A DNA stretch of 33,085 bases, from contig CANJQI010000044.1 in NCBI GenBank assembly GCA_947476215.1, positions 1 through 33,085 of the forward strand, read 5' to 3'. The stretch's first letter is position 1. Each line of letters starts with the position of its first letter. Positions 1 to 33,085 of the stretch are shown in pieces. The notes under the pieces were generated by a model, which was given only the letters and a program-made list of their open reading frames with translations, ran no database searches and had not been told where the DNA came from. This DNA comes from Betaproteobacteria bacterium. GTDB taxonomy: Bacteria; Pseudomonadota; Gammaproteobacteria; Burkholderiales; SG8-41. Made by a program: the position numbers and the translations under genes.

Positions 1-33
1 AACGGACCACTTCGAATCGCTCACCCTGTACGG

Positions 34-121
34 GTAGCCCGGAGGAAGCGCAGCGCACTCCGGGGTCATCGCCCCAGACCGGACACTATCCCCGGATTCC
101 ACTTCGTTACATCCGGGCTAC
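34..121. repeat. REP-like long inverted repeat
   Basis: The arm beginning GTAGCCCGGA (34-43) and continuing to TCCGGGG near 65 is mirrored by CCCCGGA (from 90) ending TCCGGGCTAC at 121, so the whole block folds back on itself. This GTAGCCCGGA...TCCGGGCTAC pattern is typical of the dispersed extragenic palindromes common in proteobacteria. It lies just beyond the 3' end of msbA and could protect or terminate that transcript. Only one copy is seen in the window. Confidence 0.7.
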
Positions 122-155
122 GAGCTTCGGTCACATCCGTTTGAATCGCACCCGA

Positions 156-1907
156 TCAGCTAAGCCGTTCCGGCGCGAACTGTATCCGGTACAGGCGCGA
201 GTACAATCCCCCTGCTGCCAGCAGTTCGCGATGGTTGCCTGTTTCCGCGATACGTCCGCGATCGAGCACCACGATGCGCGACGCCTTCTCTATGGTGGAC
301 AAGCGATGCGCAATCACAATCGTGGTGCGCCCCTGCATCAGCGCATCAAGCGCCGCCTGGACATGCTGTTCCGATTCCGAATCCAGTGCTGAAGTCGCTT
401 CATCCAGAATCAAAACCGGTGCATCCTTGAGCAGGGCGCGTGCGATAGCAAGCCGCTGCCGCTGCCCACCCGACAGCTTTACCCCGTTCTCGCCCACCAG
501 CGTGCGCAATCCTTGCGGCATTTCATTAATAAAATCAAGAGCATGCGCCGCCCTCGCCGCTGCAACTATATCCGCCTCGGGGGTTTCTCGCAGCGCCCCG
601 TAGGCGATATTCGCGGCAACCGTATCGTTAAACAGCACCACGTCCTGGCTGACCAGCGCAATATTGGTGCGCAGACTCTCCAACGAAATTGACTCAAGGT
701 CATGGCCGTCGATGCGGATACAGCCGGCGCCGGGCCGGTAGAATCGCGGCACAAGGTTGGCCAATGTAGTCTTGCCTCCGCCGGAAGCGCCGACCAGCGC
801 CACCGTTTCGCCGGGGACGATGGTGAGCGTGATCCCGTCCAGCGCCGGCCGCTCGGCGGACGGGTATGAAAAGCTGACATCTTCAAACTTTATCTCGCCG
901 CGTGCACGCGCGATCATCGTTCTTCCCGGATTCGATTCACCCGGCTGATCGATCAGATCGAATACGCTTTCCGCGGCAGCCAGCCCGCGCTGCAAAGGTT
1001 CGTTGACGCTGGTGATGCGTTTCAGCGGCGCGGTCAGCATCAGCATCGCGGTGATGAATGATACGAACTCGCCCACCGAAATTGACTGGCCGTCCGATTG
1101 CCGTGTCGCTAAATAGACGATGGATGCCAGCGCAACGCCGGCAAGTATCTGCACCACCGGCACGCTCGCGGCAGCGGCTGTCGCCTGCTTCATCATGTAT
1201 CGCCGCACCGCGTTGGCCTGCGCGGCAAACCGCTTGGCCTCGTATTGCTGACCGCCAAACAGCTTTACAACTTTTTGCCCCTCGATCGACTCCTGGAGCA
1301 CCTGCGTCACATCGCCCATGGACTGTTGAACGGCCCGGCTGCTGTTGCGCAGCCTGATGCTCACGAGGCGCACCACCCCCACGATCAGCGGCGTCATGAC
1401 CAGCGCCAGCATGGTCAGTTTCCAGTTGAGCCACAGCATATACGCAAGCAATCCTGCGAGCGTTAGCGAGTCCTTGAAAATAACCGTCAACACACTGGTT
1501 GCCGCGGCGGTAACCTGCGTGACGTCATACGTTAGCCGCGACATCAAATTGCCGCTGGCATGGTCGTCATAGTACGGCGTCGGCAACGCGAGCAGTTTGT
1601 CAAACATCGCGACCCGCAAATCGGTTACCAGCCGGTTGCCTACCCAGTTGATGGAATACGACGCCATGAATTCGGCGCCACCGCGCAGCACGGTAATACC
1701 AATCAGCATCAGCGGCATCCAGAACATCAGCGTTTCGTCTCGGTTGACGAACGTGCCGTCCAGGAGAGGCCGCATGAGCGCGGGAAGCGCGACTTCGGTC
1801 GCGGCCACCATCATCATGCCCAGCAATGCCATGGAAAATATGTGACGGTACGGCGCGATATTGCGCAGCAGGCGTAGGTAAAGGTCGGTACTGGTCATGC
1901 GTTGCAT
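156..1907 (-). CDS. msbA: MsbA-type lipid A export ABC transporter (fused permease/ATPase)
   Basis: A 583-residue half-transporter that flips lipid A core across the inner membrane as a homodimer. The N-terminal ~320 residues are a six-helix exporter membrane domain. The C-terminal nucleotide-binding domain has Walker A GASGGGKTT (~372-380), the signature LSGGQRQRLAIARALL (~477), Walker B LILDEATSALD (~499) and the H-loop IAHR (~532). Length and order match MsbA, and the family is normally ~580 residues. The gene lies 44 nt downstream of the btuB-like gene on the same strand, so it may be partly read from the riboswitch-controlled transcript. No strong ribosome binding site is seen before the chosen ATG at 1907; an in-frame ATG at 1898 is an alternative. 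MsbA and other multidrug exporters of this fold cannot be fully separated by sequence alone. Confidence 0.9.
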   Translation of the reverse strand: MQRMTSTDLYLRLLRNIAPYRHIFSMALLGMMMVAATEVALPALMRPLLDGTFVNRDETLMFWMPLMLIGITVLRGGAEFMASYSINWVGNRLVTDLRVAMFDKLLALPTPYYDDHASGNLMSRLTYDVTQVTAAATSVLTVIFKDSLTLAGLLAYMLWLNWKLTMLALVMTPLIVGVVRLVSIRLRNSSRAVQQSMGDVTQVLQESIEGQKVVKLFGGQQYEAKRFAAQANAVRRYMMKQATAAAASVPVVQILAGVALASIVYLATRQSDGQSISVGEFVSFITAMLMLTAPLKRITSVNEPLQRGLAAAESVFDLIDQPGESNPGRTMIARARGEIKFEDVSFSYPSAERPALDGITLTIVPGETVALVGASGGGKTTLANLVPRFYRPGAGCIRIDGHDLESISLESLRTNIALVSQDVVLFNDTVAANIAYGALRETPEADIVAAARAAHALDFINEMPQGLRTLVGENGVKLSGGQRQRLAIARALLKDAPVLILDEATSALDSESEQHVQAALDALMQGRTTIVIAHRLSTIEKASRIVVLDRGRIAETGNHRELLAAGGLYSRLYRIQFAPERLS

Positions 1908-1951
1908 GGACGTAACAATAGCAAAGTTGCTGGTTGATATATAGTGATTTG

Positions 1952-4078
1952 CTACTTAAACGCACGTTCAACAGCCAGGAATGCATTGCGGGCGGGCAAC
2001 GGATAGGCGTTGTAGCGATCCGCGGCCGACACCTGATTGCTGCGCACGGCATAGTTGAAGTAATCGCGGTCAAAAAGGTTGTTAATGACTGCTGACAGCC
2101 GCCATGGACCACGCTCGTGGGTGAACTTCAGATCAGCCACCGCATACGCAGGGATGGTCACACCCAGCGTGTTGCCTTCATCGTTATCCATGAACTGGCT
2201 CGCAACATAGGTGCCGGCAACGCTCAAGCGGGTGCCGGTGGCGATAGTCCACGTAACTCTCAGATTCGCCTTGTGCCGCGGCACCAGCGGAACCTGTTTG
2301 CCGGCGATGGCGACGTTTGCGAAAAACGCGCCAAATCCGCCGCCGCCCACCAGCGTGCCTGCACGAAAGCGCGCCTCAGTATAACTATAAGCGGCATTCA
2401 GGGTCAGCGCTTCGACAGGTTTCCAGCGCCCGTCCAGCTCCAGTCCGCGACGCCGCGAAGGCGGAAGATTGGTGTTGCCGATGCCGGAGGTGAACGCGTC
2501 CAGATGAACCTCGTCATTGACGTTGATATTGAACAGCGTTGCACGCAATCCGCCACGCCTCTCGTTCAACTCAAATCCAAGTTCCGTAGCCTGATTGACC
2601 TGCGGCCGCAAAAACTGGAACTGCGCGGTAAACGCCGGCGTGGTCTCATAAATCTCATCGACGTTGGCGTATCGGTAACTGCGGCCGAGCTTGCCGATCA
2701 GTGCCAGCGTAGGCGCAACCTGATATCGCAACCCCAGTTCGTAGGCGTACGTGGATGTCGATTGAGAGTCGGCGGGCGCCCCCGAACCAAATGCACCACC
2801 TGGCGCGGTCAGGTCATAGGTATCGCTGGCGCTGGTCCTGAAACGCTCCTCGCGCCAGCCTGCCACCAGTGTTGCGCGCGAGCCCAAGCGTGTGGTGTTG
2901 TGCACATAGACCGCGTGCGTCTCCTGGGTCGCCAGAATGTTGTTGACGGGTTGCGTGATCGCAACGGTTGAATTGGACTTGCGCAACTGATAGTCCCAGC
3001 GATACTGGTCATAGCCGACGACCAGCGTGTTGGCGTGGCCGAACAGTGGTTGCCCAATGCGCAGACGCGGCGTAAATGACCACACGTTCAGGTCGGTAAC
3101 ACGGTAGTCCGGAAATCCGCCGAAATCGAAATACGCCGTTTGCCGCTTGTCGCGATAGCCGGCACCTATGATGAACTCGCCCAGCGAGATCTGCTGCCGC
3201 CAGTCGAGCAGCAGCTGATTGCCGGCGCGTTGAGCGTAGTCGAGTGGCGTTGCCGCGCCGCGACGATTGGTGTTGAGCAGATCGATGCCGGCACTGGGTT
3301 GCACCATACGGGCACCGGGCAGGCGTATGCCCTGATTATCACTGCTCGCCTTGATCGAAATTTCGCCTTTGTCGGTAAGCCAGCGTATATCGGCGAGCGC
3401 GTTGCTTTGCCGGTTGCGGTTATTGTCGCGATATCCGCGCGACTCAAGATTACTGCCCGTGAAGCTGATTCCTGCGCGCCCGCCCATGTACCTGGCGCTG
3501 ACCTGCCCTTCGTACTGGTCATAAGAGCCGGCACGCACTGAAATGCTGGCGGTACGGTCACCCGCGACAGGCGAACGCGTGATGATGTTGATGACCCCGG
3601 CGCTCGCGCCGTCACCGTACATGACCGCACCGCTGCCACGCACGACTTCGATGCGCTCTATCGCCGCGAATGGGATGGACGACCATTGCACGCCGGACAG
3701 GTCGATATCCACGAGGCGCCGGCCATCGACCAGGATCAGCGTATTTTGCCCACCGGTGACGCCGAAACCACGCATATCGATCGTGGTCGTGGCGGCGTTG
3801 TTGCCGAAGAAATCGTGAACGGTGATGCCCGCCTGCTCAGACAACAAGTCAGGCAGGGTCTTGGCAGTGCTGTTGCGTATGTCGTCCGCGGTAATGACGG
3901 TCACATTGACCGGCGTATCAGCATATTTGTCCGAGAAACGCGTTGCGGTTACGACCACCTCATCGGCGATTTTAAGGTTGGCCTGCTGCGCGTACGCCGA
4001 TATTGGCGCGGCAAGCAAAGAGCCGGTTAAACCCAATGACAATAAAACCCTGTTCTGCAGTTCGAAATACGCTTTCAT
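1952..4078 (-). CDS. btuB: TonB-dependent outer-membrane receptor, BtuB-like (vitamin B12 uptake)
   Basis: A 708-residue outer-membrane gated channel. It has a Sec signal peptide (about 1-30, ending ISAYA), a Ton box DEVVVTATRF at 39-48 very like that of BtuB, a plug domain with the usual IERIEVVRGSGAVMYG stretch and the INIITRSP motif, then a long beta-barrel. The start at 4078 is chosen over an upstream in-frame codon at 4114 because a GAGGG Shine-Dalgarno sits 8-9 nt before it and the signal peptide begins there. The cobalamin riboswitch immediately upstream on the same strand is strong independent support for corrinoid as substrate. The barrel ends in AFK rather than a terminal aromatic residue, which is slightly unusual. 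It is probably TonB/ExbB-dependent, with partners outside this window. Confidence 0.88.
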   Translation of the reverse strand: MKAYFELQNRVLLSLGLTGSLLAAPISAYAQQANLKIADEVVVTATRFSDKYADTPVNVTVITADDIRNSTAKTLPDLLSEQAGITVHDFFGNNAATTTIDMRGFGVTGGQNTLILVDGRRLVDIDLSGVQWSSIPFAAIERIEVVRGSGAVMYGDGASAGVINIITRSPVAGDRTASISVRAGSYDQYEGQVSARYMGGRAGISFTGSNLESRGYRDNNRNRQSNALADIRWLTDKGEISIKASSDNQGIRLPGARMVQPSAGIDLLNTNRRGAATPLDYAQRAGNQLLLDWRQQISLGEFIIGAGYRDKRQTAYFDFGGFPDYRVTDLNVWSFTPRLRIGQPLFGHANTLVVGYDQYRWDYQLRKSNSTVAITQPVNNILATQETHAVYVHNTTRLGSRATLVAGWREERFRTSASDTYDLTAPGGAFGSGAPADSQSTSTYAYELGLRYQVAPTLALIGKLGRSYRYANVDEIYETTPAFTAQFQFLRPQVNQATELGFELNERRGGLRATLFNINVNDEVHLDAFTSGIGNTNLPPSRRRGLELDGRWKPVEALTLNAAYSYTEARFRAGTLVGGGGFGAFFANVAIAGKQVPLVPRHKANLRVTWTIATGTRLSVAGTYVASQFMDNDEGNTLGVTIPAYAVADLKFTHERGPWRLSAVINNLFDRDYFNYAVRSNQVSAADRYNAYPLPARNAFLAVERAFK

Positions 4079-4199
4079 GATGTTCCCTCGATCAGACGCA
4101 CGCCCGCCGCGCACGGATTAAACGCAAAGGGAAACGCCCAAGGGAAACCAAGCCAGAACCGCAAACGGTGCCGAACGCCGCTTCCCCGCGGCATTACCC

Positions 4200-4370
4200 A
4201 ACCCAATGGAGTCAGGCCGGTCTACGGGCTCGTGAGATTTGACGCGCCGCCTTCCCGGGCCGTTAAGCCCAGTGGCACAGTGGCGCGCCCGCGCTCAATT
4301 ACCGTTGCGGGGGCAGCACAAGAATTGGTAATCCTAAAACTACCGCACTTGTTTCCCGATTATCCCAAAC
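4200..4370 (-). promoter_or_regulatory. Cobalamin (AdoCbl) riboswitch
   Basis: Read on the minus strand, the leader contains GCTGCCCCCGCAACGGTAA (within 4299-4319), the near-invariant core of the B12 element. Upstream is GGGAAACAAGTG (4346-4357), whose ACAAG can pair with CTTGT just before the core. Downstream are GCCACTGGG (~4265-4275) and GAGCCCGTAGACCGGCC (near 4215-4231), matching the conserved GCCACTG and AGGAGACC-type elements. Order and spacing fit the class. The remaining leader to the btuB start (4079-4199) would hold the expression platform; a small GCCGC/GCGGC hairpin is visible there, but no clear U-run, so control of ribosome access is possible. The rest of this gene-free stretch, 4371-4602, shows nothing else I can name. 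Confidence 0.9.
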
Positions 4371-4602
4371 CGAAAGTCTCAATTCAGGCACCTGGAACCG
4401 CATCGCCGCAAACACTGCGCTCGCAAACGATGCCGGTGAATTTTACCTTACGCTCGCGGCGGGCACGGCTGCAGCCGGCTTTCCTGCCAATTCTCGGCGG
4501 CCATACGACAAGTGCCGGAATGCGTTCAGAAATTCAGTTAATCCCACCGTTTATGAGTAACGATATTGGCATCAAATCACATTCAAAATTAGGCGTTAGC
4601 TG

Positions 4603-4632
4603 TTGACTTATCAGGGTTTTTCAAACTATAGT
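4603..4632 (+). promoter_or_regulatory. Sigma70 promoter for zapB-like/zapA/6S unit
   Basis: TTGACT (4603-4608) and TATAGT (4627-4632) are separated by 18 nt, a good -35/-10 pair. Transcription would start near 4639-4640, essentially at the ATG of the next gene. No Shine-Dalgarno is seen before that ATG. Confidence 0.65.
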
Positions 4633-4639
4633 GTGGCTC

Positions 4640-4840
4640 ATGGATGCCGAACTTAAATCGCTGGACGAAAAGATATCCCAGTTCGTTGCGCTGCATAAGC
4701 AGTTACGCGCAGACAATCATGAACTGCGTCAACAACTCGCGTCCGCGCAGAGTGAAAACAAACAACTGCAGGACAAGATCGGTGACGCCAGAATCCGGCT
4801 GGAGGCTCTGCTGACTCAGATTCCCGAAGAACAGGCATGA
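4640..4840 (+). CDS. Small coiled-coil protein, ZapB-like (TIGR02449-type), next to zapA
   Basis: A 66-residue, highly charged, all-helical protein with heptad-like leucines through most of its length (LDEKISQFVALHKQL ... LEALLTQI), so it is predicted to be a coiled coil. Small proteins of this kind directly precede zapA in many beta- and gammaproteobacteria and are thought to act in division, by analogy to ZapB. The frame is open from a GTG at 4631, but that codon lies inside the predicted -10 box, so ATG 4640 is chosen. Its stop overlaps the zapA start (ATGA at 4837-4840), implying translational coupling. The functional assignment rests on context and coiled-coil character rather than on any catalytic motif. 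Confidence 0.75.
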   Translation: MDAELKSLDEKISQFVALHKQLRADNHELRQQLASAQSENKQLQDKIGDARIRLEALLTQIPEEQA

Positions 4841-5145
4841 GCGCGGACGGCACAGGCATGCAGGTCAGCATCATGGGGCGCGAGTTCCGGATAGCCTGCG
4901 AACCTTCCGAACAAAAAGCGCTGCAGGAGGCGGTCGATTACCTGAACCGCAAGATGCAGGAAATCACGGATCAGGGAAAAATCACCGGCACGGAACGCAT
5001 CGCCATCATGGCCGCGCTCAACATATCGCACGAGTTTCTGACCACCCGCATGGGCAGTTTTGATGTGTCCGAGTTCAAGCGTAGAATGAGTCACATAGAA
5101 ACTACGCTCGATCAGGTGCTGGTGGATCAGGAAAAACTGTTCTAG
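4837..5145 (+). CDS. zapA: Cell division protein ZapA
   Basis: A 102-residue FtsZ-ring-associated protein that bundles FtsZ filaments at midcell. The N-terminal beta-rich part contains the typical VSIMGREFRIACEPSEQ stretch (about 10-26), followed by LQEAVDYLNRKMQEI and a long C-terminal helix for tetramer formation. Length and pattern match the family (~100 residues). The start overlaps the stop of the upstream coiled-coil gene by four bases (ATGA). The 6S RNA gene lies immediately downstream, the conserved arrangement seen from E. coli to betaproteobacteria, which supports both calls. Confidence 0.93.
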   Translation: MSADGTGMQVSIMGREFRIACEPSEQKALQEAVDYLNRKMQEITDQGKITGTERIAIMAALNISHEFLTTRMGSFDVSEFKRRMSHIETTLDQVLVDQEKLF

Positions 5146-5169
5146 CTAGCCAGCCTGGCTGGCTGGCTG

Positions 5170-5355
5170 CGAGTCTACCCCCTGCGGTGTTCGTCAGGGC
5201 TTTGACGTCTTTGAACCAATATTTGTAAAAAGGTTGCGGACCTAAGCGGCACTGTTGTGCGCGTCCTACTGGAAGCGCCTGATGTGCCCGGAACGCGACC
5301 ACTTGAGCCATTGGTTCAAGACACGGGCTCAACGGCATCTGCGGGGGACCCACAT
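5170..5355 (+). ncRNA. ssrS: 6S RNA
   Basis: The segment directly after zapA carries the hallmarks of proteobacterial 6S RNA. Its 5' part has CCCCCTGCGGTGTTCG (5178-5193). Its 3' part has CACTTGAGCCATTGGTTCAAG (about 5300-5320), followed by a GGCATCTGCGGGGG end (5333-5347). The ends pair as CCCCC/GGGGG and GGTG/CATC around a small internal loop, closing the long rod that mimics an open promoter and binds sigma70 RNA polymerase. The TTGAACC/GGTTCAA-type hairpin in the 3' arm is conserved in the family. Exact 5' and 3' ends are estimates. It may be processed from the zapA transcript or have its own promoter; a GCCAGCC/GGCTGGC repeat lies at 5147-5168. Confidence 0.85.
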
Positions 5356-5357
5356 AC

Positions 5358-5396
5358 GCGCCTGGTTCGAGGCGCATTTGCGATGCAAATTTATTT
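5358..5396. terminator. Tandem hairpins between 6S RNA and the flavoprotein gene
   Basis: GCGCCT/AGGCGC (5358-5375, six-base loop) is followed directly by ATTTGC/GCAAAT (5376-5390) and TTTATTT. The pair sits between the convergent 6S RNA and the minus-strand gene ending at 5391 and probably ends the 6S transcript. Confidence 0.5.
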
Positions 5397-6869
5397 CGTG
5401 GCGTTTCGGCCCGCGATGCGTCCATACACCGCGCCGTTGATCAGGCCGCTACCCCCCGGATAATTGAAGTAGAAAATGCCGCCGACCAGTTCTCCGGCCG
5501 CATATAACCCTGGAATCGGCCGGTCCTCGGTATCGACGACCTCGCCCTGTGTGGTTATCTTCAGGCCGCCAAAGGTAAACGTGATACCGCAAGTAACCGC
5601 GTAGGCTTCGAACGGTCCGTCGCTGATGGCCTGTGCCCAGTTGGACTTCGGTACCGCAAGACCGTGGGTTCCGCGCCCGTCCCTGACACTCTGCGCGAAC
5701 GGCACGTCCGTCATCACCGCCGCGTTGAACTGCTCGACCGTCTTCAGAAACTGCGGCTTGTTAACGCCCTCGAGTTTGTCGGCCAGTTCTTCGAGCGTAT
5801 TGGCGCGCACCTTGGTCATCTTCTTGATGCGATAAAGCGGACCGAGTATGTCCAAGACCTTGGCGTCAAACACCTGCCACGCGAACTGTCCCGGCTGCGC
5901 GAGTATGACCTTTCCATATTTGGCATAGGTCATGTGGAAAAAATCCGCGCCTTCGTCGAGGAAACGATGGCCGTCGGCATTGACCATAATGCCCAGCGGA
6001 TAGCTGAACTTGCTGAACCCGTCGCCAACTTCGATATCCCCATAGGGCGGCGCGTTCAAATCCCAGCCGACGGCGTGCGCGGATGACCAGTTTCCATACG
6101 GCTGAGCGCCTATTTCGAGCGCCATTCGTATGCCGTCACCGGTATTGAACCGCGTCCCGCGCACTTTGGCCAGATCCCAGCCCGCGCCCAGATAACGCGT
6201 GCGCCATTCAGCATTGGATTCGAACCCACCGCAAGCCAGCACCACGGATTTGGCCCTGAGCTCCGTGGTCTTGCCCTCGATACGCACCTTGACGCCATGC
6301 ACTCCATCGTCGTCGTGCAACAGACTCTGTACCAGGGCGCGATAGCGGACTTCAACACCTGCGCGTGCAGCCGCGGCATACAGCGCATCGACCAGACCGC
6401 GTCCCTCGCCGGCCACGCCTAGCGTCGGCGGGCTGAAGAATTCGAATTTGCCATTGACGTCGGGCGTCTGTCTTGCGTAACGCGGTATGAACCGCACGCC
6501 CTGCGTTCGCATCCAGTGCATGACTTCGGTGCTGTTCTTGATCATCACTTCGGCAAGATCGGGATTCGTGCGGTACTGCGTGACCCGGTACATGTCGTCG
6601 AAATAACGTTCCTCGGTATAGGTCCGGAAGTCGGTGTTCGCAATCTCCGCGGCGCTCAGATCGGGCACCAGTTTGTAGACTTCTTCCTGGTTGTTGTAGA
6701 CAAAGCGCATGCCGCCGCCCGCGAAACCGCTGTTGCCGCCACGTTCGTCCTCGGGCGCACGCTCGAGGAGCATCACCCGGGCGCCGTTTTCGCGCGCGGT
6801 CAATGCCGCGCACAATGCCGCGTTCCCGCCGCCGACGACGATAACATCATAATCCTGTTTATTATTCAT
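5391..6869 (-). CDS. tcuA: FAD-dependent dehydrogenase, tricarballylate dehydrogenase (TcuA)-like
   Basis: A 492-residue soluble flavoprotein of the fumarate reductase/flavocytochrome c superfamily (FAD_binding_2). The dinucleotide motif is VVGGGNAALCAALTARENG (about 9-27), followed by LLERAP and the RGGNSGFAGGGMRF stretch. The C-terminal FAD-contact segment is TFGGLKITTQGEV then IPGLYAAGELVGG. The NAALCAALTARE signature is typical of TcuA-type enzymes, which oxidise tricarballylate to cis-aconitate. The substrate here is inferred only. ATG 6869 is chosen because a GGAG site lies 7 nt upstream; an earlier in-frame start at 6896 has none. No TcuB or TcuC partner is adjacent. The gene is inserted between 6S RNA and the EVE-domain gene, on the opposite strand to both. 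Confidence 0.75.
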   Translation of the reverse strand: MNNKQDYDVIVVGGGNAALCAALTARENGARVMLLERAPEDERGGNSGFAGGGMRFVYNNQEEVYKLVPDLSAAEIANTDFRTYTEERYFDDMYRVTQYRTNPDLAEVMIKNSTEVMHWMRTQGVRFIPRYARQTPDVNGKFEFFSPPTLGVAGEGRGLVDALYAAAARAGVEVRYRALVQSLLHDDDGVHGVKVRIEGKTTELRAKSVVLACGGFESNAEWRTRYLGAGWDLAKVRGTRFNTGDGIRMALEIGAQPYGNWSSAHAVGWDLNAPPYGDIEVGDGFSKFSYPLGIMVNADGHRFLDEGADFFHMTYAKYGKVILAQPGQFAWQVFDAKVLDILGPLYRIKKMTKVRANTLEELADKLEGVNKPQFLKTVEQFNAAVMTDVPFAQSVRDGRGTHGLAVPKSNWAQAISDGPFEAYAVTCGITFTFGGLKITTQGEVVDTEDRPIPGLYAAGELVGGIFYFNYPGGSGLINGAVYGRIAGRNATK

Positions 6870-7039
6870 GCGATCTCCAAGTCCAGTGTGCCGCATCGTA
6901 CTATGTGCATGCTTACGGGGTCAATTCGCCGCGCCGGCAACTGATCTGTCCTCACGCCCGTCTGATTCGGCGCATCGCTTTGACGAGTATTGATCACTAC
7001 ATTATCATGCGCATGTGTATGTCCGAACAAGAAGGTCCC

Positions 7040-7321
7040 ATGAAAACGGAACGAATGACCATACTGGTTACGCCGGCGCAAAAGCAGGCCAACGCAACTA
7101 AAGCGCGGAAACTCAACGTGAGTGCCGGTGAAATCATACGTCGTGCGGTGGAGAGTTACCGGCATAACGACGAGGAAATTGTTCTGGCCGCGCTGGCCGA
7201 TGAACTCGACCGATCGGCCAAGGAAGCGCGTCACGCGCTCAAGGACGCATTGACGGAGACGAGGCGCACGATCGCGCATTTCGCGGCGAAACCAAAATCC
7301 CGTCACCTGAAGGCGGCGTGA
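7040..7321 (+). CDS. Small ribbon-helix-helix (CopG-like) protein
   Basis: A 93-residue protein whose first ~45 residues (MTILVTPAQKQ ... AGEIIRRAVESY) fit a ribbon-helix-helix fold: a short beta strand followed by two helices with the AGEIIRRAV second helix. Such domains bind DNA as dimers. The remainder is a charged helix with a basic tail. Start 7040 is chosen because GAAGG lies 4-5 nt upstream; earlier in-frame ATGs (e.g. 7019) lack a ribosome site. Its TGA overlaps the next ATG (TGATG at 7319-7323), so the two are probably translated together. It resembles antitoxin-type regulators, but no recognisable toxin follows. A chromosomal regulator is equally possible. Confidence 0.65.
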   Translation: MKTERMTILVTPAQKQANATKARKLNVSAGEIIRRAVESYRHNDEEIVLAALADELDRSAKEARHALKDALTETRRTIAHFAAKPKSRHLKAA

Positions 7322-7515
7322 TGGCAGGCCTCGACCGCATCATAGACGGGGTCAGGGAAGTGCTGCGCATGACGGATGAAGTCAAACGTCTCCCGGATGG
7401 GCTCAAATCGCTGGCGATCGAAGTTCGTGATTTGGACAAGCGGCTGGTCCGTATCGAAACCATGGCGGAAATCGCCAAGTCCCAATCGGGACGGCAATCC
7501 AGGCGATTGACATGA
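7321..7515 (+). CDS. Small helical protein of unknown function
   Basis: A 64-residue protein, mostly alpha-helical by composition, with two amphipathic segments (LDRIIDGVREVLRMTDEVKRL and LAIEVRDLDKRLVRIETMAEI) and a basic tail ending SRRLT. I do not recognise a family. Hydrophobic residues spaced in heptads suggest a coiled coil or a partner-binding helix. It overlaps its upstream neighbour by one base and its downstream neighbour by four (ATGA at 7512-7515), so it sits in the middle of a tightly coupled three-gene unit with the ribbon-helix-helix protein and the EVE-domain protein. A GTG at 7318 is an alternative start. Confidence 0.6.
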   Translation: MAGLDRIIDGVREVLRMTDEVKRLPDGLKSLAIEVRDLDKRLVRIETMAEIAKSQSGRQSRRLT

Positions 7516-7973
7516 CCGCGCGATACTGGCTGATGAAATCCGAACCAGGCGAGTTCGGCATTCATGACTTCACGACTGCGCCCAAGAAAACGACGTCGTG
7601 GTTCGGCGTGCGCAATTATCAGGCGCGCAACTTCATGCGCGACGACATGAAACTGGGTGACCAGGCGTTTTTCTATCACTCCAGTTGTGAAGTGCCGGGC
7701 ATAGCCGGGATCGTAGAAGTGGCGCAACTCGCTTATCCTGATGAAACCCAGTTCGACGCCCAGAGCGAATACTTCGATCCCAAGTCGACACGCGACAAGC
7801 CGCGCTGGTTCACCGTCGATGTTCAGCTCGTCAAGAAGACCCGGCTGCTGCCGTTAAGCGAACTGCGGGCACAACCCAAGCTCGCTACGATGCAGTTGCT
7901 GCAACGGGGTAACCGGCTATCGATCACACCCGTGCAGCCCACCGAGTGGAAGTTTATTTTGAGCCTGCTGTAG
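7512..7973 (+). CDS. EVE domain-containing protein (THYN1/PUA-like family)
   Basis: A 153-residue single-domain protein. It opens with YWLMKSEP and continues with SWFGVRNYQARNFMRDDMKLGDQAFFYHSS and GIAGIVEV, the standard EVE pattern, and ends with PVQPTEWKFIL. EVE domains have a PUA-like fold and are associated with recognition of modified bases in RNA or DNA; the exact ligand is unknown for this stand-alone bacterial type. In betaproteobacteria it commonly lies close to zapA and 6S RNA, and here a flavoprotein and two small genes intervene. The start overlaps the stop of the preceding gene by four bases. Confidence 0.9.
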   Translation: MTARYWLMKSEPGEFGIHDFTTAPKKTTSWFGVRNYQARNFMRDDMKLGDQAFFYHSSCEVPGIAGIVEVAQLAYPDETQFDAQSEYFDPKSTRDKPRWFTVDVQLVKKTRLLPLSELRAQPKLATMQLLQRGNRLSITPVQPTEWKFILSLL

Positions 7974-8126
7974 TGCGCATACAGCTTCTCTAGAAAATTT
8001 GTTTGGCATCATAAGGTATGCCTCTCGAGTGACGGCCGGCCACCGCCTTCAGGATAGTCGAACCCTGAACGCCCACACGCGGTCCAATTCAGCCCTCAAC
8101 TGACCGCCCATCGAAGCTGACATCAG

Positions 8127-9305
8127 ATGCACGCGCACCGGCCGGAATCGGACAAACAAACAACCCCCGACCTCACTGAATTGATGCGCGGCGGATTCCG
8201 GCTGACGCCCGTGACGATTGCATTGATAGGCGCGAACGTCGCGATCTTTCTGATCATGCTCGCGTACGGCGCCGGTTTGTGGCATTCGCCAAACGATGTG
8301 CAGCTTGAGTGGGGCGCCAATTTCGGCCCGGCGACGGGCGACGGCGAGTGGTGGCGTCTGGCAACCGCCATGTTTCTGCACTTCGGGCTCGTCCACCTGG
8401 CCATGAACATGTGGGCGCTATGGGATAGCGGACGGTTGGCTGAACGCCTGTATGGCCATGTCCGCTTTGCGGCCATCTATTTTGCGAGCGGCCTCGCCGG
8501 CAATCTGCTGTCGCTGGTCACGCACGGCAATCAGGCAGTGTCCGGCGGCGCCTCCGGCGCCATATTCGGCGTGCTCGGCGCGCTGCTGGTCTGCCTGTGG
8601 CGCGAACGCCGTCAGGTGGATCCCACCGAGTTTCGCTGGCTGTTTGGCGGTGTCGTTGTATTCACTGTCGTGACCATCGTGTTGGGCCTGTTGATCACGG
8701 GAATAGACAACGCAGCTCACATCGGCGGACTGATCTCAGGCTCGTTGCTTGGCATTGTGCTTGCCCGGCCGTTGTCGGCAAGCAGTCCGAAACCTGGGGC
8801 CCATCGATGGCTGGCCGCCGGCGCGCTCGGGTTGGCAGCAGCCGCGCTAGGCAATAACATACCCGCCCCCTCCTACCTCTGGCACGACGAATTGCAGGCG
8901 CGCGAGGCAATACGCGAGTTTCTGTCCGGTGATCAACGCATTCAGGATCGCTGGCAGACGATACTCAACCCCCGCAATGGTGGAAGCAGATCGTTTGAAG
9001 AGCTTGCCGGTCGCATAGAGACGGATGTGACGAACGAATACCGGGAGAGTTTTGAAACCCTGTCCGCGCTTGAACTCGATCCACTGCTGCCGTCGGCGGC
9101 GACTGTGGAAATACTGAAAAAGTATGCGCGATTGCGCGAGGAAGCATCGAAAGCGCTAGCCGACGCATTACGCTTTCACGATCAGAAACGCATACGCGAG
9201 GCACTCGAAATGATGCGCCGGGCGCCATACGTGGCACGCGGTATTCCACCGCCACCGGCTCCCGACGTCAAACCGGATAACCGCGTTCGGCCCCCGTACA
9301 AGTAA
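8127..9305 (+). CDS. Rhomboid-family intramembrane serine protease
   Basis: A 392-residue inner-membrane protease. After a short cytosolic N-terminus, the six-helix rhomboid core spans roughly residues 25-225. It contains HLAMNMWALWDSG (first-loop HxxxN motif), the nucleophile motif GGASGAIFG with Ser143, and AAHIGG with the catalytic His198. Ser and His form the dyad, so the enzyme should be active. A C-terminal soluble region of about 165 residues follows, mainly charged and helical (e.g. EILKKYARLREEASKALADAL), ending proline-rich. It is longer than the minimal rhomboid, and I do not recognise it as a known domain. No strong Shine-Dalgarno precedes ATG 8127. It is convergent with the RRM gene, 42 nt away. 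Confidence 0.88.
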   Translation: MHAHRPESDKQTTPDLTELMRGGFRLTPVTIALIGANVAIFLIMLAYGAGLWHSPNDVQLEWGANFGPATGDGEWWRLATAMFLHFGLVHLAMNMWALWDSGRLAERLYGHVRFAAIYFASGLAGNLLSLVTHGNQAVSGGASGAIFGVLGALLVCLWRERRQVDPTEFRWLFGGVVVFTVVTIVLGLLITGIDNAAHIGGLISGSLLGIVLARPLSASSPKPGAHRWLAAGALGLAAAALGNNIPAPSYLWHDELQAREAIREFLSGDQRIQDRWQTILNPRNGGSRSFEELAGRIETDVTNEYRESFETLSALELDPLLPSAATVEILKKYARLREEASKALADALRFHDQKRIREALEMMRRAPYVARGIPPPPAPDVKPDNRVRPPYK

Positions 9306-9347
9306 GCAACACCGTGACCTTATTAGCCGCCGTAGGGCCTGAAAATT

Positions 9348-9617
9348 TTAACGCCGGTTCGAGCGCCGAAATTCCATTTTGGGCCGTGCCTCGTTCACAT
9401 TGAGCGGCTGGCCTTCCAGATCCTTGCCGTGAAGCCCGGCGATCGCAGCCAGCGAATGTTTCTTGCCCGGCATTTCGACAAAACCGAAACCTCTCGAAAC
9501 ATCGGTGAACATGACCCGTGCCACCTGGACCGACTTCACTTCGCCAAACTGCTTGAAGAGTTCCATAAGCTGCGCCTCAGTGACTGTAGGCGCAAGATTT
9601 CCAACAAAAATATTCAT
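9348..9617 (-). CDS. RRM-type RNA-binding protein
   Basis: An 89-residue single RNA recognition motif. RNP2 is IFVGNL (residues 3-8) and RNP1 is RGFGFVEM (about 42-49). The beta-alpha-beta-beta-alpha-beta order is intact and the C-terminus is short and basic (RRSNRR). Such small glycine-poor RRM proteins are widespread in betaproteobacteria and cyanobacteria and are often cold induced; RNA targets are unknown. A GGAG site lies 5 nt before the ATG. It is next to a cold-shock domain protein on the same strand (145 nt apart), which suggests a shared cold or growth-phase response. Confidence 0.9.
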   Translation of the reverse strand: MNIFVGNLAPTVTEAQLMELFKQFGEVKSVQVARVMFTDVSRGFGFVEMPGKKHSLAAIAGLHGKDLEGQPLNVNEARPKMEFRRSNRR

Positions 9618-9732
9618 GGCAACTCCGTATAGGCTGCTGAAGTAAGAAGGGCAACCATTGATGCTGTTGCGGAGTTATCTGCCGCCTGGCGACAGCGTCA
9701 CCGCCGCCTCCGCGCCTGATGTGGCGATGGAG

Positions 9733-9756
9733 CAAGCGGCCGCGCGCAGCCGCTTG
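9733..9756 (-). terminator. Hairpin after cold-shock gene
   Basis: CAAGCGGC/GCCGCTTG, an eight-base-pair stem with an eight-base GC loop, lies 7 nt past the cold-shock gene stop. No T-run follows, so intrinsic termination is uncertain. Confidence 0.4.
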
Positions 9757-9762
9757 AATAAA

Positions 9763-9972
9763 CTACCCGGCCTTCAGATTGACGGCGGAGCTTTTGCCGT
9801 TGTTACCGCGCTCGATATCAAACGATACTGTCTGATTCTCGTTCAGCGTCGACATGCCAGCCTTCTCAACGGCGGAGATGTGCACAAACACATCCTTGGA
9901 GCCGTCCTGCGGTGCAATGAATCCGAAACCTTTGGTAGCGTTAAAAAATTTTACGGTGCCTGTCGTGGACAT
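9763..9972 (-). CDS. Cold-shock domain protein (CspA family)
   Basis: A 69-residue single cold-shock domain, a five-stranded OB-fold nucleic-acid chaperone. The order is [16 protein letters not shown] (RNP1 KGFGFI at ~14-19), then [12 protein letters not shown] (RNP2), then the usual [18 protein letters not shown] end. Length is standard. It melts RNA structure and acts as an antiterminator in relatives. The region upstream, 9973-10223, holds no gene and may contain the long 5' leader typical of cold-shock genes. AGG at the usual distance precedes the ATG. It is followed on the same strand by the RRM gene. Confidence 0.95.
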
Positions 9973-10223
9973 AATTTGCCTATTTAGTATGAAGAATGAC
10001 TACCCTGCGCACGATAGTGCAGGCAGGATCAAGTGGCCCATTGGAGAAGATCAACGGCAGCATCCGCAAGAGACGCAACGAGAACTTGCCAATAACCAGC
10101 TGACGCTGGGAGTATGGGCGCTGCGGGGAACAATAACAAGTACAAAAGGTTGCCGTGTCTTATTCGAGCAACACCTGCGCGCGAACCGGGGTTGCGGTCA
10201 TTAAAAACCGTTTGGCGACGGAT

Positions 10224-11213
10224 TTATTCGGATTTGATGCCCGCAGCCTTGATCACGGTCGCCCATTTGGCAATCTCATTGCGGATAAAGGTCGCGAATT
10301 CTTCGGGTGTACCGGGCGCGGTATCGGAGCCGGCCGCGGCAAAACGCTCGCGAACTTCCGGCGTATTGAGTATGCGCACGACGTCCGCGTTGAGTCTGCC
10401 AATAATCGGTTGCGGCGTGGCAGCCGGCGCGAGCAGACCATTCCAGATGCTGGCCTGGTAGCCCGGCACACCGGCTTCCGAAATCGTCGGCAGATGGGGC
10501 GCCAATGCCGACCGTTTGAGGCCGCTGGTCGCAAGCGACCTGAGTTTGCCGGTCTTCACCATCTGCAGTCCGGTCGTCAACGCTGGAAATGCAAAGTGAA
10601 GATCACCCGACAGAACGTCGGTCAGGGCCTGCGCCGTGCCGCGATAAGGCACATGCACGATATTGACGTGAGCCATATAGGCGAACAGCGACCCTGCGAG
10701 ATGCCCGCTCGTGCCGACGCCGGCCGACGAGTAATTCAGTTGTCCGGGCCGCGTCCTGGCAATCGCCACGAAGTCCTTGACGGCCCTGACCGGCATACTG
10801 GGATGCACCATCAGCACCAGCGGCGTCGACGATAACAGGCTGATGGGCGCCAGATCCCGCACCGTGTCATAGGGCAGTTTGGTCATGCTCGGATTGGTGA
10901 AGTGAGCGCTGGCAATTTGCAGCACCGTGTGTCCGTCGGGCGGCGACTTCACGACCGCCTCGGTGCCTATGATGTTGCTGGCCCCCGCGCGATTGTCGAC
11001 CACGACTTGTTGGCCCAGACTCTCGGTCAGGCGCTGCGCCATCAGGCGGCCCACGATATCGGCGTTGCCGCCGGGCGCCGAGGGAATAACATAACGGACA
11101 ACATGCGTCGGATACTCGGCCGCGCCGGCAACGCACGACACGATGCTCATGGCGATAACAATATGGCTCGATGGATGACTCAAACGACTTCCATGACATG
11201 AACGGCGCGGCAT
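10224..11213 (-). CDS. Bug-family TTT periplasmic substrate-binding protein (copy A)
   Basis: A 329-residue periplasmic solute receptor of the tripartite tricarboxylate transporter class, with an N-terminal Sec signal ending VAGAA (about 30-34). Family landmarks are YVIPSAPGGNADIVGRLMAQ, VVDNRAGASNIIG, SPPDGHTVL, and later LNYSSAGVGTSGHLAGSLF and VPYRGTAQAL. These receptors grip a small carboxylate through ordered waters between two lobes. ATG 11213 is selected because AGGGG stands 5 nt upstream and the hydrophobic signal starts there; the open frame extends further upstream without support. It is divergent from the PrpD-like gene at 11375, with which it shares an intergenic region holding overlapping promoters. 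No TctA/TctB membrane genes are nearby. The ligand is unknown. Confidence 0.88.
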   Translation of the reverse strand: MPRRSCHGSRLSHPSSHIVIAMSIVSCVAGAAEYPTHVVRYVIPSAPGGNADIVGRLMAQRLTESLGQQVVVDNRAGASNIIGTEAVVKSPPDGHTVLQIASAHFTNPSMTKLPYDTVRDLAPISLLSSTPLVLMVHPSMPVRAVKDFVAIARTRPGQLNYSSAGVGTSGHLAGSLFAYMAHVNIVHVPYRGTAQALTDVLSGDLHFAFPALTTGLQMVKTGKLRSLATSGLKRSALAPHLPTISEAGVPGYQASIWNGLLAPAATPQPIIGRLNADVVRILNTPEVRERFAAAGSDTAPGTPEEFATFIRNEIAKWATVIKAAGIKSE

Positions 11214-11313
11214 AGCTACCCCTAGAACATCATTAAATGAATTCCCTGCCAACTCTGGGCAGATTCCACGCGCAGCGTATCCGATCTGATGGATAGTCTC
11301 GTGTACTTTATGG

Positions 11314-11322
11314 ATTGTATCA
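11314..11322 (-). promoter_or_regulatory. Extended -10 promoter for Bug copy A
   Basis: On the minus strand the sequence is TGATACAAT, a TGn-TACAAT extended -10. No good -35 is seen, as is common for this class. It overlaps the -35 box of the opposing promoter. Confidence 0.4.
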
Positions 11323-11344
11323 ATATCATGGCGGTGCATATAAT
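11315..11344 (+). promoter_or_regulatory. Sigma70 promoter for PrpD-like gene 1
   Basis: TTGTAT (11315-11320) and a perfect TATAAT (11339-11344) are separated by 18 nt. Transcription would start near 11351, leaving a ~24 nt leader with an AAGGAA ribosome site before GTG 11375. ATTG-TAT-CAAT (11314-11324) is a small dyad over the -35 box and could be an operator. Confidence 0.6.
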
Positions 11345-11374
11345 CCCGGAAACAGCTTCAACAAGGAAACGACC

Positions 11375-12817
11375 GTGTCCGCAAATAGCCCCAACGCACG
11401 TGCCCAATTCGATCCGGTGCTCATCGATATCGCCGACTACGCGCTACGCTACAAGGTGCGCAGCGCCGAAGCCTACAACACGGCACGCCTGTGCCTGATG
11501 GATACCATCGGTTGCGGTCTGGAAGCACTGTCGTACCCGGCGTGCACCAAACTGCTGGGTCCCGTGGTGCCCGGTGCAATCCTGTCGCGTGGCGCAAGAG
11601 TACCCGGCACATCATTCGAACTCGACCCGGTGACCGCGGCATTCAACATCGGCTGCATGATCCGCTGGCTCGATTTCAACGACACCTGGGTCGCCGCGGA
11701 ATGGGGCCATCCGTCGGACAATCTCGGCGGCATACTCGCGATTGCCGACTACCTGTCGCGCCGGAACATCGCGCAACGCGAAAAACCGCTGTTGATGCGC
11801 GATGTGCTGACCGCAATGATCAAGGCGCACGAAATACAAGGTGTCATCTCGCTCGAAAATGCGTTCAATCGCGTCGGACTCGATCACGTGATGCTGGTCA
11901 AGATCGCAACCACTGCCGTGGTTACGGCCATGCTCGGCGGCACGCGGGACGAAATCGCCAATGCGGTGTCGAATGCCTGGATAGACGGTCAACCGCTACG
12001 CACCTACCGCCAGGCGCCGAATACCGGCTCGCGCAAGTCGTGGGCGGCCGGCGACGCCACCAGCCGCGGCGTGCGCCTCGCCTTGATGGCCATCAAAGGC
12101 GAAATGGGCTATGCCACCGCGCTGTCCGCCAAGACCTGGGGATTTTACGATGTGCTGTTCGAAGGCAAGCCGCTCAAATTCCCACAGCGCTACGGTTCCT
12201 ATGTCATGGAACACGTGCTCTTCAAAATATCGTACCCGGCCGAGTTCAATGCGCAGACTGCGGTCGAGTGCGCGATTTTGCTGCACCCCAAGGTTAAGGA
12301 CCGGTTGCCCGAGATTGACAAAATTGTCATTACGACCCATGAAACGGCGCTGCGCATCATAGACAAGCAGGGGCCGCTCAGCGGTCCTGCCGATCGCGAC
12401 CACTGTATCCAGTACATGGCTGCAATCGGTCTCATCAAAGGTAACCTGACCGCGGCCGATTACGAAGACGAGGTTGCCGCCGACCCGCGCATAGATGCGC
12501 TGCGCGCGAAAATGGTGTGTGTGGAAAACAAGCAATGGACACGTGACAAGCACGATCCCGAAAAACGTTCGAACCCCAACGCGATACAGGTGTTCTTCAA
12601 GGACGGCAGCAGGACCGATAACATGGCCGTCGAGTATCCTGTAGGCCATCGCCGCCGCCGCAAGGAAGGCGTACCATTACTCGAAGCCAAGTTCAAGACC
12701 AATCTCGCGCGCTGTCTTGCGCCCAAACAGCAAGCGGCTATCGTCGCGCTTTGCGGCAACCAGAAGCGGCTGGAAGCCGCCACGGTCCACCAGTTCATGG
12801 ATCTTTTCGTCGTTTGA
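11375..12817 (+). CDS. MmgE/PrpD-family protein 1 (2-methylcitrate dehydratase-like)
   Basis: A 480-residue cytosolic protein of the MmgE/PrpD fold, whose known members dehydrate 2-methylcitrate, isomerise aconitate or decarboxylate cis-aconitate. Family landmarks are the N-terminal helical [16 protein letters not shown], then [10 protein letters not shown] followed by [16 protein letters not shown], the [21 protein letters not shown] stretch, and the C-terminal [24 protein letters not shown] 11375 is chosen over an upstream in-frame ATG/TTG because AAGGAA sits 6 nt before it and the upstream codons lie inside the promoter. It is followed after 20 nt by Bug copy B, making a receptor-enzyme pair that suggests uptake and processing of a related carboxylate. 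The substrate is not identifiable from sequence. Confidence 0.88.
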
Positions 12818-12837
12818 AGATCAAGGAGAAATACACT

Positions 12838-13806
12838 ATGAAACAAAGTGTTATGGTAATTGTGCCGGTGGTGATCACCGGCCTGCTGCCGCTCACGGTT
12901 TGCGCCGCGGATGCGCCTGCCGCTCAGTTTCCCGAACGCTCGGTACGGTTGCTGGTCGGATTTGGCGCCGGCGGCGGCACGGACATCGCCGCGCGCCTGA
13001 TCGGCAAATCACTGTCCGAGACGTGGGGCAGGAGCGTGGTCATCGAAAACAAAGCCGGCGCCGACGGCAGCATCGCCGCGGCCGAGATCGCCAAGTCCAA
13101 ACCCGACGGCTACAACGTGCTGTTTACGACCACCGCCATCACCATCACGCCGGCGCAACAGGCCCAGCCGTTCGATCCGGTTAGCAGTTTCGAACCGATT
13201 ACGCTGATCGGCTCATCGCCGAGCATGGTGGTCGTGCATCCTTCGCTTCCCGTGAAATCGATCAAGGAACTCATTACCCTTGCAAAGGCGCGACCGGGCG
13301 CGCTTAGTTTTGCCTCGAGCGGCATAGGCACGGTGCCGTATCTAGCCACCGAACTGTTCCGCCAGACCACGGCCACCGACATGGTACATATCCCGTACAA
13401 AGGGGGCGGGCCTGCGGTGATCGGCATCCTGAGCGGCGAAGTGCAGTTGCTGTTCAATGGCATAGGCCCTGTATATCCGCATTACAAGTCGGGCCGGTTG
13501 AGGGCGCTCGCCGTCACCTCCGCCAAACGACAGACGGTGGCCCCGGAACTGCCGACCATGATAGAAAGCGGACTGCCCGGATTCAACACCGCAACCTGGT
13601 ATGGGGTTTTCGCGCCGGCGAAAACGCCGCGCGATATCGTACACAAATTGAACACGGATTTCGTCAAAGCAACCCGCTTACCCGATATCCGCACCAACCT
13701 GGAAAATCAGGGTTTCGTCGTCGATGGCAGTTCCGCGGAGGAACTTGCGACTCTGGTGAAATCCGACCTTGCGACCTGGTCGCGCGTCATCAGGAATATC
13801 AAGTGA
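12838..13806 (+). CDS. Bug-family TTT periplasmic substrate-binding protein (copy B)
   Basis: A 322-residue periplasmic receptor. Its signal peptide (MKQSVMVIVPVVITGLLPL... to AADA) is followed by the canonical LLVGFGAGGGTDIAARLIG, VVIENKAGADGSIAAAEIA and KPDGYNVLF segments, and the second lobe has MVHIPYKGGGPAVIGILSGEV. This is the complete classical Bug pattern. ATG 12838 is preceded by AAGGAG at 9 nt. It lies 20 nt downstream of the PrpD-like gene 1 and is almost certainly co-transcribed with it. It is convergent with the SDR gene, whose stop is only 7 nt beyond. Confidence 0.9.
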   Translation: MKQSVMVIVPVVITGLLPLTVCAADAPAAQFPERSVRLLVGFGAGGGTDIAARLIGKSLSETWGRSVVIENKAGADGSIAAAEIAKSKPDGYNVLFTTTAITITPAQQAQPFDPVSSFEPITLIGSSPSMVVVHPSLPVKSIKELITLAKARPGALSFASSGIGTVPYLATELFRQTTATDMVHIPYKGGGPAVIGILSGEVQLLFNGIGPVYPHYKSGRLRALAVTSAKRQTVAPELPTMIESGLPGFNTATWYGVFAPAKTPRDIVHKLNTDFVKATRLPDIRTNLENQGFVVDGSSAEELATLVKSDLATWSRVIRNIK

Positions 13807-13813
13807 TATAGAG

Positions 13814-14572
13814 TCAGTACAACGACGCGACCGCGCCACCATCGACATGCAAGCTGGCGCCGGTGATGAATCCCGCCTGTTCCGACGCAAGATAAGCCAC
13901 GGTCGCGGCAAACTCGTCGGCGCGCCCCATGCGCTGGAGCGGGATGAGCTTCATGCGTTCGGCGACCTCCTCGGGTTTGCGGAACACGGTGTCTATCAAC
14001 CCTGGACATACCGTGTTGACCGTCACGCCCTGTGCGGCAATCTCGTTAGCCAGATGTTTCATGTAAGCGGTCACGCCCGCGCGAAAGATCGTCGACAGGC
14101 CATGCCACGGCATCGGCTGCTTGACGGTCGCTGACGTTATCGCGATCACGCGGCCCCAGCCGCGCCCGAGCATCAGCGGCACTATCCTGTTCGCGACATG
14201 CACCGCGCCGCGAAGCTGAGTCTGGTATGCGTCTTCCCAACGCGCGTCGTCGTTTTCCTTCAACACTTCAACCATGGGTTTGGGCGGGCGCCCGGTGTTG
14301 ACGATCAGAATATCGGGGGCGCCAAATTTCTGCTGCAACCCCGCTACGAGACGTTCGACATCCCCCGTGATGCGCATGTCTCCCGCGATGGCAAGAACGG
14401 GCACGCCATGCTTCTGCTCTATGTCCGATGCTATCGCCTGCAGCGCTGCGGCAGACCGTGCAAACAGCACCAGCTTGACGCCTTCGGCCGCCAGCGCGTA
14501 GGCCACCGCTTTGCCCAGCCCCGAACTGCTGCCGCTAACCACAGCCACCTTACCGGCGATCCCCAGATTCAT
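13814..14572 (-). CDS. Atypical SDR-family oxidoreductase (FabG-like, catalytic Tyr/Lys not conserved)
   Basis: A 252-residue Rossmann-fold short-chain dehydrogenase/reductase. The cofactor motif is SGSSSGLGKAVA (13-24). Serine of the active site is present in AITSATVK (Ser147), but the YxxxK motif is absent: the matching segment reads GLSTIFRAG (158-166). The rest, including VNTVCPGLIDT and the C-terminal ITGASLHVDGG, is normal. Members with this LS-xx-RAG pattern form a known subgroup of BKR-like SDRs with altered tetrads; their activity is unclear. ATG 14572 has GGGAGG at 8 nt; an upstream GTG overlaps that site and is unlikely. It is divergent from Bug copy C and may belong to the same carboxylate pathway. 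Confidence 0.85.
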   Translation of the reverse strand: MNLGIAGKVAVVSGSSSGLGKAVAYALAAEGVKLVLFARSAAALQAIASDIEQKHGVPVLAIAGDMRITGDVERLVAGLQQKFGAPDILIVNTGRPPKPMVEVLKENDDARWEDAYQTQLRGAVHVANRIVPLMLGRGWGRVIAITSATVKQPMPWHGLSTIFRAGVTAYMKHLANEIAAQGVTVNTVCPGLIDTVFRKPEEVAERMKLIPLQRMGRADEFAATVAYLASEQAGFITGASLHVDGGAVASLY

Positions 14573-14608
14573 GACGAGCACCTCCCGTTTCGTGGAAAAT
14601 CCCGACTC

Positions 14609-14617
14609 ATTGTATCA
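14609..14617 (-). promoter_or_regulatory. Extended -10 promoter for SDR gene
   Basis: On the minus strand the sequence is TGATACAAT, identical to the element before Bug copy A. It lies about 36 nt before the SDR ATG, giving a ~30 nt leader. No clear -35 box. Confidence 0.4.
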
Positions 14618-14715
14618 GCGCATCGCCGCTGCACCTCGAAAAACCGCGATGTGATATCGTGGACACAACGAGCGGCTACCATAGGCCCAGCCGACTTATC
14701 CTATTCGGAATTGAA

Positions 14716-15687
14716 ATGCAGACCACAAGACTTTTTGCTGCGGTGATTTTGGTTCTCGCGGCGATACCCGGCATCGGAACGGCGCACGCGCAAACTTCCG
14801 CACAGTCCTACCCAAGCAAATCAGTACGCATCGTCACGACCTCACCCGGCGGGGGCAGCGATTTCGCGGCGCGCATCGTTGCGCAAGGGCTTTCCAGCGC
14901 GTTCGCCCAAGCTGTCATCGTGGACAATCGCGCCGGCGGATTTACCGCGGTAGAAAACGTCGCCAATGCGCAACGTGATGGCTATACCCTGCTGCTGTAC
15001 GCCAATACCATGTGGATCGCCCCATTCCTGCAAAAAGTATCCTATGACCCGATCAAGGATTTTGCACCGGTCACGCTGGCAGGATTTTCAGCGAGCGTGC
15101 TGGCCGCGCATCCAGGCGTGCCCGCCAGTTCAGTCAAGGAACTTATCGCGCTGGCCAAGGCCCGACCGGCCACCCTTGCCTACGGAACCGGGCCATCCGG
15201 CTCCATCGATCATCTGGCAGGTGAACATCTGAAAGCGCTGACGGGTATCGACCTGCTGCACATCCCGTACAAAGGCGGTGGTCCGGCCGTCATCGCGGCG
15301 ATCGGCGGCCAGGTGCAACTGGCATTCGCGTCCACGGCATCGATCGCCCCACAGGTGAAAGCGGGCAAATTAAAAGCACTGGCGGTCGCCAGTGCGCAAC
15401 CCACGGCAATGTTTCCCGGACTGCCGACAATGGCGGCGACACTGCCCGGATTTGAAGCGGGAACCCTGTACGGCGTATTTGCACCGGCCTACACGCCGGC
15501 AGCGATCATTAACATCGTGAACCGGGAAATCGTGCGCATCCTGACCAGCAAGGACGTCATGGAGAAATTTGTCAACAATGGCACTGAAGTCATCGCCAAT
15601 ACACCGACGCAATTTGCCGCCATCATCACATCCGATACCGCCAAATGGGGCAAGGTGATCCGGGATGCGGGTATCAAGGGCGAATGA
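14716..15687 (+). CDS. Bug-family TTT periplasmic substrate-binding protein (copy C)
   Basis: A 323-residue periplasmic receptor, first of four tandem copies. The signal peptide ends GTAHAQ (about 30). The segments are RIVTTSPGGGSDFAARIVAQ, VIVDNRAGGFTAVENVA, QRDGYTLLLYANTMWIAPFLQKVSYDP (in part), LLHIPYKGGGPAVIAAIGG and a WGKVIRDAGIKGE end. The loop after VDNR differs from the classical PGAGGNIG and is shared with copy D. ATG 14716 is chosen because the signal peptide begins there; GGA lies about 7 nt upstream. Copy D follows after 27 nt, so they are probably in one operon. Confidence 0.88.
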   Translation: MQTTRLFAAVILVLAAIPGIGTAHAQTSAQSYPSKSVRIVTTSPGGGSDFAARIVAQGLSSAFAQAVIVDNRAGGFTAVENVANAQRDGYTLLLYANTMWIAPFLQKVSYDPIKDFAPVTLAGFSASVLAAHPGVPASSVKELIALAKARPATLAYGTGPSGSIDHLAGEHLKALTGIDLLHIPYKGGGPAVIAAIGGQVQLAFASTASIAPQVKAGKLKALAVASAQPTAMFPGLPTMAATLPGFEAGTLYGVFAPAYTPAAIINIVNREIVRILTSKDVMEKFVNNGTEVIANTPTQFAAIITSDTAKWGKVIRDAGIKGE

Positions 15688-15714
15688 TCCCATTCGGAGA
15701 CAGAGAGACATTGC

Positions 15715-16725
15715 ATGCACATACTTGATAAGAGAACACCGTTGAAATCTCGACATTTCAGAATGATAGTCTCCATGGGTTCCGCAATGCTGAGCGCCAG
15801 CGCGGCGTCCGCCCAAACTCATATGAGCAGCACCGCACAGGCCTACCCCAACAAGCCGGTACGCATCGTCACGACCTCGCCCGGCGGCGGCAGTGACTTT
15901 ACGGCGCGCATCATCGCGCAAGGACTGACGGCTGCACTGAATCAGCCGGTGATCGTGGAGAACCGGGGCGGTGGATTGTCGGCGGTGGAATCGGTGGCGC
16001 GCGCGCAACGCGACGGATATACACTGATGCTCTACGCCAACACGATGTGGATCACGCCGTTTCTGCAGAAGGTTTCCTATGATCCCGTCAAGGATTTCGC
16101 TACCATTACCACGGTAGGCGTTTCACCGCAGGTTTTGATTGTGCATCCATCGGTGGCAGCAACATCGATCAAGCAGCTTATCGCGTTGGCCAAGGCCAAA
16201 CCGGGCGCGCTGAATTACAGCTCGAGTGGGACCGCCTCTCCACCGCATCTCACGGCCGAGTATTTCAAGGCGCTGACCGGCGCCGATCTCACGCACATTC
16301 CATATAAAGGTTCCGGTCCGGCGATCACGGCGCTGCTGGCTAGTCAGGTGCAGATCGCCTTCGCGGCGGCGGGCTCGGTGATGGCGCAGGTGAAAGCAGA
16401 ACGATTGCGCGCGTTGGGTGTCACCAGCCTGGAGCCTTCCATACTGGTGCCCGGCGTGCCTACGATTGCATCCTCGGGTCTGCCCGGATTTGAAGCGATC
16501 TCGATCTTTGGCATGTGGGCGCCGGCGGCGACGCCCACCGCGGCCATCAACCGGCTCAACAAGGAAATCGCGGCTGTGCTTGGCCGTACTGACGTCAAAG
16601 AAAAGTTCATCAACAATGGCGTCGAAGCCGCTGTCACCAGTCCCGCGCAATTTGCCGTGCTGATCAAGACCGACACCGCCAAATGGGGCAAGGTGATCAA
16701 AGACTCCGGCATCAAAGGCGAGTAG
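15715..16725 (+). CDS. Bug-family TTT periplasmic substrate-binding protein (copy D)
   Basis: A 336-residue periplasmic receptor and clearly the closest relative of copy C: RIVTTSPGGGSDFTARIIAQ, RDGYTLMLYANTMWITPFL, KVSYDPVKDFATI and a C-terminal KWGKVIKDSGIKGE match it nearly residue for residue. The N-terminus is extended (MHILDKRTPLKSRHFRM) before the hydrophobic signal, so an internal ATG at 15763 is an alternative start; GGAGACAGAGAGA upstream favours 15715. The ENRGGGLSAVESVA loop is non-classical, as in copy C. The pair looks like a fairly recent tandem duplication with diverging pockets. Confidence 0.87.
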   Translation: MHILDKRTPLKSRHFRMIVSMGSAMLSASAASAQTHMSSTAQAYPNKPVRIVTTSPGGGSDFTARIIAQGLTAALNQPVIVENRGGGLSAVESVARAQRDGYTLMLYANTMWITPFLQKVSYDPVKDFATITTVGVSPQVLIVHPSVAATSIKQLIALAKAKPGALNYSSSGTASPPHLTAEYFKALTGADLTHIPYKGSGPAITALLASQVQIAFAAAGSVMAQVKAERLRALGVTSLEPSILVPGVPTIASSGLPGFEAISIFGMWAPAATPTAAINRLNKEIAAVLGRTDVKEKFINNGVEAAVTSPAQFAVLIKTDTAKWGKVIKDSGIKGE

Positions 16726-16760
16726 CATGACAGTAAATTCAACCGCCAAACAGGGGCTAT

Positions 16761-17732
16761 ATGTCTATTAAAAACAAAAGCTTATGCATTTCATCCGCAG
16801 TGGTGCTGGGACTGGGCACGGGGTGGGCATACGCGCAAGGCGCAGCGCCGGCATACCCGAGCAAAGCGGTGCGCATCGTCACCAATACGCCGGGCGGCAG
16901 TACCGATCTCGCATCACGGTTGATCGCACAAGGCGTTACGGCTGCGCTGGGCCAACCAGTCATCATCGAAAACCGGCCGGCCATCGTGCTGGTTGAAATC
17001 GTGTCCAAGGCACAGCCGGACGGATATACCGTACTGGTGGAAAGCGGCACGCTGTGGATCGCACCCTTCCTGCAAAAAGTTCCTTATGACCCGATCAAGG
17101 ATTTCTCGCCCATCACCTTGCTGACGCGTGCGCCTAACCTGCTGGTCGTGCATCCCTCGCTTGCGGCACACTCGGTCAAGGAACTGATAGCGCTCGCCAA
17201 GGCCAAGCCCGGCGCGCTGAATTATGCATCGTCTACAGCGGGATCATCGAATCACCTCGCCGGCGAAATGCTCAACGCCATGGCCGGCATTAAAATCGTG
17301 CGTGTCCCCTACAACGGCACCGGGCCGGCACTCAACGGCGTGATCGGCGGCGATGTGCAGATGCTGTTCGCGAATGCGGCTGCCGGCATGCCGCATGTGA
17401 AATCGGCACGCCTGCGCGCGCTGGGCGTGGCCAGTGAAAAGCCGTCACCGCTGGCGCCAGGCTTGCCTACGTTATCAGCGTCGGGTTTGCCGGGGTTTGT
17501 CGCGGTAACGACGAATGGCATGTGGGCGCCGGCCAGGACGGCTACGCCCATCGTCAGGCGGCTCAACCAGGAGATCGTGAAATTCCTGAATTCAGCGGAG
17601 GCAAGAGACAAATTTCTGAATGCGGGATTTGAAACCGTGGCCAACTCACCGGAAGAAGCGGTGGCTGAAATCAAGACGGATATGGCGCGCATGAGCAAGG
17701 TGATCAAGGACGCCGGAATCAAAAGTGAGTAA
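16761..17732 (+). CDS. Bug-family TTT periplasmic substrate-binding protein (copy E)
   Basis: A 323-residue periplasmic receptor with a signal peptide ending WAYAQ (about 26). It has RIVTNTPGGSTDLASRLIAQ, QPDGYTVLVESGTLWIAPFLQ, VPYNGTGPALNGVIGGDV and a SKVIKDAGIKSE end. The loop after IIENRP is shortened and lacks the glycine-rich PGAGGN element (it reads AIVLVEIVSK), which should change the shape of the binding cleft. AGGGG stands 5 nt before ATG 16761. It lies 35 nt after copy D and overlaps the start of copy F, so copies C to F form one transcription unit. Relationship to C and D is clear from the shared WIAPFLQK segment. Confidence 0.87.
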   Translation: MSIKNKSLCISSAVVLGLGTGWAYAQGAAPAYPSKAVRIVTNTPGGSTDLASRLIAQGVTAALGQPVIIENRPAIVLVEIVSKAQPDGYTVLVESGTLWIAPFLQKVPYDPIKDFSPITLLTRAPNLLVVHPSLAAHSVKELIALAKAKPGALNYASSTAGSSNHLAGEMLNAMAGIKIVRVPYNGTGPALNGVIGGDVQMLFANAAAGMPHVKSARLRALGVASEKPSPLAPGLPTLSASGLPGFVAVTTNGMWAPARTATPIVRRLNQEIVKFLNSAEARDKFLNAGFETVANSPEEAVAEIKTDMARMSKVIKDAGIKSE

Positions 17733-18741
17733 TCTGGTTAGACATTGTTTCGGTGTGCGGTCTGTGGATCGCCAGCCTTGGACAACGTGCGGTTACGTTT
17801 TTCTGGTTGCTCTGCTTGACGTGTATGCTGGATACGCCTGCGCCCAGAACTATCCCGTGCGCAGTGTGCGTGTCGTCGTGCCCGTTACGCCGGGCGGAGG
17901 CACCGACTTGGTGGCGCGCATGGTCAGCCAGAAATTATCTGAAAATATCGGCCAGCCATTCGTGATTGAAAATCGTCCGGGCGCCGGCAACGTGATCGGC
18001 AGTGCCTTGGTAGCCAGTTCCAAGCCCGACGGTTACACGCTGCTGGTGGTGCCTATCAGCCACGCAGTCAATGTCAGCCTGGTCAAGCTGCCGTTTGATC
18101 CGATCGCGGATTTCGCGCCTATTGTGCACCTCGGGTCCGCGCCCAGCATAGTCGCCGTGCACCCGTCGTTACCGGTGAAGACGGTCAGCGACCTGGTGCG
18201 GCTCGCGCGCTCGCGTCCCGGCGCGATGGGTTACGGCTCCGGCGGCAATGGCAGTTCAACGCACCTCGCGGCGGAACTCCTGAAGCTGCTCGCTAAAATC
18301 AATCTTTATCATGTGCCGTACAAGGGTGGCGACCCGGCACTGGTGAGCGTCTTGAGCGGCCAGACATCGATGTGTGTCGGCAGCCTGCCCGCGGCGTTGC
18401 CACACGTCAATTCGCGCCGCTTGAAAGCGCTGGCGATTACCAGCGCAATGCGCTCGCCGGTACTGCCGGAGTTGGTGACCGTTGCCGAATCAGGTGTGCC
18501 CGGCTATGAATACTCGGGATGGTACGGACTGCTGGCACCCGCGGGCACGCCGGCGGCAGCCATAGAACGCTTGAACACCGAAGTCAACAAGGTATTACAG
18601 GACCCGGCCATCGTGCAGAAACTCGCCGCCGACGGCACGCAGCCGGTAGGCGGGACGCCGGCACACTTTGCGGACCTGATCAAAAGCGAAATCGCAAAGT
18701 GGGCCAAAGTCGTGAAGAGCGCCAATATCCGTGCGGAATAG
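17725..18741 (+). CDS. Bug-family TTT periplasmic substrate-binding protein (copy F)
   Basis: A 338-residue periplasmic receptor with the classical pattern VVVPVTPGGGTDLVARMVSQ, FVIENRPGAGNVIGSALVA and KPDGYTLLVV, then LYHVPYKGGDPALVSVLSGQ. It is therefore less related to copies C-E than they are to each other. The N-terminus (about 35 residues with CGYVFLVALLDVYAGYACAQ) acts as the signal. The chosen GTG 17725 overlaps the copy E stop by eight bases; a GTG at 17755 is an alternative. Its own stop overlaps the start of the downstream adaptor protein by 11 bases, an unusual link between a solute receptor and an efflux-type adaptor. Confidence 0.86.
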   Translation: MSNLVRHCFGVRSVDRQPWTTCGYVFLVALLDVYAGYACAQNYPVRSVRVVVPVTPGGGTDLVARMVSQKLSENIGQPFVIENRPGAGNVIGSALVASSKPDGYTLLVVPISHAVNVSLVKLPFDPIADFAPIVHLGSAPSIVAVHPSLPVKTVSDLVRLARSRPGAMGYGSGGNGSSTHLAAELLKLLAKINLYHVPYKGGDPALVSVLSGQTSMCVGSLPAALPHVNSRRLKALAITSAMRSPVLPELVTVAESGVPGYEYSGWYGLLAPAGTPAAAIERLNTEVNKVLQDPAIVQKLAADGTQPVGGTPAHFADLIKSEIAKWAKVVKSANIRAE

Positions 18742-19930
18742 TCGGCGTTTCCTTCTTGTCATCGTCGTCTTGGGCGCAGCGGGGTTTGCGGCATACAAGA
18801 AACTTCAGGGCCCGGAAGTTGAAGTCGCACGCGTGCAGGCGGGGCCGCTCGAACATTCCATCGTGGTCAGCGGAAGAGTGCAGGCTCCGAATCGCATTGA
18901 AATCGGCGCGGTGATCACGGGCCGGGTCGACAAGGTGCTGGTCGAGGAAGGTGCACTCGTTAAAACCGGTCAGCCGCTGATACTGCTCGAGTCCAGCGAA
19001 CTCAAAGCTGCTCTTGAGCAGACGCGTGCCGCCGAATTCAGTGCGCAGGCGCGCGTAGCGACGGTGCGCGAATTGGGTCTTCCGCAATCCAACGACGCCG
19101 TCACGCAAGCCGAGGCGCAAATGAAATTCGCCGAAGAGGAATACCGGCGCAATAACGACTTGCGCACCCAGGGCTTTATCAGCGAAGCGCGCCTGCAGGA
19201 TCTGGGACGTCTGCGTGACGTCGCCAGGAGCCAGATGGAATCCGCACGCACCCAGGCACGCGCGCAGGAGTCACGCGGCGTAACGTCGCGCGAGGCGGTA
19301 TTGCGTGAGCAGGAAGCGCGCGCCGCGCGCGCGCTCGCGGCATCCAGGCTCGCACAAACCACGATACGCGCATCGCTGCCGGGCACGGTGCTGGTGCGGA
19401 CCGTGGAGCCCGGTGACATTGTCAGTCCGGGCAAACGCCTGCTGACCATCAGTTCGAACAGCGAAACGCGCTTAAGCGCCCAGATCGACGAGAAGAACCT
19501 GCCCTATCTGAAAGCCGGGCAGGAAGCTCTGGTTGCCAGCGATGCATTTCCCGATCTCAAATTCAAGGCCGTGCTGTACTACATCAGTCCCGGCGTCGAT
19601 ATCACGCGCGGTTCCGTAGAAGCGCGCTTTCGGGTCGCGCAACCCCCTGACTACCTGCGTTCCGACATGACCGTATCCATCGATATCGGTGTCGGCGGCA
19701 AAACGCGTGCGCTGTCGGCACCGACCGAGGCGATACGCGGCTCCGGCAATTCGAAAACCATGCAAGTGGTGCGCGATGGCGTTACGCATAGGGCAAACGT
19801 CGAAACCGGTATACGTGCCGGCAGCCGTTCGGAAATAGTGTCTGGCATCGCCGAAGGCGACAACGTGGTCCTGACACCAGGCATAGCTGACGGCGTGCGA
19901 GTTCATGCACTGGAAACGCAGCGCCGTTGA
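18731..19930 (+). CDS. HlyD/MacA-like periplasmic adaptor (membrane fusion) protein
   Basis: A 399-residue membrane-anchored periplasmic adaptor of efflux systems. A transmembrane anchor spans about residues 6-22. Then come a first half-lipoyl segment (VVSGRVQAPNRIEIGAVITG ... VEEGALVKTGQPLILL), a long helical hairpin rich in Glu, Arg and Ala (about 90-200), the second half-lipoyl (TVEPGDIVSPGKRLLTI), a beta-barrel domain and a C-terminal membrane-proximal domain. It normally joins an inner-membrane ABC or RND pump to an outer-membrane channel. No such partner is adjacent, as the next gene is on the other strand. GTG 18731 overlaps the copy F stop by 11 bases. An export or adaptor role with an unlinked transporter is likely; the substrate is unknown. 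Confidence 0.82.
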   Translation: MRNSRRFLLVIVVLGAAGFAAYKKLQGPEVEVARVQAGPLEHSIVVSGRVQAPNRIEIGAVITGRVDKVLVEEGALVKTGQPLILLESSELKAALEQTRAAEFSAQARVATVRELGLPQSNDAVTQAEAQMKFAEEEYRRNNDLRTQGFISEARLQDLGRLRDVARSQMESARTQARAQESRGVTSREAVLREQEARAARALAASRLAQTTIRASLPGTVLVRTVEPGDIVSPGKRLLTISSNSETRLSAQIDEKNLPYLKAGQEALVASDAFPDLKFKAVLYYISPGVDITRGSVEARFRVAQPPDYLRSDMTVSIDIGVGGKTRALSAPTEAIRGSGNSKTMQVVRDGVTHRANVETGIRAGSRSEIVSGIAEGDNVVLTPGIADGVRVHALETQRR

Positions 19931-19946
19931 AATTTACGGATTCTCG

Positions 19947-19986
19947 TAACGCATTGCATTAAACAATGTTTTAAATCAATGCGTTA
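19947..19986. terminator. Inverted repeat between convergent genes
   Basis: TAACGCATTG (19947-19956) and CAATGCGTTA (19977-19986) are a perfect ten-base inverted repeat around an AT-rich loop. It spans the gap between the adaptor gene and the flavoprotein stop at 19976, a plausible bidirectional terminator. Confidence 0.5.
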
Positions 19987-21409
19987 TGGCGGGCGACTTG
20001 CCTAACCACTCCGCGATATGCTCGGCGGCTGCAAGTCCCGTCACGCCGCCCTTGGACAATCCGCCCACGTAAGCGATCTCCGGGCCGCCTTCCATGCCGC
20101 CTGCGGCAGCACCGGCCACATAAAGCCCTTCAATTGCCTTGCCATCCTCACGCAGCGCCTGCGCATGGGCGCTGATCACGATCCCGCCCATGGTGTACGT
20201 GATCCCGCTTACCGCAGGAACCGCATAAAAAGGCGGTTTTACGATGGGCATGGCTTTGTATTTTTTCGTGCTCCGCAGCGGCGTCAGCGACAACGGTTTT
20301 TCTGTCTGTTCGGCCAGCGCCTTGTTGTAGGCGGCGACGGTTGCCTGCAATGCCACGCCATTTATGCCGGCCGCCTTCGCCAGCGCCGCGAGGTCAGCCG
20401 CCTTGTGCATGGTCCCTCCCTCGTTCGCCAAATGGGGATTCGGGGGTATCAGTCCAAAGCGCCCAGGCTGCTCCCAAATATCGTGGTCGAATATGGTAAA
20501 TGCAGATAACGGGTCATCGAGTTGCGCGATGAAGTTGGCCGTATAAGTACCACCTCGTCCCTCATCGACAAAACGTTGCCCCGTTACCGTGACCACTATC
20601 CCCGCTGTCACGAGCGGATCGAGATACGGGTAAGGCCACAGCATCTCATTGGTCAGCGCATCGCGGCACAGCACATGCCCGTAAAACCGGTCCAAACCTG
20701 TGGTTGCAGCGCCGAACGCCTGCGCCATCAACAGGCCGTCGCCGCGACCCGTGCCCGCGCCACGTTGTTTGAGCCGCTCCGGATGGCCGGATATATAGCG
20801 TTTTACGAGTTCGGGGTTGCCCTGGAATCCGCCATCGGCGATGACCACCGCGCGTGCACGGTAATCCTTGTTGACACCGCCGCATTCAGCGACGACACCC
20901 GTGCACTTGCCACCTTCGTTAATCAACGACCGGGCGCGGGTATTGCGGACCACGGCACCGCCGCGCTTGTTCAGTTGCTGCTCAAGGGTACGCAACAGTA
21001 CGTCACCGCTGCGCCCTTCCCAGTCCAGTCCGGGACGCACTCGACCCGGCGGCGCCAATGTCCACTTATGGTGTTCGGAACCGCTGGCGCGTATGAACTT
21101 CAACCCCTCTTCCTGCAGCCAGCGCACGGCTCGCCGGCCATGCGTGGAGATGACTTTGGCCAGATCGTCACGCACAAACCCCGCGCTATAATCGATGATG
21201 AGCTGGCGCTGCGTTTCTTCTTCGAGCATGATGTCGCGCGTGCAGATGTGCAGCGTGCCGCCGGTATAACGCGAATTGCACGGATACCTGTCATCCCCCT
21301 GTTCGAGCACCGTCGCTTTCAAACCCAATTGCGCCGCGCGGTTGGCCGCGATCATGCCGCCGATTCCACCGCCTATGACTATGACATCCTGATCCGCACC
21401 AGTACTCAC
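19976..21409 (-). CDS. FAD-dependent oxidoreductase, fumarate reductase/flavocytochrome c superfamily
   Basis: A 477-residue soluble flavoprotein. The dinucleotide motif is VIVIGGGIGGMIAANRAAQLG near the N-terminus, followed by VLEQGDDRYPCNSRYTGGT. The C-terminal FAD segment is TMGGIVISAHAQAL then IEGLYVAGAAAGGMEG. It belongs to the same superfamily as the TcuA-like protein at 5391 but differs in active-site stretches, so it likely acts on another substrate by alpha,beta-dehydrogenation or the reverse. GTG 21409 is selected because GGAG lies 7 nt upstream and the protein begins just before the FAD motif; an upstream in-frame start at 21547 would run into the opposing gene. It is divergent, 60 nt away, from PrpD-like gene 2, suggesting shared regulation and pathway. 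Confidence 0.85.
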   Translation of the reverse strand: MSTGADQDVIVIGGGIGGMIAANRAAQLGLKATVLEQGDDRYPCNSRYTGGTLHICTRDIMLEEETQRQLIIDYSAGFVRDDLAKVISTHGRRAVRWLQEEGLKFIRASGSEHHKWTLAPPGRVRPGLDWEGRSGDVLLRTLEQQLNKRGGAVVRNTRARSLINEGGKCTGVVAECGGVNKDYRARAVVIADGGFQGNPELVKRYISGHPERLKQRGAGTGRGDGLLMAQAFGAATTGLDRFYGHVLCRDALTNEMLWPYPYLDPLVTAGIVVTVTGQRFVDEGRGGTYTANFIAQLDDPLSAFTIFDHDIWEQPGRFGLIPPNPHLANEGGTMHKAADLAALAKAAGINGVALQATVAAYNKALAEQTEKPLSLTPLRSTKKYKAMPIVKPPFYAVPAVSGITYTMGGIVISAHAQALREDGKAIEGLYVAGAAAGGMEGGPEIAYVGGLSKGGVTGLAAAEHIAEWLGKSPAITH

Positions 21410-21432
21410 AAATATTCTCCACTTATAGCGTT

Positions 21433-21441
21433 TGTTATAAT
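21433..21441 (+). promoter_or_regulatory. Extended -10 promoter for PrpD-like gene 2
   Basis: TG-T-TATAAT (21433-21441) is a perfect extended -10, placing the start near 21448 and the AAGGA ribosome site of the ATG at 21470 in a short leader. TTTGT/ACAAA arms flank the box (about 21431-21453) and may be an operator. TATAAG on the minus strand nearby could serve the divergent flavoprotein gene. Confidence 0.55.
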
Positions 21442-21469
21442 CGATTGCACAAAAAAAGGATGAGCCCTC

Positions 21470-22822
21470 ATGGATAGCACCGCCGATTATATTAGTTCTT
21501 ATGCAGCCGAGCTTGCTTACACGGATTTGAATCCCAAGGCGTTGCACGCCGTCAAGAGAAGCCTGATCGATTCCCTCGGTTGCGCGCTCGGCGCATTTGC
21601 CGCGGAACCCGTGAAGATCGCCCGGCGACTCGCATCGCGCACCAGCAGCACGACGCCTGCAACGTTATTCGGAACCCACATCAAGACCACGCCCGAGATG
21701 GCGACGTTTGTGAACGGCATCATGGTGCGTTATCTGGATTTCAGCGACGACTACATCAACAATGACGGTCCGCATCCCAGCGACAATATACCGGCGGTAT
21801 TGGCCATCGCCGAGGCCATGCATGCCGATGGTAAAGCGCTCGTCAGCGGCATCGTGCTTGCCTATGAGCTGGTCGACCGTCTCGTCGACAGTGCCCACTT
21901 CAGAACCCGGGGTTGGGACTACGTAACGGAAACATCGATAGGCAGCGCGCTGGGCGCGGGGAAAGTTCTGGGCTTGTCGAAGCATGCGATGGCGCAGGCG
22001 CTGGCACTCGCCATCGCACCGAATATCGCGGTGCGGCAAACGCGGGCGAGCGAATTGTCGATGTGGAAAGGCTGCGCGGGCCCAAACGGCGCACGCAACG
22101 GTTTATTCGCGGCATTGCTTGCCTCGGAAGGCATGTCGGGCCCCGAGGAAATCATCGAAGGACAATACGGCCTGTGGAAACAGGTGACCGGCCAATTTGC
22201 GCTCGCGCCCTTCGGCGGCAAAGAACGCCCGTACATGATAGAGGAAACGTTCTTCAAATCCATACCGGTGATGTATACCAGCATGTCTCCGGTGGAGACG
22301 GCCCTCAAGTTGCATCCGGAAGTCAACGTCGACGATATCGAATCCATAGACGTTGAAGTCGATGCATTTTCGCTGGCAACCGGCGACAGCCCCGCCAAGC
22401 ACGACCCGCATACGCGCGAGACCGCCGATCACAGCACACCCTATCTGATCGCCGCCGCCCTCGTGGACGGGAAAATTTCAGAAGCGACTTTTACGCCGCA
22501 GCGTTATCGCGACCCGAAGATTCTCGACCTGCTGCGCAGACTGGTCATGCGCGAGAACCCCCAGTTCACGACGGAATGGCCCAAAACTTTCCAGTGTCGC
22601 ATCGAAGTCAAAGGCAAATCGGGCAAACAATGGACCGCACACTTGAAGCACCCGAAAGGGCACCCCGAAAATCCGATGAGCGATCGCGATATCGAGGAAA
22701 AGTTTCTGAAGCTGACGCACGAGACACTGACACCCAAGCAGGCGCGTAACGCGATCGATCTGGTGTGGCGGCTGGAAGAAATCAGGGATGTCGGGGAAAT
22801 TTGCGCCGCGATTGTGGTCTGA
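21470..22822 (+). CDS. MmgE/PrpD-family protein 2
   Basis: A 450-residue cytosolic MmgE/PrpD-fold protein. Landmarks are the N-terminal VKRSLIDSLGCALGAF, then MVRYLDFSDDYINNDGPHPSDNIPAVLAIAE (in part), VLAYELVDRLVDSAHFRTRGWDYVTETSIG (in part), and C-terminal HPEVNVDDIESIDVEVDAF followed by DHSTPYLIAAALVDG. The DHS-PY-IA-AL element is the family's usual C-terminal signature and is closer to canonical PrpD than in protein 1. It probably acts as a dehydratase or isomerase on a citrate-like acid. AGGA lies 9 nt before the ATG. It is followed 129 nt later by the selenoprotein gene on the same strand, and divergent to the flavoprotein gene. Confidence 0.9.
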   Translation: MDSTADYISSYAAELAYTDLNPKALHAVKRSLIDSLGCALGAFAAEPVKIARRLASRTSSTTPATLFGTHIKTTPEMATFVNGIMVRYLDFSDDYINNDGPHPSDNIPAVLAIAEAMHADGKALVSGIVLAYELVDRLVDSAHFRTRGWDYVTETSIGSALGAGKVLGLSKHAMAQALALAIAPNIAVRQTRASELSMWKGCAGPNGARNGLFAALLASEGMSGPEEIIEGQYGLWKQVTGQFALAPFGGKERPYMIEETFFKSIPVMYTSMSPVETALKLHPEVNVDDIESIDVEVDAFSLATGDSPAKHDPHTRETADHSTPYLIAAALVDGKISEATFTPQRYRDPKILDLLRRLVMRENPQFTTEWPKTFQCRIEVKGKSGKQWTAHLKHPKGHPENPMSDRDIEEKFLKLTHETLTPKQARNAIDLVWRLEEIRDVGEICAAIVV

Positions 22823-22888
22823 CGATTTCCGATGGACAGTATCAGCGTTTGACCGCATCAACCTCGACCGTGGTTTGGTTCTGCGTGC

Positions 22889-22902
22889 TTTGCATGTGCA
22901 AA
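22889..22902. promoter_or_regulatory. 14-base dyad upstream of the selenoprotein gene
   Basis: TTTGCA-TG-TGCAAA is a perfect dyad with a two-base centre, in the 129 nt gap between PrpD-like gene 2 and the selenoprotein gene. The centre is too small for a stable RNA hairpin, so a protein-binding operator is more likely. No clear promoter was recognised beside it. Confidence 0.3.
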
Positions 22903-22951
22903 CCCGCGTTGGCGCGTCAGTGAATAACTCACCCTACGGATGGAGAACGCC

Positions 22952-24694
22952 ATGTCAGCAGCGAGCAACGATGGTTACTATGAAGCGTACTGGCCGCGCA
23001 CGCCGCGTCAGACCAAGATCAAGCCGTTGGCGCCGCGACTCAACACACTCGAAGGCAAAGTGGTTGCCCAGCTTTGGGACAACGTTTTTCGCGGTGATGA
23101 AATATTTTTGATCCTTGAGGAAGCGCTCAAGGCGCGATTTCCTGGTATCCGCTTCATAAACTGGCGCGATTTCGGTTCCATCCATGGCGGCACGGAACGC
23201 GAAATACTCGCCGGGCTACCGGCAAAATTCAAAGAAATGGGGGTAGACGCGGTCATCTGCGGCATGGCCTGTTGAGGCAGCTGTACGCCCGCCGTGTTGC
23301 GGGCCAGTGCAGTGTGCGAGACAGCGGGGGTGCCGACTGCGTCACTGACGTGCGAGGGATTTCTGACCGCCGCGGCGGCGACATCGATCGGATTGGGTTA
23401 CCCCAATCTCCCGGTGGCCATGGTTCCGGGCCATGTCGGCACGCAAAGCGCGGACGAAATGCGCCGCAACATCCTCGAGGTTACGGTCGATCGCGTCATC
23501 GAGAACCTGACACGCATGCCGGCTATCGTAGGCACCAAGGGCGAACCGGGCGCGCGCGACATCGTGTGCAAAGGCGGATACCAAGCCATCAATCGTTACT
23601 TTTATAAGAACGAACTCAGCGATGGCTTGCCCATCGTCCCGCCGACTCACGAGGAAATCGACAAATTCCTGCGTTTCGTCGACCGCGATCCCAATGAGGT
23701 GCTGGGGATTATCCTGCCTGACAGCCGCGCGGCGACGATCTGGAGCGTTGCGGTCAATGGCGTCATGGCGGGCTGCCGCCCCGAGTACATGCCGGTGCTG
23801 GTGGCGCTGATCGAAGCCATGTGCGACCCGGCCTATGGCGTCGAACATAGCGGCAACACGCCGGGGGGCGAGACTTTGATCACCATCAATGGCCCCATCA
23901 TCAAGCAACTCGAATTCAACTACACACAGGGAGCGATGCGCGACGGCTTCATGCCGAACACATCCATCGGTCGATTCTGGCGCCTGTACCTGCGTAACGT
24001 CGCGGGATTTCTGCTCCATAAAAATGACAAGTGCACGCACGGCACGACGTGGCGCGTGGTCATGGCCGAGAACGAAGACGTGCTGAAGAAGATCAACTGG
24101 GAAACCACCAGTCAGGAGATGGGATACGCGGCGGGCGACAACACGGTGACGGTTGCCCGATATACGGCTGGCGGCTCGTTTCCATCAGTATCGGGCAGCA
24201 CGCCGGAGGAAATATTGCCCTACATCGCGGACGCGGTATTGAAGTACCACAGCTGGCACATACATTTCACGCAGAACGGCAATGAAACGCTGCGTCCGCT
24301 GGTGGTGTTCAGCCCCATCATCGCGGAAACCATAGCCAAGGCCGGCTGGTCCAAGCACGATGTCAAACGCTACTTTTTCGAGCACACGAAGATGAAGGCC
24401 GGAGACTTCGAACACGTGTTACGCGACTGGACCGTCAAAGGCCAGTGGAGCCTCGCGGAGCGCGTGCAACTGGGCGACATGCCGAAGTTGTTCCACGAAT
24501 CGGATGATCCTGACCGCATGGTGCCCATCGTGTGGGATCCCAAGGATTTCATGATCGCGGTGAGCGGTGATCCGCTGCGCAATACGGCCTATGTGTTCGC
24601 CCATAATGCGTTCATGGGCTATCCCGTCGGCAAGAAGATCAAACTGGTCAAGGACTGGGAGAACATGCTGGCTGCAGCCAAGGCCGCTGACTAG
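22952..24694 (+). CDS. UGSC-family selenoprotein (in-frame TGA = selenocysteine) with C-terminal domain of unknown function
   Basis: A 580-residue protein if TGA 23273-23275 is read as selenocysteine (Sec108). The codons around it are GCC-TGT-TGA-GGC-AGC-TGT, giving Ala-Cys-Sec-Gly-Ser-Cys. This is the motif that names the UGSC family, a UxxC redox pair resembling thioredoxin CxxC. The frame is open without a break on both sides. Residues 1-~205 form the UGSC domain (YEAYWPRTP, LAPRLNTLEGK, FRGDEIF, then after Sec TPAVLRASAVCE and VAMVPGHVG). Residues ~220-580 start with DGLPIVPPT (224-232), then VNGVMAGCRPEYMPV, a conserved second domain of unknown function. GGAG stands 6 nt before ATG 22952; an in-frame ATG at 22940 is less likely. 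A SECIS-like hairpin follows the TGA. Redox chemistry is inferred; the reaction is unknown. Confidence 0.85.
23281..23307 (+). promoter_or_regulatory. Bacterial SECIS-like hairpin after the Sec codon
   Basis: Lower stem CTG (23281-23283)/CAG (23305-23307), a bulge TAC (23284-23286, containing U), upper stem GCCCGC (23287-23292)/GCGGGC (23299-23304) and a six-base loop CGUGUU (23293-23298). The loop begins 17 nt after TGA and has G in its second position, fitting the described distance and loop rules for bacterial SECIS elements bound by SelB. Confidence 0.75.
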
Positions 24695-24739
24695 CGAATT
24701 GGGTTGCGAGCCGCTCATTCCGGGACAGCACCACCGTCT

Positions 24740-24988
24740 TCAAGATTGAAAATCGGATCGGTGATCAATGACCTTGATGCCATGAAATCGCTTTTCCAGT
24801 TCTTCGTTAATGATGGGGTACATCTGGTCGCTGCGGTACACCCAGCCCCAAAACTCACACACCGTCTTTCCGCTGAGATTCACATCAGCCAGCGCCGGAG
24901 CCAGGTTCACCCGAGGTGATGTGGATTTCCCCAAGGGCCACACGACTTCATAGAGTGGTTCCGATGAAGCAGTCTGCTGTTGATCCAT
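24740..24988 (-). CDS. Stand-alone or truncated UGSC N-terminal domain protein
   Basis: An 82-residue protein similar only to the first ~70 residues of the neighbouring selenoprotein: YEVVWP aligns with YEAYWP, NLAPAL with PLAPRL, LSGKTVCEFWGWVYRSDQ with LEGKVVAQLWDNVFRGDE, and LEKRFHGIKVI with LKARFPGIRFI. It stops with TGA before the region that carries the Cys-Sec-Gly-Ser-Cys centre. Reading through that TGA gives no GSC motif, so it is a true stop. AGGAG lies about 8 nt upstream of ATG 24988, so it is probably translated. It is convergent with the selenoprotein gene, 45 nt away. It is either a free partner subunit or a remnant of a duplicated gene; I cannot tell which. Confidence 0.65.
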   Translation of the reverse strand: MDQQQTASSEPLYEVVWPLGKSTSPRVNLAPALADVNLSGKTVCEFWGWVYRSDQMYPIINEELEKRFHGIKVIDHRSDFQS

Positions 24989-25198
24989 GTCCTGACTCTC
25001 CTGAAAAATTGATGCAAGCGGAAGTGGCCCGTTTTCGTTGCGGCTGGCCTCGGATGTGAATGACTCTTTACACAATGGTGAAGCGATCATGAATTCTAAC
25101 GCGAACATGCGTCGTTGACAGTACCGCTCAATTCGACGACGATCACGCGTAGATTCATCTCTACGCTCCCCTCTCTTACCGATCAACAGTCCACAGCC

Positions 25199-25957
25199 AT
25201 GCAAAACGCCACAGCGGGTCCTACGCTGGATCTGATCGAAAATTTTCCGGCGTATGAAAAAGCCGCGATTTATCTGAAGAAAATTATTGCCGAGCGCAAC
25301 CTTAAAATAATTGCCGACATTGGCGGCGGTGCCAACCCTTTGCTCGATGACAAGTTTGTTGCCGACCGCGATATTCAGTATTTCCTGATCGACAAGTCGG
25401 CGAGCGAACTGAAGAAAGCCAGTGCCCTGTACAACAAGATTGAAGCAGACGCCATCAGCGACAGCGTCGTGTTTCAAAAACAACTCGCCGGCAGAAAGTT
25501 CGACCTGATTTTTACTCACATGTTTCTGGAACATCTTGAAGACCCGATCCAGGCGCACAGGAATTTCTACGACGCATTGAACCCGGGCGGTCTGTGTGTG
25601 CACGTCTACCCGTCGCCCAACAACCTGCCGCTGATGTTCAATCGGTTGCTGCCGGAAACGGTATCGGCGTGGCTGCTCAAGACCGCTCAGCCGTTCCGCG
25701 ATCTGCAAGGTTCACAACGCAAATTCAAGGCCTACTATCGGATGTGCGGCGCGCCGAGCGCCGCGTTGAGCGCAGCATTCGTGGCCATGGGATACGCTGT
25801 AAGGCAACACACCGGCTACATCGGACATACTTACTATCTTCGTTTTAAACCTGCGGCATTTCTTGAAGAAAAAATCCGGAGAATAATTCACAAACTGCAA
25901 CTTCCATTGACCAGCGGTTGTTTGCTTGTTTTGGAAAAAACCGTCATGAATTCGTGA
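25199..25957 (+). CDS. Class I SAM-dependent methyltransferase
   Basis: A 252-residue Rossmann-type methyltransferase. Motif I is ADIGGGANP (39-47), the acidic end of strand two is YFLIDKS (61-67), and motif post-I/IV is FDLIFTHMFLEHLEDP (101-116), followed by ALNPGGLCVHVYPSP. The C-terminal part (FRDLQGSQRKFKAYYRMCG, HTYYLRF) resembles methyltransferases of lipid or glycan pathways, but the target is unknown. The frame is open from a TTG at 25115, but ATG 25199 is preferred because the conserved fold starts soon after; no good ribosome site is seen. A TTGACA lies at 25115-25120, but no convincing -10 follows. It is divergent from the small UGSC-like gene. Confidence 0.8.
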   Translation: MQNATAGPTLDLIENFPAYEKAAIYLKKIIAERNLKIIADIGGGANPLLDDKFVADRDIQYFLIDKSASELKKASALYNKIEADAISDSVVFQKQLAGRKFDLIFTHMFLEHLEDPIQAHRNFYDALNPGGLCVHVYPSPNNLPLMFNRLLPETVSAWLLKTAQPFRDLQGSQRKFKAYYRMCGAPSAALSAAFVAMGYAVRQHTGYIGHTYYLRFKPAAFLEEKIRRIIHKLQLPLTSGCLLVLEKTVMNS

Positions 25958-26208
25958 CTTTTTGCCACTAATGGTCGCGATCGCGTAACGGCTTGTACAC
26001 CAACGTGAAATCCTGCACGTTATCCCGATGTGAGCACCGCTGGACGGTCAACTAAAGTAACTTAACGGGCACACCATGCGGGACGAGAAGATTACAATGA
26101 CCAAGTCATCAGGTTTGTTTTGAAACTCGTCGCGTGCTACCGTATTTGAATTGAGCGTTCAGCAGATTTCTATTTGAATCTAGTTGTCACCTGCCAGGAG
26201 AATTGTCC

Positions 26209-26904
26209 ATGCGCTTAGTTTCCCTCGTTGCCAAATTCACGACCATGTCGTTGTTGGCCGGATTCAGTTCTGTTTCGATTGCAGCCGATGCCGGCACCAT
26301 TCAACAACTCAACGGCAATGTAACCATTACCGATGCCAATAAGGTTACCCGCAAGGCGTCGGCAAAGGAAAGAATTCAGTCCGGTGACACCATCACCACC
26401 GAAGCCAAAAGCGAAACGCTGATCAAAATGGCGGACGACTCTACGGTAGTCCTGCGTCCCAATACACAGTTTCAGTTTACGGAATTCAACTATAACAAGG
26501 CGCCTACCGATTCGTCATTCGTTACCTTGCTGCGCGGCACCGCGCGCATGGTTACCGGCCTGATCGGCAGACAAAACGTGGCGAACGTCCGCGTCAATAC
26601 CCCGACAGCAACCATAGGCATCCGAGGCACGGACTTTGAAGTCGCGGTCATCCCGGAGGACACGGCGGATACGCGTGCGGGAGTCTACGATCTGGTTCAC
26701 GATGGTGCAACCAATATCAAACTCGCACAGAGCGACAAGAGTCTGGATGTCAAAAAGAATCAGACTGCATTTGCCCCGGACAAGCCAAAACCCGGCGAAG
26801 AACCGCTGCAAATTCTGCGTGAGACGCCGATATTTCTGCGCACAGGCGGCGGACTTGATGCCTTGATCCAGTCCATCACCATTCAGATTCCGATGTTCCG
26901 CTGA
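26209..26904 (+). CDS. FecR-domain periplasmic protein
   Basis: A 231-residue secreted protein with a Sec signal peptide (about 1-26, ending VSIAAD). The FecR domain covers about residues 30-170: GNVTITD, then ERIQSGDTITTEAKSETLIK, LRPNTQFQF, and the NVRVNTPTATIGIRGTDFEV stretch that is the strongest family mark. It lacks the cytoplasmic DUF4880 and transmembrane parts of sigma-factor regulators, so it belongs to the stand-alone secreted type of uncertain role. AGGAG stands 8 nt before ATG 26209; a TTG start at 26203 is less likely. No sigma factor is adjacent. The 251 nt upstream (25958-26208) contains no gene and no confident promoter. Confidence 0.85.
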   Translation: MRLVSLVAKFTTMSLLAGFSSVSIAADAGTIQQLNGNVTITDANKVTRKASAKERIQSGDTITTEAKSETLIKMADDSTVVLRPNTQFQFTEFNYNKAPTDSSFVTLLRGTARMVTGLIGRQNVANVRVNTPTATIGIRGTDFEVAVIPEDTADTRAGVYDLVHDGATNIKLAQSDKSLDVKKNQTAFAPDKPKPGEEPLQILRETPIFLRTGGGLDALIQSITIQIPMFR

Positions 26905-26910
26905 TCGCGT

Positions 26911-26938
26911 CGGGGCGAGTTTTAAAAACTTCGCCCCG
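26911..26938. terminator. Bidirectional terminator hairpin
   Basis: CGGGGCGA (26911-26918) and TCGCCCCG (26931-26938) pair, with GTTTT/AAAAC extending the stem. It lies between convergent genes, the FecR protein (ending 26904) and the hydrolase (ending 26947), and its T/A-rich top suits termination in either direction. Confidence 0.7.
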
Positions 26939-26946
26939 AGTGCCGA

Positions 26947-27771
26947 TTACTGCGCAAGGCAGGACAGCTTGCGCAGTACCTTCCAATCTTCTCCCCAGCA
27001 ACACTGGTGGTCGAATTTCTCCTTGTCGATGATAGTGGCCACGGAAAGGCGATCAAGAAACCTGGCGGCGGTTGCGGGCGGCACAACTTTATCGCGCATG
27101 CCCCTGAAATGCGTTTGACGCACGTTCCGCAGTTTGTCCGCTACATCCGCGGGATTCAACGATAGATCAAGTTGCGATACGTGCAGGGCATCCGTCCATG
27201 CATTGGTATCGAGCGGCGCGGCGATGGTCACCAGACAAGCGACATCGGAACGGCGCGCCGCAATGAGCGCAGCCATTGCACCGCCACCCGAATATCCGAC
27301 CAGGCTGACATGCGTCGCGCCGGTGGTGCGTTTAATCTGATCAACCGCCAGACTCATCGCCGTGACCGCTTCGTTGCTGTATCGTCCCCGCATCCACAAC
27401 TCCGGGTCGCACTTTTGCAGGTCTGTATCGCTCAAGTACTGGCAAGGACGCCCCAGATAAGCCACGACAGGCGCAGCGTCCGCGATAGCCATATTCAGCA
27501 CGAGCGGTCTAAGCGGCGTGGGATCGGCGGGCGGTTGGTCCGAAAAACGCCACGGCGCGCCGTCACTCTCTATGTACACGGTTACCCGGCTGGCCGCGCC
27601 GGTTCCTGCTTTGCCCTTGGCATAGGCACGCAGCCGTGTGTCGGGGACCGCGACCGGAATGAATCCTGCGTCGCCGGCAAGTGTGCGCAAGCGCTCAGAG
27701 GGTGACAGCGCGACGCACGCCGCACAAAAGAAAACTGCCGAGGTGGGGAAAACCCAGCTCGGCAGCTTCAT
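26947..27771 (-). CDS. Exported alpha/beta-hydrolase
   Basis: A 274-residue alpha/beta-hydrolase fold protein. The nucleophile elbow is LVGYSGGGAMAAL with Ser161, followed by a likely acid Asp227 in GMRDKVVPP and His255 in FDHQCC, giving a full triad. The N-terminus (WVFPTSAVFFCAACVAL) is hydrophobic and looks like a signal peptide; FCAAC could be a degenerate lipobox, making it a possible lipoprotein. Extra cysteines (Cys110, Cys121, Cys257, Cys258) would fit disulfides in the periplasm. No strong ribosome site precedes the ATG. The gene lies 46 nt after the barrel gene on the same strand. An esterase role is likely; the substrate is unknown. Confidence 0.75.
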   Translation of the reverse strand: MKLPSWVFPTSAVFFCAACVALSPSERLRTLAGDAGFIPVAVPDTRLRAYAKGKAGTGAASRVTVYIESDGAPWRFSDQPPADPTPLRPLVLNMAIADAAPVVAYLGRPCQYLSDTDLQKCDPELWMRGRYSNEAVTAMSLAVDQIKRTTGATHVSLVGYSGGGAMAALIAARRSDVACLVTIAAPLDTNAWTDALHVSQLDLSLNPADVADKLRNVRQTHFRGMRDKVVPPATAARFLDRLSVATIIDKEKFDHQCCWGEDWKVLRKLSCLAQ

Positions 27772-27785
27772 GTTTCAGCTAACGT

Positions 27786-27805
27786 GTCCGGCGGAGGCGC
27801 CGGAC
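27786..27805. terminator. GC hairpin between barrel and hydrolase genes
   Basis: GTCCGGCG/CGCCGGAC with a GAGG loop, a perfect eight-base-pair stem 12 nt past the barrel gene stop. There is no T-run, so it may only weaken read-through or stabilise the upstream message. Confidence 0.4.
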
Positions 27806-27817
27806 GGACTTCAGTTT

Positions 27818-28903
27818 CTAGAACCGCGCCCCAACGTTGAATTGGTAGTTTTCGTTCTTCACTTCCGAGCGGCCATTCTCTTTCGAATACTGGAATCCGC
27901 CGTACACCGACCTGTCGATCATGAACCGGAAGCCAAGGCCGACTGTCCACGCATCGCGATCATTGGCTGCGGAAATAAAGCTACCTGACGAATTAACCTG
28001 CATGGCCGCCTGATCAGGACGCTTGATATCATTTACGTAAGTCAGCGATACGTATGGTGTAAATGCGTCTATCGTATACGCGGCCTGACCGGTGAGGCGA
28101 ACCTGGGAAAGGTCAACCTTGCCGTCGGCAACGAGTGTGCGGTTCGACAACACATAGGCGCCCAGCTTGTCGTTGACATTGATGTATGCGCCGCGAGCGC
28201 TCAACGTCAAAGCACCAATGTTTTCGCGATAGGTCAAGCCGAGAGTGCCTATGGTGCGATCATTCTTGGTTCGACCTGTAATCGCGACACCATTTCCCGT
28301 AACCTGGGTATCTATATCACTGCGGCCAAAACCCAAGGTCGCGTCGAATGCCAGATTCTTATTGATGGGCACGCCGAGGTACGGCGAGAACGTATAGCCT
28401 TTACCCGACAGCTTGCCACCGGAGAAAGTCAAGTCGATGTCTGAATCATCCCTGGCCACCGCGAGACCAATGACCATATTGTTATCAAGCGTGTAATCGA
28501 CGCCGGCCAAGAATACTTCGACTTTACCGCTTGACTGCAACGGCGTGAAGTTGTAGGCCACATTGCTGCGCGAAGCCGCACCCCAGACGTTCCACGGCGA
28601 GCCACCCGGTGCCGCCGCAGCGCCCGTCTTACCGTTGTTGGCCAACGCGAAACGTTTCATGTTCAGGCCACCTGCTACCACGCCGTTGCCCCCAAGCGCG
28701 ATACTCCCGATTGCGCCCGCGAGGTTGGCCGCGTTGTTTGCCGTAGTTACCGTCAACACACCAGCCTGCAGACCTGGGTTACTGCCAGGCTGGGAGTTTT
28801 TAATTTTCGCCGTGGTGGACGCCGACGACTGGGCCATCGCGGTGGCGCTGCAGGCGGCCATTGCAACGGCCGATGTCGCTAGAAATAATTTTTTCGAGTT
28901 CAT
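27818..28903 (-). CDS. Autotransporter-like outer-membrane beta-barrel protein
   Basis: A 361-residue outer-membrane protein. A Sec signal (about 1-24, ending AMAQ) is followed by a ~75-residue low-complexity, Ala/Gly/Asn-rich section, then a barrel of alternating strands from WNVWGAASRS (~105) to the C-terminus. Repeated strand patterns (VEVFLAGVDYTL, GYTFSPYLGVPI, LAFDATLGFG, LTGQAAYTI, WTVGLGFRFM) and the terminal NVGARF with final Phe are typical of BamA-assembled barrels, specifically the autotransporter beta-domain family. There is no large passenger, so it may be a small surface barrel rather than a secretion device. AAAGGG lies 10 nt before the ATG. A TATAGT/TTGTGT pair upstream may be its promoter. 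Confidence 0.8.
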   Translation of the reverse strand: MNSKKLFLATSAVAMAACSATAMAQSSASTTAKIKNSQPGSNPGLQAGVLTVTTANNAANLAGAIGSIALGGNGVVAGGLNMKRFALANNGKTGAAAAPGGSPWNVWGAASRSNVAYNFTPLQSSGKVEVFLAGVDYTLDNNMVIGLAVARDDSDIDLTFSGGKLSGKGYTFSPYLGVPINKNLAFDATLGFGRSDIDTQVTGNGVAITGRTKNDRTIGTLGLTYRENIGALTLSARGAYINVNDKLGAYVLSNRTLVADGKVDLSQVRLTGQAAYTIDAFTPYVSLTYVNDIKRPDQAAMQVNSSGSFISAANDRDAWTVGLGFRFMIDRSVYGGFQYSKENGRSEVKNENYQFNVGARF

Positions 28904-28955
28904 TTTGTTTTAACCCTTTAATCCAAGTAGAAGAAAGCTGCGTTGGCTATTGCTA

Positions 28956-28986
28956 ACTATACCAAAACCCTTCACTCCTTACACAA
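28956..28986 (-). promoter_or_regulatory. Possible sigma70 promoter for the barrel gene
   Basis: On the minus strand, TTGTGT (28981-28986) and TATAGT (28956-28961) are separated by 19 nt, slightly long. A ~47 nt leader would precede the ATG at 28903. Confidence 0.4.
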
Positions 28987-29017
28987 CTTCCTGCCTTTTT
29001 CTTTAGTTGTCGGCCAT

Positions 29018-31786
29018 TTAGTGTTGCATTTGTGCAACATGCATAAGTTCTTGATACGCCTGCGACGAGAGCCTTGCGCGCGCACGCGAAAGCGTATCTG
29101 TAATCTCCTTAGAGTCAGAGGCTTGCATTGCGAGCGCAATTCGCTCGGAGTACGGCTCCCGATCACCCGGAACGAGGCGCTCCATTTCATCCAGTATCCG
29201 ATAGGCTTCGGTCAGATTTCCCTGGTCGGCAATGAGTTGCGCCCAATTGCGCAAGAACAGGGGTTCACTCGGGAAAATCTGATGCGCGAGCGCAAAAAGC
29301 CGGCTGGACTCCTGTGCCGCCTGCAACCCGCCTGCCGGATCGATGGGGCGCATAATGCGCAGCGCCTTCACCTGCAGCACATTTGCCAGCGCGACGACCA
29401 CCCACGGATCGCGTGGAAAAAGTGGCGCTGCGGCGCGCGCCGTCGTTTCGGCCAGGGCTAAATTGCGGATCACCGCCGCTATCCTGCCCGAGGCCTCCGA
29501 ATCCAACTCTTTGGATTCATTGACTTTTTTAATGTCGGCAAGAGCTCTGCCCAGAAGATCGAACACCAATTGGCGGCGGTAAAACCGCTCATAAGGCAAC
29601 AGGCGTATCGCCTCGTCTGTTAATTCTTCGCCCAACAAAGACTGCTTGGGAGTAACCTCCAGCGCCAGCCCGGACGCCACATCCGCACGCGTCGCGCGCC
29701 AATCGTGGGCCATAACCAATGCCAACGATAATCCGACAGCCACCATCCACAACGCAGCGGCGGGCCTCAAAACGGTATCTGACCCCGACCTTGCGCGGCG
29801 CACGGTCACCACGGCATAGGCCAGACACAGGGCCAATATAAAGGCCGAAACTGAAAAACATGCAATGGAGATTGTCAGTGCGTGCCCCATGTTCAGCTCA
29901 GGGCCGGGCCTCACCATGACGAGAAGATGGATGCCGACGTAAATCGCGGGTAAACCAACTAAGACCGCGAGCAAGTACGCGCCGCCCGTTGCTCCTGCCT
30001 TGCGCAACCGCACCCATGCGGCCCATGCTGCAACGCTCAGAAAAACAAGAAGCGGCGCCAATCGACGCAGCCAGTGCATTTCTTCTCGCACGTTTCGCGG
30101 CGCATCGAAATCGGCGATCGGCACAAGGCTGGCACACAGTGCAATCATCGCGCATGCGATGCCCCACATCCAGAGATGACGCTCACCGGAGTGTTCGTCG
30201 TCCGCAGCCTCGCGTTCTTTGCGAACGAGCCTCTCCGCGACGATCAAAATGAGCGCTGCAATGCCAAACGAAATCAACCTCGTGGTTGGTGCGGGAATAT
30301 TGACCTGCGCGTCGACCCAGAACACCAATAACGATGAAGTCAACGCCGCCAGCAGCGCCCAATTACCTGAATCCTCGAGCGCAGTCGCAGCAATGTCTCG
30401 TTGCTGCGAACGCCATGCGCAAGCGACCATGAACAGCAACCACCCTGCGCCTATTCCCAGGCCAACCGCCGGCACCACGGCGGAGGCCAAGCCGATCTGC
30501 ACTGTGGCGATGGCCGAAACGCTCGCGCCAACAAACATAAAGGCGAAAAACGCGCATGCCGGCGCCAGTCCAGTCAACCCAAACAAGGCGCGCGCCGCGG
30601 CATACATGACCAGAGCAAAGAACAAACAATAAACCACCCACGCCAGTAACCCAAAGTTCAAACCGATATCCAGCGCGTCAGCATGCATGCGATCGTAGGT
30701 GCGATACGCGCCATAGCCAACCAGATTCACCACCGACGCCGGTTGATGGCGAAAATAGAACATATAGGCGGATTCCGGTCCGTAACCCAGCAGCTTGCGT
30801 ACGAGCGGGGCGGCAGCAAATGTCTCGTTGCCCGCCTCCCAAACGCCCAGCCGTGCGCCCGCGCTGCTGGATGCGCGCTGCGTCTGTTCGCCCGCGTCAC
30901 TGTCCAGACTGAATACGAGGCGACCCAAGACTGGAACGTCCTGCGCCCACTGACGCGCGCTGGTGACGGTGTTGATCGCAATTAATGATGCAACCAGCAC
31001 GACAAACGCAACGACGGCGCCGTGAAAACCGCGGCGCGCGCGCGCGTAGCCGGCCACGAAACACGCAAGCATCAGCATGCCTATCGCGACCGCCAGCAAC
31101 GGTCCACGCGTTTGCGTGACGAGCAATCCTGCCAACTGCAGTACCGCAACGAGCAGCCACAGGAAGCGACGGGGCAGGTCTTGGCTTGCCTGCCAGCAAC
31201 GCACGACAGTAATCGGCAGCAACACGCCCAAATAAGCCGCGAGAAACAACGGGCTGCCCATGGTCGCGCCGGGCCGCGTCAAATCCCTTGCACCCACCGG
31301 AAAAAAATCCAGGTCCAGCCGCTGCTGCAAGGCGTAGAACGCCGGCACCACGCTGGCCAGCAACAGCACATCCAGAAAATTTTCGATCCGGTCCGAACGA
31401 TACGCCCATCCCAGCATGGCAATGAAGAACGCACCGTAGACCATCCATGCCAGCAGGCCTTCGCGACGATAGTAACCACCGAAGATCGCTACCTCGGGAT
31501 TTTCCGACAGGACGGTAGACACAACCGCCAAGAGCAGAAAGGCGACGAATGCACCGGCCGCACACTTCACCGCCGTTCCCGAATTCCAGTACCGCCTCCA
31601 TCCCCCGGCCAGCAACACCGCACCCAGCGCAAGTATCGACAGCGGTTCGGCCACGCATTGTTTCGCGATCTCGAATCCGCGGTCCATGATGTCGCTCATC
31701 ATCAGCGGCACGGTCGCAACAACAGCGACCAGGCAAACGCCTGCAAGGTTAGACCAAAATGCACGCTGAAAAAAAATATTCATCAT
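29018..31786 (-). CDS. O-antigen ligase/polymerase (Wzy_C) family membrane protein with TPR-like C-terminus
   Basis: A 922-residue multi-pass inner-membrane protein. More than a dozen hydrophobic segments cover the first two thirds. The long periplasmic loop that marks the family contains SAGARLGVWEAGNETF and YRTYDRMHADALDIGLNFGLLAW (in part), with the RxHxD-type element. The last ~230 residues are soluble and helical, with TPR-like repeats (ETTARAAAPLFPRDPWVVVALANVL, then FALAHQIFPSEPLFLRNWAQLIADQGNL, both in part). Such proteins join glycans to lipid A core, polymerise them, or glycosylate pilins. ATG 31786 overlaps the upstream gene's TAA (TAATG), with GGAG just before; ATG 31783 is an equal choice. 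A TGTTGCA/TGCAACA hairpin covers the 3' end. Confidence 0.82.
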   Translation of the reverse strand: MMNIFFQRAFWSNLAGVCLVAVVATVPLMMSDIMDRGFEIAKQCVAEPLSILALGAVLLAGGWRRYWNSGTAVKCAAGAFVAFLLLAVVSTVLSENPEVAIFGGYYRREGLLAWMVYGAFFIAMLGWAYRSDRIENFLDVLLLASVVPAFYALQQRLDLDFFPVGARDLTRPGATMGSPLFLAAYLGVLLPITVVRCWQASQDLPRRFLWLLVAVLQLAGLLVTQTRGPLLAVAIGMLMLACFVAGYARARRGFHGAVVAFVVLVASLIAINTVTSARQWAQDVPVLGRLVFSLDSDAGEQTQRASSSAGARLGVWEAGNETFAAAPLVRKLLGYGPESAYMFYFRHQPASVVNLVGYGAYRTYDRMHADALDIGLNFGLLAWVVYCLFFALVMYAAARALFGLTGLAPACAFFAFMFVGASVSAIATVQIGLASAVVPAVGLGIGAGWLLFMVACAWRSQQRDIAATALEDSGNWALLAALTSSLLVFWVDAQVNIPAPTTRLISFGIAALILIVAERLVRKEREAADDEHSGERHLWMWGIACAMIALCASLVPIADFDAPRNVREEMHWLRRLAPLLVFLSVAAWAAWVRLRKAGATGGAYLLAVLVGLPAIYVGIHLLVMVRPGPELNMGHALTISIACFSVSAFILALCLAYAVVTVRRARSGSDTVLRPAAALWMVAVGLSLALVMAHDWRATRADVASGLALEVTPKQSLLGEELTDEAIRLLPYERFYRRQLVFDLLGRALADIKKVNESKELDSEASGRIAAVIRNLALAETTARAAAPLFPRDPWVVVALANVLQVKALRIMRPIDPAGGLQAAQESSRLFALAHQIFPSEPLFLRNWAQLIADQGNLTEAYRILDEMERLVPGDREPYSERIALAMQASDSKEITDTLSRARARLSSQAYQELMHVAQMQH

Positions 31787-32931
31787 TACTCCGGGGAAGA
31801 AGGCGGGCGGTGATGCGTCTTGCGCAGCACCCACCATCGAGGAGCACGGAATTTCACAATCCGCGCATAGGCATAAATGTAGCCAACCGCAAAAAGCAGA
31901 CTGCCAATTTGCAATACGTGCGTGGCCTGCCAGAAAACCAGCGCCGGAACTACTCCGATGGAGGTCAATATCCACAGATAGGGCGCGGTCAACGAATTGC
32001 GCTGCGTTCTGTGAAGAGGCAAATCGGTACCGACCAGCCAACGCACGAGTCTTTTGTAAATCAGATGATGCAGGTGCGCGAGATCAGGAAGTCCAGGATG
32101 GGAACCACGCACGATACCGCGCCGATAAATCGAAAACAACAGCTCGCACACCGGGTATGAACAAAGCAACACCGGAAACCACGCGGATACCTCATGGTTG
32201 CGTCCCACCAGGAGTATTGATAAAACGCCTATAAAAAATCCCAGCAGGTAGGCGCCGCAGTCACCCAGATAAACCAGACCCCGCGGAAAATTGAGCAACA
32301 TGAAACCAGTGATTGCGCCCACCAGCGTCAAAGCTGCGCTCATAACCGGAATGTCGCCGACTTTGAACGCAACGTACGAGATACCCAGTAGTATCAGTGC
32401 CGAAACCCCGCCCGCCAAGCCATTGAACCCGTCGATAAGGTTGAACGCATTGGTAAGCCCCGCCACCAGCAGGCACGTGATCACAATGGATACGGCCGGC
32501 ACTGCCACGGCGACGTCAAGCCACGGCACATCCAGTCGCACCACCCAGGCGTTAAGCAGCCAGCCCGCAAGCGCGGCCGAAACAAGCGCAAAAACAAGTC
32601 GCAGTTCCTTGCTTACCTTTTGCGTAACATCCTCAACCAACCCTGCCACAAAAACAGGCAACGCGCTGCCGAGCAGGATCAATCCCAATGTCGCGCTGTC
32701 CAGCGCGTGGGCTGCGGCGTCGAAATACCTCGCCAGAAAGCTGGCAAATAGCCCTGCCGCTATGCCCAATCCGCCGATTCTGCCAACGCCATGCTGGTGC
32801 ACTTCCCTTACCCGGTTGGCGCGACGGGAACCCGCGTCCCGATTCCAGCTCCGCGGCAGCCTCAGGCGGACGCGTATGATGAGCAGCGTCACCAGGAAGG
32901 AAACGATCAGTGCCGCGATGATGTATGGCAT
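31786..32931 (-). CDS. MraY/WecA-family phosphoglycosyl transferase (glycosyltransferase 4)
   Basis: A 381-residue polytopic membrane enzyme that transfers a sugar-1-phosphate from a UDP-sugar to undecaprenyl phosphate, starting a surface glycan. Motifs are LVEDVTQKVS (98-107, in place of the usual DD pair), NAFNLIDGFNGLAGG (161-175), YLGDCGA (221-227, the catalytic GDxGA type) and HPGLPDLAHLHH with a HxHH cluster (286-289). About eleven hydrophobic segments are visible. It is closer to WecA/WbpL types than to MraY by the HLHH end. The stop overlaps the start of the ligase/polymerase gene, so the two are coupled. Only AGGA at very short distance precedes ATG 32931, so the true start may differ slightly. 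Confidence 0.88.
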   Translation of the reverse strand: MPYIIAALIVSFLVTLLIIRVRLRLPRSWNRDAGSRRANRVREVHQHGVGRIGGLGIAAGLFASFLARYFDAAAHALDSATLGLILLGSALPVFVAGLVEDVTQKVSKELRLVFALVSAALAGWLLNAWVVRLDVPWLDVAVAVPAVSIVITCLLVAGLTNAFNLIDGFNGLAGGVSALILLGISYVAFKVGDIPVMSAALTLVGAITGFMLLNFPRGLVYLGDCGAYLLGFFIGVLSILLVGRNHEVSAWFPVLLCSYPVCELLFSIYRRGIVRGSHPGLPDLAHLHHLIYKRLVRWLVGTDLPLHRTQRNSLTAPYLWILTSIGVVPALVFWQATHVLQIGSLLFAVGYIYAYARIVKFRAPRWWVLRKTHHRPPSSPE

Positions 32932-32954
32932 GTCCTGCTTAAATTATTGATTGC

Positions 32955-32996
32955 GCCCGTTTGTGACTTCCAGGGCTGGAAAGTCACAAACCGGGC
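32955..32996. repeat. 42-base imperfect inverted repeat
   Basis: GCCCGTTTGTGACTTCCAG and, after GG, its complement CTGGAAAGTCACAAACCGGGC fold into a ~19-base-pair stem with one extra A and one extra C on the right arm. It lies 24 nt upstream of the phosphoglycosyl transferase start. It could be a terminator of an upstream gene, a leader structure or a mobile palindromic unit. No gene was recognised in the last 90 bases of the window. Confidence 0.6.
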
Positions 32997-33085
32997 AGGC
33001 GGAAATGCGGATATTGTAAGGCATGTTGGATCACCAACTGACTTCGACGTCGTGAGCTTCGCGCGCGCATTCTTGCCGGCAAGGC

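Follow-up and report, generated by a model that had tools for sequence, protein, structure and literature searches.

The locus described here raises a question of reading, namely whether two open frames that lie in phase and are parted by a single TGA are two ordinary genes or one gene in which the TGA is read as selenocysteine (Sec), and, in the second case, what the product might do. The window, that is, the whole stretch of DNA analysed, comprises 33,085 nucleotides of a betaproteobacterial genome assembly. Translation of positions 22952-24694 yields 107 residues, a single TGA, 472 further residues and a TAG, with zero other stops, and the TGA stands in the context GMAC-TGA-GSC (Cys107-TGA-Gly-Ser-Cys111). 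The original prediction had proposed just such a pair of in-phase frames joined by one TGA, and the 580-codon frame with its single internal stop bears this out; with TGA as Sec the product carries U-Gly-Ser-Cys, the exact UGSC motif that had been claimed, inside a match to the Pfam UGSC family. It had also been anticipated that gene calling would split the gene and misplace the start of its C-terminal part. In the list of open reading frames (ORFs) obtained with translation table 11 the region appears as a 111-residue ORF (22940-23275) and a 466-residue ORF (23294-24694) that starts at a GTG inside the gene, so standard gene calling would indeed cut it in two. The start at ATG 22952 is plausible because a GGAG lies six bases 5' of it; a second in-frame ATG is found at 22940. 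The features of the gene and its immediate surroundings are the following:

22952..24694, + strand: UGSC selenoprotein gene, long (fused) form; 580 codons plus TAG, TGA codon 108 read, very likely, as Sec
22942..22945, + strand: GGAG, likely ribosome-binding site for ATG 22952, read from the sequence
22991..23512, + strand: Sec domain, family PF24696 (UGSC), residues 14-187; 100.1 bits, above the gathering cut-off of 25
23273..23275, + strand: TGA, putative Sec codon 108; Cys111, its UxxC partner, follows three codons later
23287..23304, + strand: putative bacterial SECIS hairpin; arms 23287-23292 and 23299-23304, loop CGTGTT
23525..24691, + strand: partner domain with a DGLPIVPPT motif, a separate frame beside short UGSC genes
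24743..24988, - strand: remnant, the N-terminal part of another UGSC gene, ending before the Sec codon

The in-frame TGA is not a product of chance, because the PF24696 match of the Pfam scan runs across it, 54 UGSC-type genes of the same genome (the window gene included) have a TGA at this codon and, in codon-by-codon alignments, TGA falls on TGA in 14 of 14 homologues (six paralogues from the same genome and eight relatives). Coding constraint is present on both flanks, with dN/dS of 0-0.28 upstream of the TGA (14 comparisons, zero in three with saturated dS) and 0.12-0.35 downstream (14 comparisons). The competing view, in which TGA 23273 is a true stop and a second, separate gene begins at GTG 23294, draws on the plain code 11 reading, which does give two ORFs, and on the use of TGA as an ordinary stop in this genome, where it terminates 34 of the 122 genes for TctC-type solute-binding proteins with a stop read (the other 9 of 131 genes ended at the edge of a piece). 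The same count rules out a global recoding of TGA. This view was nevertheless rejected, and is left with hardly any probability, on the recurrence of TGA at the same codon in 54 genes, the strong constraint across it, the downstream hairpin, the existence of relatives with Cys in genomes without SelB over the cut-off, and the full selABCD set of the genome. As far as sequence evidence can carry it, the reading of TGA 108 as selenocysteine is close to certain, and the gene very likely encodes one selenium-containing enzyme.

The putative SECIS hairpin starts 11 bases 3' of the TGA and was studied in alignments of the 48 bases from the TGA in 49 of the 54 copies, the damaged copies C7 and C45 and the short copies C104, C136 and C14:44693 being left out; single folds of these three short copies differ from the common stem. 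A first type of copies (n=29) shares a 7-pair stem in which 99.5% of cells are paired and seven two-sided changes occur, and a second type (n=20, including the window gene) shares a 6-pair stem with 94.2% of cells paired and five two-sided changes. When the stem is slid by 1-3 columns, pairing falls to 17-56% and 31-50%, respectively. Comparison with synonymous recodings (300 per set, drawn with the codon usage of 158 neighbouring genes) gave a pairing of 0.995 versus a null mean of 0.67 and a maximum of 0.77 for the 29 copies, and of 0.91 versus a mean of 0.55 and a maximum of 0.63 for a set of 23 that includes C104, C136 and C14:44693. For the window sequence alone, 16 of 500 recodings fold equally well. 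At the level of the decoding machinery, the check for selA, selB, selC and selD proposed with the original prediction found all four in the source genome (5.75 Mb in 326 contigs, 98.5% complete, 1.2% contamination) over their family cut-offs: tRNA-Sec (selC) with 74 bits versus a gathering score of 47, SelB with 446 versus 242 and SelA with 584 versus 268, all on contig C221, and SelD with 424 versus 125 on contig C41. The selD gene (C41:26860-27789) itself contains one in-frame TGA. The sequence comparisons support a system in which Sec would be decoded via the downstream hairpin by the genome's own SelA, SelB, SelC and SelD, and in which the Sec domain is paired with a C-terminal partner.

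Exchange between Sec and Cys was followed in related loci retrieved by a scan of named genomes, of which the best 80 of 573 were retained. Position 108 is Sec in 62 and Cys in 10 of the 72 readable loci; the printed context was readable in 71 (61 Sec, 10 Cys), L127 being added later as Sec, and the others comprise seven without a readable partner domain in the frames tried and L143, which begins near the site. All 72 retain the UxxC pair, with Sec or Cys at its first position and Cys at its last. Loci with Cys belong to records titled Curtobacterium, Nocardioides (N. sediminis, locus L145), Treponema, Verrucomicrobia, Lentisphaeria, Bacillota (2), Bacteroidia (2) and an uncultured bacterium. 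Among 30 genomes examined, SelB was found over the cut-off in 14 of 20 with the Sec form versus none of 10 with the Cys form; the six Sec genomes without it are metagenome-assembled genomes (MAGs) whose completeness the search did not report, and one of them, that of L112, holds a partial SelB match (208 bits vs 242). The expectation that homologues would have Cys or Sec at position 108 thus holds for all 72 readable loci of the best 80 of 573, but not for two divergent long paralogues in the source genome itself. These, at C76:16708 (L073) and C80:22300 (L074), have neither Sec nor the second Cys and read CNAGI in the motif region; they are possibly a non-redox offshoot. The Chloroflexi MAG JACPQD supplies ten of the best 80 of 573 loci, nine with Sec and one unread (L123, L126, L129, L134, L148, L153, L154, L155, L160 and L162), a set that may represent a second, independent UGSC expansion.

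The number of copies in the source genome is large. PF24696 gave 58 matches, and 51 of the 54 genes whose Sec codon is TGA are free of further in-frame stops, the remaining three (C7, C45 and C307) having one. About 49 copies appear complete, that is, 32 long ones, 16 short ones and C27:25164, which is cut only by the boundary of the stretch taken and was counted as complete. A regular-expression scan of 765 kb of other stretches of the genome found no further Sec-UGSC motif. The domain was present in 15 of 15 genomes of the genus and 74 of 74 of the family searched, and the copies are therefore not peculiar to one assembly; among the matches listed, with up to 40 scored per genome in the family search, copy numbers range from 1 to 58. 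In a sample at the level of the order, 37 of 300 genomes carry the domain, 34 of them over the cut-off. Mixing within the MAG may contribute to the exact copy number. In a tree of the Sec domain the nearest relative of 40 of 48 copies from this genome is another of its own copies, a result that says little since the outside sequences were picked for their resemblance to the long form and the two C37 copies were omitted. The remnant beside the window gene lies in an ORF (24740-25708) that matches the UGSC profile with E 3e-15 and has no Pfam match when scanned alone; its position next to an intact gene suggests that copies arise and die out within the family.

Together with SelD, one GrdB and two PrdB-like genes, the 54 UGSC-type genes bring the tally of genes with in-frame TGA to 58 before any full inventory, or to roughly 53 with only the apparently complete UGSC copies. 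Selenoproteome size in bacteria is an active topic, and the accessible part of a 2026 review gives 57 genes and, in a recent MAG, 63 as upper values (PMC13188914). The accessible text of the survey by Peng in 2016, covering more than 5200 genomes, gives the figures 26 and 33 for UGSC, read here as organisms and genes, versus the 54 UGSC-type genes of the source genome alone (PMC5029168). Our literature search found no paper describing a large UGSC expansion; the groundwater study behind the 63-gene figure was not among its results.

The conserved downstream domain announced by the original prediction proved real and forms the second half of what, on comparison of the copies, would be a two-part system, a Sec domain plus a DGLPVVPPT partner, either fused or neighbouring. 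In the long copies (519-589 residues among complete ones) the DGLPVVPPT signature belongs to a second domain, and in the short copies (175-208 residues) the partner is encoded by a separate gene. Clustering recovered 14 separate partner genes, all on the same strand as the UGSC gene and no more than 300 bases from it, and for 17 of 17 short copies, of which 16 are complete and one lies at a contig end, a profile scan located a partner frame alongside on the same strand. As for the damaged short copies, C7 has a partner frame and C45 has none within 3.5 kb. Positions invariant in the 32 long copies of the genome include 108, Cys111, Asp224, Asn269, Cys275, Arg341, Glu373 and Trp383. Earlier publications already describe the family, with its Sec motif and a fusion form, as far as the accessible parts of the sources go (PMC2398784, PMC13188914, PMC9312934), and UGSC has been listed there as an uncharacterised selenoprotein since 2007-2008 (PMC2398784, PMC13188914). 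The portion available of the 2008 marine survey describes a fusion of UGSC with a conserved domain that had no assigned function, 'Unknown_1' (PMC2398784), which would correspond to the partner domain. The window gene shares the Sec domain and the motif with the family (PF24696, NF041046), but stays under the NF041046 equivalog cut-off, with 44.8 bits vs 125.

Attempts to place the partner domain among known families gave little. An AlphaFold2 model was obtained with a mean pLDDT of 89.3 and a pTM of 0.90 for the whole protein, and with a pLDDT of 90.6 for the partner domain. No Pfam match better than E 0.05 was found in 15 partner-domain proteins; searches of the PDB by sequence gave best values of E 0.071 and 0.033, at chance level, and no significant relative of the partner domain; and Foldseek returned nothing at E 0.001 or better for the AlphaFold2 models of the whole chain or the partner domain. 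Whole-chain matches were scattered over FtsZ and Rossmann-like proteins, none reaching that level. Fumarase chains occupy 15 of the top 16 Foldseek ranks of the partner, but with E of at least 1e-3 and TM-scores near 0.23, which is why these matches are not evidence of fold, and no fumarase family appears among the Pfam matches of the 15 partner proteins; identity with class I fumarase was rejected. A GrdE-type identity found no support either, given an E of 0.099 against the GrdE-type protein of the same genome and no PF09338 match in the 15 partner proteins at E 1.

The Sec domain itself led to GrdB, the Sec subunit of glycine/sarcosine/betaine reductase (PF07355). The GrdB of the source genome aligned with the UGSC profile Sec on Sec (probability 86%, E 5e-6), and its last 135 residues alone gave E 5e-7, versus E 0.03 for the first 300 residues and E 0.004 for the reversed sequence. 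This relation rests on one GrdB sequence compared with one profile, and in that comparison GrdB surpassed 129 of 130 control ORFs (best of the 129, E 0.0006); the one that scored better is the ORF with the UGSC remnant in the window. The one PrdB-like protein examined from this genome reached a probability of 12% and E 0.0024, a level that the best unrelated controls (E 0.0006 and 0.001) also attain. The Sec domain thus probably shares a remote ancestry with that of GrdB, whose Sec-on-Sec match beats the controls, but it is attached to a different partner, for no alignment of the partner domain with the GrdE-type protein was obtained. Formal membership was rejected in both cases: the window gene has no Pfam match to GRDB (PF07355) at E 0.01, and reaches only E 0.0099 and 15.3 bits vs a cut-off of 300 for PrdB (D-proline reductase, TIGR04483). 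UGSC thus resembles GrdB in the distant profile match and in having a partner subunit, but the large N-terminal part of GrdB is missing and the UGSC partner is not GrdE-like; it resembles PrdB in the UxxC motif and a weak profile match, but by score, as seen above, the PrdB-like protein of the genome stays at control level.

The GrdB gene with in-frame TGA (L198:4790-7551, contig C148; 443 residues, STUGTCTRC) is followed by a GrdE-type gene (PF09338), and its host is apparently a betaproteobacterium. The Pfam GRDB match to this protein reaches the final position of the model immediately ahead of the TGA, as if the model had been truncated there artificially. The two PrdB-like genes with in-frame TGA, L199 (C52:8444-8797, - strand, and upstream) and L200 (C99:17647-18000, - strand), have the context TP[VI]-U-PNCTC and a C-terminal extension, 406 residues being read for the C52 gene.

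Concerning the chemistry, the original prediction had taken the UxxC pair as a hint of redox catalysis, which fits the probable distant relation to GrdB and the presence of a thioredoxin reductase (TrxR)-like gene near UGSC in 10 of the best 80 of 573 related loci. These loci belong to several phyla (Alpha- and Betaproteobacteria, Nocardioides, a Lachnospiraceae MAG and others); the TrxR-like genes share the strand of the UGSC match and are separated from it by about 50 bases to 2.8 kb, with CxxC in 10 of 10 and Pyr_redox_2 in the three scanned by Pfam. One such locus, L125 of Vineibacter terrae CC-CFT640, combines the TrxR-like gene with a Sec form of UGSC, and SelB exceeds the cut-off in that genome. 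The other 70 of the best 80 of 573 have no TrxR-like gene within the stretches examined, and no TrxR-like frame was detected in the UGSC regions of the source genome at E 1e-10. The UxxC motif and the TrxR-like neighbours would also suit a thioredoxin-like thiol/selenol oxidoreductase, engaged in disulfide exchange or in peroxide or protein repair, with the partner as an accessory. In thioredoxin, the CxxC comes after the first strand. Sec108, by contrast, is predicted by the model to follow a strand in the middle of a strand-helix repeat (E37-41, E67-69, E100-106, E129-134, E155-158), no thioredoxin is found among the 50 whole-chain Foldseek matches listed, the best remote relative examined is GrdB, and dozens of paralogues, each with its partner, fit substrate-specific enzymes better. 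A thioredoxin-like function, which the accessible part of the 2008 marine survey assumed (PMC2398784), is therefore regarded as unlikely.

The genes around UGSC are given here as context. On the contig of the window gene they include:

21470..22822, + strand: MmgE/PrpD family gene, 129 bases upstream of the window gene and on the same strand
10224-11339, - strand: TctC-type solute-binding protein gene
11315-12817, + strand: PrpD gene among the TctC genes (Pfam PrpD on 11315-12814)
12751-13806, + strand: TctC-type gene
14659-15687, + strand: TctC-type gene
15715-16725, + strand: TctC-type gene
16761-17732, + strand: TctC-type gene
17725-18741, + strand: TctC-type gene

The first of these TctC genes was identified by Pfam, the first and the last in the genome search, and the other four by sequence pattern. 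Counted with a clean TctC model, a TctC gene is the direct neighbour (partner skipped) of 35 of the 54 UGSC genes of the genome and lies within 2.5 kb of 45 of them, with a density of 2.7 frames per 10 kb around UGSC vs 1.6 and 1.3 in two control sets (400 and 365 kb). TctC genes are dense everywhere in the genome and the TctC-UGSC link is therefore weak; the association was set aside as a strong clue in view of the control stretches. Near-full TctC frames number 90 in the 765 kb of control and 132 in the 550 kb around UGSC, which extrapolates to roughly 740 in 5.75 Mb; at least 150 were found in the genome search. The accessible text of a study on Rhodoplanes reports 434 TctC as unprecedented (PMC5994714). 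In 12 Chloroflexi loci among the best 80 of 573, the binding proteins form another cluster, with SBP_bac_5 in the one scanned.

Other neighbours were assessed in 95 scanned proteins (the MmgE/PrpD gene of the window and 94 of 102 listed proteins) and include TauD (7), FAD_binding_2 (7), CoA-transferase III (6), MFS (5), Pyr_redox_2 (5, best E 1.6e-8), PGA_cap (4) and TPP enzymes (3); an MmgE/PrpD-like cluster, of which one member was scanned by Pfam, recurs in 8 of the best 80 of 573 related loci. The hydratase-like MmgE/PrpD, the CoA-transferases and the TPP enzymes are the type of neighbours that a two-part Sec lyase, isomerase or hydrolase might have, an enzyme that would use Sec as nucleophile or base and leave the overall redox state unchanged. 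The predicted place of Sec at a strand-to-helix turn, as for a nucleophile, would suit this chemistry, and the weak partner Foldseek matches are mostly class I fumarases and cyclic-amide hydrolases. These matches have E 1e-3 or worse and TM-scores near 0.23, however, and a non-redox function accounts poorly for the UxxC pair kept in all 72 readable relatives and for the TrxR-like neighbours in 10 of the best 80 of 573 loci; it is accordingly held to be improbable.

The reading favoured here is that of a single two-domain UGSC selenoenzyme with a GrdB-like Sec mechanism, although, taken as a whole statement, it is offered tentatively and with slightly less than even confidence. The Sec domain would work as the Sec domains of GrdB and PrdB do, the partner domain holding a small carboxylate while Sec108 makes a nucleophilic attack on a carbon-heteroatom bond of this substrate. 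The selenium-bound intermediate would then be resolved by Cys111 as a selenenyl-sulfide, and a flavoprotein of the thioredoxin-reductase type would restore the selenol. In this picture the paralogues, of which there are dozens, would differ in substrate specificity, each UGSC copy perhaps handling a different small acid, and the very numerous TctC-type receptors may import the acids; the TctC expansion suggests organic acid substrates, a clue whose weight is reduced by the controls. Precedents, as given in the accessible parts of the sources, are GrdB, PrdB and the proposed fluoroacetate reductase (PMC10838667, PMC13188914). Substrate-specific paralogues of GrdB are known, and in Synergistota FarBE has been proposed as a fluoroacetate reductase, a GrdB-type Sec enzyme acting on a C-F bond in an organism with an enlarged GrdB gene set, according to the portion available of that work (PMC10838667). 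FarBE is alike in that a GrdB-type Sec enzyme is proposed to attack a bond of a small acid, but it belongs, unlike UGSC, to the true GrdB/GrdE family in anaerobes. The GrdB-like proposal is weakened because the window gene has no Pfam GRDB match and a weak PrdB match, the partner is not detectably related to GrdE, the UGSC regions of the source genome have no TrxR-like frame at E 1e-10, and two long paralogues lack Sec and Cys111.

At a broader level, it is conceivable, though rather doubtful, that an environmental lineage of Betaproteobacteria has assembled Sec-dependent two-part reductases into a modular array, a GrdB-related Sec domain and a partner lacking any known fold match having been multiplied into dozens of substrate-specific enzymes, with hundreds of TctC receptors in the genome. 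If so, GrdB-like cleavage of C-X bonds would extend beyond the classical amino-acid fermenters and this selenoproteome would be among the largest in bacteria; should every copy act on a substrate of its own, C-X bond chemistry would have a natural library in this set. UGSC becomes a testable enzyme system through its expansion, its constant partner and its link to GrdB. The UGSC family itself, with its Sec motif and a fusion form, is already known; as far as our literature search found, four things are new: the multiplication of UGSC to dozens of copies per genome throughout a betaproteobacterial family, a partner that is either fused or adjacent, the profile match between UGSC and GrdB, and the TrxR-like neighbour.

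Finally, Rfam detects two RNA elements elsewhere in the window: a cobalamin riboswitch at 4198-4410 (- strand), the ORF downstream of which we take to be TonB-receptor-like, and a 6S RNA at 5176-5351 (+ strand), adjoined by an ORF that is presumably ZapA-like.
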